From Puerhibacterium puerhi (GTDB lineage: Bacteria; Actinomycetota; Actinomycetes; Actinomycetales; Cellulomonadaceae): 64,000 nt of DNA. The position numbers were made by a program, and so were the translations under genes. Below, piece by piece: positions 1-64,000 of the stretch. The stretch covers positions 23,246-87,245 of the forward strand of contig NZ_WUWN01000010.1 in NCBI RefSeq assembly GCF_009846865.1, in the 5' to 3' direction. How positions within the stretch are numbered: the stretch's first letter is position 1; every line of letters begins with the position of its first letter. The notes under the pieces are model-generated. The model was not told the origin of the DNA, did no database searches, and saw only the letters and a program-made list of their open reading frames with translations.

Positions 1-2
1 AG

Positions 3-62
3 CTCGTCGCGAGGTCGGCACCCCGAGGTGCCGACCTCGCGACGAGGTGCCGACCTCACGAG
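3..62. repeat. Perfect 20-bp palindrome with an extra repeat arm
   Basis: Positions 3-22 and 27-46 form a perfect 20-bp inverted repeat around a 4-base spacer. Part of the right arm (GAGGTGCCGACCTC) is repeated at 44-57. No gene is visible between position 1 and purF. It could be the terminator of a gene to the left, or one copy of a dispersed palindromic repeat. There is no T-tract, and the third arm is unusual for a plain terminator. Confidence 0.7.
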
Positions 63-130
63 CAGCGGGCTCGACGGCGGGCGCGCATCCGGTCGCCGGA
101 CGCCGGGACACCCCGTCCGGACCCCTGTGA

Positions 131-136
131 AATACT
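131..136 (+). promoter_or_regulatory. Possible -10 box for a leaderless purF transcript
   Basis: AATACT lies 6 bases before the purF ATG, and no Shine-Dalgarno sequence is visible between them. This layout is typical of actinobacterial leaderless mRNAs that start at the A of the start codon. No good -35 box is evident. Confidence 0.4.
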
Positions 137-142
137 CGGGTC

Positions 143-1690
143 ATGCCTCTGCGCCCTGACGGCCGTCTCAACCACGACCTGATGCCCGGCGAGAAGGGGC
201 CGCAGGACGCCTGTGGCGTCTTCGGCGTCTGGGCACCTGGTGAGGAGGTCGCCAAGCTCGCCTACTTCGGCCTCTACGCGCTCCAGCACCGCGGGCAGGA
301 GTCCGCGGGCATCGCGACCAGCAACGGCGAGCAGATCCTCGTCTACAAGGACATGGGCCTGGTCTCCCAGGTCTTCGACGAGACGGCGCTCAACGCCCTG
401 CAGGGCCACATCGCCGTCGGGCACTGCCGCTACTCGACCACCGGCGGCGTGACGTGGGAGAACGCCCAGCCGACGCTCGGCGCCACGGCGTCGGGCACCG
501 TGGCCCTGGGCCACAACGGCAACCTGACGAACTCCGCCGAGCTGGTCAACCTCGTCGCCGAGCGGTACGGCGCCCAGCGCCGCGGCGAGCTCGCGCGCGG
601 CAACACCACGGACACGGCCCTGGTCACCGCGCTCCTCGCGGGCGACCCGGACCACACCCTCGAGCAGACGGCGATGGAGGTGCTGCCGCGCCTGCGCGGG
701 GCCTTCTCGCTCGTGTTCATGGACGAGCGCACCCTCTACGCCGCCCGCGACCCGCAGGGCGTGCGCCCCCTCGTGCTGGGCCGTCTGGAGCGCGGCTGGG
801 TCGTCGCCTCCGAGACGCCCGCCCTGGACATCGTCGGCGCGTCGTACGTGCGCGAGGTCGAGCCGGGCGAGCTGATCATGATCGACGCCGACGGCCTGCG
901 CTCCCACCGGTTCGCCGAGACGCAGCGCGCCGGCTGCGTCTTCGAGTACGTCTACCTGGCGCGCCCGGACACCTCCATCAACGGCCGCTCCGTGCACGCC
1001 TCCCGCGTCGAGATGGGCCGCGTGCTGGCCCGCGAGCACCCCGTCGAGGCGGACCTGGTCATCCCGACGCCCGAGTCCGGCACGCCGGCGGCCGTGGGGT
1101 ACGCCCAGGAGTCCGGGATCCCGTTCGGCCAGGGCCTGACCAAGAACGCCTACGTCGGCCGCACGTTCATCCAGCCGTCGGACACGCTGCGCCAGCTCGG
1201 CATCCGGCTCAAGCTCAACCCGCTGCGCGAGGTCATCCGCGGCAAGCGCCTCGTCGTCGTCGACGACTCGATCGTGCGCGGCAACACCCAGCGCGCCCTG
1301 GTGCGCATGCTGCGCGAGGCCGGTGCCGCCGAGGTGCACGTGCGCATCTCCTCCCCGCCCGTGAAGTGGCCGTGCTTCTACGGCATCGACTTCGCCTCCC
1401 GCGCCGAGCTCATCGCCAACGGCCTCGCGCCCGAGGAGATCGGTCAGTCCCTCGGCGCCGACTCGCTCGGCTTCATCTCGCTCGACGGGATGATCGCCGC
1501 GACCGAGCAGCCGGCGTCGCAGCTGTGCGCCGCCTGCTTCACCGGCAAGTACCCCATCGAGCTGCCGCCCGAGGACCAGCTCGGCAAGCACCTGCTGGAG
1601 CAGGAGGAGCTGCCGCTCGGCGCGCCGGAGGACGGCCTGCGCTCCCTGTCGGTCGCGGCCGGCGGCGGCGCGTCGCTGCAGCACCCCTGA
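143..1690 (+). CDS. purF: Amidophosphoribosyltransferase PurF
   Basis: This is the first committed enzyme of purine synthesis. It makes 5-phosphoribosylamine from PRPP and glutamine in the cytosol. The 515-residue protein starts with a short propeptide that would be removed to expose Cys24 (DACGVFG), the Ntn glutaminase nucleophile. The PRPP loop VVVDDSIVRGNT lies near residues 370-382. Cysteines in AGCVFEYVY, PCFYGID and LCAACF match the 4Fe-4S ligands of the Bacillus-type enzyme. purM follows 87 bases downstream in the same direction, as expected for a purine operon. The family assignment is secure; the cluster is inferred from the conserved cysteines. Confidence 0.97.
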   Translation: MPLRPDGRLNHDLMPGEKGPQDACGVFGVWAPGEEVAKLAYFGLYALQHRGQESAGIATSNGEQILVYKDMGLVSQVFDETALNALQGHIAVGHCRYSTTGGVTWENAQPTLGATASGTVALGHNGNLTNSAELVNLVAERYGAQRRGELARGNTTDTALVTALLAGDPDHTLEQTAMEVLPRLRGAFSLVFMDERTLYAARDPQGVRPLVLGRLERGWVVASETPALDIVGASYVREVEPGELIMIDADGLRSHRFAETQRAGCVFEYVYLARPDTSINGRSVHASRVEMGRVLAREHPVEADLVIPTPESGTPAAVGYAQESGIPFGQGLTKNAYVGRTFIQPSDTLRQLGIRLKLNPLREVIRGKRLVVVDDSIVRGNTQRALVRMLREAGAAEVHVRISSPPVKWPCFYGIDFASRAELIANGLAPEEIGQSLGADSLGFISLDGMIAATEQPASQLCAACFTGKYPIELPPEDQLGKHLLEQEELPLGAPEDGLRSLSVAAGGGASLQHP

Positions 1691-1711
1691 GCCTGCAGCA
1701 CCCCCTGAGCC
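1676..1711 (+). repeat. 18-bp duplication at the purF stop codon
   Basis: CTGCAGCACCCCTGAGCC at 1676-1693 recurs at 1693-1711 with one extra C. The first copy holds the last purF codons and its TGA, so the second looks like a small slippage duplication that left a spare stop-codon segment in the purF-purM gap. Confidence 0.7.
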
Positions 1712-1777
1712 ACCCGAGCCACCGCTGAGACACCCTGCGGCGCGAGCCTGCGACCCCTGCACGAGGAGCACCACGAC

Positions 1778-2887
1778 GTGACGAACGAAGGCCTGACCTA
1801 CGCCGCCGCCGGCGTCGACACCGAGGCGGGCGACAAGGCCGTCGAGCTGATGAAGGACGCCGTGCGGCGCACCCACGGCCCCGCCGTGCTGGGCGGCGTG
1901 GGCGGGTTCGCCGGGCTCTACGACCTGTCGGCCTTCCAGGGCTACCGCGCGCCGCTGCTCGCCACGTCGACCGACGGCGTGGGCACCAAGGTGGCCATCG
2001 CCCAGGCCCTCGACAAGCACGACACGATCGGCTTCGACCTGGTGGGCATGGTCGTGGACGACATCGTCGTGGTCGGCGCCAAGCCGCTGTTCATGACCGA
2101 CTACATCGCCACGGGCAAGGTCGTGCCCGAGCGCATCGCGGACATCGTGCGGGGCATCGCCCAGGCGTGCGAGGTCGCCGGCACCGCGCTGGTGGGCGGC
2201 GAGACGGCGGAGCACCCCGGGCTGCTCGCCCCGGACGAGTACGACGTCGCGGGCGCCGCCACCGGCATCGTCGAGGCCGACAAGGTGCTGGGCCCGGAGC
2301 GCGTCCGGCCCGGGGACCTGCTGATCGGCATGGCCTCCAGCGGCCTGCACTCCAACGGCTACTCCCTCGTGCGCGCCGTGCTCAAGCACGCCGGCTGGGG
2401 GCTCGAGCGGCACGTCGACGAGCTGGGCCGCACCGTGGGGGAGGAGCTCCTCGAGCCCACCCGCGTGTACGCCTCGGACGTGCTGGTGCTGGCGGCCGAC
2501 GACGCCGCGCAGGTGCACGCGTTCACCCACGTCACGGGCGGCGGCCTGGCCGCCAACCTGGCCCGCGTGCTGCCCGCCGGCCTCGTCGCGACGGTCGACC
2601 GCGACACCTGGCAGGTGCCGCCGGTGTTCGGCCTCGTGCGCGAGCTCGGCCAGGTGCCGGTCCGCGACCTCGAGGGCACGCTCAACCTCGGCGTCGGCAT
2701 GGTGGCGGTCGTCGGCCGGGACGGCGGCGACGCCGCGCTCGCGCGGCTCGCGGCGCTCGGCGTGCCCGCGTGGGTGCTCGGCGCGGTCGGCGAGCTCGAC
2801 GCCGACGCTCCCGCGCAGGACCTCGTGGCCGGGACCAAGGGTGTCGACGGCGGCGCCGTCCGGCTGGTGGGGGACTACCGGTTCTGA
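1778..2887 (+). CDS. purM: Phosphoribosylformylglycinamidine cyclo-ligase PurM (AIR synthetase)
   Basis: This enzyme closes the imidazole ring, converting FGAM and ATP to AIR, the fifth step of purine synthesis. The 369-residue length is typical. The family's early segment is present: a glycine-rich stretch (VLGGVGGFAGL), then LLATSTDGVGTK, then the DLVGMVVDDI motif. GGETAEHPG and the SSGLHSNGYSLVR motif follow, and THVTGGGLAANLARVLP lies in the C-terminal half. The GTG start is set by GAGGAG nine bases upstream. It probably shares a transcript with purF, and a strong hairpin follows the stop codon. Confidence 0.97.
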   Translation: MTNEGLTYAAAGVDTEAGDKAVELMKDAVRRTHGPAVLGGVGGFAGLYDLSAFQGYRAPLLATSTDGVGTKVAIAQALDKHDTIGFDLVGMVVDDIVVVGAKPLFMTDYIATGKVVPERIADIVRGIAQACEVAGTALVGGETAEHPGLLAPDEYDVAGAATGIVEADKVLGPERVRPGDLLIGMASSGLHSNGYSLVRAVLKHAGWGLERHVDELGRTVGEELLEPTRVYASDVLVLAADDAAQVHAFTHVTGGGLAANLARVLPAGLVATVDRDTWQVPPVFGLVRELGQVPVRDLEGTLNLGVGMVAVVGRDGGDAALARLAALGVPAWVLGAVGELDADAPAQDLVAGTKGVDGGAVRLVGDYRF

Positions 2888-2911
2888 CGGCTGGCCGGGT
2901 GCCGGGAGCAC

Positions 2912-2952
2912 ACGAGGGGCCGGACGGTGCGCAGCACCGTCCGGCCCCTCGT
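2912..2952. terminator. Bidirectional terminator between purM and DUF3073
   Basis: A perfect 19-bp stem (2912-2930 with 2934-2952) encloses a GCA loop. It lies between two convergent genes and can serve both. There is no clear T-tract, which is common in high-GC actinobacteria. Confidence 0.85.
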
Positions 2953-2987
2953 CACTTCTGGAGAACCGGCTGCAACCGGCTCAGAAA

Positions 2988-3191
2988 TCAGCGCTCGTCG
3001 TCCACCCACGTCGAGTACTGGTTGTCGTACTCGTCGTCGGCGTCGGAACCGAACCGGTCCTCGGTGGCGAGGTCGGTGCGACCGCTACCCCTGAGCTCCT
3101 GCTCCAGCGCGTGATAGTTCGTCTCGGGGCTGTAGTACTTCAGCGCGCGAGCAACCTTGGTCTGCTTTGCCTTCTGTCGGCCGCGGCCCAT
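2988..3191 (-). CDS. DUF3073 family small protein
   Basis: The 67-residue protein begins MGRGRQKAKQTKVARALKYY and continues with an acidic tail (SDADDEYDNQY), the recognisable layout of DUF3073, a small family confined to Actinobacteria. The basic N-terminus could bind nucleic acid, but the function is unknown. GGGGAG sits just before the ATG. It is convergent with purM and divergent from bldC, a neighbourhood often conserved in this phylum. Confidence 0.88.
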   Translation of the reverse strand: MGRGRQKAKQTKVARALKYYSPETNYHALEQELRGSGRTDLATEDRFGSDADDEYDNQYSTWVDDER

Positions 3192-3245
3192 GGCTCCCCC
3201 TCAACGTAGGAGCGGGGCGGCGACGTGCTCAGACGTGCGGCCCCG

Positions 3246-3274
3246 GAGTAAGTGCGTGTCTGTTCAGTCCACAA
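3246..3274 (-). promoter_or_regulatory. Possible promoter of the DUF3073 gene
   Basis: On the minus strand TTGTGG (3274-3269) is followed after 17 bases by TTACTC (3251-3246), about 55 bases before the ATG. The spacing is ideal but both boxes are imperfect. The rest of the 362-base gap between DUF3073 and bldC holds no gene; it includes an AT-richer stretch near 3430-3490 that probably carries the bldC promoter. Confidence 0.35.
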
Positions 3275-3553
3275 CGGTACAGGAACCGGGGCGATTCCCT
3301 CCACTCCACGCGGAGTCGACAGCGTCACGTTGCGAGACGGCGTGTCACTCCGTGGGCGCGAGACGGGGGTCCCCGCGGGCCCGACATGGGGCGATTGCGC
3401 AGGTCATCCCGCCTCAACCAGCCCAGGTTGGGCATTTTTCATCCTGTCACCAAGTCGCATATGTCGACCTTGCAGCGACAATAGTGGGACGACGGACGCC
3501 TCTGCGCCCGGGAACCCCCGGGCCGGCCGTCGCCGATGAGGGAAGGTGTCGGG

Positions 3554-3763
3554 ATGTCGCTCCACGGAGAGTCTGAGGTGCTGCTCACGCCCGCCGAGGT
3601 CGCGAGCCTGTTCCGTGTCGACCCCAAGACGGTCACGCGATGGGCCAAGGCGGGCAAGCTCTCGTCGATCCGGACCCTCGGCGGGCACCGCCGGTACAAG
3701 GAGTCCGAGGTCCGGGCGCTGCTCGGGGCCGCGTCGGAGAACGCCGAGGGCGCCGACAAGTAA
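3554..3763 (+). CDS. bldC: BldC, MerR-type helix-turn-helix developmental regulator
   Basis: The 69-residue protein is one winged-helix domain: LLTPAEVASLFRVDPKTVTR, then WAKAGKLSSIRTLGGHRRYK. This closely matches Streptomyces BldC, which binds head-to-tail on direct repeats and controls entry into development. In non-sporulating relatives it is a general regulator. An in-frame ATG at 3536 would add six residues, but GGGAAGG seven bases before 3554 favours the shorter form, which also matches the usual family length. A strong hairpin ends the unit. Confidence 0.93.
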   Translation: MSLHGESEVLLTPAEVASLFRVDPKTVTRWAKAGKLSSIRTLGGHRRYKESEVRALLGAASENAEGADK

Positions 3764-3814
3764 GCGGACCGCGGGCCGCGGCGTCGCCGCCGCCGGCCCG
3801 TGCAGGAGCCACCA

Positions 3815-3860
3815 CAGCACCGTGCCCGACGGCGGAGACCCGCCGTCGGGCACGGTGCTG
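3815..3860. terminator. Terminator after bldC
   Basis: A perfect 20-bp stem (3815-3834 with 3841-3860) has a 6-base loop (GAGACC). It lies between convergent bldC and the DUF3618 gene, so it may end both transcripts. Confidence 0.88.
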
Positions 3861-3889
3861 TCCGGGCTCGCCCGGTGGGGCGGCGGGCG

Positions 3890-4234
3890 TCAGCGGCGCG
3901 CCCAGCGGACCACCGCGAGGGTGACGACGGCCACGCAGGTGACGACGGCGCCCAGCAGGACCTTGGCGTTGCGGGCGCGGTCGCCGTCGCGCGGCAGGCC
4001 GTTGCCCGTGAGGAACGTCCCGGCGTCCTGGGCGGCGGTGCGCGCGGCGTCGCCCAGCTGCTGGGCCTGGTAGGCGGGGGACAGGCGCGTGGTCAGCGCG
4101 TCGATCGTGGCGCCCAGCTCGGCGCGGGCGCGCTCCACCTCGGACCTCAGCTCGTACGGCGTGGGCCCCTTGCCGTCGGGCGCGGGACCGCCCACGCCGG
4201 CAGCGGGGCGCGGCAGCTTGTCCTCGACGCTCAC
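3890..4234 (-). CDS. DUF3618 domain membrane protein
   Basis: The 114-residue protein carries the DUF3618 signature near residues 27-53 (YELRSEVERARAELGATIDA, then LTTRLSP) and one C-terminal membrane segment (VLLGAVVTCVAVVTLAVV) followed by RWARR. Such proteins pair with DUF1469 holin-like proteins in actinobacteria and are thought to act at the membrane under stress; no reaction is known. The GTG start is chosen because it overlaps the upstream stop as GTGA, implying coupled translation. Confidence 0.85.
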   Translation of the reverse strand: MSVEDKLPRPAAGVGGPAPDGKGPTPYELRSEVERARAELGATIDALTTRLSPAYQAQQLGDAARTAAQDAGTFLTGNGLPRDGDRARNAKVLLGAVVTCVAVVTLAVVRWARR

Positions 4235-4650
4235 CGGTGCATCCCCTCCTTGACCGCGTTGATGTCCTCCTTGACGCGGTCGATCGTCTCCGGCCGCGTG
4301 GCGGCGCGCTTGATCAGCTGCATCGCCACGAGCACCAACAGGCCCGCGACGAGCATCATGGCCAGGCCGATCACCAGCGCGGACAGCCACAGCGGCCACG
4401 CCTCGGCCAGGCCGGTGATGGCCGCCCAGATGAGCACGCCGACGGCGTAGAGCAGGATTACCAGCGCGGCGGCGACGAGGCCGGCACCGATCCCGAAGCG
4501 CTTGGCCTTCGCGGTCATCTCGGTCTTGGCGAGCGCGATCTCGGCTCGCACGAGGCGCGTGGCCTGCTCCGAGAGCTGCTCGACGAGCTTGCCCAGCGTG
4601 GGTTGCTGCGCCCTCGGCGGTGTGCTGCTGCCGTCGTCCCAGTCGGTCAT
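4231..4650 (-). CDS. DUF1469 / holin-like family 3 membrane protein
   Basis: The 139-residue protein has an amphipathic N-terminal region (LGKLVEQLSEQATRLVRAEI), two membrane segments around residues 55-80 and 90-112, and a charged tail. This is the layout of the putative actinobacterial holin-X or DUF1469 family (PF07332). Despite the family name it is chromosomal and not part of a lysis cassette. The ATG at 4650 is preceded by GGATGGAG; a longer in-frame version from 4707 has no such site. It is coupled to the DUF3618 gene. Confidence 0.82.
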   Translation of the reverse strand: MTDWDDGSSTPPRAQQPTLGKLVEQLSEQATRLVRAEIALAKTEMTAKAKRFGIGAGLVAAALVILLYAVGVLIWAAITGLAEAWPLWLSALVIGLAMMLVAGLLVLVAMQLIKRAATRPETIDRVKEDINAVKEGMHR

Positions 4651-4875
4651 CCGTGGCTCCATCCTTGGTGGTCCTGAGGTGAAGATTCGCAGGACTACGG
4701 GCCCCACTCAACCTGGACGCGCTGGTCCCGGCAATTCGGGGGCCCGACGACGGCGCCGCAGGTCGCGGGGCCGCGGCCCCCCGCACGTGTCCCCGCGCCG
4801 GGCGCGGCGCGCGCGGACCGGGCCGGGGAACGGAAAGACCCCCGGATCCTGGTGGATCCGGGGGTCTCGTTCCGG

Positions 4876-4948
4876 TGGCTCCGAGGGGCGTCGATCCCCT
4901 GACCTCACGATTTTCAGTCGTGCGCTCTACCAACTGAGCTACAGAGCC
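4876..4948 (-). tRNA. tRNA-Phe (GAA)
   Basis: The minus strand gives a full cloverleaf: acceptor GGCTCTG with CGGAGCC, anticodon loop CTGAAAA (anticodon GAA) and a T-loop TCGACGC region, with discriminator A. The CCA end is not fully encoded. Confidence 0.95.
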
Positions 4949-5000
4949 TCGGACACGAACGCCCGGGGCGTCGTTTCCGACGATCCGGGCGCCTGGTGCG

Positions 5001-5074
5001 CGACCCTGACGGGACTTGAACCCGCGACCTCCGCCGTGACAGGGCGGCGCGCTAACCAACTGCGCTACAGGGCC
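5001..5074 (-). tRNA. tRNA-Asp (GTC)
   Basis: The acceptor GGCCCTG pairs with CAGGGTC through one G-U wobble. The anticodon loop is CTGTCAC (anticodon GTC), the T-loop is TTCAAGT, and the discriminator is G, as expected for tRNA-Asp. Confidence 0.95.
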
Positions 5075-5202
5075 TTGACTCCGCCGGCGTTCCCGCCGTT
5101 CGAGCCGAGAAGAAGCGTACCCCACCCCGCCGGAAACCTGAAATCGGCCTCTGACCTGGGAAGACGCATCATCTGGACCGCCCTCGGGCGAGGGTGGTCG
5201 CG

Positions 5203-5275
5203 TACCCCCAACGGGATTCGAACCCGTGCTACCGCCGTGAAAGGGCGGGGTCCTAGGCCGCTAGACGATGGGGGC
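5203..5275 (-). tRNA. tRNA-Glu (TTC)
   Basis: The acceptor GCCCCCA pairs with TGGGGGT. The anticodon loop is CTTTCAC (anticodon TTC) and the T-loop is TTCGAAT. The Phe, Asp and Glu genes lie in tandem on the minus strand; the spacers between them hold nothing else that I can see. Confidence 0.95.
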
Positions 5276-5442
5276 TGGACGGCCGCCAGCATACCGGTGC
5301 GCCGCCGCCGTGGTGGGTCGCGTCGTGGTGCGCCGGGGCCGTCGTCGGCGAGGATGGGGCCGCGCCACCACGGCGCGAGGGCGGCGCCGGCGGGCGGCGC
5401 AGGACGACGGCGGCGCCCGGGCGCCGCGGGGAGAGGGGCACC

Positions 5443-5799
5443 GTGGCGGTCGAGATGTCGCGCGAGGACTTCGAGGACGCGGTCGCGGACGGGCTCGACC
5501 TCGTCCCGCCGGACCTGGCCGCGCAGATGGACAACGTCGTCGTGCTCGTGGAGGACGACGCGCCGGCCGACGACCCCGAGCTGCTGGGCCTGTACGAGGG
5601 GGTGCCGCTCACCGAGCGGGACCTGGCGTGGGCGGCCGGCGCGCTGCCCGACCGCATCACGATCTTCCGCAACCCCACGCTGGCGATCTGCGACACCCGC
5701 GAGGACGTGGTCGAGGAGGTGGCGGTCACCGTGGTGCACGAGATCGCCCACCACTTCGGCATCGACGACGAGCGGCTGCACGAGCTCGGCTGGGCCTGA
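5443..5799 (+). CDS. Minimal zincin-like metallopeptidase family protein
   Basis: The 118-residue acidic protein carries HEIAHHFGIDDERLHELGW at its C-terminus, the HExxHxFGIDDxxLHxLG signature of the PF06262 (DUF1025) minimal zincins. Two histidines and a downstream acidic residue should bind zinc. No signal peptide is visible, so it acts in the cytoplasm; the substrate is unknown. The GTG start follows GGGAGAGGGG. It lies alone between the tRNA block and the convergent TetR gene. Confidence 0.88.
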   Translation: MAVEMSREDFEDAVADGLDLVPPDLAAQMDNVVVLVEDDAPADDPELLGLYEGVPLTERDLAWAAGALPDRITIFRNPTLAICDTREDVVEEVAVTVVHEIAHHFGIDDERLHELGWA

Positions 5800-5825
5800 G
5801 GCGCGCGGCGCCTCAGGCGCGCGCC

Positions 5826-6416
5826 TCAGGCGCGCAGCCGGGCCAGGAAGGCGTCGAGCTGGGCCAGCTGGCGCTCGGGTGTCGTGGTGGCGGGGTCGAC
5901 CACGCGCAGCGCCTGCAGGCCCATCAGCATCGCCTGCAGCTCGTCCACCGCGGCGACGAGGTCGAGGTCCGCCGCGACGTCGCCGTCGGCCTGGCCCTCG
6001 CGCAGGCGCTGCAGCATCTCCTCGCGCCACGTGGCCAGCTCGGCGGTGAACAGGCGCCGGTTCTCGGCCGAGGTCAGCGCCTGCTGCCAGAACGTGACCA
6101 CGATGCGTGCCTCGAGGGTGCGCACGTCGTCGAGCGGCATGATCTCCAGGCACAGCGTCCGCAGCCCGGCCAGCCCCCGACGGCGGGGGTCGGCAGCGTC
6201 GGCGCGGCGGTTCGTCGCCTCGAAGGCGTACCGCAGGACCGCCGTGACGACTGACTGCTTGTTGGGGAAGTAGTAGAGCAGCGCCCCGTTGGACCGGCCG
6301 GTGACCTCGGCGATGCGGCGGGTGGTCAGCGCCTCGATCCCCTCGGCGGCGACGAGCTGCCACGCGGCCTCGACGAACTCGGCGCGTCGCTGCTCGTGGT
6401 CGACGATCCGGGGCAC
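5826..6416 (-). CDS. TetR family transcriptional repressor
   Basis: The N-terminal helix-turn-helix is clear (LTTRRIAEVTGRSNGALLYY, then FPNKQS) and is followed by a helical ligand domain, for about 196 residues from the GTG at 6416. An upstream in-frame start at 6485 would add a Pro- and Arg-rich stretch unlike the family. It is divergent from the permease and amine oxidase genes with a perfect palindrome between them. I infer that it represses the amine-utilisation genes until an amine or its aldehyde binds. Confidence 0.85.
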   Translation of the reverse strand: MPRIVDHEQRRAEFVEAAWQLVAAEGIEALTTRRIAEVTGRSNGALLYYFPNKQSVVTAVLRYAFEATNRRADAADPRRRGLAGLRTLCLEIMPLDDVRTLEARIVVTFWQQALTSAENRRLFTAELATWREEMLQRLREGQADGDVAADLDLVAAVDELQAMLMGLQALRVVDPATTTPERQLAQLDAFLARLRA

Positions 6417-6513
6417 CCGAGGACCATAGCCCGTCGGTGTCGGCACGCGCGTCCCCGTCGGTAACACGACGGACCTCGATCGCAACGGGCCTTTTACGGG
6501 CGCGCAACCTTTC

Positions 6514-6529
6514 CTGTACGGCTGTACAG
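6514..6529. promoter_or_regulatory. Palindromic operator CTGTAC-GGCT-GTACAG
   Basis: Perfect 6-bp arms around a 4-base centre, extended imperfectly by flanking TTTC and AAAA, lie between the divergent TetR gene and the permease gene. Size and symmetry fit a TetR-dimer site. It is about 100 bases from the TetR start and about 190 from the permease start. Nothing else gene-like is seen in 6417-6715. Confidence 0.6.
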
Positions 6530-6715
6530 AAAACTGAGGTCACGCCGCCACCGGCCCCGCCACGAGGGGGACCGCGCGACGCGTCGCGACCGGGCCACCC
6601 CACCGGCCGCAGCCCCGCTTCCCCGGCCCCACCTGCCCGGCCCCACCTGCCCGGCACTGCGCGCGCCGCGCCCTGCCGCGCCGCCTGCCGACGCTGCCCT
6701 CGAAGGAGCCCGTCG

Positions 6716-8215
6716 ATGTCCGCACCCGTCGCTCCCGTCCCCTCCCCGGCCTCCCCGGCGGCCGCCGCGCCCGCGCCGGCCGGCGCCCGCACCCTGGCCG
6801 GCACGCTCGGCCCCACAGCCATCGTGTTCATGGTCGTGGCCGCCGCCTCGCCGCTGACCGTCGTCGGCGGTGCCGCACCGCTCGGCATCCTGCTCGGCAA
6901 CGGCGCCGGATATCCCGCCCTCTACGTCGCCGCCGGCGTCGTCCTGCTGCTGTTCTCCGTGGGGCTGGCGACGATGACGCGCAGCGTGCCCCGCCCCGGC
7001 GCGTTCTTCACCTACGTCGGCTACGGGCTGGGGCGCCGCCCGGGCCTCGCCGCGGCGTTCCTGGCGCTGCTGAGCTACACCACCGTGCAGGTGGCCGTCT
7101 ACGGCTACCTGGGCTACGTGCTGGCCACGACCTTCGCCGGGCTCGGCGTGACGCTGCCCTGGTGGCTGTGGACGCTGCTGGTCGTCGCCTGTGTGGGCCT
7201 GCTCGGGTACCGGCACATCGACCTGTCGTCGAAGGTGCTCGGGGTGCTGCTGGTCGCCGAGATCGCCATCGTCCTGGCCGTCGTGGCCGGCGTGCTGGTG
7301 ACGGGCGGCGCCGACGGCCTGTCGCTGACGCCGTTCGAGCCGGCCACCGTGATGTCCGGCTCGCCGGCCATCGGCCTGATGATGGCCATCGCCGCGTTCA
7401 TCGGCTTCGAGTCGACGGCGATCTTCCGCGACGAGGCCCGCGACCCCGACCGGACCATCCCGCGCGCCACCTACGCCGCCGTCGTCGGCGTCGCCGTCTT
7501 CTACACCGTGGCCACCTGGGGCATCGTCATGGCCTGGGGCCCCGACGAGGTGGTCGACGTCGCGGCGCAGGACCCGGGCGCGATGCTCATGGTCACCACC
7601 GCGAAGTACCTCGGGACCGCCGGCCAGGTCATCGTCAACGTGCTGCTGGTGACGAGCATGTTCGCCTGCGTGCTGAGCTTCCACAACGTCGTCGCCCGCT
7701 ACCAGCACTCGATGGCGCACGCCGGCGTGCTGCCCGGGCGGCTCGGCAGGGTGCACGCCCGGCACGCCTCGCCGCACACCTCGTCGCTGGTCCAGACGGC
7801 CACCGCGGCCGTGCTCACCGCCGTGTTCGCGGCCCTGGGGTGGGACCCGATGCTGCAGGTCTTCACCTGGCTGTCCGGCGTCTCGACGATCGCGATCGCC
7901 GTGCTCATGGCGGTGACCAGCCTCGCGGTCATCGTCTGGTTCACGCGGCACCGGGACGACACCCGCGCGTGGAACACCCGCGTCGCCCCCGCGCTCGGCC
8001 TGGTGGGCCTGCTCGCCGCCGCCGCGGCCATCGTCGCCAACTTCCCCCTGCTGGTGAGCGACGTCGACGCCGCCGGCAACCCGACCTTCGGCGCGGTCAG
8101 CCTCGTGCTGCTCGGCCTGGTCGTCGTCTTCCCGCTGGTCGGCTGGGTGCAGGCCGAGGTGCTGCGCCGCCGTCGCCCGGCCTCCTACCAGCGCATCGCC
8201 GACGCCATCTCCTGA
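6716..8215 (+). CDS. APC family amino acid or amine permease
   Basis: The 499-residue integral membrane protein has about 12 hydrophobic segments after an Ala/Pro-rich cytoplasmic N-terminus. The APC core begins GTLGPTAIVFMVVAAASPLT, and AFIGFESTAIFRDEARDPDR is the conserved loop after helix 6. The ATG at 6716 follows GAAGGAG; longer readings start without a ribosome site. It lies 54 bases before a copper amine oxidase, so I infer uptake of a primary amine such as tyramine or phenylethylamine, or of its parent amino acid. Confidence 0.9.
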   Translation: MSAPVAPVPSPASPAAAAPAPAGARTLAGTLGPTAIVFMVVAAASPLTVVGGAAPLGILLGNGAGYPALYVAAGVVLLLFSVGLATMTRSVPRPGAFFTYVGYGLGRRPGLAAAFLALLSYTTVQVAVYGYLGYVLATTFAGLGVTLPWWLWTLLVVACVGLLGYRHIDLSSKVLGVLLVAEIAIVLAVVAGVLVTGGADGLSLTPFEPATVMSGSPAIGLMMAIAAFIGFESTAIFRDEARDPDRTIPRATYAAVVGVAVFYTVATWGIVMAWGPDEVVDVAAQDPGAMLMVTTAKYLGTAGQVIVNVLLVTSMFACVLSFHNVVARYQHSMAHAGVLPGRLGRVHARHASPHTSSLVQTATAAVLTAVFAALGWDPMLQVFTWLSGVSTIAIAVLMAVTSLAVIVWFTRHRDDTRAWNTRVAPALGLVGLLAAAAAIVANFPLLVSDVDAAGNPTFGAVSLVLLGLVVVFPLVGWVQAEVLRRRRPASYQRIADAIS

Positions 8216-8269
8216 CACGGCCCGGCGCCACCGTCTCGCACCGCCCGCACCACCCGAGAGGAACCACCC

Positions 8270-10324
8270 ATGACCGTCACCGAGACGCCCGCGCGCAGCG
8301 CGACGCCGGGCCCGACGCCGGACGCCCCGGCCCGCCACCCGCTGGCCTCCCTCACCGCCGCCGAGATCGCCACCGCGCGCGGCGCCCTGGAGGCCGCCGG
8401 GCTGGTGGGCGAGACGACCCGCTTCGTCTACGTCGGGCTGCTGGAGGCGCCCAAGGCGGACGTGCTGGCCTGGGAGGCCGGCATCGCGCCGGCGCCCGCG
8501 CGGCAGGCGCGGGTGCAGCTGCTCGACCTGGCCACCGGCGTGTCCCACGACGCTGTCGTGGACCTTGCCGCCGCTGCCGTGGTGTCCGCCGAGGAGCTCG
8601 TCACCGCCGAGGTCGGCCAGCTGCCGATCCTCGACGAGGAGTTCGAGCTCGTGCCGGCGATCGTGGCCGGCTCGGCGGACTGGGTGGCCGCGCTGGCGCG
8701 GCGCGGGCTGGCGCCCGAGCAGGTGGTGACCGTGCCGCTGTCGGCGGGTCACTTCGGGGCCCCCGAGGAGGCCGGGCGGCGGATGGCCCGGGTGTTCGCC
8801 TTCCGGATGGACCACCCGGCCGACCACCCGTGGGCGCACCCGGTGGACGGCCTCGTGGCCTACCTGGACCTGACGACGCGCGAGGTGACCCGGGTGGTCG
8901 ACCACGCGGTGATGCCGGTGCCCGCCGAGCACGCCAACTACACCGAGCCGGACCTGGCCGGCTCCCCGCGCGCGACGCTGCTGCCGATCGAGATCACCCA
9001 GCCGCAGGGCGCCTCCTTGCAGGTGGCCGAGGACGGGCTGGTGACCTGGGAGGGCTGGCAGGTGCGCGTCTCGTTCGACGCGCGCGAGGGCCTGGTGCTG
9101 CACCGCATCGGCATCGACGACGCCGGCGAGCACCGACCGGTGGTCTACCGCGCCTCGATCTCCGAGATGGTGGTGCCCTACGCCGACCCGTCGCCGACCC
9201 GGTACTGGCAGAACTACTTCGACACCGGGGAGTACCTGTTCGGCAGGTACGTCAACTCCCTGGAGCTGGGCTGCGACTGCCTCGGCGAGATCCACTACCT
9301 CGACGTCACCCTGGCCGACGAGCGCGGCAACCCCCGCGTGGTCAGGAACGGCATCTGCATGCACGAGGAGGACTTCGGCGTGCTGTGGAAGCACTCCGAC
9401 ATCTTCACCGGCGTCGACGAGACCCGGCGCCAGCGCCGCCTGGTGATCTCGTTCTTCACCACCGTGGGCAACTACGACTACGGCTTCTACTGGTACCTGT
9501 ACCTGGACGGCACGATCGAGTGCGAGGCCAAGCTCACCGGCTTCCTGTTCTCCTCGGCCTACCCGGGCGACGGCCCGGACGGCGAGCCCTACCCGTTCGC
9601 CTCCCACGTCGCCCCCGGCCTGGGCGCCCCGTACCACCAGCACCTGTTCTCCGCCCGGCTGGACATGGACGTGGACGGCACCGCCAACGCCGTCGAGGAG
9701 GTCGACGCCGTGCGGCTGCCCGTGTCCGAGACCAACCCCTACGGCAACGGCTTCACGGCCCGGCGCACCCGCCTCACGACCGAGGCCGACGCGGCCCGCC
9801 TCGCCGACGGGTCCGTGGGCCGCACCTGGCACGTGCTGTCCACCGAGCGCACCAACCGCATGGGCCGCCCGACCGCCTACGTGCTGCAGGCCCAGGACAC
9901 CCCCACGCTCCTGGCCGCGCCGGAGGCCTCGATCACCCGCCGCGCCGCCTTCGCCACCAAGCACGTGTGGGTCACCCGGTTCGCCGACGACGAGCGCTAC
10001 GCCGCCGGCACCTACGTCAACCAGCACCCCGGCGACGCCGGCCTGCCCGCCTTCCAGGCCGCCGACCGCGACCTGGACGGCCAGGACGTCGTGCTGTGGC
10101 ACACGTTCGGCCTCACCCACTTCCCGCGCACCGAGGACTGGCCGGTCATGCCCGTGGACTACGCGAAGTTCACGCTCAAGCCGTACGGCTTCTTCGACCG
10201 CAACCCCACCCTCGACGTCCCGGCGTCCACCTCCGCCCACTGCGCACCCGGCACCACCGCCGGGCACGGGCAGTGCTGCGGCGGCGCCCACGGCGACGGT
10301 CCCTGCCCGCACCACCACGGGTGA
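8270..10324 (+). CDS. Copper-containing primary amine oxidase (topaquinone enzyme)
   Basis: It oxidises primary amines to aldehydes, ammonia and hydrogen peroxide. In this 684-residue protein Tyr402 of GNYDY is the topaquinone precursor, Asp318 of YFDTGEYL the catalytic base, and His456, His458 (HQHLFSARLDMD) and His617 the copper ligands. These are offset by 20-25 residues from the Arthrobacter globiformis enzyme, as expected for an orthologue-like protein. The C-terminus is odd: about 25 residues rich in Cys and His (CCGG, CPHHHG), absent from the Arthrobacter enzyme as I recall it, perhaps for copper binding. No signal peptide is evident. It probably shares a transcript with the permease. 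Confidence 0.95.
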   Translation: MTVTETPARSATPGPTPDAPARHPLASLTAAEIATARGALEAAGLVGETTRFVYVGLLEAPKADVLAWEAGIAPAPARQARVQLLDLATGVSHDAVVDLAAAAVVSAEELVTAEVGQLPILDEEFELVPAIVAGSADWVAALARRGLAPEQVVTVPLSAGHFGAPEEAGRRMARVFAFRMDHPADHPWAHPVDGLVAYLDLTTREVTRVVDHAVMPVPAEHANYTEPDLAGSPRATLLPIEITQPQGASLQVAEDGLVTWEGWQVRVSFDAREGLVLHRIGIDDAGEHRPVVYRASISEMVVPYADPSPTRYWQNYFDTGEYLFGRYVNSLELGCDCLGEIHYLDVTLADERGNPRVVRNGICMHEEDFGVLWKHSDIFTGVDETRRQRRLVISFFTTVGNYDYGFYWYLYLDGTIECEAKLTGFLFSSAYPGDGPDGEPYPFASHVAPGLGAPYHQHLFSARLDMDVDGTANAVEEVDAVRLPVSETNPYGNGFTARRTRLTTEADAARLADGSVGRTWHVLSTERTNRMGRPTAYVLQAQDTPTLLAAPEASITRRAAFATKHVWVTRFADDERYAAGTYVNQHPGDAGLPAFQAADRDLDGQDVVLWHTFGLTHFPRTEDWPVMPVDYAKFTLKPYGFFDRNPTLDVPASTSAHCAPGTTAGHGQCCGGAHGDGPCPHHHG

Positions 10325-10331
10325 GGAGCGG

Positions 10332-10886
10332 ATGATCGCCACCTGGGTGCACGCCGCCGCGCTCGCCCCCGCGGCGCTCGCGGTGGCGTGCACCCCGGTC
10401 CGGGGTCGGTGCGGCGCCGTCGCGCTGGCCACCGGGCTGGTCATGCTCGTCGCGATGGCCGACGCCGCGCTGGTCCCGGGCGGCGTGCCCGCCCTGGCCT
10501 GGAGCGCGGTCCTCGTGGCGTGCGCCCTGGCCGCCACGGCGGTGCTGCGCTCCTGCGAGCGCGGCGCCGCGGGCCGTGCCGCGGCCCCGGGCGCGGCGGC
10601 GACCGCCGTCGACCGCCCCTCCCACCTGCTGCACGTCGGCTGCCTGCTCGTCATGGCGGTCCTCACCGCCGCGATGGCGGGCCATCCGCCGGTGGGGGCC
10701 GCCACCGCGCACCACCACGGCGGGGCGGACCCCCTGACCGCCGCCGGGCTGCTCGGGGCCGGGGCGTTCGTCGTCGCCGGCTGCGCCACGGGCGCCCGGC
10801 GCGCGGGCGCGTCCCCCGCTGCCCGCGTCGGGGCGCTGGCGGGCGCGGGGTCGGTCGCGCTCATGGCGGCCGCGGTCGTCGCCTGA
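10332..10886 (+). CDS. Small polytopic membrane protein, DUF5134-like
   Basis: This 184-residue Ala-rich protein has five or six predicted membrane segments and a His cluster (HHH near residue 128). It starts 8 bases after the amine oxidase stop and uses GAGGAG across that gap, so it is the third gene of the amine operon. The His-containing helix (HLLHVGCLLVMAVLTAAMAG) recalls actinobacterial DUF5134 proteins, but I am not certain. A role in copper supply to the oxidase would fit the context and is speculation. Confidence 0.7.
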   Translation: MIATWVHAAALAPAALAVACTPVRGRCGAVALATGLVMLVAMADAALVPGGVPALAWSAVLVACALAATAVLRSCERGAAGRAAAPGAAATAVDRPSHLLHVGCLLVMAVLTAAMAGHPPVGAATAHHHGGADPLTAAGLLGAGAFVVAGCATGARRAGASPAARVGALAGAGSVALMAAAVVA

Positions 10887-10951
10887 CCGCTCGTCGCGCC
10901 GCCGGGGCCGCGGGGGTCGCGGGGCGGCAGGTCCGCCGGGCCGCACGACGG

Positions 10952-10989
10952 CGCAGGCTCCCGCGCACCGAGGTGCGCGGGAGCCTGCG
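10952..10989. terminator. Bidirectional terminator between the amine operon and galE
   Basis: A perfect 18-bp stem (10952-10969 with 10972-10989) lies between convergent transcription units. There is no T-tract. Confidence 0.85.
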
Positions 10990-11003
10990 GGTCCAGGAGG
11001 GGC

Positions 11004-12026
11004 TCAGTCCTCCGGGTAGCCCTGCGGGTTCTGCGACTGCCAGCGCCAGGTGTCGGCGCACATGTCGTCGATGGTGCGGGTGGCGCGCCAGCCCAGCTCG
11101 GCGTGGGCGCGGGCCGGGTCCGCGTAGGTGACCGCGAGGTCGCCCGGCCGGCGCGGGCCGATCTCGTAGGGCAGCTCGCGGCCGACGGCGCGCTCGAAGG
11201 CGCGCAGGAGCGACAGCACCGACGTGCCGGTCCCGGTGCCGAGGTTGAACGCGCGGGTGCGCGTCACCATGGTGTCGAGGTGCTCGAGCGCCGCGACGTG
11301 CCCCGTGGCGAGGTCCTCGACGTGGATGTAGTCGCGCTCGCCGGTGCCGTCGGCGGTCGGGTAGTCGCCGCCGAAGATCGTGAGCTTCTCGCGGCGGCCC
11401 ACCGCCACCTGGGACAGGTACGGCATCAGGTTGTTGGGCGTGCCGGTGGGGTCCTCGCCGATGCGGCCCGAGGGGTGCGCGCCGACCGGGTTGAAGTACC
11501 GCAGCAGCGCGACGCGCCACGCCTCGTCGACCGCGGCGACGTCGGTGAGGATCCGCTCGATCATCACCTTGGTCTGGCCGTACGGGTTGCTGGAGTCGAG
11601 CCGGTCCCAGTCCTCCTGGTACGGCACGGGCGCGTGCTCGCCGTACACCGTGGCCGAGGAGGAGAACACGAACCGCGTGACGCCGTGCCGCTGCATGGCC
11701 TCGACGAGCGACAGCGTGGTGTCGAGGTTGTTGCGGTAGTACATGGCCGGCTTCTGGACGCTCTCGCCCACGGCCTTGAACGCCGCGAAGTGGATCACCG
11801 CGTCGATCTGCTCGGTGGCGAACAGCTCGTCGGTGCGCGCCGCGTCGGTGAGGTCGAAGGCGTGCACCGGGATCTGCCGCCCGGCGAGCTCCTCGAGCCG
11901 GGAGACCACCGCCTTCTTGGCGTTGGAGAAGTCGTCCACGACGACGACGTCGTGCCCGGCCGCCACGAGGGCGAGCACGGTGTGGGACCCGATGTAGCCG
12001 GCGCCGCCGGTGACGAGAACGCGCAT
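11004..12026 (-). CDS. galE: UDP-glucose 4-epimerase GalE
   Basis: This cytosolic enzyme interconverts UDP-glucose and UDP-galactose for galactose use and surface polysaccharides. The 340-residue protein starts MRVLVTGGAGYIGSHT (NAD-binding GxxGxxG) and has SSSATVYG with the catalytic Ser, YGQTK (Tyr-x3-Lys), RYFNPVGAHPSG and PNNLMPYL, all typical of bona fide GalE. The ATG at 12026 is chosen because homology starts there. It is a single gene with a hairpin after it. Confidence 0.95.
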   Translation of the reverse strand: MRVLVTGGAGYIGSHTVLALVAAGHDVVVVDDFSNAKKAVVSRLEELAGRQIPVHAFDLTDAARTDELFATEQIDAVIHFAAFKAVGESVQKPAMYYRNNLDTTLSLVEAMQRHGVTRFVFSSSATVYGEHAPVPYQEDWDRLDSSNPYGQTKVMIERILTDVAAVDEAWRVALLRYFNPVGAHPSGRIGEDPTGTPNNLMPYLSQVAVGRREKLTIFGGDYPTADGTGERDYIHVEDLATGHVAALEHLDTMVTRTRAFNLGTGTGTSVLSLLRAFERAVGRELPYEIGPRRPGDLAVTYADPARAHAELGWRATRTIDDMCADTWRWQSQNPQGYPED

Positions 12027-12150
12027 GGGCCCCAGCGTAGAGGGCCGTGCCGCCCCGCCCGGCGCCGCGGGGGCGCGGGGGCGGGGCGGCGCGCTGCGGC
12101 TCGGCGCTGGGGCTCGGCGTGCTGGGGGCTCGGCGCTGGGGCTCGGCGCG

Positions 12151-13512
12151 TCAGTCGCGCGTGCCGTACTCCCAGTGCCAGGCCTCGGGCTTGCGCCCGT
12201 CCGCCTGCGCCCAGTCGGGGTTGCGCCAGCCGTAGCGGCCGGCGTGCTGCACCATCCACGCGTGCTGGGCGCTCGAGCGCTCCTGGATGCCCCCGCCGAG
12301 GTCGACCGCCACGCCCCAGCCGTGGTTGGAGTAGCCGGGCTTGGCGGCCCAGAACCCGCGGGAGGCCTTGACGGCGACCTGCGCCTCGAACGAGCGGTAG
12401 GAGTCGTTGATCGACAGGTGCGTCCCGAACTGCGCGCGGTAGGCGGCGTCGAGGCGCGTGAGCGCCTCGACGGCGTCGCAGCGCAGCTGCTCGCCCCCCG
12501 CGAACGGCAGCTCGCACAGCGCCTCGGCGGGCACGCGGCCGTTGCGGGCCCCGGCGGCCGCACGTGCGGCCTTCGCGGCGCGGTTCCGGTCGACCGCGGC
12601 CGCCGCTGCCTGCTGGCCGGCCGCCTCCGGCCGGGCCGCCGCCCGGGGCTTCGACTTCGGCTTCGGCTTGACGACCGGGCGCGGCTCGACGTCGACGGCC
12701 GCCGCCGCGGAGGCGTCCTTCAGCAGCGACTCGAGGGTCTGCGTGGTCGTCGTCAGCTCGGCCTCGGCCTTGGCGCCGAGGGCGGCGGGCGCACCCGCGC
12801 GGGTGGCGGCGTCCGCGGTGCCCGCGGGCTCCGGCTCGGCGGGCGCCCCGGCGTCCGGGGCCGCCGGCGCGGTCTTCGACAGGGGCGTCGACAGCGTGCT
12901 CGGCAGCGTGCTCGACAGAGTCTTCGACAGGGGCGTCGTGCGCCACGCCGCGGCCTGCGGCGACGACGGCACGAGGGCGAGCGCCGGCGCGGCGGCGGCC
13001 GCGGAGGTGGCCGGTGCGGCGCCCCGGGCGGCGCCTGGCGCAGCCGCGCGCGTGCCGCGCTCACCGGCTCGCGACGCCGCGGCGCCACGGCGCTCGGTGG
13101 CCGCGGCGTCGGTCGGCGCCGACGTCGTGGCGGGTGCGGCGGCGCCGGTGCTGCGGTCCACCAGCTTGCGCAGCTGCGTGGTCGCCTTCGCGATCTGCGA
13201 GCGCTCCGCGCGGCTCGCGGCGGACTCGTGGACGACGAAGTCGGCGCGGCCCAGCACGCGGCCGGCCTTGGCGACGGCGTCCGCCGTCGCCGGCGGCACC
13301 GGGGCGGTGGGCGTGGCGGGGGCCGTCGCGCTCGCCGCAGGGCTCGCGGGCTCGGCGGTGGCGGCGGTGGCGTCGTCACCGAGGCTGGCGGTGACGAGGG
13401 TGGCGGCCAGCGCGGCGGTGGCCAGGGCGGCCGCGCCGGAGCGGCGCAGGCGTGCTCGTCTGGCCTCCCGCTGGTGGCGCAGGGAAGCTCGGGTAAGGTG
13501 CGTGACAGTCAA
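12151..13512 (-). CDS. Secreted M15 (VanY-type) D-Ala-D-Ala carboxypeptidase with a long linker
   Basis: The catalytic domain is the last 130 residues or so: SNHGWGVAVDLG supplies the HxxxxxxD zinc ligands and EAWHWEY the third His, as in PF02557 peptidases that trim peptidoglycan stems. Before it come a basic N-terminus with a hydrophobic signal-anchor helix (AALATAALAATLVTA) and about 270 residues of Ala, Pro and Thr-rich linker, probably crossing the cell wall. The start is uncertain: no ATG or GTG fits, and TTG at 13512 preceded by GAGGAA is best, giving 453 residues. Confidence 0.85.
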   Translation of the reverse strand: MTVTHLTRASLRHQREARRARLRRSGAAALATAALAATLVTASLGDDATAATAEPASPAASATAPATPTAPVPPATADAVAKAGRVLGRADFVVHESAASRAERSQIAKATTQLRKLVDRSTGAAAPATTSAPTDAAATERRGAAASRAGERGTRAAAPGAARGAAPATSAAAAAPALALVPSSPQAAAWRTTPLSKTLSSTLPSTLSTPLSKTAPAAPDAGAPAEPEPAGTADAATRAGAPAALGAKAEAELTTTTQTLESLLKDASAAAAVDVEPRPVVKPKPKSKPRAAARPEAAGQQAAAAAVDRNRAAKAARAAAGARNGRVPAEALCELPFAGGEQLRCDAVEALTRLDAAYRAQFGTHLSINDSYRSFEAQVAVKASRGFWAAKPGYSNHGWGVAVDLGGGIQERSSAQHAWMVQHAGRYGWRNPDWAQADGRKPEAWHWEYGTRD

Positions 13513-13822
13513 GCGCTCGGTTCCTCGAAGGTCCGGTGCGGCGAGCGGATCGCTCGTCTTGGTCGACCGTCCATGTAAGGCGGGGCCCGCGGGCGGACCA
13601 AATACGGTTCCGGCGCGCAACCCGCCCAAACACGGACAATCCCGGGCAAGACCGGCGCTCAGGCGGCGCAGAGGTGAGTGACCTCACCGCGTTCCGCGTG
13701 CCGGCCGTGCCCGCGCCGCTCGGCCTGCGCGAGGCCCCCGCTGCCCGCCATCCGGGACGCGGCGTCCCGCGGCCGCCGCCGCGACGCGCGACGGAGACGT
13801 CGGCGTCGTTCACTTGCCCGCT
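13513..13822. other. 310-base divergent intergenic region
   Basis: This lies between the divergent M15 peptidase and ABM-like genes. A relatively AT-rich patch at 13598-13612 could carry a promoter for the peptidase. I looked for a ydaO-type leader, often found before actinobacterial wall hydrolases, and could not convince myself of one. Confidence 0.3.
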
Positions 13823-14464
13823 ATGACGACCTCTCGCCCCCGCCCGGGCCGCGGCGCGCCCGCCGACGAGCCCCTCTCGGCGCCCGCGTCCGCCCCCGTG
13901 ACGGTCTCCGTCCACCGCGTCGTCAGCCCCGAGCGCGTCCCCGAGGTCACGGCCTGGGTGCAGGCCGGCGTGCGGCTCGCGAACCGGTGGGACGGGTTCC
14001 TCGGCTCCGGCTGGATCCGCGCCGCCGAGGGCTCGAGCGACTGGTACATGCTCTACCGCTTCGCCGACGCCGAGCGGCTCGAGGCCTGGGAGGGCTCCGC
14101 CGAGCGCGCGCAGTGGCTGGCGCAGGGGGCCGGGCTCGTGCAGGAGCGCCGGGTCGAGCGCCGCACCGGCATCGAGGGCTGGTTCGACGCGCCGCTGCGC
14201 ACCGACGAGCCCGCCGGCGCCCCGCTGCTGCCCGCACCGCCGCGGTGGAAGCAGGCCACCGCCATCTGGCTCGGCTTCTTCCCCGTGAACCTCGCGTTCA
14301 CGCTGCTGCTCGGCTGGGCGGTGCCGTCGTCGGCGCACTGGCCCGCGGCAGTACGGGTGCTCGTCTCCACCCTGGTGCTGACGCCGATCATGGCGTGCTG
14401 GGTGCTGCCGTGGGTCACCGCCCGCCTGCGGCCGTGGCTCCACGCGCCCCGCCGGCGGGGCTGA
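13823..14464 (+). CDS. ABM-domain protein with C-terminal membrane segments (COG3224 type)
   Basis: Residues 30-115 or so form a dimeric ferredoxin-like domain of the antibiotic-biosynthesis-monooxygenase superfamily (VTVSVHRVVSPERVPEVTAW, then SDWYMLYRFADAERLEAWEG). The C-terminus holds two membrane helices (IWLGFFPVNLAFTLLLGW and VLVSTLVLTPIMACWVL). COG3224 proteins have this layout and no proven substrate. The ATG at 13823 is preferred to a TTG nine bases upstream; neither has a clear ribosome site. Confidence 0.8.
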   Translation: MTTSRPRPGRGAPADEPLSAPASAPVTVSVHRVVSPERVPEVTAWVQAGVRLANRWDGFLGSGWIRAAEGSSDWYMLYRFADAERLEAWEGSAERAQWLAQGAGLVQERRVERRTGIEGWFDAPLRTDEPAGAPLLPAPPRWKQATAIWLGFFPVNLAFTLLLGWAVPSSAHWPAAVRVLVSTLVLTPIMACWVLPWVTARLRPWLHAPRRRG

Positions 14465-14554
14465 GGCGCGCGGGGCCCGCGGCGGCCGCGCCGGGCGTTC
14501 GCCAGGAGAGAGACGCCCAGCGAGCACCCAGGGGGTGGTTCCTAGGGTGGAGCC

Positions 14555-16366
14555 ATGCCCGCCGACATGCCCTCCGACTCCGAGCTGGAGGCCACCGCGA
14601 GCCTGGGCGTGACCTTCGCCTGGGCCCTCGCCGGGGTGGCCGCCGCGTTCCTCCTGGCCACCGTGCTGTCCGTGACCGTCCGCCGGATCGGCAGGCGCAG
14701 CCCGCTGGCCCGCGAGATGTCGCTGCGCATGCGCCGCCCCACGCGGGCGCTGCTCATGGTCGTGGCCGTGGGGCTCGCCGTGCGCTACAGCGCCGACCCC
14801 GACGAGCCCTGGCTGCCGGCGCTGCAGCACCTGCTGCTCATCGCGGGCATCGTCGCCTTCACCTGGGTGGTGGGGGCGTTCGCCTTCGTGGTCGAGGACC
14901 GGGTGCTGGCCCGCGTCCCGCTCGACGTCGCCGACAACCGGCACGCGCGGCGCCTGCGCACGCAGGTGACCATCGTGCGGCGCCTGACCGTGGCCGTGCT
15001 GGTGGTGTGCGGCGCCGCCGCGGTGCTGCTCACGTTCCCGGAGGCGCGGGCCGCCGGCGCCAGCCTGTTCGCGTCCGCCGGCCTGCTGTCCATCGTCGCC
15101 GGCCTCGCCGCCCAGACCTCGCTGGCCAACGTCTTCGCGGGGATGCAGATCGCGTTCACCGACGCGATCCGCGTCGACGACGTCGTGGTGCTCGAGGGCG
15201 AGTGGGGCCGCATCGAGGAGATCACCCTGACCTACGTGGTCGTGCACGTCTGGGACGACCGGCGGCTCATCCTGCCCTCGACGTACTTCACGAGCACGCC
15301 GTTCCAGAACTGGACGCGCCGCTCGGCGGAGCTGCTCGGCACGGTCGAGCTCGACCTGGACTTCCAGGTGTCGTTCCGGGCCATGCGCGCCGAGCTCGAC
15401 CGGCTGCTGGCCCGCACCGAGCTGTGGGACCAGCGCGTGGGCATCCTCCAGGTGACCGACGCCGTGGGCGGCATGGTGCGGGTGCGCGTGCTGGTCAGCG
15501 CCGCGGACGCCCCGACCCTGTTCGACCTGCGCTGCTTCGTCCGCGAGGGACTGGTCGAGTGGCTGCAGCGGGAGGCGCCGCACGCCCTGCCGCGCACGCG
15601 CCTCGAGGGCGCCCCGCAGGGCGGCGGCTTCCTCGCCGAGCCCGCGCTGCCGCGGCTGGAGGGGGCGGCTGCGGCCGCGCCGGAGAGCACTGCCGGGCGC
15701 GCTGAGGGCGGCGTGGGCGAGGGGGCGGAGCACCGCGCCGACGCCCACGCCGACGTCGACGGTGCGCGGGTCGGCGCCGCCGCGGCCGCCGAGCGCCCGG
15801 CCGGCCAGGCCCCCGGCGCGGCGGCGGGCGCGGAGCCGGGGGAGCGTCCCGAGCGGCGCCACGAGCACGAGCCGCGCACGGAGCGGCGCCGCACGCCGGC
15901 GCGCCGCTCGGTGCGGGTGCGCGTGGCCCCGCAGGACGGCGGGTCGTCCCCGGCCACCCCCGAGGACCCGACGGTCCTCGTCCCGCCGCCCAGCTCGCGG
16001 CGTCGCGCCGACCACGTCCCCGGCGCGGTCCCCGAGTCGGCCGCCGCGGCGATGGCGGCGGGCGAGACCGTGCTGCTGGGCGCGGTGGAGGCACCGGCCG
16101 CACGCGTGCCGGCGGCCGACGATGGTGGCGGCGCCGAGCGCTCGGCGCTGTTCACCGGCAGCGTCGAGGCCGTCGAGCGCTCGCGGGCCTTCAGCGGACC
16201 GTCGGAGGAGGTGGTCCGCGAGCGCGAGCTGCGCGCCGAGCGCGACCCCACGGTCGAGGCCGCGCCCGCGGCCGAGCCGGCCGACGGCGGCACTGCGCAG
16301 CTGCCCCGCGTCGACGGCCGCGCGCCGCGGGTGCCCGACGCCGACGACGCCGGGCGCGAGTCCTGA
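14555..16366 (+). CDS. MscS-family mechanosensitive channel with long disordered tail
   Basis: Residues 20-190 or so contain four or five membrane helices; the pore helix and beta domain are clear (QTSLANVFAGMQIAFTDAIR, GEWGRIEEITLTYVVVHVWD, STYFTSTPFQNWTR). These channels open on hypo-osmotic stress to release solutes. After about residue 350 the protein continues for some 250 residues of Ala, Arg, Glu and Pro-rich, low-complexity sequence, presumably disordered and cytoplasmic. A standard MscS has about 290 residues, so nearly half is extra. The gene appears monocistronic. Confidence 0.9.
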   Translation: MPADMPSDSELEATASLGVTFAWALAGVAAAFLLATVLSVTVRRIGRRSPLAREMSLRMRRPTRALLMVVAVGLAVRYSADPDEPWLPALQHLLLIAGIVAFTWVVGAFAFVVEDRVLARVPLDVADNRHARRLRTQVTIVRRLTVAVLVVCGAAAVLLTFPEARAAGASLFASAGLLSIVAGLAAQTSLANVFAGMQIAFTDAIRVDDVVVLEGEWGRIEEITLTYVVVHVWDDRRLILPSTYFTSTPFQNWTRRSAELLGTVELDLDFQVSFRAMRAELDRLLARTELWDQRVGILQVTDAVGGMVRVRVLVSAADAPTLFDLRCFVREGLVEWLQREAPHALPRTRLEGAPQGGGFLAEPALPRLEGAAAAAPESTAGRAEGGVGEGAEHRADAHADVDGARVGAAAAAERPAGQAPGAAAGAEPGERPERRHEHEPRTERRRTPARRSVRVRVAPQDGGSSPATPEDPTVLVPPPSSRRRADHVPGAVPESAAAAMAAGETVLLGAVEAPAARVPAADDGGGAERSALFTGSVEAVERSRAFSGPSEEVVRERELRAERDPTVEAAPAAEPADGGTAQLPRVDGRAPRVPDADDAGRES

Positions 16367-16392
16367 GGGCCCGCGCCCGGCGGTGACGCGCG

Positions 16393-17706
16393 TCAGGCCG
16401 GCAGGGCCACCGGCTCCGTCGCGCCCACCAGCAGGTCCGCCATCGCGGCGCCCTCGGCCTGCGGCAGCGCCAGGCCCAGCGCCGCGGCGAGAGTCGGCGC
16501 CTCGTCGATCATGCGGCGGCGGCCGGCGTCGGCGCCCGGCACGAACGCCGGCCCGCTGGCGAGGAACACCGGCTGCGCGCCGTGCCGCGGGTGGTGGCCG
16601 TGGTTGCCGAGGTAGCCGCGGAAGTCCGGGTCGCCCTTGCGGACCACCACGCGGCGGTCCAGCGCGCCGCCGACGATCACGCCCGGCTCGGACTCGACCA
16701 CGTACGCGAACGGGCCGCCCAGGCCGAGCTCGGCGCGCGCCTCGGCCTCGGTCCACACCCGCGCGACGCGGTACTCCGGCGTCGCGACGACCTCGCGCAG
16801 CAGCTCCTCCACGGCGGCGCGGCGCGCGGGCGTGATGTCCTCGGCGAGGAAGACCTGCCCCGACAGGCCGGCGCTGTGGCAGTACGCCTCCCAGTCGAGC
16901 AGCCGGTGCTCGGCGTCCGTGCGCAGGAAGCCGCGATCGCGCAGCAGCACGTTGAGGTTGGTGTGCTGCTCGGTGTCGAGGTGGCCGTGGTCGGAGACGA
17001 TGACGACGTTCGTGCGCTCGAGGTCGCCAGTGGCCTCGAGGGCGGCCAGGGCCCGGCCGATCCGCGCGTCGGTGGCCCGCAGCGCCGCGCGCACGTGCTC
17101 GCCGGCGGCGCCGTGCAGGTGCCGGGCCGAGTCGACGTCCACGAGGTGCCAGAACAGCACGTCGGGGCGGTCCTCGAGCAGCGTGTCGACGACGACGGCG
17201 GTGGACATGTCGTCGTGGCGGCGCTTGGGCTCCCAGACGATCTTGTCGCGGTGGCGCTGCCACAGCTCGTGCCCGCGCGGCGAGCAGAACCGCTCCATGG
17301 CCGCCTCGAGGCCGCCGAAGTGGTCCTCGTTGGCGAGCTCGGGGACGACGACGTCGAACGGGGCGCCCGCGGTGACGGGCCACTGCACGGCCGCCACCCG
17401 CAGGCCCGCCGCCTCGGCGGCGTCGAGCAGCGTGGGCGCCTGCAGGCGCTCGTACTCCCAGAACCAGTCGGGGTGGTCGATGCCCGGCTGCATGAGCACG
17501 TTGTTGAAGACGCCCGAGACGGCCGGCGTGCAGCCGGTGAGCTGGGCGGAGTGGTTCGGGTAGGTCAGCGTCGGGAAGACGGCCTCGATCTCGGCGACGG
17601 CTGCGCGCTCGAGCAGGGGGCCGAGCGCGGGCAGCGTGCGGGCGTAGGCGATGTCGTCGGCGCCGGACATGGCGTCGACCGAGATGACGACGAGCTTCTG
17701 GTGCAC
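16393..17706 (-). CDS. Type I phosphodiesterase / nucleotide pyrophosphatase family protein
   Basis: The 437-residue protein belongs to the alkaline phosphatase superfamily (PF01663). Metal and catalytic motifs are visible: ISVDAMSG (Asp), FPTLTYPNHSAQLTG (Thr nucleophile), HLVDVDSARHLHG (Asp and His) and VIVSDHGH (Asp-His). No signal peptide is seen. The GTG start at 17706 is preceded by GAGGAG. It is the last gene behind an ABC importer, so I infer that it hydrolyses a phosphodiester or nucleotide-sugar-like compound taken up by that system. Confidence 0.88.
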   Translation of the reverse strand: MHQKLVVISVDAMSGADDIAYARTLPALGPLLERAAVAEIEAVFPTLTYPNHSAQLTGCTPAVSGVFNNVLMQPGIDHPDWFWEYERLQAPTLLDAAEAAGLRVAAVQWPVTAGAPFDVVVPELANEDHFGGLEAAMERFCSPRGHELWQRHRDKIVWEPKRRHDDMSTAVVVDTLLEDRPDVLFWHLVDVDSARHLHGAAGEHVRAALRATDARIGRALAALEATGDLERTNVVIVSDHGHLDTEQHTNLNVLLRDRGFLRTDAEHRLLDWEAYCHSAGLSGQVFLAEDITPARRAAVEELLREVVATPEYRVARVWTEAEARAELGLGGPFAYVVESEPGVIVGGALDRRVVVRKGDPDFRGYLGNHGHHPRHGAQPVFLASGPAFVPGADAGRRRMIDEAPTLAAALGLALPQAEGAAMADLLVGATEPVALPA

Positions 17707-17776
17707 GGGGGACTCCTCGGCGGCGGGCCGGCGGCATGCTGCTGGGACCGCCGCCGGCGGTGGGGCGGAAACGGGA

Positions 17777-17810
17777 CGGCCCGGTCGCCCCGCGCGGGGC
17801 GACCGGGCCG
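17777..17810 (-). terminator. Hairpin between binding-protein and phosphodiesterase genes
   Basis: A perfect 15-bp stem (17777-17791 with 17796-17810) has a GCGC loop. It lies directly after the binding-protein stop codon. It may terminate partly, stabilise the binding-protein message, or reduce expression of the last gene. Confidence 0.75.
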
Positions 17811-17816
17811 GCGAGG

Positions 17817-19214
17817 TCAGGAGGCCAGGACCTTCGCGATGCTCTCGGCGTTCTGGTCGAAGATGCCCTCGAGCTTGCCCTGCAGGCTCGAGACGACCGA
17901 CGCGACGTCCGCGCCGTCGCCGTACACCTGCGCCATCGCGGCGTTGATCTCGGTGACCGCCGACTGGTACCAGCCGATCGGGTCGGCCGTCTGGGCGTTG
18001 GCGACCTGCTTCAGCGCCGTGCCGAAGTTCGCGTCGGCGGCGACCAGGTCCTTGACCGTCTGGGTCTCCTGCGCCGCGGTGACGATCGGCAGGTAGCCGG
18101 TGCTGGCGTGCCACTGCGCGGAGTTCTCCGGCTCCGCGAGGAACCGGAACAGCTCGGCACAGGCGTCCTGCCGCTCCTGCGACTCCGCCTTGACGATGCT
18201 CAGGCCCGAGCCGCCGGTGGGGACCTTGGGGCCGGGAGCGTCGTGGCCGAGCATGAACGCGGTGCCGATCTCGAACTCGGCAGCCTCCGTGGCGCCGCGC
18301 AGCGACGCCGTCGAGCCGTGCGTGGCGGCGGCGACACCGGTCTGGAAGTCGGTCATCGCCGCCTTGGCCATGTAGCCGAAGCCGTCACGGTGGATGAAGT
18401 CCTTCTTCCACTGCAGCCACTCGGCGGCCGGGCCGGCGTCCGCGGTGACCTCGGTGTCGGTGGACCACCGGCCGCCCCACGCCCAGATGTGCGACTGGCC
18501 GAACCAGGCGTCCTCCGCGCTGAACGCCATCGGCTTGAGCGACTGGCCGCCGGCGTCGAGGGCGAGCAGGGCCGGGGACATCTCGGCGAACTCGGTCCAC
18601 GTGGTCGGCCCGGTCTCCGGCAGGCCCGCCTCGCGGAAGCGGTCCTTGTTGAAGTAGAACAGCGGCGTCGAGCGGGCGAACGGCACGACGAACGTCTCGC
18701 CGCCGGCGGTGCCCTCGCCGACGTAGTTCTGCATGTACACGTCGAGCGACCACTCGTCGTCGAAGTAGCGGTCCAGCGGCGCCAGGGAGTCGGCCTGCCA
18801 GAACTGCAGCCACTGCCGCTCCGGGAAGCAGACGATGTCGGGCACCTGACGCGCCTGGAGCGCGGCGGTGTACTTCTGGTTGAGGTCCGCGTAGGAGCCC
18901 TGCGACTCCGCCGCGGCGTAGATCTCGTCCTGCGACTCGTTGAACGCCGTGAACAGCGCCTGCACGGCCTCGAAGTTCACGCCCGTGAACGGCGCCCAGA
19001 ACAGGATCGCCGTGCGGCCGGCGTACTGCGACGGCACCTTGACCGGCGCCTGGGAGAAGCCGGAGCGCAGGTTGCTGCTGCCGCCGCTGCTCGAGCCGCC
19101 CGCGGCGGGCGCCCCGCCGGCGCACGCGGCGAGCGTCGCCGCCGCGCCGCCCGCGCCCAGCAGGGCGAGCAGGGTGCGGCGGTCGAGGACGAGCTGGGAG
19201 AGGTTGCTGGACAC
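17817..19214 (-). CDS. ABC importer solute-binding lipoprotein
   Basis: The 465-residue family 1 binding protein starts with a twin-Arg-like DRRTLLALLGAGG signal and a lipobox (TLAAC), so it should be lipid-anchored outside the membrane. The body fits carbohydrate-binding proteins of the UgpB/MalE class (FWAPFTGVNFEAVQALFTAF, PDIVCFPERQW, VVPFARSTPLFYFNKD). The GTG start has GAGGAG upstream. The two permease genes precede it. The ligand cannot be read from sequence; the adjacent phosphodiesterase suggests a phosphorylated sugar or glycerol compound. Confidence 0.9.
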   Translation of the reverse strand: MSSNLSQLVLDRRTLLALLGAGGAAATLAACAGGAPAAGGSSSGGSSNLRSGFSQAPVKVPSQYAGRTAILFWAPFTGVNFEAVQALFTAFNESQDEIYAAAESQGSYADLNQKYTAALQARQVPDIVCFPERQWLQFWQADSLAPLDRYFDDEWSLDVYMQNYVGEGTAGGETFVVPFARSTPLFYFNKDRFREAGLPETGPTTWTEFAEMSPALLALDAGGQSLKPMAFSAEDAWFGQSHIWAWGGRWSTDTEVTADAGPAAEWLQWKKDFIHRDGFGYMAKAAMTDFQTGVAAATHGSTASLRGATEAAEFEIGTAFMLGHDAPGPKVPTGGSGLSIVKAESQERQDACAELFRFLAEPENSAQWHASTGYLPIVTAAQETQTVKDLVAADANFGTALKQVANAQTADPIGWYQSAVTEINAAMAQVYGDGADVASVVSSLQGKLEGIFDQNAESIAKVLAS

Positions 19215-19321
19215 AGGGGTCTCCTCGGAGTGGGTGTGCAGACCCGGCGAGGGGCCGGGACGAGGGGGGCGGCCCGCGGGCCGCAGGGGAGGACCCGGCC
19301 GGGTGGCGGCCGGGCGGGACG

Positions 19322-20284
19322 TCAGCCCTTGAGCGCGCCGGCGGCGATGCCGCCCATGATCCGCTTCTGGGCGACGAAGAAGACGACGAGCATCGGCAGG
19401 CCGACCATGACGGTGCCGGCCAGGATCGAGCCCCAGTTGGTGTAGCCCTCCTGGCTGCGCAGGAACATCAGGCCGATCGGCAGCGTCCGCATGTCGGCGG
19501 TGCTCGTGACGATGAGCGGCCAGACGAAGTCGTTCCACTTGCCGATGAGCACGATGAGCGTGCCGGTGAGGATCATCGGCTTGCACAGCGGCACGACGAG
19601 CGTGAGCATCCGGCGCAGGTGGCCGGCGCCGTCCACGAGCGCGGCGTCGATCAGCTCGCCGGGCACCTGGCGCATCTGCTGGTAGACCAGGAACATCGCG
19701 AACGCGCTGCCCATCCCGGGCAGGATCAGGCCGGCGTAGGTGTTGAGCCAGCCCAGCTCGCCCACGGTGATGTAGTTGACCAGCAGCGTCACGTGGCCCG
19801 GCAGCATCAGCGAGCCGAGCACCAGCACGAACACGGCCTTCTTGAACCGGAACCGCACGAACGCGAAGGCGTAGGCGGACAGGATCGCGCAACCCATCTC
19901 CAGGACGGTGCCGACGCCGGTGGTGATGATCGAGTTGACGAAGAACCGGTCGAACGGCGCGGCCCGCCAGGCCTCGGCGAAGTTCGACCACTCGAGGCTG
20001 GAGGGCAACCAGCGCAGGGGCCAGGCGTAGATGTCGGACTCGGGCTTCACCGCCGAGCTGAACAGCCAGTAGACCGGGACGACGAACAGCAGCAGCACGA
20101 GCGCCAGCAGCACGTACTGGACGATCGTCAGCGGCAGCGGACGGCGGGTCACCGCCGAGCCGGGGCCCGAGGTGGTGGTGCTGCGCCGGCGGCCGGAGCC
20201 CCTGCCGGCGCCTCTGCCGGCGCTCGCGGCAGGCGTGGTGGGCGCGGCGTCGGCCGGCGCGGTGGGGGTGACGACGGCGCTCAC
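19322..20284 (-). CDS. ABC sugar-type permease, MalG class
   Basis: The 320-residue protein has six membrane helices after a disordered Ala/Thr N-terminus. The cytoplasmic EAA loop, which contacts the ATPase, reads ELIDAALVDGAGHLRRM and then LTLVVPLCKP. It starts with GTG in a GTGA overlap with the partner permease, so the two are translationally coupled. It forms the membrane channel with the MalF-class partner. Confidence 0.92.
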   Translation of the reverse strand: MSAVVTPTAPADAAPTTPAASAGRGAGRGSGRRRSTTTSGPGSAVTRRPLPLTIVQYVLLALVLLLFVVPVYWLFSSAVKPESDIYAWPLRWLPSSLEWSNFAEAWRAAPFDRFFVNSIITTGVGTVLEMGCAILSAYAFAFVRFRFKKAVFVLVLGSLMLPGHVTLLVNYITVGELGWLNTYAGLILPGMGSAFAMFLVYQQMRQVPGELIDAALVDGAGHLRRMLTLVVPLCKPMILTGTLIVLIGKWNDFVWPLIVTSTADMRTLPIGLMFLRSQEGYTNWGSILAGTVMVGLPMLVVFFVAQKRIMGGIAAGALKG

Positions 20285-21318
20285 GAGTAGTGCACCTTCC
20301 TCTCGGCGAAGCGGGTCTGCAGGACGGTGACCACCATGAGGATCACGAACAGCACCGTGGCCGCGGCGGCGGACGAGCCGATGTCGAACCGCAGGAAGGC
20401 CTGGTCGTAGACCATCCAGGTGAGGGTCGTCGAGGAGACCCCGGGCCCGCCGGAGGTGAGGATGGCGATGATGTCGAAGGCCTGGGCGCTGGTGATGATG
20501 CCGGTCAGCAGCAGGAAGTAGGTGACCGGGCTGAGCAGCGGCAGCGTCATGCTGCGGAAGAGCTTCCAGCCGTGCGCGCCGTCCAGCGACGCCGCCTCGA
20601 AGAGGTCCTTCGGCAGGTCGAGGATCGCGGTGTAGTAGATGATCGCGACGAACCCGAGGCGCTGCCAGGCGTAGGCGACGGTGATCGCCCACAGCGACCA
20701 GTCCGACGTCGTCGTCCACTGCGGGGAGTCGGCGCCGAAGGCGTTGAACGCCAGGCGGCTGAGGCCGTAGGTGGGGTCGAACATGAACAGCCACACGATG
20801 CCGACGGCAGCGCCCGGCAGCATGTGCGGGGCGAACGTCATGGTCCGTGTCAGGCCGGCGAACCGCAGCCTGCGCGACAGCAGGTAGCCGATGCCGAGGC
20901 CGCCCACCAGCGTGCCGCCGACGGTGACCGCGGTGAAGACGCCGGTGTTGGCCAGCACGGTGCCGAACTCCGGGTCCTGGAGCAGGTCCACGTAGTTCTG
21001 CAGGCCGACGAAGACCGGCGACGGGGAGATGAAGTCCCAGTCCATGAGGCTCAGGACGACGTTGTAGATCGTCGGCCAGTACGAGAACACCAGGATCGCG
21101 GCCAGGTTCGGGGCGACCAGCGCGGCGAACAGCAGGCCCTCGCGCAGCCCGCGGCGGCGGCGGGCGCGGCGACGCTCGGCCGACGGGGCCGGCACGGGCG
21201 AGGCGGACGACGGCGCGGTGCGGGCGGCGCTCGCGGTGCCGGCCGGGACCTGCGGCCCGCCGACGTCGGGCCGCGTGGGCGCGGCCGGTGCAGCAACGGT
21301 GTGGGTCACGGGCCACAT
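20281..21318 (-). CDS. ABC sugar-type permease, MalF class
   Basis: The 345-residue protein has a Pro/Ala-rich cytoplasmic N-terminus, six membrane helices and the EAA loop (DLFEAASLDGAHGWKLFRSM, then TLPLLSP). It is the first gene of the four-gene leftward operon. The ATG at 21318 lacks a strong ribosome site, and a GTG three codons on is an alternative. No ATPase gene is nearby, so a shared MsiK-like ATPase elsewhere is likely, as is common in actinobacteria. Confidence 0.92.
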   Translation of the reverse strand: MWPVTHTVAAPAAPTRPDVGGPQVPAGTASAARTAPSSASPVPAPSAERRRARRRRGLREGLLFAALVAPNLAAILVFSYWPTIYNVVLSLMDWDFISPSPVFVGLQNYVDLLQDPEFGTVLANTGVFTAVTVGGTLVGGLGIGYLLSRRLRFAGLTRTMTFAPHMLPGAAVGIVWLFMFDPTYGLSRLAFNAFGADSPQWTTTSDWSLWAITVAYAWQRLGFVAIIYYTAILDLPKDLFEAASLDGAHGWKLFRSMTLPLLSPVTYFLLLTGIITSAQAFDIIAILTSGGPGVSSTTLTWMVYDQAFLRFDIGSSAAAATVLFVILMVVTVLQTRFAERKVHYS

Positions 21319-21324
21319 TCGACG

Positions 21325-21349
21325 GGTCGGCGGTTGCGGGCAGCCGACC
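21325..21349. promoter_or_regulatory. Candidate operator before the ABC operon
   Basis: GGTCGGC and GCCGACC form a perfect 7-bp inverted repeat with an 11-base centre, directly before the first permease start. It could be a repressor site, but with this base composition chance is also possible. No regulator gene is adjacent. Confidence 0.3.
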
Positions 21350-21430
21350 GGCAGGCGAACCGGCGCGGAAGCGGCGGGGAAGGGTCCGGGAAGGTCCGGC
21401 GACGCCGGGTCGAACGGCAGGTGGACGTCA

Positions 21431-21475
21431 GGCGGTGGGGCGTCCGGCGGTGGGGCGTCAGGCGGTGGGGCGTCA
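21431..21475. repeat. Three tandem 15-bp repeats at an epimerase 3' end
   Basis: GGCGGTGGGGCGTCM occurs three times head to tail, and the last copy includes the stop codon of the epimerase-like gene. Extra copies downstream of the stop are non-coding, consistent with replication slippage. Confidence 0.8.
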
Positions 21476-22471
21476 GGCGGGGCGGCCGTCGAGCGCGCGC
21501 AGCACCTCGGCCTCCTGCGCCGCCGTCAGGCCCGTCACCGTGGCGCGCGGCGTGGCCCGCAGCCACGCCAGCGTGTCCCGGGCGGTCTCGGCGACCGGCC
21601 GCGGCCGCAGCCCGGCCGCGAGGGACGCGGCGACGTCGTGCCCCACGATGCCGTCGTACTGCGGGCGGGGCAGCCACAGCGGCAGCGAGCGCTCCCCGGA
21701 CCAGGGCGCCACCCCGGCGGCCTCGAGCGCGGCGTGCGACGCCCACCGCCAGGCCGGCGCCGCGCCGCACCCGGCGGCGACCTCGGCCAGCAGGTCGCCG
21801 AGCGGCACCGGCGGCGCCACCCCGTCGTAGACGCCGTCGGCGCGGGCCTCGGCGAGGTCGACGAGCCAGGCCGCGAGGTCGCGCACGTCGACCAGCTGGA
21901 CGGCGTCGGACGGGTCGCCGGGTGCCAGCACCTGCGCGCCTGGCTCGTACGCCGCCCGCGCCAGGCGCGCCACCCAGTACGCGAACCGCCCCGACGGGTC
22001 GCCGGGCCCGGCGATCAGGCCCGGTCGCACCACGGTGCTGCTCGCGGTGCCGGCGCGGACGGCCTCCTCGCACGCCACCTTCATGCCGCCGTAGGCGGCG
22101 GGGTCGAGGCTGTCGAGGTCCTCGCCGACCGCCGGCCGCAGCGGCAGCGTGCCCGGGCCTCCACCGGGCGTCGCCTCGTCGGCGTAGACGTTGATCGTCG
22201 AGACGAAGACCCAGTGCGCGTCCGGCAGGGCGGCGACCGCCGTGCGCACGTGCGAGGGCTTGCGGGCGACGTCGACGACGGCGTCGAACCGCTCGGCGGC
22301 GAGCGCCGCCGGCAGCCCGGCGTCGCGGTCGGCGACGACGTGCCGCACCCCGGGCGGGACCGCGCCCGAGACGCCGCGGCTCACGGCCACGACGTCGTGG
22401 CCGCGAGCGAGCGCCGCCGTCGCGACGGCCTTCGAGAGGAACACGGTCCCGCCGAGCACCAGGAGCTTCAT
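21473..22471 (-). CDS. NAD-dependent epimerase/dehydratase family protein
   Basis: The 332-residue extended SDR starts MKLLVLGGTVFLSKAVATAA (GGTxFLxxxxA nucleotide-binding site) and has VFVSTINVYAD and AAYGGMKVACE, a Tyr-x3-Lys active site. This resembles reductase-like epimerases related to isoflavone reductase and RNA-binding epimerase homologues rather than sugar epimerases. Substrate unknown. It starts 46 bases after the GDPD gene on the same strand and may be co-transcribed with it. Confidence 0.82.
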   Translation of the reverse strand: MKLLVLGGTVFLSKAVATAALARGHDVVAVSRGVSGAVPPGVRHVVADRDAGLPAALAAERFDAVVDVARKPSHVRTAVAALPDAHWVFVSTINVYADEATPGGGPGTLPLRPAVGEDLDSLDPAAYGGMKVACEEAVRAGTASSTVVRPGLIAGPGDPSGRFAYWVARLARAAYEPGAQVLAPGDPSDAVQLVDVRDLAAWLVDLAEARADGVYDGVAPPVPLGDLLAEVAAGCGAAPAWRWASHAALEAAGVAPWSGERSLPLWLPRPQYDGIVGHDVAASLAAGLRPRPVAETARDTLAWLRATPRATVTGLTAAQEAEVLRALDGRPA

Positions 22472-22517
22472 GCGCCCACCCTGGCGGCCTGCCGGGCGCG
22501 GTGGCGAGCGGTGTCGC

Positions 22518-23357
22518 TCAGGGCAGAAGCCGCGCCTCGGCCGGGGTCGCGGGCGTCGGTGCTGCCGCCGTCGCCCGGCCCTCGAGCCAGCCGGCCAGGC
22601 GGTCGGGCCGGTCGGTGATGACGGCGTCGACGCCGGCCGCGAGCACGCCGGCCCACTGCTCGGCGTCGTTGGCCGTCCACGTCATGACCCGCAGGCCGGC
22701 GTCGTGCAGCCGCTGCACCAGCGCCGGGTCCTCCAGCACCATCCCGACGTACGGGTTGCACGCGACCACCTCGAGCTCGGCCGCCACCTCGAGCAGGCGG
22801 TCCCACTGCTGGTGCACCAGCCAGCCGCGCGGCAGGTGAGGCGCGACGTCGCGCAGCGCCGCGACGGTCTCCGGGTGGAACGACTGCACCACGACCCGGT
22901 CGGCCAGGCCGGCGACGTCGATCGCGTCGGTCACCGTGCGGGCGTCGTCGGCCGCCCACGAGCCCTTGAGCTCCAGCAGCAGGTCGGTGCCGGGCCGGGC
23001 CGCGAGCAGGTCGAGCACCTCGGCGAACGTCGGGATGCGCTGGCCGGCGTACGCGGGGGAGAAGGTCACGCCGGCGTCGAGCGCGCGCAGCGCCCCGAGC
23101 GCCAGCCCGGCCACCGCCCCCGTGCCGTCGGTCGTGGCGTCGACCGTGTCGTCGTGGATGACCACGACCTCGCCGTCCGCGGTGAGCTGGACGTCGATCT
23201 CCACCGCGTGCGCCTGCGCGCGCCACGCCGACTCGAGGGCCGCGAGCGTGTTCTGCGGGGCGACGGAGGAGTTGCCGCGGTGGGCGATCACGACCGGCGA
23301 GGCGGAGCCTGTCGGGGCGGGGCCGGGGGAGGAGAGGGACGGCAGCAGCGTGGTCAC
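22518..23357 (-). CDS. Glycerophosphodiester phosphodiesterase
   Basis: It splits glycerophosphodiesters into glycerol-3-phosphate and an alcohol. The 279-residue GDPD barrel shows VIAHRGNSS, APQNTLAALESAW, VEIDVQLTADGEVVVIHDDT (metal-binding Glu and Asp, catalytic His) and LLLELKG, all in order. No signal peptide is visible, which suggests a cytosolic UgpQ-like role. Its closeness to an ABC importer that may carry a glycerol-phosphate-like compound fits, although the two units are separate. Confidence 0.92.
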   Translation of the reverse strand: MTTLLPSLSSPGPAPTGSASPVVIAHRGNSSVAPQNTLAALESAWRAQAHAVEIDVQLTADGEVVVIHDDTVDATTDGTGAVAGLALGALRALDAGVTFSPAYAGQRIPTFAEVLDLLAARPGTDLLLELKGSWAADDARTVTDAIDVAGLADRVVVQSFHPETVAALRDVAPHLPRGWLVHQQWDRLLEVAAELEVVACNPYVGMVLEDPALVQRLHDAGLRVMTWTANDAEQWAGVLAAGVDAVITDRPDRLAGWLEGRATAAAPTPATPAEARLLP

Positions 23358-23958
23358 GCCCCCACGCTAGGGGCCGCGGCGGTGCGGGACAGGTCGTGGC
23401 GGCGCGCCGCGGGCCGATGTTCGCCGAGGCTTCACGCGGACGTCGGCGGGCTGTCACCGGACGCACGGACGGTCGCCCGCGGCGGCCCAGACCGCTCGTT
23501 GCCCCGAGCGCTCAGCGCACTGACCTGCAGCGACGGCCGACGGCAGGCACTTTTGAGGAGAACCGGGGAACTTTCACCCGGCAGGCGTCCGGATTCAACC
23601 TTGTGGCCCCGGTCACCACCCACGTCTACTGGTCGCACCACGTCGCAAGGAGCAGGCGCCAGGGGGGCGCAGGCCGGCTCGAGAAAACGCCGCACGGTTC
23701 GGCGTCACCCATCCGGTCCACCCGTCACAGGGGCACCCCATGAGCTCTCGCCGCCACCCCCCGCCTCCGCCCGGCGCGCCGCACCCGCGCGGCACCTGCC
23801 GAGCGTGGCGGTCGCCGGCCGTCCCGCGCAGCCGCCGGGCGAGCTGAGCCGCCCCGTCCCACCACCCTCCGGCCGACACGGCCGCCCGCGCAGCGCGGAG
23901 CCCCTGGCTCCTGGCGCGCCGGGCCCGCGTCGCCGCCGTCCCGTCCGAAGGAACCTCC
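23358..23958. other. 600-base divergent intergenic region
   Basis: This lies between the GDPD gene (leftward) and the polysaccharide genes (rightward). An AT-richer patch at 23550-23610 includes GGGGAACTTTCACCC, whose GGAACTT resembles an ECF-sigma -35 box, but the spacing to a matching -10 is not convincing. A 35-codon Pro/Arg reading frame at 23740-23847 is probably chance. I see no gene here. Confidence 0.4.
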
Positions 23959-25458
23959 ATGGTTGTCGAGAAGGACTTCGTGCGCCCAAAAACGGGTGCG
24001 CAACCGCCCACCCGGGCACGAGTGCGGTCGCTCTCCGCCCGTGTCTGGGAGCGTGCGGTGCGACGCCGCGTCGCGCTGACGGACGCGGGCGCCGTCGCCA
24101 TCACGCTCACCGTGGCCTACGTGCTGCGGTTCGAGCAGATCGGCCTGGGTGGCGCCGCCACCCTGCACGTGCGCGACGAGTACGTGCTGATCTCCGTGGT
24201 CATGTTCCTGACCTGGCTCGCCGCGCTGCGCTTCGGCGAGGCCCACGACCCCAAGCTCATGGGCACCGACCCGCACGAGTACCTGCGGGTCACCAACATC
24301 ACGCTCGCGTACTTCGGGGCCGTCGCCGTCGTCGCCTACCTGCTGCGCTACGACCTGGCGCGCGGGTACGTGGCGATCGCCATGCCCCTGGGCCTGGTGC
24401 TGCTCAACGTGGGGCGCCTGGTCCACCGGCGGCTGCTCGAGACCGAGCGGCGGTCCGGCCGGCACATCACGCGGGCCCTCGTGGTCGGCGGTCGCGACAG
24501 CGTCACCCAGCTGGTGGACGAGCTGGGCCGCGACTCGCGCGTGGTGCTGGAGACCGTCGCGGCGTGCGTGCCGGGCGGCGCGATCGGGCCGTACGAGGAG
24601 GTGCGGGGCGTGCCCGTCGTCGGCGACGTCCCGGACGCCGCCGAGCGGGCCCGCGCCCTGGGCGCCGACGCCGTGATCGTCACGAGCTGCGACATGGTGA
24701 CGCCGCGGTCGGTCAAGCGCCTGGCGTGGGACCTGGAGTCCGTCGGGGCGGACCTCATCCTGGCGCCCGCGCTGACCGACGTCGCCGGGCCGCGCGTGCG
24801 GACGCGGCCGGTGGCCGGCCTGCCGCTGATGCACGTCGAGGCGCCCGGGTACACGGGGCCGCAGCTTGTGGTCAAGCGCACCTTCGACCTGGTCGGCGCC
24901 GCCGCGCTGCTGGTGGTCCTGGCCGTGCCCCTCGCCGTGATCGCGCTCGCCGTGCTGCTGGCGAGCCCGGGGCCGGTGCTGTTCGCGCAGGAGCGCATCG
25001 GCCTGGGCGGGCGGCCGTTCACGATGTACAAGTTCCGCTCGATGGTGCCGGACGCCGAGGCGCGGCTCGAGAGCATCCGCATCCTCGACGAGGGCAACGG
25101 GCTGCTGTTCAAGATGAAGGAGGACCCGCGGGTCACCCGCGTGGGCAGGTTCCTGCGCCGCTACTCCCTCGACGAGCTGCCGCAGCTGTTCAACGTGCTC
25201 ACCGGCTCCATGAGCCTGGTGGGGCCGCGCCCGCAGCTGCCCCGCGAGGTCGCGATGCACGACGGCGAGATCGGTCGCCGGCTGCTGGTGCGCCCGGGGC
25301 TCACCGGCCTGTGGCAGGTCAAGGGCCGCTCGGACCTGTCCCTCGAGGAGAGCAAGCGGCTCGACCTCTACTACGTCGAGAACTGGAGCCCGCTCGTCGA
25401 CATCAGCATCCTGCTCAAGACGTTCCGAGCGGTGGTGAGCCGTCGTGGCGCTTACTGA
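23959..25458 (+). CDS. Polyprenyl-phosphate sugar-1-phosphate transferase (exopolysaccharide initiation)
   Basis: The 499-residue protein has the WbaP/WcaJ/CpsE layout: an N-terminal block of four membrane helices, a soluble Rossmann-like domain (RALVVGGRDSVTQLVDELG), a re-entrant helix near residue 315, and the catalytic C-terminus (KRTFDLVGAAALL, MYKFRSMVPDAE, SLDELPQLFNVLTGSMSLVG, PRPQLPRE, RPGLTGLWQVKGRS). It loads the first sugar phosphate onto undecaprenyl phosphate. The ATG is preceded by GAAGGAAC. The next gene overlaps its end by 14 bases, so the two are coupled. Confidence 0.93.
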   Translation: MVVEKDFVRPKTGAQPPTRARVRSLSARVWERAVRRRVALTDAGAVAITLTVAYVLRFEQIGLGGAATLHVRDEYVLISVVMFLTWLAALRFGEAHDPKLMGTDPHEYLRVTNITLAYFGAVAVVAYLLRYDLARGYVAIAMPLGLVLLNVGRLVHRRLLETERRSGRHITRALVVGGRDSVTQLVDELGRDSRVVLETVAACVPGGAIGPYEEVRGVPVVGDVPDAAERARALGADAVIVTSCDMVTPRSVKRLAWDLESVGADLILAPALTDVAGPRVRTRPVAGLPLMHVEAPGYTGPQLVVKRTFDLVGAAALLVVLAVPLAVIALAVLLASPGPVLFAQERIGLGGRPFTMYKFRSMVPDAEARLESIRILDEGNGLLFKMKEDPRVTRVGRFLRRYSLDELPQLFNVLTGSMSLVGPRPQLPREVAMHDGEIGRRLLVRPGLTGLWQVKGRSDLSLEESKRLDLYYVENWSPLVDISILLKTFRAVVSRRGAY

Positions 25459-26644
25459 CCTCGCCCGCGCGGGGACCGCGCGCGACGCCGCGGCCACCAC
25501 CGCCGACGCCCGGCCCGACGCCGTCCGCGGCGGGGGAGTGCTGGTGCACGAGTGGATCGAGCGCACCGGCGGCGCCGAGCGCGTCCTCGACCACCTGGTC
25601 GAGGAGTTCCCCGGGGCGCCGGTGGTGTGCCTGTGGGACGACGCGCCGGGGCGCTACCCGGGCACGACGGTGCGCGAGTCGGCGCTGGCGCGCACGCCGC
25701 TGCGGCGCCACAAGGCGCTGACCGCGCCGCTCATGCCCTCGGTGTGGCACGGGCGCTGGTCCGGCGTCGAGGACCCCGAGTGGGTGCTGGCGACCAGCCA
25801 CTCCTTCGGGCACCACTTCTGCACCGGCCCGGCCGCGCGCGGCGCGCGCACCCTCGCGTACGTGCACACCCCGGCCCGGTTCCTGTGGGCGCCGGAGAGC
25901 GACCCGCGCGGGCGGCACCCCGTCGTCGGCCTGGCCGCCCCCGCGCTGCGGCACGTGGACCGCCGCCGCGCCCGGCGCCTGGACGACCTCGCGGCGAACA
26001 GCCGGTACGTCCGCGCCCGCATCGCCCTGAGCTGGGGGCGCGACGCGCGGGTCATCTACCCCCCGGTGGACGTGGCGGCGCTGACCCGGGTCGCCGACTG
26101 GGCGGACGAGGTGACCGGGGCCGAGCGCGCCGTCGTCGACTCCCTGCCGCCGACGTACGTCCTGGGCGCCTCGCGCCTGGTGGCGTACAAGCGGCTGGAC
26201 CTGGTGATCCGGGCGGGGGAGGCGGCGGGGCTGCCGGTGCTGCTCGTCGGCGAGGGGCCGCAGGCCGGCCGGCTGGCGGAGCTCGCCGCCGCGGCGTCCG
26301 TGCCGGTGCGGTTCCTCGGGGCGGTGTCGGACGCGTTGCTGCGGCTGCTCATGCAGCGGGCGCTGGCGTACGTGTTCCCGCCGGTCGAGGACTTCGGGAT
26401 CCTGCCCGTCGAGGCCATGGCGCTCGGGGCGCCCACGGTGGTGAACGCCGAGGGCGGGGCCCGCGAGAGCGTCGAGCGGCTCGGCCTCGGCGTCGTCGCC
26501 GAGAGCCTCGACGACGCCGGCCTGCGCCGCGCCGTCGAGGCCGCCGCCGCCCTGCCGCGCGCCGACGTCAGTGCGCTGGCCGAGCGGACCTTCGGTGTCC
26601 GTCGCTTCCGTCGCGAGGTGCGCGACTGGGTCGACGGGGGATAG
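25445..26644 (+). CDS. Family 4 glycosyltransferase
   Basis: The 399-residue GT-B protein shows RTGGAERVLDHLVEEFPGAP at the N-terminus and a nucleotide-sugar site in the C-terminal half (LGASRLVAYKRLDLVIRAGE, VGEGPQAGRLAEL, EDFGILPVEAMALGAPTVVN with the E-x7-E pattern). It probably adds a sugar to the lipid-linked intermediate made by the upstream transferase. The GTG start lies inside the end of that gene. No export or polymerase genes follow here, so the polysaccharide locus is either minimal or split. Confidence 0.9.
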   Translation: MALTDLARAGTARDAAATTADARPDAVRGGGVLVHEWIERTGGAERVLDHLVEEFPGAPVVCLWDDAPGRYPGTTVRESALARTPLRRHKALTAPLMPSVWHGRWSGVEDPEWVLATSHSFGHHFCTGPAARGARTLAYVHTPARFLWAPESDPRGRHPVVGLAAPALRHVDRRRARRLDDLAANSRYVRARIALSWGRDARVIYPPVDVAALTRVADWADEVTGAERAVVDSLPPTYVLGASRLVAYKRLDLVIRAGEAAGLPVLLVGEGPQAGRLAELAAAASVPVRFLGAVSDALLRLLMQRALAYVFPPVEDFGILPVEAMALGAPTVVNAEGGARESVERLGLGVVAESLDDAGLRRAVEAAAALPRADVSALAERTFGVRRFRREVRDWVDGG

Positions 26645-26781
26645 CTCCGGTCGCCTTCGGGCGTCCGGTGCACCGCGCCGGTCGGGCAGCCATACCCCCC
26701 TGGGCAGCCCGGCCGGCGTCGGTGTTCCTGGCGCCGGTCACCGGCGCCGACGGCCTCGGCGCCTCAGGCGTGCGGCGCGCC

Positions 26782-27834
26782 TCAGGCGTGCGGCACGACG
26801 ACGGCGCGGCCGCTCAGCTCGCCGGCCTCGAGGCGGCGGTAGGCGTCGAGCGCGTCGTCCATGGCGAACCGCTCGACGTGCGGCGTGATCTGGCCGGCCT
26901 TGTACATGGCCACGACCTCGTAGAGCTCCTCGATGGTGCCCCAGTAGGTGTTGGTGAGCTCGGCCTCGTACGGGTTGCCGAAGAAGGACCAGTCCACGGT
27001 GCCGTTGGCCACGCCGACGACGGTGATGCGGCCCTGGCGCGCCACCACCTGCTGGGCGGTGCGGATCGTGGGGGCGGCGCCGACGAAGTCGAACACGGCG
27101 TCCACGCCGCGGCCGCCGGTGAGCTCGCGGATCGCCTCGACCTGGCCCTCGCCGCCGGGGACGGTGACCGCGCCGGCCGCCGCCGCGCGCTCCATGGCGT
27201 CGGCCTTCATGTCGGTGGCGACGACGGTGGCGCCGGTGAGCGCGGTGAGGATCTGCACGGCGATCTGGCCGAGGCCGCCGAGGCCGATGACCAGGGCGGT
27301 GCGGCCGCCGCCGGCGAGCTTCGGCAGGGCGAGCTTGATCGCGTGGTACGGCGTCAGGCCGGCGTCGCTCAGCGGCGCGGCGGCGACCGGGTCGGCGTCG
27401 CCGAGCGGCACGAGGTTGCGGGCCGGGACCGTCACGTACTCGGCCATGCCGCCGTCGCGGCCGATGCCGGTGGCGAGGTAGTCCATCGAGGCCACGTTGT
27501 GGCAGTAGGTGTCCTGGCCGCGCGAGCAGGCCGGGCAGTGGCCGCAGCCGATGGGGCCGTAGACCAGGTAGGCGCCGCCCTTCGCGAAGCCGTCCACGCC
27601 CGGGCCGACCTCCTCGACCCAGCCCGAGACCTCGTGGCCGAGCACGAAGGCCGGCGGGATGGAGCCGGGACCGTCCGGGGTGAACTCCTTGTAGATGCTG
27701 ACGTCCGAGTGGCACGCGCCCGACCCGGCGACCTTCAGCAGCACCTCGCCGGGGCCCGGTGTCGGGCGCTCGATCTCGGTGAGGGAGGGGAACGTCTGGA
27801 ACTTCTCGAAGACGACGGCGCGCATCGTGCTCAC
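26782..27834 (-). CDS. Zinc-dependent NAD(P) alcohol dehydrogenase
   Basis: The 350-residue medium-chain dehydrogenase has the catalytic zinc region (GSGACHSDVSIY, GHEVSGWVEEVGPGV), structural-zinc cysteines in GCGHCPACSRGQDTYC, and a GLGGLGQIAVQ coenzyme loop followed by ATDMK, an acidic residue favouring NAD. It oxidises alcohols or reduces aldehydes in the cytosol; the substrate is not fixed by sequence. It stands alone, with a 235-base divergent region before it that contains five loosely spaced GGGTGA copies. Confidence 0.9.
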   Translation of the reverse strand: MSTMRAVVFEKFQTFPSLTEIERPTPGPGEVLLKVAGSGACHSDVSIYKEFTPDGPGSIPPAFVLGHEVSGWVEEVGPGVDGFAKGGAYLVYGPIGCGHCPACSRGQDTYCHNVASMDYLATGIGRDGGMAEYVTVPARNLVPLGDADPVAAAPLSDAGLTPYHAIKLALPKLAGGGRTALVIGLGGLGQIAVQILTALTGATVVATDMKADAMERAAAAGAVTVPGGEGQVEAIRELTGGRGVDAVFDFVGAAPTIRTAQQVVARQGRITVVGVANGTVDWSFFGNPYEAELTNTYWGTIEELYEVVAMYKAGQITPHVERFAMDDALDAYRRLEAGELSGRAVVVPHA

Positions 27835-28069
27835 TGTCCTGGCCTTTCGTCGAAACCGCGGACGGACCGGGCGGCCCGCCCCCGCCGCCAGTATTCGCCC
27901 GGGCGGCGCCGGATCGGGTGAGCCGGGGGAGGTTTGTGAGCCGATTCACGACCGACTGGTCAGGGTGTCGTCCGGATCGGGTGAGGCGTCGGGTGAGCCT
28001 CCGGGTGAAAAGCCGGGCGGGGCCCGGTGCCGGGCGGTCCGCGGTGCTCTGCGGCGCGATGCTGCGGTG

Positions 28070-28516
28070 ATGGGGGAGGAGCTCCGCCGGTACGTGCGCC
28101 TGGTGCTCGAGGTCGAGGTCGAGGTGGTCGACCCGACGGCGCTGCGCGCCGCAGTGCTCAAGAGCTCGTCCGACGCCGCGATCTGGGCCGCGGTGGAGCG
28201 TGCCGTCGCCGACCAGGCGGTCGCGGACGGGCCCCTGCGCGACCGCAACGAGCACGACGCCGCGTCGGCGGCCACGCAGGCGCTCTGGGAGTCGCGGGCG
28301 TGGCCGATCTTCGCCCAGCGCCTGCGCGCGGCCGGGCTGTCGACCGTCGCGTACAGCAGCTTCGTGCCGCGCATCCGCAAGGACGACGACCCGGACACGT
28401 TCCGCGCCCTGCCCGAGATCCCCGCCCGGCGCAACGACGGCACGGTGCCGCGGGTCGTCGAGCGGTCGGCGTCGGTCGAGCCGGCGGACCCGCGGGAGGA
28501 GGACGGGCTGTCGTGA
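28070..28516 (+). CDS. Uncharacterised 148-residue protein
   Basis: I do not recognise this family. From the ATG at 28070 it gives a well-folded-looking protein (YVRLVLEVEVEVVDPTALRA, WESRAWPIFAQRLRAAGLST) with an acidic C-terminus. Third-position GC is high throughout, supporting coding. An in-frame open stretch extends upstream to 27695, but its composition is poor and no ribosome site supports it. Confidence 0.65.
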   Translation: MGEELRRYVRLVLEVEVEVVDPTALRAAVLKSSSDAAIWAAVERAVADQAVADGPLRDRNEHDAASAATQALWESRAWPIFAQRLRAAGLSTVAYSSFVPRIRKDDDPDTFRALPEIPARRNDGTVPRVVERSASVEPADPREEDGLS

Positions 28517-28551
28517 CCGCCGCGCTGTCGTGACCGCCGCCTTGCGGGCGC

Positions 28552-29154
28552 TCAGCCGCCGACGCCCACCTCGTTGAGCGGCGCGCCGTCGCCCTCCTCC
28601 GGCAGGTCACCCCGCTCGACGGGCTCCCCCGGGGCCGGCTCGTCGCCCTGCTCGACCGGGCCCTCCGGCTGCGGGACGTCGCTGAAGAGCTCGTCGAGCT
28701 CGCCCGCCGTGGGGACGCGCACGGAGTCCGCCGCCTGACGCATGGTCGCCGCGTCGACGTCGGACCCCTCGAGGCGCACGGTCGCCTCGCCCTCGGTGAC
28801 CACGCACGTGTAGGTCGACCGCCCGGCGTCGGCGAGGGCGTCGCAGGCGTCGCCCGAGCCCGCGCGGTCGGTGGTCAGCATGACGGTGGACGCCCCGCCG
28901 TCGGCGGCGCGCACGTACGCGGCGGACATCCCGTCGGCGCCCGAGACGCCGACCGACTGGGTCGCCAGGTCGAAGCCGTCGAGGTCCAGCACGTACACGA
29001 GCTCGGGCGCGATGCCGGCGCCGGCGGCGCGCTCCGCGATCGCGTCCGCGTCGGCGGGACCGCCCATGCCGGCACAGCCGGCCAGCACGACGAAGCACGC
29101 CGCGACGGCGGCGGGCAGGGTGACGTTCCGGGGTCGGTGCCCGTCGGGTGTCAT
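28552..29154 (-). CDS. Putative secreted lipoprotein
   Basis: The 200-residue protein starts with a basic segment, a hydrophobic helix (LPAAVAACFVVLAG) and a lipobox ending in Cys26, so it should be lipid-anchored outside the membrane. The mature part has two further Cys that could form a disulfide, a central predicted alpha/beta region, and a Pro/Glu-rich repetitive tail. The function is unknown. It is the last host gene before the prophage junction. Confidence 0.75.
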   Translation of the reverse strand: MTPDGHRPRNVTLPAAVAACFVVLAGCAGMGGPADADAIAERAAGAGIAPELVYVLDLDGFDLATQSVGVSGADGMSAAYVRAADGGASTVMLTTDRAGSGDACDALADAGRSTYTCVVTEGEATVRLEGSDVDAATMRQAADSVRVPTAGELDELFSDVPQPEGPVEQGDEPAPGEPVERGDLPEEGDGAPLNEVGVGG

Positions 29155-29216
29155 GGCGGCACGCTAGCCGATCGTGACGGCGGTCACGTCGACCATGGGG
29201 CGCCGGGAGGGGCGAG

Positions 29217-29264
29217 GGTGGGCCCCGTGGGGATCGAACCCACAACCCGCGGATTAAAAGTCCG
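29217..29264 (-). other. Prophage attL: displaced 3' half of tRNA-Lys (TTT)
   Basis: The minus strand reads from the anticodon arm (GGACTTTTAATCC) through a complete T-arm (GTGGG, TTCGATC, CCCAC) to the acceptor 3' strand GGGGCCC and discriminator A. There is no D-arm or 5' acceptor upstream; phage sequence takes over at about 29264. This is the usual scar of integration into the 3' half of a tRNA gene. The intact tRNA-Lys, restored by the phage's own copy of these bases, is expected at the far end of the prophage. Confidence 0.85.
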
Positions 29265-29280
29265 TCCCGCACGGTGAAAC

Positions 29281-29410
29281 CTGGTGCCGCCTGGTGCAGT
29301 CTCGTGCAGCGTTTCCGCAGGTGAAGGACTAGATCGCCGCGAGCGCCGAGCGGCGGGTAAAGCCTCGTGCAGTGTGGTGCAGTCGGCGTTTGCTGCGCAT
29401 CTGCTGCGCA
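29281..29410. repeat. Repeated GTGCAG motifs beside attL
   Basis: CTGGTGCAGTC (29291), CTCGTGCAGC (29301), CTCGTGCAGT (29364) and TGTGGTGCAGTC (29373), plus a partial CTGGTGCC at 29281, cluster within 105 bases of the attachment core. GCTGCGCA occurs twice at 29392-29410. Their number and place suit integrase arm or excisionase sites. No gene is seen between 29265 and 29435. Confidence 0.5.
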
Positions 29411-29435
29411 GCGGCCGCCGCCGGTGAACGCTTGG

Positions 29436-29681
29436 TCAGCGGCGGCGCACATCGGCCGGCGTCAGCCAGCACCCGGCGAACCGCGACCGCGGATCAGAGA
29501 CCCGCACGAGCGCCAGCTCGCGGGTGTAGGCGTAGGCGACCGTCTCGATGCGCTCTTCGCCGTCGCGCTCCCACACGATCCGCGCCGTCACCGGGATGTC
29601 GCAGTCGATCTGCGAGCGCCGGGGCGGGATCTCCTGGGCGTTGAGGATCGCCTGGTGGGGGATCGGGCTGTCGCCGTACAC
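29436..29681 (-). CDS. Small prophage protein of unknown function
   Basis: The 81-residue protein contains VTARIVWERDGEERIETVAY and RELALVRVSDPRSRFAGCWL, a compact beta-rich sequence of a kind common near actinophage attachment ends, but I know no function. The GTG start at 29681 lacks a clear ribosome site, so the true start is uncertain; the open frame continues upstream into a repeat that does not look coding. It is the only leftward gene at this end. Confidence 0.6.
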   Translation of the reverse strand: MYGDSPIPHQAILNAQEIPPRRSQIDCDIPVTARIVWERDGEERIETVAYAYTRELALVRVSDPRSRFAGCWLTPADVRRR

Positions 29682-29716
29682 GGGTTCAGTGTGCGCCTTC
29701 AGTTCGGAGAACTTCA

Positions 29717-29801
29717 GCGCTCCCCAACATGACAGCGCGGCACCCCTTCCCCTCCCTTCAGGAGGAAGCTGGGCGCACCCCGACAGGGTGTGCGTGGCGC
29801 C
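29717..29801. repeat. Imperfect 85-base structured repeat, copy A (intergenic)
   Basis: This segment aligns with 30624-30707 at about 84% identity with two 1-base gaps. Both copies keep two potential hairpins: CTTCC pairing with GGAAG around an AGGAGG core, and GCGCACCC facing GGGTGTGC. This copy lies in the non-coding gap before the CTAGAC operator. Confidence 0.7.
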
Positions 29802-29857
29802 GAGGTCCGCGCGGCGACGCCGCGCGACGACTTCACCCCACCTGCCTGTCCACCGGA

Positions 29858-29888
29858 CTAGACAAACGTCTAGCACCCTAGACATACT
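29858..29888 (+). promoter_or_regulatory. CTAGAC operator and leaderless promoter
   Basis: CTAGAC-AAAC-GTCTAG is a perfect inverted repeat (29858-29873), followed by a third CTAGAC (29878-29883) that abuts the -10-like CATACT (29883-29888). The ATG of the next gene is six bases further on, so transcription and translation probably start together. A protein bound here would block the promoter; the HTH protein it drives is the obvious candidate. Confidence 0.65.
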
Positions 29889-29894
29889 GGCGTC

Positions 29895-30086
29895 ATGACC
29901 GCACTCGAGAAGCTCGCTGACCTCGCGGCCGCCGTCGCGACGGCGGAGCGTGACGCGCAGACCGCTCGGGACGAGCGCGACGCCGCCATCCGCGAGGCGC
30001 TGGCGGCCGGCGTCAGCGTGGCGGACATCGTTGCGGCCACCGGGCTCCACCGCCAGCGCGTCTACCAGATCCGCGACAGCGGCTGA
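29895..30086 (+). CDS. Small helix-turn-helix regulator
   Basis: The 63-residue protein has an N-terminal coiled-coil-like helix (LADLAAAVATAERDAQTARD) and a C-terminal helix-turn-helix (GVSVADIVAATGLHRQRVYQ) of the resolvase or sigma-70 region 4 type. It has no catalytic domain. Its CTAGAC operator suggests self-regulation, and I infer a prophage-state or copy-control switch. It is the first of three rightward genes. Confidence 0.75.
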   Translation: MTALEKLADLAAAVATAERDAQTARDERDAAIREALAAGVSVADIVAATGLHRQRVYQIRDSG

Positions 30087-30130
30087 CCGAGCCGGCGTCA
30101 CGCCTCCGTGGCGCCCTCCAACAACAGAGC

Positions 30131-30164
30131 GGCCCCGCCAGGTGCTGGAACACCGGACGGGGCC
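30131..30164 (+). terminator. Hairpin between the HTH and winged-helix genes
   Basis: GGCCCCG (30131-30137) pairs with CGGGGCC (30158-30164), with an inner GGTG/CACC stem and a 6-base loop. It is a possible attenuator limiting read-through into the next gene. Confidence 0.5.
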
Positions 30165-30190
30165 TCACCACCGAGAGATTGGCCCTCTCA

Positions 30191-30817
30191 ATGGCTTCCC
30201 CGCAGCATAGCGGGGGCGCGGTGACACTGCCGCCCCCCGTGCGCATCAACGCCCACTCGCCCCTGTGGCGCATCGTCGACGCCCTCGCCGCCTCCGGGTG
30301 GGGCGAGCTGCGTGACGCCCCGCAGTCGGTGCGCACCTATCTCCTGGCCCTCGGCCGGCTCGCCGACGCGCGCACCGGCCTCGCCGAGATCACCGACGCC
30401 CAGGCCGCCGAGCGCGCCGGGCTGTCCGTGCGGACCATCATCCGGGCGCGCACCTGGCTGCAAGAGGCCGGCCTGCTCGAGCAGCTGCGCCGCGGTGCCC
30501 GCCAGGGACTGCGCGGCGTCGCCTCGCTCCTGCGGCTCGGAAAGCGCGCGCTCGTCGCGATGCTGCCCGGCGCCCGCGCCGCCAAGGACGCCCGCGCCCG
30601 GGCCCGCGCCGCCCGCCCTGGCGGCGCTCCCAACCTGACACCGCGACCGCCCTTCCCCTCCCTCAGGAGGAAGGCGGGCGCACCCCGCTGGGGTGTGCGT
30701 ACCGCGCCGTCGACCGTGCAGAAGCAGCTCGTCGACGAGGCGGCGCACGCCGCTGCCAACCCCGTCCGCCCCGAGACGCTGGCGAGCATCCGCGCGATGC
30801 TCGCGCGGCGCAGCTGA
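30191..30817 (+). CDS. Winged-helix replication-initiator-like protein
   Basis: The 208-residue protein has a winged helix near residues 35-105 (ITDAQAAERAGLSVRTIIRA, then RTWLQEAGLLEQL), the layout of small replication or copy-control proteins of actinomycete plasmids and prophages. A basic, Ala/Arg-rich linker and a Pro-rich stretch follow; the Pro-rich part is encoded by repeat copy B. The ATG at 30191 is chosen; a TTG four codons upstream is the alternative. It is not clearly a full Rep, since no catalytic domain is seen. Confidence 0.65.
   Translation: MASPQHSGGAVTLPPPVRINAHSPLWRIVDALAASGWGELRDAPQSVRTYLLALGRLADARTGLAEITDAQAAERAGLSVRTIIRARTWLQEAGLLEQLRRGARQGLRGVASLLRLGKRALVAMLPGARAAKDARARARAARPGGAPNLTPRPPFPSLRRKAGAPRWGVRTAPSTVQKQLVDEAAHAAANPVRPETLASIRAMLARRS
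30624..30707. repeat. Imperfect 85-base structured repeat, copy B (inside a CDS)
   Basis: This is the second copy of the segment at 29717-29801. It sits in frame in the winged-helix gene and encodes its Pro/Arg linker (PPFPSLRRKAGAPRWGVRTA). The two copies differ by 1-base gaps, so protein sequence is not what is conserved. Confidence 0.7.
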
Positions 30818-30841
30818 CCCGTGCCCTCGAAGGAGAGACCG

Positions 30842-31555
30842 ATGCAGCACCGCCCCGCCCGGATCAACCCCGACACCCTGCCCGTGCTTGCCCTCGCCGT
30901 CGTGCTCACGGCCGGGCTCGCCGCGGTGTCATTCCTGCTGTCCTTCGCCGGACTGTCCGCCGTGTCCGCCTGGGCCGCCGTCCCAGACGGACTCACCTGG
31001 GCCGTCCCGGTCATGCTCGACGTCGCGATCCTCGTCTACACCCTGGCCGTCCTGGTGCACCGAGCCCGCGGCGAGCGCGCGGCCGGCGCCTGGGCCGCCC
31101 TGGCGCTCTGGACGTCCGTGTCCGTGGCCGCCAACGCCGCGCACGCCGCCGGCGTCCCGGACACCTGGCAGACGGCCATCGGCACCGTCGTCGCCGGCCT
31201 CGCGCCCGTGGCCGTGCTGCTCGCCACCCACACGATCGCCCGCCTCGTCGTCGCACCTGCGCCGGCCGTCCACGCGGCCGCAGACGGTCCGGTGGCCGTG
31301 CCCGACGCCGTCCCGGACGCGGACAGCGCGCCGAAGTCGGACGCCTGGACGGGAACGGACGCCGGACGGGCGCCGGACGCCGACCCCGTCGAGGTGCGCC
31401 GCCACCGTCCCAGCGCCGCGCGTGGCCGCGCCGCTGAACATCGCGCGGACGTCCTGGCGATGCGGGACGACGGACTGTCCATTCGGCAGATCGCCGAGCG
31501 GGTGGGGCTGGGCAAGACGACCGTCGCGGAGCTGCTGCGCACCGCGCCGGGATGA
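30842..31555 (+). CDS. DUF2637 (SpdB-like) membrane protein with C-terminal HTH
   Basis: The 237-residue protein has four membrane helices in the first 140 residues (LLSFAGLSAVSAWAAVPDGL, WAVPVMLDVAILVYTLAVL, ALALWTSVSVAANAAHAAG, GTVVAGLAPVAVLLATHTIA), the signature of DUF2637, found in actinomycete conjugative plasmids, AICEs and phages. The C-terminus adds an HTH (LSIRQIAERVGLGKTTVAEL). AAGGAGAG precedes the ATG. In plasmids such Spd proteins act in spread between mycelial compartments; the role here is unknown. Confidence 0.85.
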   Translation: MQHRPARINPDTLPVLALAVVLTAGLAAVSFLLSFAGLSAVSAWAAVPDGLTWAVPVMLDVAILVYTLAVLVHRARGERAAGAWAALALWTSVSVAANAAHAAGVPDTWQTAIGTVVAGLAPVAVLLATHTIARLVVAPAPAVHAAADGPVAVPDAVPDADSAPKSDAWTGTDAGRAPDADPVEVRRHRPSAARGRAAEHRADVLAMRDDGLSIRQIAERVGLGKTTVAELLRTAPG

Positions 31556-31570
31556 CGGGTGGACGGCGAA

Positions 31571-31609
31571 GAGCGCCCCACCTCCCCGGGTAGGGGAGGC
31601 GGGGCGCTC
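31571..31609. terminator. Terminator between convergent prophage units
   Basis: A 17-bp stem with one mismatch (31571-31587 with 31593-31609) and loop GGGTA separates the rightward lysogeny block from the end of the leftward late operon. It probably ends both. Confidence 0.85.
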
Positions 31610-32086
31610 TCAAGATTCCGGGATCTCCGGAAGCGGGAACTGCTCGGCGACAACGCCGGCGAGGTGATCGACCATGCGCTCGGTGGCGTCCTTGAACGTG
31701 GCCCACAGCATGTCGCCGGCGCGCTGGCTGAGGAAGCCGGAGCGCAGCAGCCCGACACGGATCACGTCGGTCTGCTCACGGTGGGCCAGGTGTAGCAACT
31801 CGTGCACGATGTCGTTGCGCTGGCCCTCGGGCGAGCGCTCGAGCCAGTCCTCGCACAGATGGATGCCAGCGACGTAGCGACCCTCGACAGGGTCGACGTG
31901 GGCGATGGCCCCCTCCATAGCCGGCTCGGCGGCGAGGAACGTGTCCCAGTGACCCAGGTGGAGCCCGTCGCGCACGCGCCAGATGCACTCCTGGATCGCA
32001 TCGGCCTGGGCGGACGAGAGCTCGAGGACGGGCTCCTTCTCCGGCTCGGGCTCCGGCGCCGGCGCGCTGGACTCGTCGAGGCTCAC
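31610..32086 (-). CDS. HExxH zincin-like prophage protein
   Basis: The 158-residue protein has an acidic Pro/Glu N-terminus and then DIVHELLHLAHREQTD near residue 110, an HExxH zinc motif followed by a third His. No signal peptide is present, so it would act inside the cell. Similar short HExxH proteins occur in actinophages without known targets. The start GTG overlaps the stop of the Acb2-like gene (GTGA), so the two are made together; it is the last gene of the leftward operon. Whether it is a protease is inference. Confidence 0.7.
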   Translation of the reverse strand: MSLDESSAPAPEPEPEKEPVLELSSAQADAIQECIWRVRDGLHLGHWDTFLAAEPAMEGAIAHVDPVEGRYVAGIHLCEDWLERSPEGQRNDIVHELLHLAHREQTDVIRVGLLRSGFLSQRAGDMLWATFKDATERMVDHLAGVVAEQFPLPEIPES

Positions 32087-32370
32087 CGTGCGGGCCCGGC
32101 CGAAGCGGCTGCGGCGAGGCAGCCGGCGCAGGAGCCGTCCGGCTTGCCGCAGTAGTCGCACTCCGGGATCTCGGGCGGCAGGTCCAGCGCGGCGCGCACG
32201 GCGGCGTCCTTGGCCTCGAGGAGCTTGCGCAGCGCGACGGACTTCTCGGGCCCGTCGGGCAGCGTCTCGTCGATCTCGAGGGCCAGCCCGTGGAACCGGG
32301 CCGAGGTCGTGCGCAGCGGTCCGGCCGACAGGTGGCCGTGCTCGAAGTACCGCAGGATCGGGCTCGCCAC
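32083..32370 (-). CDS. Acb2/Tad1-like helical hairpin protein with zinc-ribbon tail
   Basis: Residues 1-65 or so (ILRYFEHGHLSAGPLRTTSA, then LALEIDETLPDGPEKSVALR, then KLLEAKDAAVRAAL) match the two-helix hairpin of the Acb2/Tad1 family as I know it. Family members are phage sponges that sequester cyclic-oligonucleotide or cADPR-type signals and so block CBASS or Thoeris immunity. The last 30 residues add CDYCGKPDGSCAGC, a likely zinc site not found in the minimal sponges I recall. Its place between lysis genes and an HExxH gene suits accessory anti-defence cargo. Family from memory; no search was run. Confidence 0.62.
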   Translation of the reverse strand: MASPILRYFEHGHLSAGPLRTTSARFHGLALEIDETLPDGPEKSVALRKLLEAKDAAVRAALDLPPEIPECDYCGKPDGSCAGCLAAAASAGPAR

Positions 32371-32371
32371 G

Positions 32372-32971
32372 TCAGGCCTCCCGCTCGAGCTCGCGAACAG
32401 GACCCCACCACGTCGCCTGACGCGCGTCGTCCGGCCGGACGGCAGCGGTGTACCCGCCGTCCCCGCTGGAGAGGCTCGTGATCACGCCGTGCGCGCCGCC
32501 AGGGGTGATGACCCGGTCGCCCTCCGCGAGCGCCGGCGCCGAGTTGGGCGCCGTGGTGATGACCTGTGCTCCGTCGGGGCTGGTCGTGGCTTCCTCGGGC
32601 AGGGCGGCGATCACGGAGCGGATCAGCGTGACGGCGGCGGCGCCGGCGGCCTGGCCGAGGATGGCTCGGATGTCGACGTCGCCGAAGCCGGCTGCGGTGC
32701 CGAGGGCGGCGAGGAGCACCTGGAAGAACGTGCGCGCCACGCGGTCGACCACGGCGAGCCACGGCGGGCGGCCGGCGCCGAGCTCGGGCAGGTTGGCCAG
32801 CGAGGTGACGAGGGACAGCACGACGGCGAACCCGACGCCCGCGAGGGCCTCGAGCGCGGCGCGGGCGGACGGATCGGCGAGCAGCGGCACGACGAACGGC
32901 AGCGCCGCGGCGAGCAGCGTGTAGAGGGCGCGCCAGCCGGCGGCGCGCCAGAAGGTAGCGGTCGAGATCAC
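32372..32971 (-). CDS. Holin (r1t-type) with internal duplication
   Basis: The 199-residue protein holds two similar membrane halves: FWRAAGWRALYTLLAAALPF to VVLSLVTSLANLP, and WLAVVDRVARTFFQVLLAAL to AAVTLIRSVIAALPE. Each has the pattern of r1t-type holins, so the gene looks like a tandem duplication. A soluble tail of about 60 residues follows (GDRVITPGGAHGVITSLSSG), resembling a small beta-barrel. It would form membrane holes that free the endolysin. The GTG start has GGAGG upstream and overlaps the preceding small gene. Confidence 0.75.
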   Translation of the reverse strand: MISTATFWRAAGWRALYTLLAAALPFVVPLLADPSARAALEALAGVGFAVVLSLVTSLANLPELGAGRPPWLAVVDRVARTFFQVLLAALGTAAGFGDVDIRAILGQAAGAAAVTLIRSVIAALPEEATTSPDGAQVITTAPNSAPALAEGDRVITPGGAHGVITSLSSGDGGYTAAVRPDDARQATWWGPVRELEREA

Positions 32972-33117
32972 GGGTAGCCTCCGTAGGCGAAGAGTCGGAG
33001 CAGGGTGAGGACGGGCCAGGAGGCGGCCCAGACGACGAGCACGAACGCGGCCCAGCACGCGGCCAAGACGAGCGCGGCCGCGGCGAGCGCCGCGGCCGCG
33101 CGGCGAAGAGGGCGCAC
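32968..33117 (-). CDS. 49-residue single-pass membrane protein (second holin or antiholin candidate)
   Basis: A GTG just before the endolysin stop region opens a 49-codon frame: basic VRPLRRAAA, then one long hydrophobic helix (ALVLAACWAAFVLVVWAASW), then a short tail. It ends in a GTGA overlap with the holin start. Position between endolysin and holin, size and topology fit a small holin partner. It is too short for common gene finders and easily missed. Confidence 0.7.
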   Translation of the reverse strand: MRPLRRAAAALAAAALVLAACWAAFVLVVWAASWPVLTLLRLFAYGGYP

Positions 33118-33118
33118 C

Positions 33119-34048
33119 TCAGATGCGCCCGGTGTTGAGTCGCTCCTGCAGGGCCTCGACGGCGGTGGACGGCTTCCAGAGCTCGCCGTCGGCCTTGGTG
33201 CCGAGGTCCTGCTGCAGGGCGGTGAAGTACTGCGGGCCGGCCTTGCCGTCGATCGCGCCCTTGTAGCGCCCGCGGTCGCGCAGGATCTCCTGGTGTCGGC
33301 GGATGGTGGGGGAGCCGCCGTCGCCGGTCTTGCCGGTCCAGTCCCAGCCGGTGGTGCAGCCGGGGTTGTCGTCGCGCCAGGTGGCCGACTGGCGGGAGAC
33401 CTCGCCGTCGACGACGTCCATGTCGAGCACCTGCTGCAGCCGGGTGGTGGTGCCGGTGCCCCACTTGCCGTCGACGTCGAGCTTGGCCTGGCCGGACGGC
33501 GTGGGGGTCGGGGCGGAGGCGCCGCCCCCGCCGGAGACCACGCCGCCGAGCGCGGCGGCCTTGCGGGCGACGTCGTCCAGGCGCGGCAGCAGGTACGGGC
33601 CGGGGCAGGCGGTGGCCACGCCGTACTCCTGGTGGCCCTTGAGGCTGGCGCGCACCGGGGCGAACCGGTGGCGCTGGGCGATGTCGGCGTACAGGCGGAT
33701 GAGGGTGTCCATCGCGGCCGCGGAGATGCGCCACTCGGGGGCGCCGGTCTCGTTCTGGATCTCGACGGTGATCTTGTCGTCGTCGTTCGCGTAGGCCGAC
33801 GTCGTCCAGGCGCGGTACTCCTCCGGCACCGACCCGATCAGCGAGCCGTTGTTGCGGATGATGTAGTTCGCGCTGGCCGGGTCGTTCGACGTCACCAGCC
33901 GGCGGATGCCGGAGTCGTTGGTCGCGGCGTGGTGGTGGACGTTCAGGCCGTTGATCCGCACGCCCTTGGGCCGGGCGGACCACTTCTTGCCCCCCTTGTA
34001 GCGACCGGTCGGGGGCATGACCTCGTTCGTGAGCGGGCTGTAGACCAT
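33119..34048 (-). CDS. Endolysin: N-acetylmuramoyl-L-alanine amidase with peptidoglycan-binding C-terminus
   Basis: The 309-residue lysin has an Amidase_2 domain (residues 25-170 or so) with zinc ligands in LNVHHHA and in KGHQEYGVATACPGP (His and Cys), and NYIIRNNGSLIGSVPEEYRA as the substrate groove. A Gly/Pro linker leads to a C-terminal region with KLDVDGKWGTGTTTRLQQVL and a second copy-like segment (GAIDGKAGPQYFTALQ), typical of peptidoglycan-binding repeats. There is no signal peptide, so it depends on the holins. It cuts wall peptides from muramic acid at lysis. Confidence 0.93.
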   Translation of the reverse strand: MVYSPLTNEVMPPTGRYKGGKKWSARPKGVRINGLNVHHHAATNDSGIRRLVTSNDPASANYIIRNNGSLIGSVPEEYRAWTTSAYANDDDKITVEIQNETGAPEWRISAAAMDTLIRLYADIAQRHRFAPVRASLKGHQEYGVATACPGPYLLPRLDDVARKAAALGGVVSGGGGASAPTPTPSGQAKLDVDGKWGTGTTTRLQQVLDMDVVDGEVSRQSATWRDDNPGCTTGWDWTGKTGDGGSPTIRRHQEILRDRGRYKGAIDGKAGPQYFTALQQDLGTKADGELWKPSTAVEALQERLNTGRI

Positions 34049-34136
34049 GGCGGGTGCCTCCCGGGCATGACGAAGGCCGCGAGCGCCCGGGGGCGGTCGC
34101 GGCCTGCTGGTGGGTGTGGGTGTGGGTGTGGGTGGG

Positions 34137-34577
34137 TCAGTCGCCGTCGGGCGGCGGGTAGGCGGGGTCGAGGTCGCGCAGGCGGCGGCTGGCGGTGGCG
34201 GCCTCGCGGCGGGCGGACTCGGCGGTGTCCTGCACGCGGCGCACGTCGCCGCGCACGCCCTCGAGTTCGGCGCGCTGCTGGCGGTTCTCCTCGCGCAGGC
34301 CGCCGATGTCGCGGCGCATCTCGGCCACGCCGGCGAGCACCGCGTCGAGCTTGGAGCCGAGGCCGTCGACGTCGTTGCGCAGGTTCGTCTTGTGGTCGTT
34401 GGCGACGTGCTCGCGCACCTTCTCGGTCTTGCCGAGCAGCTCGTCGAGCCGCGGCTTGAGCCACCTCGCCGCCAGGCCCAGAGCGACGACGGCCGCGGTG
34501 CCGAGCACGGTGCCGAGCGCGCCGAGCAGGCCGCCGGACGTGGCGACCTGCTCGGCGGCCTGCTCCATGAACGTCAT
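34137..34577 (-). CDS. DUF2746-like membrane and coiled-coil protein
   Basis: The 146-residue protein has one N-terminal membrane helix (LLGALGTVLGTAAVVALGLA) followed by HVANDHKTNLRNDVDGLGSK and a long coiled coil, a pattern I recognise from DUF2746 proteins of actinophages located near the lysis genes. A holin-like or minor structural role is possible. It starts in an ATGA overlap with the small gene upstream. Confidence 0.75.
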   Translation of the reverse strand: MTFMEQAAEQVATSGGLLGALGTVLGTAAVVALGLAARWLKPRLDELLGKTEKVREHVANDHKTNLRNDVDGLGSKLDAVLAGVAEMRRDIGGLREENRQQRAELEGVRGDVRRVQDTAESARREAATASRRLRDLDPAYPPPDGD

Positions 34578-34753
34578 GCCTCGGTGGCCTCCGCCGGTGC
34601 GGTGTCGGCGAGCTGGGCCTCGAGCTCGCGGACGCGTGCCTCGGCCTGCTCGGCGCGGGCCGTCTGGATCGCGACGGCGAACGTCGCATCGGACAGCTGG
34701 ACGCGCAGGGAGTTCATGACGCCGTTGACGTCGACCTGCGTGGGCTCGTTCAT
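34574..34753 (-). CDS. 59-residue coiled-coil prophage protein
   Basis: The frame begins MNEPTQVDVNGVMNSLRVQL and continues with AEQAEARVRELEAQL, a heptad-rich helix. It overlaps both neighbours by ATGA, which strongly supports translation although it is below the usual length cut-off. Function unknown; it may assist tail or lysis proteins. Confidence 0.75.
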   Translation of the reverse strand: MNEPTQVDVNGVMNSLRVQLSDATFAVAIQTARAEQAEARVRELEAQLADTAPAEATEA

Positions 34754-37700
34754 GGTGTCTCCGTGGTGGTGAGGAGGGACTCGAGGATGGCCACGCGCTC
34801 GACCAGGGAGCGCACGACCGGGATGAGGAGCAGCGGCAGCCGGTCGTACATCACGCCGGTGAGGGTGCCGTCCTCGTCGTAGGTGCAGAACTCGGCCAGG
34901 CCGGCGGCCTCGACCTCTTCAGCGACGACGCCCGGGATGCGCGGCAGGTGCACCCCGGCGCGGGCGACGACGTCGGGATCGAGGCTGGCCAGGTCGTCGG
35001 TGGCGCGGACCTCGTCGAGCGCCGAGTGCTGACGGTCGTACATGCCCCGGTCGATCCAGTCGCGCACCGGGACGTCGAGCACCCTGGCCGGGTTGACCGA
35101 GGCGTCGATGTCGGCGATGTCGACCTTCGCGGCCCGCAGCGAGCCGTTGCCGCGGTAGATGCTCGCCCTCCCGGTAGGAGAGACGATCATGGTCAGCGGC
35201 TGACCGGCGGCGGTGGTGGCCGGCAGGTTGTAGAAGGACAGCAAGTTCGAGCGGGTGTAGATGGCGATCTCGCCGGAGGAGTTCGCCATGGAGATGTAGC
35301 CGCGGTTGGGCGAGCCGATGTACCAGGACCCACCGCCGTGCACCAGGACGCGCGCGTTGTCGTTGTTCGAGTTGCCCGTCGAGGTCTCCTCCACGCGCAG
35401 CTGCGCGTAGTTCGACTTCACGCCGTCGTAGGTGGTCACGCCCAACGCGAGCGTCGAGCGGAGCGCACCGTAGGCCGGGCCACGGATCCATCCGTGCTGA
35501 TTGCCCTCGACCGAGTTCCACGCTCCGACGAGCAGCGCCAGCGCGCCGTCCTCGTCGTAGAACGACAGCTGGTTGTTGGTGTTGATCTGCAGCCGCGTCG
35601 TCCCTGAGGAGTCGTAGCCCAGGACACCGCTGAAGCTGGCATTGGTCATCACGCTCAGCCGGTTCCTGCCGGCGGTGTCCATGAGCCACAGCGCGGTCGT
35701 CTCACCGTTGACGCCGATCGTCATGCGGTTGACGTTGCGGCTGTCGAACATCCACAGGTTCGGGTCGCCCCCGGTGGAGCTCGTCAGCAGCGCGCGACTG
35801 CCGCTGTCCGCGGTCTGGACGGACGCACCGACCACCGAGCCACCCCGGATCGTGCCACCGACGATCGACGCGGTGTCGCCCTCGATCTGCACGGTCAGGT
35901 TGCCCGAGGTGTCGTAGGCGCGAAGCCCCGACTCGCTGATCTTGACGCCGCGGTTGGCCTGCGCCACGGACTGGATCAGCGCACCCGTGATCGACGCGGT
36001 GCTGCCTTCGAGCTGAACCGTCAGGTTGCCCGCATTGTCGTAGGCGCGAAGCCCCGACTCGCTGATCTTGACGCCGCGGTTGGCCTGCGCCAGCGACTGG
36101 ATCAGCGCACCCGTGATGACGTACCCGTCCATCACCCCGACGATGAAGTTGTCGGCCGTCAAGGTGTTCGCCTTGACGTGAACGCCCTCGATCTCCTTGG
36201 CCTTGATGTGCCTGCCCAGGATGCTGCCGTCGACGATCAGCGATGCGTCGGTGGCGTTGGTCAGCGAGGGGTTCAGCACGAGGGTGTCGCCGGCCGTCTC
36301 ACCCCAGTAGTTCTTGTCGAGGTAGATGGTGGCGGACGCGGCCGTTTCTGGCGCCTCGACGATGTAGTCGATGTAGCGGGCATCGGCGCCGTAGCGGTCT
36401 GCGGGCACGGGGTCCGACGTGGCCGTGCGGACTGACGCGCCGGCCGCGTCGTGGAACTGGATCGCCGCGCGAACCCGCCGCCCCGCCGCAGGGGCCTCGG
36501 GGAAGCTGCCCGCGATGCCGATACCAACCCGGAACCGGTAGCTCGACCCGGGGTCGACGTCGAACGATCCCACCCGGTTGTTGCGCGAGGTGCCGCCGAA
36601 CCGCAGCGCGATGAACCCAGAGAAGGTGCCGTTCGTGCCGCCACTGCCGCGCGCAGCGATGACCCAGCCAAGGTCGGCGTCATTGAGCCCACGAATCGCG
36701 CTTCCGGTCCAGCCGACGTGCGGCTCGGTGCCGGATTCCGGGCTCCACGGGATCATGTTCGGCCCCGCGCCGATCAGCGCTTCGTTGGCCAGCACCTTGC
36801 CGGCGATCAGCTTGGCCGTCCAGATTCTCTGCGCGACCTGCGTGTCGACGGTGGCATTGCTGGCGAACAGGTTGGCGACGTCGGCACGCTGGAACGCCGC
36901 AGTGCTGGCCGCGATCTTCTGCGCCACGGCCTCGATGACCTCGGCCGACCCCGCCGTCAGCTTGCCGACGTCCAGCCCGGCGAGCACACCGTTGCCCAGC
37001 TGGGAAGGTGTCCACGTGCCCCCGGCGTCCCCGGCCGCGGTCTGTGTCCACTGCCCGATGACGACGCCGGACAGGCTGCCCTGGTGGCGGAACCAGGTGC
37101 TGTTCTGCGGCGCCTTGTCGTTCGACGTCGGAGCGGCGGTGGAGTGGAAGATCCGCGGGGTGCCCTTGGCGGTGGAGCTAGCCGCCGTCGCCAGCGAGCC
37201 CGCCTGCCCGGACTGCTGGATCGCGGTGGCGACCTCAGACTCGGCCTCGGTGATCCTCTCCTGGGCATTGGCGATGTCCTGCTGTGCCTTGGTGACCTTC
37301 GGGTTCAGCAGGTCGAGGTCTTCGCGGTTCTTCTCGATCGCCTCGGTGATGTTCTTGTCGATGTCATCGACGACCAGCGGGGTCGGGGTGGCGTAGTTCG
37401 ACCAGGCCGACCAGCTCGAGGCGTTGCCCGAACGGTCCACCGCGCGAGCGCGGTAGCGGACCTGCTGGTTGTACGGCAGGCCGGTGACCAGGATGTAGCC
37501 GCCGGTCTTGTCGAGGATCGAGTCGACCGGGTTGGTCGCGCCCTCCTGGATCACCTCGACCCGGTCGAAGTCGAGCGGCATCGTCCCACCGGCGGCGGTC
37601 TTACCGTCCCACGTCACCCGCACCACGGCGCGCGACACCGACGCGACCGGTGCCGAGGGCACCGCTGGCGGGGTGACGTCGTCCTCCACGGTGACGGTCA

Positions 37701-39207
37701 CGACGCTCGACCAGGCGCCCGGCACCGCGGAGTAGCGGCCACGAGCGCGCACCTTCACCTGCAGCACCTCACCGACGGCCACCGGCTGGTAGGTCGCCTG
37801 CGAGTCGTCCGCCGACATGACGACACTCCACGGCGCACCAACGACGTTGCGCCGCACCGCAACCTGGTAGTCGGCAATCTCCATCGCCGTGCCGTCGGTC
37901 GCGGTCGTGACGTCGCCCCAGTCCATCGACAGCACGCCGCGAGCGGCGCCGTCGGTGTCGATGTAGGCGTCGGAGGACACGACCAGCCCGGGCGGTGCGG
38001 CCGGCTGGCGCCGGTCGGGGCCCTCCGGCGCCGGGCGTGCGCCCGACCCGCCGTCAGCGGTAGCTCCGCCGGTGATGCCGGCCATGCGCTTGGCGCGGCG
38101 CAGCTCGGCGTCCAGCACCCGGTCGTTCAGCACGACCGACCCGCCCGGCACGCCGCCCTCGAGCGTGAGCGTCACCTGAGCGACACGTACCCGCTCGGCC
38201 TGGACGTTCGTCGGGGCGGTGATCCACTGCCCGGGCGCGTAGTCCACCATCGGCCAGAACTGCGCGCCGGACAGCGTCAGGCTGCGGGTGTACTGCGCAC
38301 GTGTGCGCGCCCGCCGCTCGAGCTCAGCCTGCACGAGCGTGCGCGCGGTGCCGTCGTCGCTCACCCCGCCCTGAGAGATGTAGCCCTCCCACACGCCCCA
38401 CGGCGTCGGCGCGGACGGGTTGTCCAGCGTGAGCGCCAGGCCGTTGTCACCGCGCAGCAGTACCCGCCCGACGATCTCCTCGAGCGACTCGTTCGAGGGC
38501 GCCTCACCCACGTCACGCCCCAGGTGCAGCCGCACCGACGCGGACCGGTCCGCCGCCAGCACCGTGTCGGCGTTCCACACCAGCAGCTGGCGGCCGCGGG
38601 TGCGCCAGTCGCACATACCCTGGGCGGTGAGGCTGTCGAGGACCTGGAAGACCTCGATGCCGGGCTCGAGGTAGAGGGTGACGACCTTGGCCCAGGCCTG
38701 GCCGGCGGCGTCACGGTTGGTGTCGAAGCCAAGGGTGACGGGCACGCCGCCGCGCGCGGCGTTCTCACCCATGAGGGTGGCGATGATCGTGCCGGCCGAG
38801 GCGGAGTAGAACGGGCGCTTACCGGCCTGGGAGTGGTCCTCCGGCAGGACGTTGCTCAGGTCCAGCAGGCGGGCCTTGCGCAGCAGCCAGCCGTAGGACG
38901 GCGCGGTGATCGTGACCGTCCGGGACTGGTCTGCCAGATCGTCGTCCTTGGCGATCCACAGGAACCGCCCGCCGTCCGGCTCGACCCACGCCCCGCCGTG
39001 GTCGGTGACCTCGACGGCCAGCTCGACGCCCTGCGACAGCGCGCGGTCCAGGATCGTGCCACCCAGCGCGAGCCGCGAGTAGGTCGCGCTCAGCGCCCCG
39101 GCGTCGTCATGGGGGAACGACGCCTCGAGCTTGAGCGGCTGCGGCAGCAGCCCGAGCCGCTCACCGGCCGGGGCGTAGGCCACCAGGCGGATGCCGAAGT
39201 CAGCCAA
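34750..39207 (-). CDS. Large minor tail / receptor-binding protein with FnIII and S74 chaperone domains
   Basis: The 1485-residue protein has four parts: an N-terminal tail-hub-like region (residues 1-370 or so, resembling siphovirus Gp37-type tail proteins); fibronectin III domains (405-605) plus a coiled coil (607-690); a long central beta-rich region with a 42-residue tandem repeat near 1033-1116; and a C-terminal Peptidase_S74-like intramolecular chaperone (about 1380-1485: ARVLDVPVRDWIDRGMYDRQ, VVAEEVEAAGLAEF). Such chaperones trimerise fibres and then cut themselves off. It probably bears host recognition. Confidence 0.85.
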   Translation of the reverse strand: MADFGIRLVAYAPAGERLGLLPQPLKLEASFPHDDAGALSATYSRLALGGTILDRALSQGVELAVEVTDHGGAWVEPDGGRFLWIAKDDDLADQSRTVTITAPSYGWLLRKARLLDLSNVLPEDHSQAGKRPFYSASAGTIIATLMGENAARGGVPVTLGFDTNRDAAGQAWAKVVTLYLEPGIEVFQVLDSLTAQGMCDWRTRGRQLLVWNADTVLAADRSASVRLHLGRDVGEAPSNESLEEIVGRVLLRGDNGLALTLDNPSAPTPWGVWEGYISQGGVSDDGTARTLVQAELERRARTRAQYTRSLTLSGAQFWPMVDYAPGQWITAPTNVQAERVRVAQVTLTLEGGVPGGSVVLNDRVLDAELRRAKRMAGITGGATADGGSGARPAPEGPDRRQPAAPPGLVVSSDAYIDTDGAARGVLSMDWGDVTTATDGTAMEIADYQVAVRRNVVGAPWSVVMSADDSQATYQPVAVGEVLQVKVRARGRYSAVPGAWSSVVTVTVEDDVTPPAVPSAPVASVSRAVVRVTWDGKTAAGGTMPLDFDRVEVIQEGATNPVDSILDKTGGYILVTGLPYNQQVRYRARAVDRSGNASSWSAWSNYATPTPLVVDDIDKNITEAIEKNREDLDLLNPKVTKAQQDIANAQERITEAESEVATAIQQSGQAGSLATAASSTAKGTPRIFHSTAAPTSNDKAPQNSTWFRHQGSLSGVVIGQWTQTAAGDAGGTWTPSQLGNGVLAGLDVGKLTAGSAEVIEAVAQKIAASTAAFQRADVANLFASNATVDTQVAQRIWTAKLIAGKVLANEALIGAGPNMIPWSPESGTEPHVGWTGSAIRGLNDADLGWVIAARGSGGTNGTFSGFIALRFGGTSRNNRVGSFDVDPGSSYRFRVGIGIAGSFPEAPAAGRRVRAAIQFHDAAGASVRTATSDPVPADRYGADARYIDYIVEAPETAASATIYLDKNYWGETAGDTLVLNPSLTNATDASLIVDGSILGRHIKAKEIEGVHVKANTLTADNFIVGVMDGYVITGALIQSLAQANRGVKISESGLRAYDNAGNLTVQLEGSTASITGALIQSVAQANRGVKISESGLRAYDTSGNLTVQIEGDTASIVGGTIRGGSVVGASVQTADSGSRALLTSSTGGDPNLWMFDSRNVNRMTIGVNGETTALWLMDTAGRNRLSVMTNASFSGVLGYDSSGTTRLQINTNNQLSFYDEDGALALLVGAWNSVEGNQHGWIRGPAYGALRSTLALGVTTYDGVKSNYAQLRVEETSTGNSNNDNARVLVHGGGSWYIGSPNRGYISMANSSGEIAIYTRSNLLSFYNLPATTAAGQPLTMIVSPTGRASIYRGNGSLRAAKVDIADIDASVNPARVLDVPVRDWIDRGMYDRQHSALDEVRATDDLASLDPDVVARAGVHLPRIPGVVAEEVEAAGLAEFCTYDEDGTLTGVMYDRLPLLLIPVVRSLVERVAILESLLTTTETP
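35857..36108 (-). repeat. 126-bp tandem duplication in the tail gene
   Basis: Two in-frame copies (36108-35983 and 35982-35857) each encode 42 residues starting ALIQS and containing QANRGVKISESGLRAYD. A 50-odd-base core is identical at the DNA level, so the duplication is recent or kept uniform. The unit may be one turn of a beta-helix or fibre repeat. Confidence 0.85.
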
Positions 39208-39254
39208 CAGATTTCACCCTCTCTCGGCACACGCTGACCGGTACGGTCGCGGCC

Positions 39255-39488
39255 GTGACTGAATACCGCCTCGTGACGTTCGCGTTCCCTGCCAGCCAGC
39301 TACTGCCGCCCGTCGGCACGGTCAACGTGCGGACCATCGACTTCGCCGGGTCGATCCCCGAGCTCGCCGAGCACATGGACGGCTGGGAGGTCATCAACAC
39401 CCAGCTGATCCCTGGCGGTGACGTCATCTACGTCACCTACTCGCTGCGCACGAACGTCGCCGTCCCTGGTGGGACGCAGGCGGTATAG
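39255..39488 (+). CDS. Rightward cargo gene antisense to a tail-region gene
   Basis: The 77-residue protein (EYRLVTFAFPASQLLPPVGT to DGWEVINTQLIPGGDVIYVT) resembles small DUF4177-like proteins. Its third codon positions are GC-rich throughout, whereas those of the opposing frame over the same bases fall sharply, so this strand is the coding one here. It is the only rightward gene within the late operon. A TACGGT box eight bases before the GTG may be a leaderless -10. I infer a moron-type insertion. Confidence 0.65.
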   Translation: MTEYRLVTFAFPASQLLPPVGTVNVRTIDFAGSIPELAEHMDGWEVINTQLIPGGDVIYVTYSLRTNVAVPGGTQAV

Positions 39489-39605
39489 CCCCGGCTCGGT
39501 CGGGTCGATCCTGATCGTCGGCAGCACGTGCACGCTGCCGGACCTCAGGTCCGCCACATGCACGTTCTGAGCGGCGATCAGCGCGGAGTCGAACGTCGGT
39601 CTCAT
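39300..39605 (-). CDS. Small tail-region protein whose 3' part is overlaid by an antisense gene
   Basis: The 101-codon frame starts in an ATGA overlap with its upstream neighbour, which supports real translation. The first 45 residues or so (RPTFDSALIAAQNVHVADLR, IDPTEPGLYRLRP) look like a genuine small beta protein. After about 39470 codon quality drops and the frame runs antisense to 39255-39488, so the original C-terminus was probably replaced by the insertion. Function unknown. Confidence 0.6.
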   Translation of the reverse strand: MRPTFDSALIAAQNVHVADLRSGSVHVLPTIRIDPTEPGLYRLRPTRDGDVRAQRVGDVDDVTARDQLGVDDLPAVHVLGELGDRPGEVDGPHVDRADGRQ

Positions 39606-39967
39606 GAGGGGTCTCCCATCGGAGCGGGCTCGGCCGGCGCCATTGGATCGCCAGGCGCGGGATCAGGTTCGGGGTCGGTCTCGGAGGCTGTCGCCGCGCG
39701 CATGGCCGCGTCCGCGGTGCCCTGAGCCGCGGTCGCGGCGGCCAGCGCGGCGTTCGCGAGCGCCGCGGCGTTCGCGGCCGCAGAGGTCGCGGCGATCGCA
39801 CGCTCTTCCGCGGCGGCCGCGCGCGCCTCGGCTGCCGCAGCGCGAGCGGTCAGGTCGGCGATCGGGTCCTGCGTCGGGTCACCGTCCGTCGGGTCACCCT
39901 CTGTCGGGTCGGCCTCCGTCGGGTCGGCCGGCTCGTCGGTGGGTTCGGTGTCGACGACTTCGCTCAC
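39602..39967 (-). CDS. Low-complexity Ala-rich coiled-coil protein
   Basis: The 121-residue protein starts with DPTEADPTEGDPTDGDPTQD, a degenerate DPTxG/A repeat, continues with a long Ala/Glu helix (AAAAEARAAAAEERAIAATS) and ends in a Pro-rich tail. GAGGAGG precedes the GTG. No family is recognised. It lies between the distal tail protein and the fibre in the late operon; a spacer or adhesin-accessory role is only a guess. Confidence 0.7.
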   Translation of the reverse strand: MSEVVDTEPTDEPADPTEADPTEGDPTDGDPTQDPIADLTARAAAAEARAAAAEERAIAATSAAANAAALANAALAAATAAQGTADAAMRAATASETDPEPDPAPGDPMAPAEPAPMGDPS

Positions 39968-39977
39968 AGGTGCCTCC

Positions 39978-40802
39978 TCACAGATATGCGGGCGCGCCGC
40001 GCACCATCAGCGCGGTCGCGGTGGACAGGCCCGACCCGCTCACGCGCAGGCGCGCGCGCCGGTCGGCCGGGTCGGTGCCTTGCATGCGCGGCCAGATCTG
40101 CAGCGGACCGGCCGCTGGGTAGTCCAGGCCCGACGTGACGTCGGTGCCGCCGGTCCAGGCGGACGACGAGGCCGACCACCACGCGCGCAGCGTGCCGGCG
40201 TCCAGGTACAGGTAGCGGCCGGCCGTCAGCGCCGCGCCAGCCCAGGACAGGCCCGTGCCTGAGACGACGTCGGTCACCGCCACCGTCGTGGCCGGCCCGG
40301 TCACACGGACGATGGCGTCGGCGACCGGACCGGTCGACACCCCCAGGTGTGCGATCTCGACCGTGTCGCCGGAGGCCACGACCGTGGCCGGCGACGACGC
40401 GACTGGGCCGCGCAGGAACACGCCGGGGATCGCCAGCGCCACGCTGAACGCCGCCGTTTGCCCGGGGCGGAAGTCGTCGGGGGACAGCGACACGAGCCGT
40501 GCCGGAGCGCTGGCCGCGGCGCCGGCCGACCGTCGAGTGACGGTCAGGCCCGGCGCGGCGAGCAGCGCGACGAGCTCGGCCTGCGCTTCCTCGAGCGATG
40601 TCTGCGGCCCCACTGGCTGCAGCTTGAGGTTCAGCTGCGGCTCGTCGAACACGGGCAGCCCCGGCGCGATCACGCCGTGGCGCCCGGGTACGTCGATCGT
40701 CGCGGCGCGGACGCTGACCGGGGGGCGCCACAGGGTGCCCTTCTGGATGAACCAACGGTTGGCGTCCACCCCGGACAGCAGCCAGGTGATGTCTGCGGGC
40801 AC
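39978..40802 (-). CDS. Distal tail (Dit-like) or minor tail protein
   Basis: The 274-residue protein directly follows the tape measure, where siphoviruses encode the distal tail protein that caps the tube. The N-terminal part (RAATIDVPGRHGVIAPGLPV, EEAQAELVALLAA) fits the Dit fold region that packs against the tube, and the rest is beta-rich. Assignment rests on position and general features more than on a specific motif. Confidence 0.7.
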   Translation of the reverse strand: MPADITWLLSGVDANRWFIQKGTLWRPPVSVRAATIDVPGRHGVIAPGLPVFDEPQLNLKLQPVGPQTSLEEAQAELVALLAAPGLTVTRRSAGAAASAPARLVSLSPDDFRPGQTAAFSVALAIPGVFLRGPVASSPATVVASGDTVEIAHLGVSTGPVADAIVRVTGPATTVAVTDVVSGTGLSWAGAALTAGRYLYLDAGTLRAWWSASSSAWTGGTDVTSGLDYPAAGPLQIWPRMQGTDPADRRARLRVSGSGLSTATALMVRGAPAYL

Positions 40803-40803
40803 G

Positions 40804-43800
40804 TCACACTCCGATCGCCGCGGCGTACTGCAGCGCCTTGTTGGTCGTCACAGACGTCGGCTCGGCCTGGGGGAAGTTGTTCGTGATGTGCTGCACGACG
40901 CGCGGACCGCTGCCGACGGCGTCGGCGTCCGACACCGTGCCCTCGAGGCCGACCGAAGAGAGGCCGCCGTCAGTGATCGCCGCGTTCGCCGCGGACATCA
41001 CGGTGGTCGTGGCCGCGACCAGCCGGCCGCTCTCGTCGAGGACGCCCTGAGCGAGCGCGTCGACGATCGAGCGGCCGGAGTACAGCGACCATCCCTTGCC
41101 CGAGAACGGGCCCTCCTTAGCCGGAGAGAACGGCAGGAGATTTCGGGCCGCCTGCATCACGCCACCGACGGCGTTCTTGACCTTGCCGACCATGCCCTTG
41201 ATGCCGTCGATCAGGCCGCTGATGATCTTCCGGCCGGACTCGGCAAGCCATGAGCCGGCGCCGGAGAAGAATCCGAGGATCCGGTCCCTGATGCCCGTCA
41301 CCGTGTCGACGACGTTGTTCACGCCGGCGACAGCCGCCTGTCGCAACCCGCTCCAGATGGTCGAGAAGACGGCCTTGATGCCGTTCCACACCGAGCTCCA
41401 CACCGACCGGATGACGTTGATCCCGGCGGTGATGACCGACCGGACGATGTTGATCGCGCCCGTGACGATCGCCTCGATGGTGTTCCAGACGCCGGAGAGG
41501 ATCTGCAGGATCCCGTTCCAGACACCGGACCAGTCCCCACGGATGGCCGAGGTGACCACCTGGATCACGCCCTGGACGATCTGCATCACCGACGCGATGA
41601 CGTTCGCGACCGTGTTGAACACCGTCTGCACGACGGGCAGTAGCGCCTCGATGATCGGGATCAGCAGGTTCCCGATCATCGCGACCAGCGGTGCGATCGC
41701 TGCGACGAGCTGGGCGACGATCGGCGCCACCGCGGCGATGACGGGAGCCATCGCCTGGAACATCGAGACGAGGACCGGCAGCAGCGCCTGCACCAGTTGC
41801 AGCAGCACCGGCGCCAGGGCCTGCACCACCGACAGGAACGCCGGCAGCGCGGTCTGCGCGACCTGCAGCAGAAGCGGCAGGACTGCCTGGATCGCCGTCA
41901 GCAGCAGCGTGCCGACCGCCTGGGCGATCGCCAGGACTACCGGGGCGAGCAGCTGCAGCGTCGGGCCGAGCGCCTGGGCGATCGCCAGGAAGATCGGCAT
42001 CGCCTGCTGCACCAGCTGCAGTAGCGCCGGCAGCAGCGCCTGGACGGCGCCGAGCAGCACCGTGCCCAGCGTCGTGCCGATCTGATGCACCACGGGCGCC
42101 AGCACGGTGAGTGCCTGCGTGAGCGTCTGCCCGAGGGCGGCGACCACGGGTTCGAGCGCACCGGCCAGCTGGCCGACGATGCCGATCAGCGGGGTGATCG
42201 CCTGGATCACCGGGCCCAGCGCCGGCAGCAGCGTCTGGAACGCCTGCCCGATCTGGATCAGCAGCGGCGCCAGAGCCTGCACCGCCCCGACGAGCGCCGA
42301 GCCCAGGACCGGGATGAGCGGCTGCAGACCCATGAGCACCTGCGTGATCGTCGGCGCGAGCGCCCGCAATGCCCCGCCCAGGACGGTGCCGATGACGGGG
42401 CCGAGCTGGCCGACGATCTGCCCGAGCTGGCCGAGCAGGAAGCCCAGCGGCTGCAGAGCGGGCAGCAGCCCGGTGACGAGCCCCTGGATGCCCGCGAGCG
42501 CCGCCTCGAGGCCGGTCGCGACGACCGGCTGCGACAGCGCAGCAGAGATCCCAGTGAGGGCCGTTGCGAGGGTGGCTGCCAGGCCAGCCAGCACTGTGCT
42601 GATCGTCGGCGCGAGCGCAGCCAGCATGTTGCCGATCGGGCCGAGTGCGCCGGCGAGGGCCTGGGCGCCCTGGGCAGCGCCGGCGAAGATCGTCGACAAC
42701 GCCGTCTGGAAGACCGGGCCGTTGACGATGCCGGCGATGGTGCCGAGGGTGGCGGCGAAGTTCTGCAGGCCGCCGCCGCCGGAGCCGATCGCCCGGAAGA
42801 CGCCACCGATGATCGAGCCGAGGTTCTTGACGACGTCGACGAGGTAGCCGAACTGCGTCGCTGCGTTCTCGATCCAGGCGGTCAGGTTCCCGTTGGAGTC
42901 GGCGGTCTGGACCCACTCGTTGAAGCGGGTGCCGATCTCGCCCAGCCAGCGGCCGATCGCCGGGAGGTACTGGCTGCCCGTGTAGCCGAGCGTGGTGAAC
43001 GCCTCGACGAACGGGGCCACCGCGGCGCGCGCCTCGGTGATGCTGTCGCGGACGTTGCGCAGGATGCCCTGCAGGACGCCGCCGCCCAGGTTGGACTGCA
43101 TCGCCCGGGCCAGGTCGCCCGTCATACCACCGAGCGAGTTCGACACACCGATCATGCCGAGCCGCAGCTCGGGCAGCAGGGTGCGCGTCATCTCGATGAT
43201 CGGCTTGCGCGCGGCGTCCCAGTAGCGCGCCGACATGACGTCGCCGAGCTCCTGCATGCTCGACTTGAGCGGGGCGAGCTGCTTGCCGGCGTCCTTCCAC
43301 GCCACGATGAGCGCGGCGATGCCCGCGGCCGCCGCGGTGAAGGCGGCCGGCAGCATCAGGGCGAGCGGCGCGATCTGCGCGAGCGACGTGGCCAGCGAGC
43401 CGAGGCCGGCGACGGACTGCAGAGCGACGACGCCGAGGCTGCCGATCGCGACGGCGGTCGTGGCCAGCTTCGGCACCGCGCGGTCGACGTTGGACAGCGA
43501 CGTCGACAGGCGCCGCACGGCGTCGCCGGCGACGCGGGCGCCGGACAGGGCGGCCAGCATCGTCGTGGCGCGGGCGGCCGCGCCGCGGCTGATCTGCGGG
43601 ACGATCTCCGCGACGCGACGGCGCGCCAGCAGCGCGAGCGCCGTCGCGGCGACGCCGGTGTCGGCGTCGGCGTTGACCGTGACGTCGCGGTCGTCGGCGA
43701 GGCCGTCGATCTTCCGCGACGCCTCGGCGGTGTCGGCGGTGACGCCGACACCGGTCTTGGTCTTGGCGATGTCCTTGGTCAGCCGCAGCACGGCCTGGCG

Positions 43801-43950
43801 CGCCGGCTTGGTGTCGGCGTCGACCGACACCAGCAGGCGGGCCTGCTTCTCGATCCGGTCGAGGGACTTCTTGAGGTCGGCCCGGAACCGTGAGGTGTCC
43901 GGGATGACGCGGATCGAGACGCGCCCGACGGTCTTGCCGCCCGTGGCCAT
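40804..43950 (-). CDS. Tape measure protein
   Basis: The 1048-residue protein has a basic N-terminal coiled-coil region (RVIPDTSRFRADLKKSLDRI), then hundreds of residues of hydrophobic heptad-like repeats (LAPLLIQIGQAFQTLLPALG and similar), then an amphipathic C-terminus. This is typical of siphovirus tape measures, which set tail length and exit with the DNA. At roughly 1.5 angstrom per residue the tail would be about 150-160 nm long. It follows the two tail chaperone genes, as expected. Confidence 0.92.
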   Translation of the reverse strand: MATGGKTVGRVSIRVIPDTSRFRADLKKSLDRIEKQARLLVSVDADTKPARQAVLRLTKDIAKTKTGVGVTADTAEASRKIDGLADDRDVTVNADADTGVAATALALLARRRVAEIVPQISRGAAARATTMLAALSGARVAGDAVRRLSTSLSNVDRAVPKLATTAVAIGSLGVVALQSVAGLGSLATSLAQIAPLALMLPAAFTAAAAGIAALIVAWKDAGKQLAPLKSSMQELGDVMSARYWDAARKPIIEMTRTLLPELRLGMIGVSNSLGGMTGDLARAMQSNLGGGVLQGILRNVRDSITEARAAVAPFVEAFTTLGYTGSQYLPAIGRWLGEIGTRFNEWVQTADSNGNLTAWIENAATQFGYLVDVVKNLGSIIGGVFRAIGSGGGGLQNFAATLGTIAGIVNGPVFQTALSTIFAGAAQGAQALAGALGPIGNMLAALAPTISTVLAGLAATLATALTGISAALSQPVVATGLEAALAGIQGLVTGLLPALQPLGFLLGQLGQIVGQLGPVIGTVLGGALRALAPTITQVLMGLQPLIPVLGSALVGAVQALAPLLIQIGQAFQTLLPALGPVIQAITPLIGIVGQLAGALEPVVAALGQTLTQALTVLAPVVHQIGTTLGTVLLGAVQALLPALLQLVQQAMPIFLAIAQALGPTLQLLAPVVLAIAQAVGTLLLTAIQAVLPLLLQVAQTALPAFLSVVQALAPVLLQLVQALLPVLVSMFQAMAPVIAAVAPIVAQLVAAIAPLVAMIGNLLIPIIEALLPVVQTVFNTVANVIASVMQIVQGVIQVVTSAIRGDWSGVWNGILQILSGVWNTIEAIVTGAINIVRSVITAGINVIRSVWSSVWNGIKAVFSTIWSGLRQAAVAGVNNVVDTVTGIRDRILGFFSGAGSWLAESGRKIISGLIDGIKGMVGKVKNAVGGVMQAARNLLPFSPAKEGPFSGKGWSLYSGRSIVDALAQGVLDESGRLVAATTTVMSAANAAITDGGLSSVGLEGTVSDADAVGSGPRVVQHITNNFPQAEPTSVTTNKALQYAAAIGV

Positions 43951-43953
43951 GCG

Positions 43954-44349
43954 TCACCTCCCGAGATGCTTCAAGAGCTCCTGGATGGACTTCGGCCGGA
44001 TCACGCGGCGCCCGTCGGCGGGCGTCTTGAGCAGCGACGGCTTGGCCTTCTTGCCGCCCCACTTCGTGATCAGGAGGTTCGCGACCGTCACGAGGTACTG
44101 GGTGCTCGGCGTCCAGCCGAGCCAGGACGGCACCCCGTCGCCGCCGGTGACGTCCGGCGGGTTGTCGCGCAGGTGGGCGGCGCGGAAGCGGGACCACGGC
44201 TCGGTCATGAGCCCGTGGATCCGCACGAGCACCTCGCGGGGCTCGAGGTGGCCGGCCCACATCTGCTCGAGACGCAGGCCGTAGAACTGCTGGAAGTCTG
44301 CGACCAGCTCGACCTCGTACCGGTCGAGGTAGCCGCAGACGGCCGTCAT
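43954..44349 (-). CDS. Tail assembly chaperone 2 (frameshift product, T part)
   Basis: The 131-residue frame (YLDRYEVELVADFQQFYGLR to LLKTPADGRRVIRPKSIQEL) lies between the first chaperone and the tape measure in the -1 frame of the former. In siphoviruses the second frame is usually made as a fusion by ribosomal slippage. It may also start on its own at the ATG in the ATGA overlap. Confidence 0.82.
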   Translation of the reverse strand: MTAVCGYLDRYEVELVADFQQFYGLRLEQMWAGHLEPREVLVRIHGLMTEPWSRFRAAHLRDNPPDVTGGDGVPSWLGWTPSTQYLVTVANLLITKWGGKKAKPSLLKTPADGRRVIRPKSIQELLKHLGR

Positions 44350-44726
44350 TCCCCCACGGCCCTCGTGTACTTCGCGATGAGCGCGGAGAACACCTGCTCG
44401 GAGTGCTCGAGCCCCTCGGACCAGGCGACGTAGGCGTCGCGGTCGACGGCGATCGACTCGAAGAACTCGTCGGCGTCGGCGAGCAGGTCGAGCATCGCGG
44501 CCGCAGCTCTCGGGTCGTTCTCGTCGACTTCGCCGTCCTCGCCGGCGACGTCGCTCAGCTGCAGGCCGAGCTTGAGGAGGTTCGACCGGTCGCGCTGACG
44601 GAACGCCGTCGCCGGCTTGAGGGCGGGCACGCCCTTGAGCAGCTCGTCTTCGGCGATCTGCGCGTCGCGCTCCTCGAGGGTCCTGCTGGTGGCCGGCTTG
44701 GTGGCCGGCTTGCGGGTGGTCGACAT
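44346..44726 (-). CDS. Tail assembly chaperone 1 (G part)
   Basis: The 126-residue protein follows the tail tube gene and carries an acidic helical body (EDELLKGVPALKPATAFRQR, DEFFESIAVDRDAYVAWSEG), as usual for the first tail chaperone. GAAGGG precedes the ATG. Its last codons include a slippery G-run before the stop (see the separate entry). Confidence 0.85.
   Translation of the reverse strand: MSTTRKPATKPATSRTLEERDAQIAEDELLKGVPALKPATAFRQRDRSNLLKLGLQLSDVAGEDGEVDENDPRAAAAMLDLLADADEFFESIAVDRDAYVAWSEGLEHSEQVFSALIAKYTRAVGE
44349..44355 (-). other. Candidate -1 frameshift site GGGGGAA
   Basis: In chaperone 1 the last codons read GTG GGG GAA TGA. Slipping back one base gives GGG GGA ATG ACG, directly entering the second chaperone frame. 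The place, the direction and the overlap are those of the conserved tail-chaperone frameshift, though the heptamer is not the classic GGGAAAN. Confidence 0.55.
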
Positions 44727-44779
44727 GGTGCAGCCCTTCGTGTCGATGTGTGGGGGTGTGCAGCCCTAGGGGAGGTGGA

Positions 44780-44821
44780 GCCGCGGGCGGGGCAGGGCTG
44801 CATCCGGACCCCGCCCGCGGC
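44780..44821 (-). terminator. Hairpin after the tail tube gene
   Basis: A perfect 13-bp stem (44780-44792 with 44809-44821) with a 16-base loop sits just after the tail tube stop on the transcribed strand. It is a likely partial terminator or 3' stabiliser, giving more tube protein than downstream tail proteins. Confidence 0.7.
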
Positions 44822-44829
44822 GGCTTGTG

Positions 44830-45426
44830 TCAGGACCCGCTGACGAACGCCTCGGGCCCGTAGATCTCGAAGAGCCCCGGCTCGCCGTCCGGGGACAGGG
44901 GGATGACCGACTCGTCGGCGGCCTGGAAGGTGGCCGAGAACGGCACCTCCATGAACGTCTCGCGGTCCACCGCCGGGGCGTCCCCGTAGGTGAAGTTGAC
45001 GTTCGGGATGTAGAGGCCGAACTTGCCGGAGTCGTGGGAGGCGAGCATCACGAGGGCGAGCTCCTGGCCGCGCTTGGCGGCGGGCACCACGACGCCCTTG
45101 CCGTCTGCGGTGTCCCAGCCGTTGTAGATCTTCTTGAGCGTGACCTTGTCGAGCTGGATGGAGTTGCCCGTGAGCGACCAGGTGGTCGTCTCGTAGATGG
45201 TGTAGAGGTTGGCCTGCAGCCAGGACCCGAGGGCCGTGGCGTCGCCGCCGTCGACGGACAGCTCCGGGGTGTTCTCCTCGGAGGTGTGCCCGAAGTTGTC
45301 CCAGTCGGCCGGGGCGGTGCCGAGCAGCGTGAACGCGGCGATCCCTCCGGTGGGCAGGGGCGTGTTCTTCGGAGCGGTGAAGAACGTGCCACGGCCGGGG
45401 ATGGCGTAGGCGGTGGAAACGGTCAT
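44830..45426 (-). CDS. Major tail (tube) protein
   Basis: The 198-residue beta-rich protein (GTFFTAPKNTPLPTGGIAAF, ELSVDGGDATALGSWLQANL, TTTWSLTGNSIQLDKVTLKK) has the size and features of actinophage tail tube proteins and sits between the tail terminator and the chaperones. A strong AAGGAGAT ribosome site and a hairpin after the gene fit high expression. Confidence 0.88.
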   Translation of the reverse strand: MTVSTAYAIPGRGTFFTAPKNTPLPTGGIAAFTLLGTAPADWDNFGHTSEENTPELSVDGGDATALGSWLQANLYTIYETTTWSLTGNSIQLDKVTLKKIYNGWDTADGKGVVVPAAKRGQELALVMLASHDSGKFGLYIPNVNFTYGDAPAVDRETFMEVPFSATFQAADESVIPLSPDGEPGLFEIYGPEAFVSGS

Positions 45427-45481
45427 CGCGGATCTCCTTCGCGTGGGTGCAGCCCTCTTGCGCCGGAGATGTCGGGTGGTG

Positions 45482-45880
45482 TCACACGGAGCGACAGGTG
45501 AGGGTCCAGACCCCCGTGTACTGCCGGGTCGTCTTCGCGTTCGCCTCCGGGGTGGAGACACGCGACGGGATGGACTCGTCGTCCACCGCGTTGACGTGGC
45601 CGTGCGCGGTCGTGGTGCCAGCCCACGAGTGCACGGCGCGGTAGCCGCGGGCCGCGAGCGCCCACGCCTGGTCGGCGGGGCCGAGGAACGACAGCTCGAG
45701 GCTGAGGGTCCACAGGCCCGGGCCGTTGCCGACCTGGCCGTCACCGGAGACGGAGTAGATGACCGCGGGGAAGGTCAGGTCGGTCTCGTACTCGGAGGCG
45801 ACGTAGGCGTCCGAGAACGCCGCGGTCAGCAGGTCGAAGACCATCGACTCGGCGTCGATGAGCGGTGCGGCGTCGAACAT
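45482..45880 (-). CDS. Tail terminator-like protein
   Basis: The 132-residue protein (APLIDAESMVFDLLTAAFSD, YETDLTFPAVIYSVSGDGQV, LSLELSFLGPADQAWALAAR) has the alpha-beta pattern of tail terminators (gpU or DUF3168-like), which cap the finished tube and join it to the head. The ATG at 45880 overlaps the upstream stop as TGATG. The assignment also uses gene order. Confidence 0.78.
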   Translation of the reverse strand: MFDAAPLIDAESMVFDLLTAAFSDAYVASEYETDLTFPAVIYSVSGDGQVGNGPGLWTLSLELSFLGPADQAWALAARGYRAVHSWAGTTTAHGHVNAVDDESIPSRVSTPEANAKTTRQYTGVWTLTCRSV

Positions 45881-46179
45881 CAGCCGCCCTCCGGCATGTC
45901 GTTGTAGGCGTTGCGCATGATGTGCAGGCCGGGCACCCACTGGGTGCGGTCACGGTTGTGGACGTGGCCGAACTCGACGTAGGCGGCCTCGGGGTGGTCG
46001 AGCACCACGAGGCGGTCCTTGCGGGACCGCTCGACCTCGATCCGGCCGGCGAGGGAGCCGTGCCCGGCGGCACGGGCCCGGGCGAGTGCCGCGAGCTCGT
46101 CGGCGACGGCGTCCATCTCGGCCGAGTCGCCGGCGATCTGTGCCGCGTCGATGTGGGCGCGCTTGAAGACCTCGGCCAC
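45880..46179 (-). CDS. Head-tail joining protein (gp10 / DUF5403-like)
   Basis: The 99-residue protein has a long N-terminal helix (AEMDAVADELAALARARAAG) and ends with EFGHVHNRDRTQWVPGLHIM, a motif I associate with DUF5403 or HK97 gp10-like neck proteins of actinophages. It lies between the stopper-like and tail terminator genes. Confidence 0.72.
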   Translation of the reverse strand: MAEVFKRAHIDAAQIAGDSAEMDAVADELAALARARAAGHGSLAGRIEVERSRKDRLVVLDHPEAAYVEFGHVHNRDRTQWVPGLHIMRNAYNDMPEGG

Positions 46180-46180
46180 G

Positions 46181-46510
46181 TCACGCCCCCTTGACCCGCT
46201 GGATGAGGATCTCCCAGTGCGTCGTCCGCTCGGAGCCGTCGAACTCCTGGGGGTCGCCCTGCGGTTCGTACTCGTCGCCGCGGAAGGTGATCAGCGAGTG
46301 GACGTCGCCCGGCCACGTGCGGGCGATGACCCGCTTGAGCGTGCTGACCTGCAGGCCGTCGGTGTTCGTCTCTGTGGCGGAGCTCGACCGGACGGTACAG
46401 GGCACCTCGACGGGGTCGCCGTCGAGCCGGTACTCGGTGCCGTGCGCACCGCGCACGAGCCGGCGGTTCTGCACCGTGACGACGTGGCGCGGCCGGTTGA
46501 GCATGCTCAC
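46181..46510 (-). CDS. Head-tail stopper-like protein
   Basis: The 109-residue protein (RPRHVVTVQNRRLVRGAHGT, TWPGDVHSLITFRGDEYEPQ) is beta-rich and stands second after the capsid module, the usual place of the head-closure or stopper protein. The GTG at 46510 is chosen for its GTGA overlap; the ATG two codons later is possible. The family is inferred from position. Confidence 0.68.
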   Translation of the reverse strand: MSMLNRPRHVVTVQNRRLVRGAHGTEYRLDGDPVEVPCTVRSSSATETNTDGLQVSTLKRVIARTWPGDVHSLITFRGDEYEPQGDPQEFDGSERTTHWEILIQRVKGA

Positions 46511-46896
46511 CGGCCCCACCCCCGGTCGGCGCTGAGGCCGATCGTGCCGACGACTGGCGTCGTCGTGCCGCGTAGCACCGTGAGGTCGTTGTTCGTCAGC
46601 CACATGTCGCCTGACGCGACCGTGGCCGAGCGGGTGTAGGAGTAGGTGCCGTCCGACTCCGACCGGTAGCCCTCCGGGTCGCGCAGGACGCGCAGCACGA
46701 CGTCGCAGACGGTCTTGATGTAGGTGCGTTGCGAGAGCTGGCCCGACTGCAGGCGCCGCTTGGCAGCGGGCACCATGTCGTCGATGAACGCGACCGCGTC
46801 CCCGATCTTCGTCATCAGGTAGGCGTCGCTGTAGCCGGCCAGGACGTCGCCCTCAGCACGGTCCCGCAGCTCCTTGAGCCAGTCGATCTCGGCCAT
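46507..46896 (-). CDS. Head-tail adaptor, Gp19/Gp15/Gp42-like
   Basis: The 129-residue protein is helical at the start (EIDWLKELRDRAEGDVLAGY, LMTKIGDAVAFIDDMVPAAK) and ends with EGYRSESDGTYSYTRSATVA, then SGDMWLTNNDLTVL, a sequence type I recognise from PF09355 adaptor proteins. It follows the capsid gene directly. GGGGAGGG precedes the ATG. Confidence 0.82.
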   Translation of the reverse strand: MAEIDWLKELRDRAEGDVLAGYSDAYLMTKIGDAVAFIDDMVPAAKRRLQSGQLSQRTYIKTVCDVVLRVLRDPEGYRSESDGTYSYTRSATVASGDMWLTNNDLTVLRGTTTPVVGTIGLSADRGWGR

Positions 46897-46914
46897 GGGC
46901 CCTCCCCTCAGACG

Positions 46915-46943
46915 GGGAGGGGCTGCATGCCGCAGCCCCTCCC
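46915..46943 (-). terminator. Hairpin after the major capsid gene
   Basis: A perfect 12-bp stem (46915-46926 with 46932-46943) with a 5-base loop lies just downstream of the capsid stop on the transcribed strand. It is similar in placing to the hairpin after the tail tube gene; both follow the most abundant products. Confidence 0.75.
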
Positions 46944-46960
46944 GCACGCGTGGTGACCGG

Positions 46961-47995
46961 TCAGGACCCGGAGACAGTGACCGCGGCCGACAGGGTCGCG
47001 TTGGCGCGCTCGACGATCGGCAGCGCGATGCCCGAGACGAGCACGTCCAGGCCCTGCGGGTCCTCGCGGGAGAAGGCGCCGGCGAAGATGCCGGCGCGCT
47101 CGCCCTCGGGGATGCCGTAGGACGGCTGCAGCGACTCGGCCGGGATGCCGAGGTCGGTGGCGCCGAGCGAGCCGCCGGCCACGCTCGAGCCCGGCGACGG
47201 CAGCAGCACGAACGTGCCGGCCGGGAACACCGGGCGGCCGAGGTCGAACCCGCTGTAGGCCTGGTCCACGACGGTGAACTGCGTCAGACCGTACTGGGCG
47301 AACACGCCGCGCACGTCGTCGTAGGACACGCGGCCCGGCAGGTTGCTCGTGCGGCCGAGGGCCTGGCCGATCACCTGCTCGTTCTTGGACAGCGTCTCCA
47401 TCACGTCGAGCGTGAGCAGCGCCGCCGTCGGGGCCGTGCTGATCGCGGCCACGCGCTGGATCCAGCCGATCACGTCGTCGACCGGGGTGGCGTTCGCGGC
47501 CGTCCACGGGACCGACGGGACGACGGTCAGCGACGGGTCCCGACCGAAGTCGATCGACGCGGTCAGGCCGTTCTCGCTCAGCACGAGCTTGCCCGTGCGC
47601 AGCGCCTCAGCGCGGGCGAGCTCGAGGCGGAACGCGACGCCGCGGCCCAGATCCTCGGCGTACCGGTCCAGCCGGGCGCCGATCGCCTCCGTCTGGCCCG
47701 ACAGCTGCAGCTCGGCGAGCTCCGAGACGGGCAGCTTGCGGCTGATCGGGGGCAGCTTGCCGGACTTGCGGATGCCGCCGCCGGTGCGGCCGTAGGGCGC
47801 CTCGGTGTCGAAGGCGCGGAACTCCGCGACGTCGACGAGGCTCTTGGCCCCCGCCTCGAACTCGAAGTTCAGCGACGGGTTCTCTCGGTTGGGCAGGTAC
47901 GCGCTCAGCGGCAGGGCGTTGGACACCGCGGCGACCGCGGCCCGCGCCGCCGCCGTGAGCTCGACCGCCGAGCGGTAGTCGGTGTTGAGCGGCAT
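46961..47995 (-). CDS. Major capsid protein (HK97 fold, gpE family)
   Basis: The 344-residue protein (LPNRENPSLNFEFEAGAKSL, SRKLPVSELAELQLSGQTEA, ALLTLDVMETLSKNEQVIGQ) matches the lambda gpE-type PF03864 capsid family in length and pattern. It lies after the decoration and scaffold genes and before the connectors. No N-terminal delta domain is fused; the separate upstream gene seems to supply the scaffold. Confidence 0.9.
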   Translation of the reverse strand: MPLNTDYRSAVELTAAARAAVAAVSNALPLSAYLPNRENPSLNFEFEAGAKSLVDVAEFRAFDTEAPYGRTGGGIRKSGKLPPISRKLPVSELAELQLSGQTEAIGARLDRYAEDLGRGVAFRLELARAEALRTGKLVLSENGLTASIDFGRDPSLTVVPSVPWTAANATPVDDVIGWIQRVAAISTAPTAALLTLDVMETLSKNEQVIGQALGRTSNLPGRVSYDDVRGVFAQYGLTQFTVVDQAYSGFDLGRPVFPAGTFVLLPSPGSSVAGGSLGATDLGIPAESLQPSYGIPEGERAGIFAGAFSREDPQGLDVLVSGIALPIVERANATLSAAVTVSGS

Positions 47996-47998
47996 GTG

Positions 47999-48427
47999 TC
48001 AGGCCTCCTTGTAGTCGACGCCGACGAACACGAAGACGCCGGTGGTCTTCGTGGCGGTCGACAGGTCGGGGCGGGTGGGGACGTGCGCCGGGTCGACGAT
48101 GCCGTGCACGAGCAGCGGCGCGTTGAGCACCTGCGTGGTGACGCCCGAGAAGTCGGCCTCGAGCTGCTGCGGCTCGAGGAGGAAGCCGGCGAGGTGCTGC
48201 CGGCCGTCCGAGGCGTCGGGGTCGTAGGGGCCGTAGGTCGCCTGACCGGTGACCTTGCCGAGCGGCAGGCCCGACGGCACGACGCCGTTGGCGTCGTAGT
48301 GCGTGCCGGCCTGCAGCAGCTTCACGTCGATGGCGGCGGGGATGGCGTTGTCGCGGCCGTGCTTGGAGCGCAGCCAGCGGTAGTCGCCACCACCGGTCGC
48401 CGACGTCTTGATGGAGAAGTCGGACAT
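47999..48427 (-). CDS. Head decoration protein
   Basis: The 142-residue protein ends AHVPTRPDLSTATKTTGVFV and carries GKVTGQATYGPYDPDASDGR, features of the gpD-like decoration family (PF02924) that stabilises the expanded capsid. It lies directly before the capsid gene and overlaps the scaffold gene as TGATG. Confidence 0.85.
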   Translation of the reverse strand: MSDFSIKTSATGGGDYRWLRSKHGRDNAIPAAIDVKLLQAGTHYDANGVVPSGLPLGKVTGQATYGPYDPDASDGRQHLAGFLLEPQQLEADFSGVTTQVLNAPLLVHGIVDPAHVPTRPDLSTATKTTGVFVFVGVDYKEA

Positions 48428-49275
48428 CAGTCCTCCTGGTGGTTGGTCGTGTACTTCTCGGCGTACTTCGCCTGTGCGGCTGCGACCGAACCCGCCCGCG
48501 AGTCCCCCTGCCGGAGGCGACGGTGGTTCATCGAGTACGGGTCGCGGGGTCCCCTGTCGGGGGCTCGCTGCGCGAACGCGTCGAGGATCGACTGGACCTT
48601 GGCCTCGTCGACCTCGCCGTCGTCAGCGAGAAGCTGGGATGCGTCGAGCACGTCGGTGAGCGCGTCGATCGCCGTGCGGCTCTCCTCGTCGCCGGGGTCG
48701 TAGACGCCAGCGGCCGCGGCCGCGGCGCGCACCGCGTACCGGACGGCGACGCGCTGGAACTTCTCGGCGCCGAGGTTCTCGCCCTCGCGCCGGGCGTCCT
48801 CGCGCACCTGGTCGAGGTCGACGTCGTCGCCGGCCTGCGCCTTGATCCGCTCGAGCTCGTCGGCGGCGTCCTGTAGGCGCACGATCTCCTTGGCGTCGAC
48901 GCCGGTGGCCTTCCAGCGTCGCTCGTTCACGCGCGACTGGTGCCGGTAGTAGGCCACCTGCTGCTCGAGCGTCATGTCCCTGACGGGCGTGTCCGGCGGG
49001 AACCCGAGGTCGTCACAGTCGCCGCCGTCGTCGTCGCCGCCCTGGTCACCGCCGTCGCCGCCGTCGTCGTCGCCGCCCTGGTCACCGCCGTCGCCGCCAC
49101 CGTCCTGGCCACCCTCGCCGTCGCCGTCCTCGCCGTCGCCGGCGTGCATGACGGCCGAGCCGAAGGTGCGGCGGTGGAAGGCGAGCAGGGCGTCGATGCC
49201 GCCGGGGGCGGTGATGTCGATGTGTGCGGTGCCGGGCGTGTAGGTGCACGGGGCGGCTGACGTGTCGTCTGCCAT
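48427..49275 (-). CDS. Capsid scaffolding protein
   Basis: The 282-residue protein has an acidic, Gly/Asp-rich low-complexity stretch (residues 45-90), a coiled coil (LEQQVAYYRHQSRVNERRWK to ELERIKAQAG) and a helical C-terminus ending AKYAEKYTTNHQED. This is typical of actinophage scaffolds, which shape the procapsid and then leave. No protease is encoded in it. A 36-base perfect tandem repeat lies in the acidic part. Confidence 0.85.
   Translation of the reverse strand: MADDTSAAPCTYTPGTAHIDITAPGGIDALLAFHRRTFGSAVMHAGDGEDGDGEGGQDGGGDGGDQGGDDDGGDGGDQGGDDDGGDCDDLGFPPDTPVRDMTLEQQVAYYRHQSRVNERRWKATGVDAKEIVRLQDAADELERIKAQAGDDVDLDQVREDARREGENLGAEKFQRVAVRYAVRAAAAAAGVYDPGDEESRTAIDALTDVLDASQLLADDGEVDEAKVQSILDAFAQRAPDRGPRDPYSMNHRRLRQGDSRAGSVAAAQAKYAEKYTTNHQED
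49021..49092 (-). repeat. 36-bp perfect tandem repeat in the scaffold gene
   Basis: Two exact in-frame 36-base copies encode GGDQGGDDDGGD twice. Such acidic repeats can change copy number by slippage without breaking the frame. Confidence 0.85.
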
Positions 49276-49318
49276 GGCGGGTCTCCTTGTCAGGGGATGG
49301 GTGGGCGTGGCGCCCGGG

Positions 49319-50338
49319 TCAGGCGGCCTGCAGGTTGGCCGTCATGCGCTCCACGAGGGCGCGGTGGTACCGGAGGGCCTCCGGGTTGGCCTCGACGGTG
49401 TAGTCGCGGCCGAGGTAGGTGAACGTCTGCGGGCGGCCGGTGGCGGCCGCGCGCTCGAGCTGGTCGGCCCAGGTCTGCGACGTCTCGCGCATGCGCTGCC
49501 AGGAGCGGTGCTGGTCGTCGCGGTTGGGCTCGCGGTAGCGGCGGTGGCCGGCGGCGGCCGGGCCGCGGTGCTTCTGGCCCTCGGGCGCGAGGATGGGGCC
49601 GAGCTCGCCGTTCTCGACGGTCTGGATGCGCACGCGGGCCAGCTCCTGCCGGCCGGTGCCGCCGGCGGCGCCGTACAGCCGCGCGAGGTCGTCGTCGTTG
49701 AGCTGCAGGCCGGGGTCCTCGTCGCCGACGATCGGCAGCGTCTCGCACCGGCACCGGTCGTGCATCGGCATTAGGTCGCGCACGCTGTAGAAGCGGCTCG
49801 CCGCCGCGATGCACAGGCCGCACGTGCCCGAGGTCGACAGCTCGGGGTGGATGACGCGGCGGTAGCCGGTCACCGTGGGCGTCGCGGCGTAGGTGTCGCG
49901 CTGCTCGCGGTTGTCGATCGCTCGCACGTCGGCCTCGACGAGCTGCTCGATGCGGTCACGGACGGCGTCCATGGCCTCGCCCTGGTGGCCCTGGGACCAT
50001 GCCCAGCGGCCGGCGGTGGCCGGCCGCTGGTAGGCCTCGAGCGTGGTGGTGTCGAAGCGCGGGTAGATGTACTCGACCGGGTCGATCTGCGACGGCGCGG
50101 CGTCGAGCGAGCGCAGCGCCGTCATCGCGTAGGACCGGCTCTGTCGTTGCGCCTGGCGCAGCGCCGACTCCACGAGCACGGCCGACCGGGCGGCGCGTCC
50201 CCAGGCGAACGTGTCGTCCCACAGCTGCGACGGCGTCGCCGTGGCCCACAGGTTCCACAGCGCGGCGATGAGCTTGGTGACGAGGGCGTCGTAGGTCTGT
50301 GCCTTGCGTTCAGCTACCCGCTGCAGGTTCGCCGCCAA
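49319..50338 (-). CDS. MuF-like minor head protein
   Basis: The 339-residue protein has a helical N-terminus and GTCGLCIAAASRFYSVRDLM followed by PMHDRCRCETLPI, the Cys/His signature of MuF-like minor capsid proteins. It is thought to enter the procapsid with the portal. The TTG start at 50338 is chosen because GGAGG lies nine bases upstream and the frame overlaps the portal end by 29 bases; no ATG or GTG fits. The C-terminal 80 residues or so are phage-variable. Confidence 0.82.
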   Translation of the reverse strand: MAANLQRVAERKAQTYDALVTKLIAALWNLWATATPSQLWDDTFAWGRAARSAVLVESALRQAQRQSRSYAMTALRSLDAAPSQIDPVEYIYPRFDTTTLEAYQRPATAGRWAWSQGHQGEAMDAVRDRIEQLVEADVRAIDNREQRDTYAATPTVTGYRRVIHPELSTSGTCGLCIAAASRFYSVRDLMPMHDRCRCETLPIVGDEDPGLQLNDDDLARLYGAAGGTGRQELARVRIQTVENGELGPILAPEGQKHRGPAAAGHRRYREPNRDDQHRSWQRMRETSQTWADQLERAAATGRPQTFTYLGRDYTVEANPEALRYHRALVERMTANLQAA

Positions 50339-51695
50339 CCTGGACCACCTCCGCGAACTGCTCGTCGTCGAGGTCCTGCTCCGCCTGCTGGATCTGCTGC
50401 GGCGTGAGCTGGTAGATCTCGCGCCAGATCGTCTTGCGGGGCAGCGTCGTGCTGGCCTGCGAGGCTGCCTGCGCCTTCTCGGTCCACGAGGCCCGGTCGA
50501 CGGGCGCCCAGATGACCTCGAAGTCCCCGCGCGGCGTGCCGGTCGCCTCGAACGACAGCTCTATGAGCGTCGCCAGCGCGTCACCGGCGAGCGCGTTGAG
50601 CGTCTCGACCTTGAAGAGGATCGGCTCGCGGGTGAGGTTGGCGCCCGCAGCCGAGCCGTCGACGGCGTCGGGCGAGAGGATGTACGCCGGCGTCGACGAG
50701 GCGATCGCCAGCGCCCGCAGCTCGTCCTTGACCGTGGTCAGCAGCGGGGAGATGTCGGTGACCGCCGACTCCTCGACTTCCGTGCCAGAGGGCAGCCGCC
50801 ACATGGCGGCGGGGCCGGCCTGGAAGATCTCGTCGTAGGGGATCCGCTGGCCCGCGAGCGGGTGGTCCGCCGGGTAGACGTCCGGCAGGTCGCCCGCGAT
50901 CCACCGCTGGCGGAACGCCTGCATCACCGTGATGCACAGCCGCTGGAAGATCGTGTGGTTGATCCGGTCCAGCGTGTCGAGGTGCGGCTCGAACTGGCCG
51001 AGCCCGTCGGGCGCCGAGAACTTCACCAGCGGCACCCGCGACAGGCCCAGCGGCTCAGCCTCGCCGATCCAGTCCCAGGCGCGGCCGGGGTACCAGCGAG
51101 CGCCGCTGCTGGGGATCGACGAGACGCTGCCGGGTCGCACGGCGGTGCGCGAGTACACGCGTCCGTCCGGGCCCTGCCGGTAGAGCGTGATGACGTCCTG
51201 CCGCTCGAGCGCGTCGTAGCCCACGACGATGCCGGCCTCGACGTTCCAGGGCTCGCCCGGGGCTGTCTCGGCGCAGGTGGTCCACACCGACTCGTGGTGC
51301 ATGCCGCCGTCGCGGTCGACGCTGGCGTAGCCCTCGCCGTAGATGCCGACGTCGGTGAAGATGCTGCGCGCCTGGATCGCCATGTGCGAGGCGTTCCAGC
51401 GGGCCATCGCCTCGGCGTCGCCCTCGGCGTCGCCGGCCGTCGTGGTGCGGAAGCCGAGCGGCTGCTGGCGCGAGACAGGCGCGTCGACGATCAGCCGCGC
51501 GACGTTCAGGCGGCCGAGGTTGACGAACCGGCGGTAGGTCTCGCGCATGACGTCGTTGCCGCCGTCGGGCACCTGGATGGTGCCCTGGTGGTGGGCGCGC
51601 AGCTTGGCCTTGCGCGGGAACGACGCGCCGAGCGCCGTCGCCAGGCGCATGAGCCACCACTCGTCGGTGCCCGGGACGTCGGTCTTGTACAGCAC
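50310..51695 (-). CDS. Portal protein
   Basis: The 461-residue protein has the SPP1 gp6-like portal pattern (LGRLNVARLIVDAPVSRQQP, VPLVKFSAPDGLGQFEPHLD, TLDRINHTIFQRLCITVMQA, STPAYILSPDAVDGSAAG). The portal dodecamer at one capsid vertex is the DNA gate and terminase dock. The GTG at 51695 has GGGAGG upstream. It follows the large terminase by 11 bases, as in most siphoviruses. Confidence 0.92.
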   Translation of the reverse strand: MLYKTDVPGTDEWWLMRLATALGASFPRKAKLRAHHQGTIQVPDGGNDVMRETYRRFVNLGRLNVARLIVDAPVSRQQPLGFRTTTAGDAEGDAEAMARWNASHMAIQARSIFTDVGIYGEGYASVDRDGGMHHESVWTTCAETAPGEPWNVEAGIVVGYDALERQDVITLYRQGPDGRVYSRTAVRPGSVSSIPSSGARWYPGRAWDWIGEAEPLGLSRVPLVKFSAPDGLGQFEPHLDTLDRINHTIFQRLCITVMQAFRQRWIAGDLPDVYPADHPLAGQRIPYDEIFQAGPAAMWRLPSGTEVEESAVTDISPLLTTVKDELRALAIASSTPAYILSPDAVDGSAAGANLTREPILFKVETLNALAGDALATLIELSFEATGTPRGDFEVIWAPVDRASWTEKAQAASQASTTLPRKTIWREIYQLTPQQIQQAEQDLDDEQFAEVVQVGGEPAAGS

Positions 51696-51706
51696 GTGCG
51701 ACCTCC

Positions 51707-53419
51707 CTAGCGGATGCGGGCGGGGATGAACGACGCGGTCTTGGGCTGCTCGTCGCCCATCGCCAAGAAGCGGGCGCGGCCCTCGAACGCGAGCGTCGCG
51801 GCCATGGCGGCGTCGATCTTGCGCGGCGAGTTCTTGGTGGCCTTGCCGATCAGCGTCCCGGCCCGGCGCCGCCACTCGTGCGCGTTCGTGAAGTGCCGCA
51901 GGAGCGTGCGGTCGCCGAAGATCTGCGCCGTCTTGGCCTGGATCGCGGTGTGCAGACGCTCGAGCGCCGCGATCATCGGCGCGTCGTTCTTGGTCCAGAA
52001 CTTGATCGCCGACTTCCCGGACTGCTTGAGCCTCAGCCGCTCGCCGTACTCGCGCTCCCAGCGCTCGATCCAGTCCTGCCAGTAGGGCGGGTCCGCGAAG
52101 AACGCCACGACGTCGAACTGCTCGAAGGCCTGCGCGACTGCGGCGTCGAACGACTCCTCGTCCACCGACCAGTCCTTGGCCTCGGGCCCATCCGGGCACT
52201 CGGCCACCAGGAGCGGGAACAGCAGGCCGTCCGACACGCGGCAGCCGACCAGCGCCGTCGCGTCGTTCGTGACCGCGCCGTCGAACCCGAGCGTGATGCG
52301 CTCGCCCGGCTCGACGACGTCGCGCCACGCCTCCGCCTCGCGGCCGGCGGCGACCGCGCGGTCGTAGACGTCCTGGTGAACCGTGACCGGCGCGAGCTGC
52401 GCGTCGGTGACCCACGCGTTGCGCGACGAGGTCTTGGCGTTGAGGTAGTACCGGATCGACTCCCGGGGGGAGTGCCGCGGGTCGAAGATCTTGTCGATGA
52501 TCGACTCGAGCGAGTTCCAGTCCATCGCCTCGCCGTAGGCCTCGATCACCGCGGCCCGCAGCTTGTCCTCGTCGCCGAGCTCCTCCTCGCCCAGCGGCGA
52601 GAAGCGGTGGTCGAACAGCATCCGCGAGCGCCGTGCCCGGCCCTCGGCGATCGCCTGGGCGTACCGGTAGGTCTGCTCGGCGATCGAGTCCGCGTTGGGC
52701 TCGTACATCGTGGTCGTCTCGAGGTACCACGGCTCGGCCGAGCGGCCGCGCTTGGGCAGGTTCCTCGTGACGGTGCGGTACATCGCGTGCAGCTCGCGCG
52801 ATTCGTACAGGTGCGTCTCGTCGAAGACGGCGAACGTCTCCTTGCCGCCGTCCTTGGATGCCGAGCCGCCGGTGGACGGCCGGATCTCGCCGCCGTTGTG
52901 CAGCAGGATGCGGGTCTGGCCGGCGTCGAGGCCGTAGGCCTTGAGCGCCGAGAGCGGGCCCTGGTCGAAGTTGCGGTGGACCAGGTCGTAGACGTTGCCG
53001 GTCTGGCCCTCCTCGGTGGCCATGATCCGGACGAACGGGTACTTGTTGGGCCGGCCCATGGGCTCGCCGGGCTCGTAGGTGTACGTCTCGCCGAGGAACT
53101 CGAACGTCTCGCCGCCCTCGGCCCAGCCCTCGAACCGGCACGGCCCGACGGCCTCGAAGATCGCGAGCTCGCCGGCCAGGCCGGACTTGTTCGCGCCCTT
53201 CGGGCGGGAGAAGAACGCCGAGTCGTGCAGGCGGCGGCCGGTCCGGTCGAGGGCGTAGCAGTCGACGATGAAGCCGGAGTACTCGTCCCCGTGGCGGATC
53301 GGCTCGCCCTCGACGTCGCCGGGCCCGTGCACGACGAACGTCTCGATGAACCACAGCGCGAGCCAGCCCAGCGAGCGGGAGCGGTCCAGGTCCGGCCCCG
53401 TGATGAGCTGGCGCCCCAT
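51707..53419 (-). CDS. Terminase large subunit
   Basis: The 570-residue packaging motor has an ATPase part with a Walker A-like SRPKGANKSGLAG near residue 72 and a Walker B TFAVFDETH, and a C-terminal nuclease part starting LGFDGAVTNDATALVG (catalytic Asp residues). It cuts and pumps DNA into the procapsid. The ATG overlaps the stop of the small subunit as TGATG. Confidence 0.94.
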   Translation of the reverse strand: MGRQLITGPDLDRSRSLGWLALWFIETFVVHGPGDVEGEPIRHGDEYSGFIVDCYALDRTGRRLHDSAFFSRPKGANKSGLAGELAIFEAVGPCRFEGWAEGGETFEFLGETYTYEPGEPMGRPNKYPFVRIMATEEGQTGNVYDLVHRNFDQGPLSALKAYGLDAGQTRILLHNGGEIRPSTGGSASKDGGKETFAVFDETHLYESRELHAMYRTVTRNLPKRGRSAEPWYLETTTMYEPNADSIAEQTYRYAQAIAEGRARRSRMLFDHRFSPLGEEELGDEDKLRAAVIEAYGEAMDWNSLESIIDKIFDPRHSPRESIRYYLNAKTSSRNAWVTDAQLAPVTVHQDVYDRAVAAGREAEAWRDVVEPGERITLGFDGAVTNDATALVGCRVSDGLLFPLLVAECPDGPEAKDWSVDEESFDAAVAQAFEQFDVVAFFADPPYWQDWIERWEREYGERLRLKQSGKSAIKFWTKNDAPMIAALERLHTAIQAKTAQIFGDRTLLRHFTNAHEWRRRAGTLIGKATKNSPRKIDAAMAATLAFEGRARFLAMGDEQPKTASFIPARIR

Positions 53420-53901
53420 CAGCCGCCCTCGGTCAGGCGGCGCCGGCGGTCGCTGATCGACGTCACGGTGGCCGACGCCTCGCCGACCGGGGCCTCCTCG
53501 GGCGTCTCGATCTCGACGCGCAGGCGAAGGCGGTCCTCGGGGGTGGCGCCGAACTTCGCGACGCGCAGCCGCACCTCGGAGGCGAACTCCCACTTCTGCC
53601 GCGACCACATGACGTGGTGCATCAGCGCGGTGTCCAGCAGGAAGTCCCAGTCGGGCCCGGACAGCATGCGCGAGGCCTGCGGGGAGGTGCGCCAGCTGTC
53701 CCACCAGCGGCGGGTCTGCGGGTGCCACTCCTCGCGGACGATGACCTCCTTGCCGTCCTGCACGAGCGTGTCCGTGATCGGCAGCACGTCATCGGGCAGC
53801 TCGGGGCCGCGCGGCTCATCGCCGGCGACGAGCTTCGTCTTCTCGGGCTCCTTGTTCCGGCGCACGGCGCCGGGCTTGGGCGCGGGACCACGTCCAGCCA
53901 T
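53419..53901 (-). CDS. Terminase small subunit
   Basis: The 160-residue protein starts MAGRGPAPKPGAVRRNKEPE, a lead sequence common to actinophage small terminases, and has WWDSWRTSPQASRMLSGPDW and HHVMWSRQKWEF typical of this class. It would recognise the packaging site and hand DNA to the large subunit. It lies next to an HNH gene, as in many cos phages. Confidence 0.85.
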   Translation of the reverse strand: MAGRGPAPKPGAVRRNKEPEKTKLVAGDEPRGPELPDDVLPITDTLVQDGKEVIVREEWHPQTRRWWDSWRTSPQASRMLSGPDWDFLLDTALMHHVMWSRQKWEFASEVRLRVAKFGATPEDRLRLRVEIETPEEAPVGEASATVTSISDRRRRLTEGG

Positions 53902-54041
53902 GAGTCGGCCTCCTGTCGGCGGCGGTAGACAACACGCCGTGTCGGCGCAGCGTCAGATCCCCCAGACCCGTACAGACAGCGACCAGCAGAACGCGGAGCG
54001 GTCACGGGAGAGGGGGCGGGGGAGGGGCCCCTGACCGGGGG
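53902..54041. other. Possible cos region between HNH and terminase genes
   Basis: These 140 bases hold no gene and lie between the small terminase and HNH genes, where cos sites of HNH-type phages usually sit. They include a G-rich run (53999-54030) and TGACC-GGG-GGTCA, a small palindrome at the right edge. I cannot place a cut site from one sequence. Confidence 0.35.
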
Positions 54042-54350
54042 TCAGATCAGGCCGGGGTGTTGAGGCTCGGCACGACGTCGCTCGGCTGCCGCCTTCGACG
54101 CCATGCCGCCTTCCATCGCGCTCTTCTGCTGGTGGTGCCAGTCGCAGAGCGCCTGCAGGTTGCTGTCGCGGTGGTCGTCACCGCGGTGGATGTGGTCGAC
54201 CTCGGTCGCGTAGGCGCCGCACCGCCGGCCGGTGTCCTCACGGATCCAGCGGCACGCGTGACGGTCGCGCTCGAGGATGCGCGCGCGGATCTGTGGCCAG
54301 TTGCGCGGCAGCCGACGCCGCCGGGTCGAGCCCTTCCAGCCCGTGGCCAT
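54042..54350 (-). CDS. HNH endonuclease (packaging-associated)
   Basis: The 102-residue protein has the HNH core: DRHACRWIREDTGRRCG, ATEVDHIHRGDDHRDSNLQA and LCDWHHQQKSAMEGG. Small HNH proteins beside terminase genes are needed with the large terminase for cos cutting in several phages. The ATG is linked to the upstream stop as TGATG. Confidence 0.9.
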   Translation of the reverse strand: MATGWKGSTRRRRLPRNWPQIRARILERDRHACRWIREDTGRRCGAYATEVDHIHRGDDHRDSNLQALCDWHHQQKSAMEGGMASKAAAERRRAEPQHPGLI

Positions 54351-54604
54351 CAGCCGGGTCCGAGCGGGTTGTCGCCCTTGCGCTCGCCCGGCCACATGCC
54401 GGTGACGTCGTGGAACCACTGCGAGGCGGTGCGCTTGGCCATCGGTGCGCTCATGTACTTCACCAGGTGCCGGTACAGCGCCGTCCAGGGGTGCGCGCTG
54501 GCGACCCACTTCCGCAGGCCCGGGCCCTTCGTCCAGTACCACTTGAGGTAGCCGCGCGACCCGGGGCGCGGGTCCGCGACGGCGTCGACGTGTCCGGTAG
54601 CCAC
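54350..54604 (-). CDS. Conserved small prophage protein
   Basis: The 84-residue basic protein (RGYLKWYWTKGPGLRKWVAS, AHPWTALYRHLVKYM, TASQWFHDVTGMWPGERKGD) resembles hypothetical proteins that often precede the HNH gene in actinophages. Its many Trp and Lys residues suggest nucleic acid or capsid contact. Function unknown. It is coupled to the HNH gene. Confidence 0.75.
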   Translation of the reverse strand: MATGHVDAVADPRPGSRGYLKWYWTKGPGLRKWVASAHPWTALYRHLVKYMSAPMAKRTASQWFHDVTGMWPGERKGDNPLGPG

Positions 54605-54632
54605 GGTTCACCTCCTAGCGTGGAGGACGGCG

Positions 54633-55250
54633 CTACGCGGCGACGCGCCAGGCTCTGCGGGCCTCGCGTCGAGGCTGGCCGTCCGGGTGCTGGGTGACGG
54701 TCGGGCCGTCGAGGTGGTCGACGAGCGACGGCCACGTGTAGCGGACGGGCGTCGCGGTGCGCTGGCACCACGACGTCACGGCCTGGTCGGTGGGCAGGAT
54801 GTCGGCGCGCAGGTGCGCGAGCAGCTCGCGCGCGGCGCGGCGCGGGACGGCGAAGCCGACGGCGTGCCACAGCGCGTCGGCGGTGATCCACCGAGCGCCG
54901 ACGGCGTCCGCGTCGGCGACGAGGCGCCGGACGACGGGCTCGTGCGCCGCGGGGATCGTGCCGGCCCAGCGGCCCGTGCCGAGGTAGAGCGAGACGACGG
55001 CGTCGCCGGCGTCAGCCAGCGCGGCCGCGAGCTGCGTGCGGAAGCGGGGCGCCGGCACGGCGTCGTCCTCGAGCAGGACGAGCCAGTCGGCGTCGACGTC
55101 GAGCAGCGCCTCGAGCGCGGCCTGGTGGTTGGCCTGCTCGCCGCGGCCGTCGACGTCGAGCGCCAGGACGTTGCCGGCCACGGCGTCGAAGAGGTCGGAC
55201 GCCATGGCCGCGCGCGCCGGGTGCGCGACGACGGCGATCGCCACGCTCAC
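54633..55250 (-). CDS. Prophage glycosyltransferase-like protein, GT25-like
   Basis: The 205-residue protein has an alpha-beta core with DADWLVLLEDDAVPAPRFRT, the acidic metal and nucleotide-sugar motif of small GT-A enzymes, then AVVSLYLGTGRWAGT and a Trp-rich acceptor part. It starts at a GTG in a GTGA overlap with the larger glycosyltransferase (an ATG 15 bases upstream is the alternative), so the two are made together. A likely role is sugar addition to virion proteins; phage-exported change of the host surface or DNA is also possible. Confidence 0.75.
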   Translation of the reverse strand: MSVAIAVVAHPARAAMASDLFDAVAGNVLALDVDGRGEQANHQAALEALLDVDADWLVLLEDDAVPAPRFRTQLAAALADAGDAVVSLYLGTGRWAGTIPAAHEPVVRRLVADADAVGARWITADALWHAVGFAVPRRAARELLAHLRADILPTDQAVTSWCQRTATPVRYTWPSLVDHLDGPTVTQHPDGQPRREARRAWRVAA

Positions 55251-56671
55251 TTGTGTGCCCACCATGAGTGCTCCCCGGGCCTGCCGCTGCGGAAGACGTT
55301 GCAGACCGCCGGGCCGGTGAAGAGCCGGTCGGCGAAGTGCGTGTAGGCGACGTAGTTGAAGGCGCCCATGTCCGTGCCGAGCTCGCCCGTCTCCCAGCGC
55401 TGCACCTTGTCGATCTGGTCGTCGCAGAACATGCGGACCATGCGGCGGGCGAAATCGAGCACCGTGGCGCGGTCCCCGCCGACCAGGCCGGCGTTCAGCA
55501 ACTGCAGCGTCGGGTTCGCCGCGAAGAACCCCTGCAGCGTCGCGTCGGGGTGCGAGCGCAGGAGCCACGGCGACTGCAGCGTGGACTGCTCGCAGCCGAC
55601 GTAGAGCACGCCGGGGCGCATGTGCTCCCACGGCGGCTGCGTCATCGTCACGTCGGTGGCGTCGACGTGCCACACCCAGTCGACATCGGGGTGGTCGCGC
55701 AGCCAGGCGACGACGTTCACCCACCGCTGGAAGTCCGTGCGGATCGCCGCGCGCGAGGGCACCCACTCGACGCCATCGCGCTCGGGCGGGGCGTCAAGGT
55801 CGGTGAACACGACCGCCGGCGCGTCGAGGGAGTCCAGCAACTTCGCGGCGCTGTGGGCGCCGAGGCCGGTCACGGTGCCGCGCTGCGGGTCCTTGACCTT
55901 CGTGTAGAGGTCCGTCAGCACAACCCGCCGCGGCGCCCGGTACGGCACGAACACCGTCTCGTGCCGGCGGTCGATCCACTGCTGCCGACCCTCGCCCTGG
56001 TCCCAGCGCAGGTCGTCCTGCGTCGCGGTCGACTGGACCTTCCCGCGCTCGTGCCGGTCGAGCTCGTAGAACAGCTCGCCGTCGGTCGCCGCCGGCACGT
56101 CCTGGTAGCGGAACGTCGTCAGCCCGCGGGCGAAGATCCGGTCGGAGAGGTTCACGTGCTCGCGGCCGTACTTGCCGAAGGCGGGGTCCATGCCGCCGAC
56201 CTCGTCGACCACCCGCCGCTCGAGGTAGAGCACCGTGCCGCCCACAGCGTGCGTCGAGACGACGTGCTCGTCGCGGTAGTGCTCGACGAGGTCCCACGAG
56301 TGCGCGTAGTGCGGCTCCGGGCCCTCGACGTAGGGGCGCCACCAGTCGGCCACCTTGGGCCAGGCGTCGTCGTCGAACAGGAACAGGTGCTCGACGTCGG
56401 CGTCCATCAGCAGCTCGATGCTCTTGTTCTTGGCGGCCGCGATGCCGGCGCGCTCGTCGAAGCGGTAGTCCGCGCCGTCGACGGGCTTGTCGGACGCGTC
56501 GTCGACGACGAACATCACCGCGCCGGCGGGCAGGTACTGCCGCCAGGCGTCGAGCGCTCGGGCGAGTACGTCGTGGCGGTTGCGGGTCGTGATCGCGACC
56601 CCGATCCGCGGGGCCACCTCCACCGCGCCGGCCGGCACGTACCGGGTGCCGTTGACCACGACCTCGTCCAC
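55247..56671 (-). CDS. Two-domain prophage glycosyltransferase (GT2-like)
   Basis: The 474-residue protein has an N-terminal GT-A domain (RIGVAITTRNRHDVLARALD, FVVDDASDK, HLFLFDDDAWPKVADWW with its DxD motif) and a second domain after about residue 240 that has its own acidic motif (DWVWHVDATDVTMTQPP) and RRVVLTDLYTKVKDPQRGT. Two catalytic-like domains suggest sequential sugar additions. The GTG at 56671 has GGGAGG upstream. Mycobacteriophages carry comparable pairs that glycosylate capsid and tail proteins; the analogy is inference. Confidence 0.82.
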   Translation of the reverse strand: MDEVVVNGTRYVPAGAVEVAPRIGVAITTRNRHDVLARALDAWRQYLPAGAVMFVVDDASDKPVDGADYRFDERAGIAAAKNKSIELLMDADVEHLFLFDDDAWPKVADWWRPYVEGPEPHYAHSWDLVEHYRDEHVVSTHAVGGTVLYLERRVVDEVGGMDPAFGKYGREHVNLSDRIFARGLTTFRYQDVPAATDGELFYELDRHERGKVQSTATQDDLRWDQGEGRQQWIDRRHETVFVPYRAPRRVVLTDLYTKVKDPQRGTVTGLGAHSAAKLLDSLDAPAVVFTDLDAPPERDGVEWVPSRAAIRTDFQRWVNVVAWLRDHPDVDWVWHVDATDVTMTQPPWEHMRPGVLYVGCEQSTLQSPWLLRSHPDATLQGFFAANPTLQLLNAGLVGGDRATVLDFARRMVRMFCDDQIDKVQRWETGELGTDMGAFNYVAYTHFADRLFTGPAVCNVFRSGRPGEHSWWAHK

Positions 56672-56724
56672 GCGGGCCTCCCTTCGCGACGGCGGGTTCA
56701 CCCGCTTCCTGCGCTGCACAGTCG

Positions 56725-56753
56725 TTCGCGGGCCCGTGCACCGTCGGTACGCT
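56725..56753 (+). promoter_or_regulatory. Possible promoter of the SHOCT-domain gene
   Basis: TTCGCG (56725-56730) and TACGCT (56748-56753) are 17 bases apart and end 41 bases before the ATG, in a gap between divergent genes. The -10 is fair and the -35 weak. Confidence 0.4.
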
Positions 56754-56794
56754 CGGGCACGCACCGACCACGCGACCCCACCGGAGAAGCACAG

Positions 56795-57310
56795 ATGTCT
56801 GACGCGCCCCTGCTTGAGCTCACCTCGCACATCGCGGGCAAGAACGCGACCGTGCGCGTCTACCCGGACCGCGTCGAGTGGGAGCGCGGCAAGACGGTGT
56901 CCGGCGGGAAGGTCACCGCCGCCGTCCTGACCGCCGGCGTTTCGGCTCTGGCGACCGGCCTGCGCACCCGGAGGGGTGCCGGCACGGAGGTCATCGTGAT
57001 GGACGCGATCACCTCGGTGACGACCCGACGCGACTCGATGTTCAACGACGTCGTCTCCGTCATCACCGGTGGCAACACGATCGACATGCGTGTCTCGCGC
57101 GACGAGGGCGAGCGGCTGAAGTCGACGATCCTGGCTGCGAAGGCCGCGAGGGCCGGACACCACGCCGCCGCCTCTACGCCGGCGCCCGTTGCCACGCCGG
57201 CCGCTCCCTCGAGCAGCGACCGACTCCGCGAGCTCGCGGACCTGCACGCCGCCGGCATCCTGACCGACGAGGAGTTCGCAGCGGCGAAGGCCAAGGCACT
57301 CGGGCTCTGA
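56795..57310 (+). CDS. PH-like and SHOCT domain protein (prophage cargo)
   Basis: The 171-residue protein has an N-terminal beta-rich, PH-like domain (ATVRVYPDRVEWERGKTVSG, GTEVIVMDAITSVTTRRDSM, NTIDMRVSRDEGERLKSTIL), an Ala/Pro linker and a C-terminal SHOCT motif (LRELADLHAAGILTDEEFAA). SHOCT motifs are short oligomerisation tags. It is transcribed against the late operon, between its own promoter and terminator, the classic build of a moron expressed from the lysogen. The function is unknown; superinfection exclusion or host benefit are possible. Confidence 0.85.
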   Translation: MSDAPLLELTSHIAGKNATVRVYPDRVEWERGKTVSGGKVTAAVLTAGVSALATGLRTRRGAGTEVIVMDAITSVTTRRDSMFNDVVSVITGGNTIDMRVSRDEGERLKSTILAAKAARAGHHAAASTPAPVATPAAPSSSDRLRELADLHAAGILTDEEFAAAKAKALGL

Positions 57311-57323
57311 TCTCGGGAACGAC

Positions 57324-57353
57324 GAAGCCCCGCCGGTGATCCGGCGGGGCTTC
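57324..57353 (+). terminator. Intrinsic terminator of the SHOCT-domain gene
   Basis: A perfect 13-bp stem (57324-57336 with 57341-57353) with a TGAT loop is followed by a T-containing tail. It is the best classical terminator in the prophage. Nothing else is seen in 57354-57460. Confidence 0.9.
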
Positions 57354-57460
57354 TACGTCTGTTTCAGGGCGCGAACGAACCCAGAAGCGTTTTCACGAGG
57401 ATGATGCCACGAGGGGACGCCAGAGCGCCAGTAGCGGCGTGTCGTGAGCGCCTTCCGAGT

Positions 57461-57889
57461 TCACCCGAGCGGCTGGCCGTCCATGTCGGTCAGGAACTTG
57501 GGCAGCAGTACGGTGAGGGCGCGTGCGACGTCCTCCGTGATTCGCAGCGTGATCGGCTCGTTGCTGCCAGCCTCGTCGTACCCAAACTTGACCGTGATCA
57601 TCGTCGGATCTCCGCTGTCCTGGCTGACGCCGAGGAGGGCGGTTACCGGCCGCATGTCTGCGGCATCGAGGTCAGCGCCCATCAAGACCACCCTGTCGTT
57701 GATGTCGTACTTGAAGGGCTCGCCGCGGTCGAGCTGAGCGAGGTGCTCCGGGCAGACCGCGAACGTCTCTGACAGAGGGTCCATGGCGTCGACCGTCCGG
57801 AACGCCGTGGCCTGCTCAGGGCAACGAAGCACGGAGCACTCGAAGATCTCGGGACGGATGCGCTCGACTCGGATGCGGTCATCACTCAT
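57461..57889 (-). CDS. Prophage protein of unknown function with Cys/His pairs
   Basis: The 142-residue protein carries ECSVLRCPEQ and AVCPEHLAQLD, which together could bind zinc, then a beta-rich half (DINDRVVLMGADLDAADMRP, MITVKFGYDEAGSNEPITLR). It is coupled to the upstream gene by an ATGA overlap and is the last gene of the early leftward unit. No family recognised. Confidence 0.75.
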   Translation of the reverse strand: MSDDRIRVERIRPEIFECSVLRCPEQATAFRTVDAMDPLSETFAVCPEHLAQLDRGEPFKYDINDRVVLMGADLDAADMRPVTALLGVSQDSGDPTMITVKFGYDEAGSNEPITLRITEDVARALTVLLPKFLTDMDGQPLG

Positions 57890-58935
57890 GGCTGGACGAT
57901 AGCGGTGGAGGCGGGCGCGGAGGCGGCCGCGAGCAGCGCGAAGGCGTCCCCCAGCCGGTAGAGCCTCTCGGTCGTGCCGTCGCGGCGCCGGCGGACGCGC
58001 TTCTCCGACCGCGGCCACGGACCCTGCATCGGCCGCAGATGGCCGCGGTGAATCCACGTGGCGATCGTCTGGCGGCCGACACGACCGCTGAGCGCGAGCA
58101 CCAGCTCGGCGAACGTTAGGAGTGCCCACGGCCTGTGTCCCGGCAGCGTCTCCATCGCCGCGAGCGCGGTGAGGTGGAGGTCGGTGGTGGTGTCCCAGGA
58201 GCGGTGGCAGCGGGTGCAGCGGACGGTGTCGGCGAGACCTTCGGTAGGCAGGCCGCGGCGGTGGGTGGCGGGGTCGGCCTCGTGGGTGGGGGTGTGGTCG
58301 GCGCGGGGTTGCCAGTCGCGGACGGTGGTGCCGCCGCAGTCGGGGCATGGGGTGCCTTCGGGGACGGGGGTGATGCCGAGGATGCGGCGGACGGTGGTGC
58401 GGACCTGGCGGGCCTCGTGCTGGTACTGGTTCCAGTCGGAGTCGTTGGGGTTCTGGAGTGCCCAGAGGGTGTGGTCGGCGAGGTAGGTCTCCCAGGTGTG
58501 GGGGTGGGGCTCGCCGCGGAAGTCGGCCCAGGTGTTGGCCCACTCGCGCAGGACGTCGAGGGCGGTCTCGGGGTGCTTGGCTCCGGTGAAGCCGGCGGCC
58601 GGGTCGGCGATGTGGGCGTCGAGGCCGAACGGCAGGCGCAGGTCGTCGTCGGAGCTGGTGGTGCGCACGAGGTCGTAGCGGGCGGAGCGGAGCCCGGTGA
58701 CCTCGAGGACGGTGTACGGGAAGCGGTCGAGGTCGTCGAGGACGTCGAGCACGAGCCGGCGGCCGGCGGTGACGCAGCGGTCGCAGACGGTGAGGGCGGT
58801 GTGCTCGAGGCGGTGGCCGCAGTGGAGGCAGCCGGGCACGGTGAGCGTGCACGTGGCGCAGCCCCACACGGTGTGGCCGTCGGCGGCGGGGTCAACGACG
58901 ACGCGCCAGTCGTGCTGGTCGCAGGTGGGGGTCAT
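57886..58935 (-). CDS. Zinc-ribbon and helix-turn-helix prophage protein
   Basis: The 349-residue protein has several CxxC pairs (CATCTLTVPGCLHCGHR, CDRC; later CPDCGG and CTRCHR), a helical middle that resembles phage DUF7341-type proteins, and a C-terminal helix-turn-helix (LALSGRVGRQTIATWIHRGH). It probably binds DNA. Proteins with this layout are common in early regions of Microbacterium- and Cellulomonas-type phages; their role is not known to me. It overlaps its neighbours by ATGA. Confidence 0.78.
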   Translation of the reverse strand: MTPTCDQHDWRVVVDPAADGHTVWGCATCTLTVPGCLHCGHRLEHTALTVCDRCVTAGRRLVLDVLDDLDRFPYTVLEVTGLRSARYDLVRTTSSDDDLRLPFGLDAHIADPAAGFTGAKHPETALDVLREWANTWADFRGEPHPHTWETYLADHTLWALQNPNDSDWNQYQHEARQVRTTVRRILGITPVPEGTPCPDCGGTTVRDWQPRADHTPTHEADPATHRRGLPTEGLADTVRCTRCHRSWDTTTDLHLTALAAMETLPGHRPWALLTFAELVLALSGRVGRQTIATWIHRGHLRPMQGPWPRSEKRVRRRRDGTTERLYRLGDAFALLAAASAPASTAIVQP

Positions 58936-59942
58936 GAGCTGGAACCTCCGGGGGATCGGCGGGAGCCTCCCCGCTTGCCACGACGGCGACGGCGGGGAGT
59001 GGACGAGGGGGTCTGCTGGGGCTGGTGCCGGCGAGGCGGTGCAGGCGTGGCGGGGGGAGAGGTTGGCGAGCCCCCACCCGTAGGTGGGTGGTTACCCGAA
59101 CCGAGAGATTCCCGACCCGACCCGGCATGACTACTTCTGTCGACCTGGGGAGTGGACTTCGCGGGGGACTTCTGGCCGAGTTCGGGCGCGGGACGCGCTG
59201 CCGCTGGCGCTGCGGGTCGCACACCCTGGCGGGGTGCGGTGTCCGCTGCTGCCTCGTGGGGCGCTGCGTCGTCGCTGCGGATGTTGGCCTCGGTGGGCCA
59301 GCCGTTCTCGGTCAGGAGCTTCGCGGTCCACTTCCCGTACAGGGGAGCGGTCGGGGCGGGGCGCAGCTGGTGGTTGTCGTCCCACAGCTCCGCGTTGTCC
59401 TTGCGGGCGGAGTTGCAGCCCAGGCAGGCCACGATGAGCGTGTCGACGGTGCCGGCCTCGCCGGGCTTGAGGTGGTCGAGGGTGCCGGTGCGGTTCGTCT
59501 TCTTGCCGCGCCACTGCACCAGGACCCCGCACCAGCGGCAGGTGTCGCCATCGCGGCGCCGCACTGGCACGACCAGCGCGGGGTCCCGGGTGTCGTTGCG
59601 CTGCTGCCGCTCCCACTCGATCTCGTCGCGCAGACGGATGTGGATGAACTCCGGGTCCTGGATGATCAGCCAGGCCCGGTGCCCCTTCGCGGTCGTGGTC
59701 GGGGTGAGCAGGCCGGCGGCCACGCAGAGGCGGATGAGCTCCTCGGTGCGTGAGCCGCCGAGCATGAGGGCGGTGCCGTAGTCGACGACGTAGTCCGTGG
59801 TGTGGGCCCCCGACAGGGTGGAGCAGCGCCAGAGCCAGCCGGCCACCTCGTTAACCGTCCGCTCGTCGGCGGACGGGTCGCCCGCGACCTGCATGAGGTC
59901 GGGGTAGGTGGCGGCGGAGTCGCCGTTGCGAACCCAAGGCAC
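58932..59942 (-). CDS. HNH endonuclease-like replication-region protein
   Basis: The 336-residue protein has an N-terminal winged-helix-like part (residues 10-100) and an HNH core: DTCRWCGVLVQWRGK, GTLDHLKPGEAG and LIVACLGCNSARKD. The last 110 residues are a disordered Pro/Ser/Arg-rich tail. Such proteins often stand where phages encode replication initiation or homing nucleases. Function beyond DNA cleavage is uncertain. Confidence 0.82.
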   Translation of the reverse strand: MPWVRNGDSAATYPDLMQVAGDPSADERTVNEVAGWLWRCSTLSGAHTTDYVVDYGTALMLGGSRTEELIRLCVAAGLLTPTTTAKGHRAWLIIQDPEFIHIRLRDEIEWERQQRNDTRDPALVVPVRRRDGDTCRWCGVLVQWRGKKTNRTGTLDHLKPGEAGTVDTLIVACLGCNSARKDNAELWDDNHQLRPAPTAPLYGKWTAKLLTENGWPTEANIRSDDAAPHEAAADTAPRQGVRPAAPAAARPAPELGQKSPAKSTPQVDRSSHAGSGRESLGSGNHPPTGGGSPTSPPATPAPPRRHQPQQTPSSTPRRRRRGKRGGSRRSPGGSSS

Positions 59943-59982
59943 GGGATCGGTCTCCTGTCGTGGTGGTGCAGTAGTGGTGCGG

Positions 59983-60081
59983 TCAGTCGGAGCAGCGGCA
60001 CTCGCCGGTCTGCGGGTTGATCACGCCGCCGCAGGAGTCGCAGCGCTCGAGCTGCCGGGGCGGGGTTGGGGTCGTCGTCAT
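59983..60081 (-). CDS. 32-residue zinc-ribbon peptide
   Basis: A very strong AAGGAGGTG ribosome site precedes ATG, and the frame ends RCDSCGGVINPQTGECRCSD, with two Cys pairs. It overlaps its upstream neighbour by ATGA. It is far below usual gene-calling limits, but all signals support translation. Possibly a small zinc-binding regulator. Confidence 0.72.
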   Translation of the reverse strand: MTTTPTPPRQLERCDSCGGVINPQTGECRCSD

Positions 60082-60257
60082 CGGTTCACCTCCTTCTGCT
60101 GCTCGTAGCGGGCGCGGATCTCCGCGAGGGTCGTGCCGGGCGGCGGGGCCGGCTGCCGCGGCGGCGCGTGCTCGTCACAGCGCCAGCCGCCCGCGTACAG
60201 CCGGGCCGGGGCCTTGCCGCAGGACGTGCAGGGCCGCGAGCGCCGGGGGCCCGTCAT
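60078..60257 (-). CDS. 59-residue zinc-ribbon-like protein
   Basis: The frame starts MTGPRRSRPCTSCGKAPARL and has a further CDEH, so CxxC and CxxH could bind one zinc. A Pro-rich hinge and a helical C-terminus (LAEIRARYEQQKEV) follow. It is coupled by ATGA overlaps on both sides, part of a run of small early genes. Confidence 0.75.
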   Translation of the reverse strand: MTGPRRSRPCTSCGKAPARLYAGGWRCDEHAPPRQPAPPPGTTLAEIRARYEQQKEVNR

Positions 60258-60640
60258 GTGGACGAGTCCTTCCACCAGCGCGGCCGGTAGGCGATGTGCC
60301 AGCGGCAGCCGGGCTCGTGCAGGGGCCGCTCGGGGTCGCCCTTGATCCGGTGCAGGGGGTGACGTCCTGGGCGGTCCTCGGGGTAGCAGCCGCACGGCTC
60401 GCTGGGACGCAGCGACCAGTCGATGTCCGCCAGCGTCACTTCGACGGACAGGCCTCCGAGCTCGTCGCCCGGGTAGGTGTTGGGGACGTAGGGGCGATCG
60501 AGGGCGAGAGTCCAGCCGCCCGCGTACCCCGACATCTCGCCGGCGTAGTAGATCGGCTCCCACTCGAGGGACTTCACGCGGTAGCCCCGCGACTCGACGG
60601 CCTCGCGGATCCGGCGCCGCGGTCGGCTCTCGCGGGTCAT
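60254..60640 (-). CDS. Small prophage protein of unknown function
   Basis: The 128-residue protein (GYRVKSLEWEPIYYAGEMSG, YAGGWTLALDRPYVPNTYPG) ends with CGCYPEDRPGRHPLHRIKGD and GCRWHIAYRPRWW, giving several Cys and His that may bind metal. GAAGGAGG precedes the ATG. No family recognised; it belongs to the ATGA-linked early gene string. Confidence 0.75.
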   Translation of the reverse strand: MTRESRPRRRIREAVESRGYRVKSLEWEPIYYAGEMSGYAGGWTLALDRPYVPNTYPGDELGGLSVEVTLADIDWSLRPSEPCGCYPEDRPGRHPLHRIKGDPERPLHEPGCRWHIAYRPRWWKDSST

Positions 60641-61107
60641 GCGTCCTCCTTCTCGCTGGCCATCGCTGCGTTCCACGCGGCCGCGAAGGCGTTGATGCCG
60701 GCGGCGGCCGCCGTGGTGACGCGGCGGAACGCGCGCGCGAAGGCGTCGAAGGTGGCGACGATGACGTCGAGGTCGACGGGTGCGTACCGTGCCGCGACGC
60801 CGGGGCGGTCGAGGTAGCCGCGCAGCGTGGCCGCGGCGAGCCGGACGCCGAGGTCGGTGCCGGCGGACAGGTGCGCGGCCGCGGTGGCGAGGACGTCGTC
60901 CTCGGTCGTGATCAGCGTGCCGCTGTCCGGGTCGATGCCGAGGCGGGCGCGCATGTACGCGGCCGTCTCGTGCTCGAGGTCGGCCACGAGCGCCCGGGCG
61001 TCGTCGATGGCCTCGGCGAGGGTGCCGGCCGCGGCGTAGTGAGCGGCGTGGAGCTCCATGCGGGTGAGCGCGACGGGCAGGCTGGTGCGTAGGTCGAGGG
61101 TGGCCAT
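60637..61107 (-). CDS. Helical prophage protein of unknown function
   Basis: The 156-residue, Ala-rich, largely helical protein (LAEAIDDARALVADLEHETA, DLDVIVATFDAFARAFRRVT) has no Cys cluster or catalytic motif that I can see. It overlaps the next gene by ATGA. High third-position GC supports coding. Function unknown. Confidence 0.75.
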   Translation of the reverse strand: MATLDLRTSLPVALTRMELHAAHYAAAGTLAEAIDDARALVADLEHETAAYMRARLGIDPDSGTLITTEDDVLATAAAHLSAGTDLGVRLAAATLRGYLDRPGVAARYAPVDLDVIVATFDAFARAFRRVTTAAAAGINAFAAAWNAAMASEKEDA

Positions 61108-61110
61108 GGT

Positions 61111-61305
61111 TCAGGCCCTCCCCGCGCCGGTCACGGTGAGGGACCAGGCGCTCAGCTCGCCCGGGCGGTCGCCGGACTCGTGGTGCACGGCGATGACGGT
61201 CGCCTCCGGCAGCTTGGCGCGCTCGAGTTCGGCGACGAGGCGCTTGACCTCGGCCAGCGTCGGGCCGGCGCCCGTGCCGCGAGCGGTGTAGGTCGTCGTG
61301 ATCAT
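61111..61305 (-). CDS. 64-residue prophage protein of unknown function
   Basis: The small protein (TLAEVKRLVAELERAKLPEA, TVIAVHHESGDRPGELSAW) has a helix followed by two beta strands and lies three bases from both neighbours. No family recognised. Confidence 0.72.
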   Translation of the reverse strand: MITTTYTARGTGAGPTLAEVKRLVAELERAKLPEATVIAVHHESGDRPGELSAWSLTVTGAGRA

Positions 61306-61308
61306 CGG

Positions 61309-62022
61309 TCAGGCCTCCCGCGTGGGGTCGGCGTAGACGAGCCCGGAGCGCTCGGGGATGAGCGCGCGGGCACTCGGCTCCAGATCGGAGGCGCCGACGA
61401 GCCGGGCGGCGTCCTCAGCGTCCTCCGCGACCCGGTCGAGCCACGCGAGCACGGCCTGCGCCTTCTCGATCGCCGGACGCAACTCGTCGGCGGCCCGGCC
61501 AGCGGTGTTGCGCAGCGTGTAGAGGAAGTCCGACGGGCCAGGCACGGGCGGAAGCCCTGCGGTGTCGGCGGCCGCGGCGGGAACGGGCTCGCCGCTCGGC
61601 TCGGGCTCGTCGAGGTCGACGCCGAACTCGGCGGCGACGTCGCGCAGGTCGTGGAGCTCAGGCGCGGCGGGAGCGTCGACCTGCCACGAGTCGACCTCGG
61701 TGCCGTCGGGGATCCCGAGGTACGCCAGAGCCGTGTCGAGCTGCCGGGCGGCGTAGACGTCGAGCAGGCGCTGGCCGTTCTCGCCGTCGCGCATGTTGCC
61801 CCAGCTGTCCTCGGTGTACTCGGGCGCGACCTCGTAGCCGTAGTAGCGGAGCACCTTGTCGACGGCAGCGCGGAACTCGGGCTCGTGGTCGACGTCGCAG
61901 CCCCCGGCCCCCTCGAGGTGCTCGTCGTGGGAGCGGATGCTCGCCGCGACGGCGTCGAGCTCCGCCGCGACGCCCGCGTCCAGCGGCAGGCCGGTGATGC
62001 TGTAGAGGGTGATCTTCGGCAT
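61309..62022 (-). CDS. Acidic prophage protein of unknown function
   Basis: The 237-residue acidic protein begins MPKITLYSITGLPLDAGVAA, has a central YYGYEVAPEYTEDSWGNM segment, and ends in a helical region (LRPAIEKAQAVLAWLDRVAE). The strong negative charge might suggest a DNA-mimic or a partner of a basic protein, but there is no direct evidence. It lies between the small genes and the RuvC-like gene. Confidence 0.75.
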   Translation of the reverse strand: MPKITLYSITGLPLDAGVAAELDAVAASIRSHDEHLEGAGGCDVDHEPEFRAAVDKVLRYYGYEVAPEYTEDSWGNMRDGENGQRLLDVYAARQLDTALAYLGIPDGTEVDSWQVDAPAAPELHDLRDVAAEFGVDLDEPEPSGEPVPAAAADTAGLPPVPGPSDFLYTLRNTAGRAADELRPAIEKAQAVLAWLDRVAEDAEDAARLVGASDLEPSARALIPERSGLVYADPTREA

Positions 62023-62025
62023 GGG

Positions 62026-62562
62026 TCAGTCCTCCTCGGGCCAGGCGACCTTGGCCATGGCGTCGGTGTGGGTGGTGGGCAGGTGGTCGATGGGCTGGCC
62101 GACGTGGCGGGCGCCCATGGCGGCCAGCACGAGGGCATCGGCCTCGTCGTTGCCGGTGACGTCGACGTCCGGGTAGCGGCGCACGACGGCGGCGAGCACC
62201 GCGTCCTTGCCGGCGTTGCCCTTGCCGGTCGCGTACTTCGCGCGGGCGGTCGGGCTGACGACCGCGACGGGGGTGTTCCGGGCGAGCACGCTCTCGACGA
62301 CGAGCCACCACAGGCCGGCGCGCTCGGTGGCGTGCGGGCTGGTGCTGGCGAACGCGAGCCCCTCGACGACGACCAGGTCGGCGCTGCGCGTCCAGCCGGC
62401 GACGGCGTCGCGGATGGTCCGCAGACGCTGACGGCGGGCCAGCAGGCTGTCGCCGTCGGGCTTGGTCTGGATGCGCGCGACGGTGGCGCGGCCGCCGAGG
62501 TCCGGGTAGACGGCCGAGACGCCGGTGGACGCGAGGGAGAGGTCGAGGCCGACGATCTTCAC
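62026..62562 (-). CDS. RuvC-like Holliday junction resolvase
   Basis: The 178-residue RNase H-fold nuclease shows [13 protein letters not shown] (first catalytic Asp), DLVVVEGLAF (Glu), then KYATGKGNAGKDAVLAAVVR and NDEADALVLAAMGA (final Asp residues). Phage RuvC-like enzymes resolve branched replication products before packaging. The GTG start lies in a GTGA overlap with the 45-residue gene. Confidence 0.9.
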   Translation of the reverse strand: MKIVGLDLSLASTGVSAVYPDLGGRATVARIQTKPDGDSLLARRQRLRTIRDAVAGWTRSADLVVVEGLAFASTSPHATERAGLWWLVVESVLARNTPVAVVSPTARAKYATGKGNAGKDAVLAAVVRRYPDVDVTGNDEADALVLAAMGARHVGQPIDHLPTTHTDAMAKVAWPEED

Positions 62563-62696
62563 GAGGCACGCTCCCCGCGGCGGCGCAACAGCCGGCGCGC
62601 GGCGGCAGCCTCGGCGCACGCGAGCACGACGACGGCAAGCGAGACGGTGACGACGACGGCCGCGCCGGCGACGGTGACGATGGCGGCCGCGCTCAC
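62559..62696 (-). CDS. 45-residue single-pass membrane peptide
   Basis: A GTG-started frame encodes one strongly hydrophobic helix ([20 protein letters not shown]) followed by a basic tail ([13 protein letters not shown]). It overlaps both neighbours by GTGA, so translation is likely. A membrane-directed inhibitor or exclusion peptide is possible; nothing proves it. Confidence 0.68.
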
Positions 62697-63820
62697 TGCG
62701 CGCCGCCAAGCGAGCTGTCGGCCTCCTCGGCCGTCTCGATGCGGGCGAGGACCTCGTTGAGCGCGGACGGCGGCAGGAGCACGTCGCGGGCCTTGCTGCC
62801 CTCGCGGGGTGCGACGACCTCGAGCCGCTCGAGCTCGTCCATGACGGCGCCGGCCTTGGCGAAGCCGATGCGCAGCTTGCGCTGCAGCATGCTGGTCGAG
62901 CCGAACTGCGTGGGAGCACCAGTCGGGCAGCGTCGCGCAGGAGGTTGGTATCGACGTCGAGAACCTCGGGGTTGTTCGTGACCTCGTAGAGCCGCTGGAC
63001 GACCTCGACGAGGGTCTCCGGCTCCTCGACGGGCCGGAAGTCGCCGGCGGCGCGGCTCAGGCGCCCCGAACCAGGCGTTGTCGGCCGCGTGCGCCTCCTC
63101 GGCGTCGAGGTCGATCGGCATGATGACGCCGACCGCGCACTCGTCGACGTCGCCGACGCGCACCGTCCACCCGGCGACCCGGTCGGACGTCGGGTGCCGG
63201 CGCGGCGTGACCTTGAGCGGGTACTGGTAGACGTTCGCCGTCTTGACCCAACGCGTGAGCAGCTCGGTGTTCAGGCCCTGGCGGACCTCCTCGCGCGTCG
63301 GCAGCGAGAGCGTCGAGGCGATGAGCCGCGGCACGTCCGGGAAGCCGCCGCCCGGGCGCACGACGTCGTCCGTGGGGATGCGCGGCACGGTCAGCGAGCG
63401 CCCGTCGAGGAAGGCGTCCTCCTCGGTGAAGGTGACGTCCTTGGCGGTGACGTACAGGTGGAAGGCATCCTGCTCCCACTGGTGGCGGGCGTCCTTGTCG
63501 CGCGGCGGGGTGAGCACGGCGAGCACCTCGCGCGCCGAGCGGGGCTCGATGTCGACGGTCGCCAGCTCGGGCAGCTCAAGGACGTCGTGCACGCTGATCC
63601 GGGCCGCGGCCGCGGTGTAGCGGTCGAGCGCGAGGGCCAGCACGGTGCTGTCGTCGACGAACTGCAGACGCACGCGCTGCAGCGCGGGGATGTTGTCGTC
63701 GGCGCACACGTGCGGCAGCACGGCCGCGAGCGCCATGCGCAGGGTCGCGCGGCCGACGTACACGTCGACGGGCGGCGCCGTCGGCGTCGTGGCCGGCGTC
63801 TCGGCCTCGGTGGTCGTCAT
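62693..63820 (-). CDS. Sliding-clamp-like protein plus FtsK-gamma-like domain, with a mid-gene frame disturbance
   Basis: The open frame has 375 codons. Residues 1-250 or so ([53 protein letters not shown]) resemble a DNA polymerase III beta clamp. The C-terminus ([20 protein letters not shown]) is an FtsK-gamma-type winged helix. Between them, 63067-62912, the frame gives Arg/Pro-rich nonsense with poor codon use, while another frame reads [20 protein letters not shown] and [20 protein letters not shown] with excellent codons. One extra G in GGGG (63064-63067) and one lost C in CCC (62912-62914) explain both shifts. These are compensating mutations or sequencing errors. Confidence 0.75.
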
Positions 63821-63957
63821 GCGTCCTCCTGCTGGGTGGGCTGGTCGGTGTCGGGCGCTGAGGCCCAGCGGCCGACGAGTGGATTGACGCCGTACTCGAG
63901 CGACGCGAGTAGGTGGGCGCGGGCGTCGCGGTCGGTCTGTCGGCGGCCGGGGGTCAT
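63817..63957 (-). CDS. 46-residue prophage peptide
   Basis: The frame reads [20 protein letters not shown] and then [15 protein letters not shown], with an acidic end. It overlaps both neighbours by ATGA. Function unknown; short proteins of this kind are common in early regions of actinophages. Confidence 0.7.
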
Positions 63958-64000
63958 GCGGAGGCCTCTCTGGCGGGCTGGTGGATGCGCAGGTGGCTAC
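63954..64000 (-). CDS. C-terminal end of an early prophage gene, cut by the window edge
   Basis: Fifteen codons including the stop are visible ([14 protein letters not shown]). The stop overlaps the next start as ATGA, which supports a real gene continuing to the right. Nothing can be said of its function. Confidence 0.55.

Follow-up and report, generated by a model that had tools for sequence, protein, structure and literature searches.

The 95-amino-acid protein encoded at 32083-32370 on the minus strand of the window (the whole stretch of 64,000 nucleotides that was analysed) carries a predicted helical hairpin followed by a tail with four cysteines, and appears, from profile comparison and structure prediction, to be at best a diverged third branch remotely related to Acb2 and Tad1. 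With a probability of about one half, we read it as a diverged hairpin of the Acb2/Tad1 superfamily, probably oligomeric, that would soak up a nucleotide alarm signal. The hairpin belongs to phrog_1761, a family of widespread phage proteins without assigned function, while the cysteine tail seems to be a trait of this prophage lineage.

The gene, its prophage and its family

Reading of the open reading frames confirmed the gene that a sequence-only reading had proposed, on the minus strand and with a GTG start. The frame is very probably a real gene, because relatives from distant hosts align from its first residues and its hairpin part gives dN 0.08 and dS 0.29 against a same-genus homologue. 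Upstream on the same strand lie a holin gene (32372-33058, minus strand; PF16945 at 29.4 bits, cut-off 26.9; phrog_443 at 4.6e-12) and then an endolysin gene for an N-acetylmuramoyl-L-alanine amidase (33119-34048, minus strand; Amidase_2 at 1.2e-15; phrog_7698 at 2.8e-34). The TGA of the holin gene ends at 32372 and the GTG start follows one base later, and the TGA of the 95-aa gene in turn overlaps the GTG of the next gene (GTGA, 32083-32086). Genes for the tape measure, major head, scaffold and large terminase proteins lie on the same strand further along the window. A scan of 31000-34300 found neither promoters nor terminators.

The gene sits inside an integrated prophage, and its proposed position beside lysis genes of such an element holds. 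A 48-bp sequence that repeats one end of a tRNA-Lys(ttt) gene marks the left prophage boundary (attL, 29217-29264, not assigned to a strand); its second copy is in the tRNA-Lys(ttt) gene itself (L343 8733-8807; 72487 in the numbering of the window, past its end), which gives a prophage length of about 43.3 kb between the repeats. Outside the window and between the repeats, a gene labelled integrase-like by sequence reading is present at L343 5564-6742. A 44-kb IMG/VR contig (L001) contains a 99%-identical copy. As separate observations, the downstream gene (31610-32086, minus strand, 158 aa) encodes a HELLH motif within VHELLHLAH and may specify a small metallopeptidase or an IrrE-like protein, with no PHROG match at 1e-5 and Peptidase_M78 at E 0.2; near the integrase end, a HEIGH-containing gene read as ImmA/IrrE-like (L343 5103-5564) adjoins a gene read as a repressor-like HTH gene.

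Residues 1-63 match phrog_1761 (2e-20) and phrog_5120 (9e-14), both PHROG families of unknown function. With tblastn, relatives were found at E<=0.1 in 336 of 50,697 phage records, many of them near-duplicates, from phages of Vibrio, Erwinia, Acinetobacter, Mycobacterium, Brevibacterium, Gordonia and others; none of these matches spans 80% of the query. Among IMG/VR stretches retrieved by seed patterns, at least 581 encode a relative (581 of the 600 listed; the best 80 of the 581 were kept), as do 191 of 250 seed-matched stretches in a one-genome-per-species collection of 84,980 species, where the closest relatives in named genomes, among the best 80 of the 191 that were kept, come from Brevibacterium, Leucobacter, 'Micrococcales bacterium' and Cellulosimicrobium. 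In whole genomes relatives are sporadic: 6 of 221 genomes of the host family and 5 of 396 of the host order have one (own genome counted and one case marginal in each), and the phrog_1761 profile matched 4 of 396 genomes of the phylum, own genome counted, and no control genome. Two hits were set aside, namely one from the host-family search (G131, 6.4e-4), whose locus scores just 20.8 bits, and one from the order search (G332, 6.6e-4), in which no LRKLLExKD-type motif was found.

Across 99 sequences, F9, L14, A30, E42 and R59 are fully conserved and H13 is conserved in 98%, while the block LRKLLEAKD is near-invariant, a result to be read with the overlap between this block and the search seeds RKLLEAKD (for the one-genome-per-species collection) and KLLEAKDA (one of those for IMG/VR). 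Moreover, R48, K49, L50, E52 and D55 are present in all of 17 proteins read by eye, 16 of which came from named phages by tblastn and one from a protein search of genomes. The product gp27 of Brevibacterium phage AGM1 is 75% identical over residues 1-68. Members are mostly recorded as 'hypothetical protein' among the matches listed. The 95-aa protein has no match in NCBIfam or PADLOC, nor do the members of its alignment A1 in PADLOC, and these members have only weak, unrelated matches in NCBIfam. Some hairpin-family members are recorded under names that say nothing of the hairpin: 'anti-TRAP domain' in Ochrobactrum phage OH (L205 765-1133), 'sliding clamp DNA polymerase' in Cellulosimicrobium phage DS1 (L335 3276-3863) and 'occludin homology domain' in Acinetobacter phages Ab1656-2 and Acba_16.

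Remote similarity to the Acb2/Tad1 hairpin

The sequence-only reading had taken the N-terminal part, quoting LPDGPEKSVALRKLLEAKDA (residues 37-56), for an Acb2/Tad1 hairpin. This is partly supported, as a remote profile similarity, but the protein is not a recognisable Acb2 or Tad1: the PF24729 score is below its cut-off, the protein falls in the separate family phrog_1761, and a typical T and W are lost. PF24729 (Acb2_Tad1_hairpin) was the sole Pfam match of the 95-aa protein at E<=1 (0.004), with 17.7 bits against a curated cut-off of 27 bits. At E<=1 it also matched 10 of the 19 members of A1 (best 0.00077) and none of nine further relatives, and a search with the PF24729 profile matched nothing in the own genome and likewise nothing in 14 control genomes, so that this negative carries no weight. 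In addition, the 95-aa protein is matched at 2.4e-5 by phrog_1454, to which the clear Acb2-like proteins belong (P0002-P0004 at 3.4e-37 to 1.3e-29); for four relatives that were tested, the values range from 3.8e-6 to 0.0021.

The Acb2-like yardstick consisted of P0002-P0004 (59-78 bits to PF24729) and 35 IMG/VR loci, 21 of which were included in the 24 rows of alignment A2; for hhalign, 29 loci and the three named-phage proteins made up 32 rows, with L188 and L195-L199 excluded. The family profile held 99 of 101 distinct sequences (L122 and L156 were dropped). Compared by hhalign, the 99 relatives and the 32 Acb2-like sequences matched at 92.3-93.3% (E 5.5e-7 to 2.8e-7) over 33 columns, and A1 and A2 at 89.4%. 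The real score of 36.6 stands against maxima of 16.0 for column shuffles (n=200) and 22.7 for shuffles that preserve the heptad register (n=300), and against 8.1 for the reversed profile; the remote profile similarity to Acb2/Tad1 is thus, at the level of sequence profiles, well above random helix noise. The C half alone scored 25.8 (80.7%). Most of the similarity lies in the turn LPxGxEKS and at the beginning of helix 2, since removal of the seven turn columns collapses the score to 12.2 (0.9%) and shuffles of seven-column blocks (up to 200) reach a maximum of 32.9 (89.7%).

Against PDB sequences, the A2 profile recovered 'Acb2 homolog 43' (9ptq, 3.7e-12) as well as chains of Tad1 (2e-4). The 95-aa protein reached 9ptq at a non-significant E of 0.46 as a single sequence and 0.06 as a profile, and designed proteins outranked 9ptq in the latter search. 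Three actinophage proteins with 59-78 bits to PF24729 (L162 184-432, L163 193-390 and L164 190-432) are also recorded as 'hypothetical protein'. Gene products of mycobacteriophages Xandras and BigBubba are named CBASS antagonists in the accessible text of PMC11953737, and they may be kin of P0003, gene 104 of Mycobacterium phage StolenFromERC.

The AF2 model, built on the 19 rows of A1, places helices at residues 4-9, 18-36 and 41-61, with pLDDT 93-95 over residues 21-60 and about 57 in the cysteine tail. The predicted hairpin covers residues 4-63 (32182-32361, minus strand), and no strand of three or more residues is predicted. For a clear Acb2-like control (L165; AF2 on the 22 rows of A3), the helices were at 10-18, 25-48 and 53-79; the order of the helices and the four-residue turn are equal in both models, and the control helices are longer. 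A short helix with two long helices also fits the published description of Acb2, as far as given in the available part of PMC12043709.

The PDB fold lists of the 95-aa model are without Acb2 or Tad1, both among its 39 Foldseek matches and among the 50 matches listed by a second fold comparison. This silence is weak evidence against kinship, because the control also barely recovers the solved structures: its 50 listed Foldseek matches to the PDB include no Acb2 or Tad1, and in the second comparison T4 Vs.4 (7uq2; Z 5.7, 3.5 A, 58 aligned) and Tad1 (7uav; Z 4.9, 3.0 A, 48 aligned; other Tad1 chains at 4.9 or lower) appear. In BFVD, the 95-aa model had 123 matches at E<=10, none of them at 0.001 or better. 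Proteins labelled 'Acb2/Tad1 hairpin domain-containing protein' account for 13 of the first 28 and 14 of the 50 matches listed, at E 0.28 and higher with probabilities from 0.44 to 1.00, and of the eight top-ranked matches only the second, the protein of Ochrobactrum phage OH, is other than uncharacterised or unnamed. Since Foldseek also uses sequence, the BFVD result depends partly on the profile result.

In helix 2 of A2, R53, E54, T60, E63 and N70 are invariant and W68 is near-invariant; by the hhalign register, with N70 and W68 placed by ungapped extension beyond the alignment end, R53, E54, T60, E63, N70 and W68 correspond to P41, E42, R48, L51, V58 and A56 of the 95-aa protein. The T and W are retained by Tad1 chains aligned to the A2 profile, and by T4 Acb2 (Vs.4) as T68 and W76; because T4 Acb2 has no counterparts of the R, E and N of A2, only T and W are common to all three yardsticks. 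Both are replaced in the 95-aa protein, by R48 and A56, which speaks against its being Acb2 or Tad1 proper and would be compatible with a similar working mode. T4 Acb2 (69-80) and the 95-aa protein (49-60) do have KLxEAxxxAxRA in common, and the family conserves a charged set of its own, R48, K49, E52, D55 and R59. According to the accessible text of the respective reports, T68M lowers binding by T4 Acb2 and Y8A is binding-deficient (PMC12657230), while F82 stacks on the ligand (PMC12657218).

The cysteine tail and other zinc-type modules

Behind the hairpin, the tail carries C71-x2-C74-x6-C81-x2-C84 (32119-32160, minus strand), as the sequence-only reading had noted, and these four cysteines probably bind zinc. 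For the zinc ribbon that had been proposed, the keeping of all four cysteines in a second genome is favourable, whereas a zinc fold is not confidently predicted (pLDDT about 57). The second genome (G197, of the host genus; locus L200) encodes an 80%-identical homologue with C..CGKPDGSC.GCLAAA. Compared with it, codons 64-69 show the drift of a linker (one identical, one synonymous, four changed), while among codons 70-88 twelve are identical, three synonymous and four changed, none of the changes falling on a cysteine. The dN of the tail (0.18) is higher than that of the hairpin (0.08). This one homologue pair suggests selection on the cysteine tail. As a further observation by eye, a G+C-rich inverted repeat lies within tens of bases past 1773 in L200, where the tailed gene, in contrast to that of the window, may be the last of its operon.

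Among 101 distinct relatives (162 matches), a CxxC after the hairpin occurs in one only, which is the 95-aa protein itself in three copies (the window, L081 and L001). In 97 of the 101, fewer than 25 residues run past the hairpin, and L012, L114 and L144 run 25 or more and are without CxxC. Three relatives from other genera of the host family (L201-L203) end a few residues past the hairpin. Judged from these sequences, the cysteine tail is a trait of this prophage lineage and not of the phrog_1761 family. The tail had no Pfam match, that of L200 matched Phage_zn_bind_4 at E 0.59, and a tblastn search of phages with the 27-aa tail alone gave nothing at E<=10. A first DNA pattern scan for the hairpin with two CxxC (loose) found the hairpin, among at least 120 stretches, in L318 (this phage) and L325 alone; a second scan gave the same two, with a pattern that needs a CGC arginine and EAKD and would miss forms like L200. 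L325 was rejected as a tailed member, as its frame stops directly after the hairpin. Apparent tails of L007, L009, L011 and L016 in the IMG/VR matches were likewise discarded, the alignments having run past stop codons, and the N-terminal cysteines of L085 and L121 are, as read by eye, probably out-of-frame sequence upstream of the start.

Zinc-type modules of other kinds occur on the N-terminal side of the hairpin. The protein of Ochrobactrum phage OH has a CxxCxGxG pair (DnaJ_CXXCXGXG at 0.0055 and Anti-TRAP at 0.017, both below cut-off), that of Cellulosimicrobium phage DS1 a C2H2 finger with an earlier Cys/His group (zf-C2H2_4 at 0.00062, below cut-off), and that of the metagenomic phage L016 a Cys/His finger recognised by eye. 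Because types and sides differ among these hairpin proteins, we argue that the modules were probably gained separately.

Possible function and comparison with known systems

We infer that the 95-aa protein shares its descent with Acb2/Tad1, forms oligomers, binds a ligand and acts against defence; nucleotide sponging by it is plausible. Acb2 and Tad1 are hexamers with several bound ligands according to the accessible parts of PMC12043709 and PMC11722364. In an oligomer of the 95-aa protein, packed hairpins might form pockets for a phosphate-rich small ligand, and expression late in infection alongside holin and endolysin would hold a host alarm nucleotide low and so keep a suicide defence from being triggered ahead of lysis. 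The cysteine tail would most likely bind one zinc ion and serve as a structural clip or as a contact surface on the oligomer. With R48 and A56 in place of the common T and W, and with a conserved charged set peculiar to the family, such a pocket cannot be the one of Acb2/Tad1; the ligand is therefore probably different, and the same ligand set is unlikely. The strong conservation across phages of several host phyla would favour a small universal ligand over a host protein target. In the 3.9-Mb host genome, searches with SMODS (PF18144) and TIR_2 (PF13676) found no match, and the same searches matched 3 and 4 of 14 control genomes, respectively, which counts against the sponge reading.

The differing zinc-type modules on one hairpin (C4 here and in L200, and those of OH, DS1 and L016), together with the absence of the typical T and W, could also point to an oligomerisation or docking platform without a nucleotide ligand, used by phage regulators or adaptors whose zinc modules contact nucleic acid or protein. 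We regard such a platform as a serious yet less likely alternative, for most relatives have no module (97 of 101 end within 25 residues of the hairpin, and 11 of 17 proteins are just 61-77 aa in total), and the invariant charged residues would be needless in a pure scaffold. Clearly less probable is a hairpin unrelated to Acb2/Tad1, with a turn that is alike by convergence and a function other than anti-defence. The collapse of the similarity without the turn columns, the Pfam score under the cut-off with no PF24729 match in the nine further relatives, and the PDB fold lists would agree with convergence, but the heptad-register shuffles remain far below the real score, and PF24729, phrog_1454 and BFVD all point to one family.

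An accessory role in the timing of lysis, in conjunction with the holin, would fit the neighbourhood in the window, and in Brevibacterium phage AGM1 the family gene also begins one base after the holin, while in Gordonia phage Widow it lies two genes before lysin A. We consider this role very improbable, however, since the family gene lies close to that for the major head or capsid protein in Acinetobacter phage YMC, Vibrio phage 1.012 and Rhodococcus phage Perlina, four genes upstream of the terminase in OH, and adjoining replication and recombination genes in DS1. Beyond the diverged sponge that we prefer, a wider proposal is put forward tentatively and with some doubt of our own: phrog_1761, present in phages of several host phyla, might be a third and so far unrecognised sponge branch with a pocket rebuilt for a different immune nucleotide, on which zinc modules were gained independently in about four lineages and altered assembly or partner targeting, so that the hairpin would serve counter-defence as a plug-in chassis.

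Binding of an immune nucleotide by the hairpin would give a family known from some hundreds of phage records a counter-defence function that can be tested, and the altered pocket might then lead to a signal missed by Acb2 and Tad1. Should no nucleotide be bound, the assignment of such hairpins to CBASS by fold only would need care. Either way, bare (AGM1 gp27) and tailed members (the 95-aa protein and L200) form a natural pair for the effect of an added zinc module. Acb2 calls in actinophages are already published, as seen in the accessible text of Statler (PMC13348362) and of PMC11953737; searches of the open-access literature yielded no report of phrog_1761, of a relation between this family and Acb2/Tad1, or of Acb2/Tad1 hairpins with a zinc tail.

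Compared with known systems, the 95-aa protein resembles Acb2 (T4 Vs.4 and Pseudomonas phage Acb2) and the actinophage proteins of phrog_1454/PF24729 in its short N-terminal helix followed by two long antiparallel helices, in the LPxGxEKS-type turn and KLxEA in helix 2, and in the small single-domain make-up of these phage proteins. It differs from them in its first long helix, modelled as shorter by about five residues, in R and A for T and W, in its own LRKLLExKD block and in the C-terminal C4 tail. The C-terminal hairpin of Tad1 is in the same Pfam family as Acb2 and is recovered by the A2 profile, whereas Tad1 also has an N-terminal beta-sheet domain, as described in the available part of PMC12043709, which the 95-aa protein does not have. 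Within its own family, phrog_1761/phrog_5120, AGM1 gp27 and the protein of Acinetobacter phage YMC/09/02/B1251 consist of the hairpin alone (64 and 63 aa) and lack the cysteine tail. The proteins of Ochrobactrum phage vB_OspP_OH and DS1 share the design of a hairpin joined to a zinc-type module, but their modules are N-terminal and of other types, a CxxCxGxG pair and a C2H2 finger, respectively.
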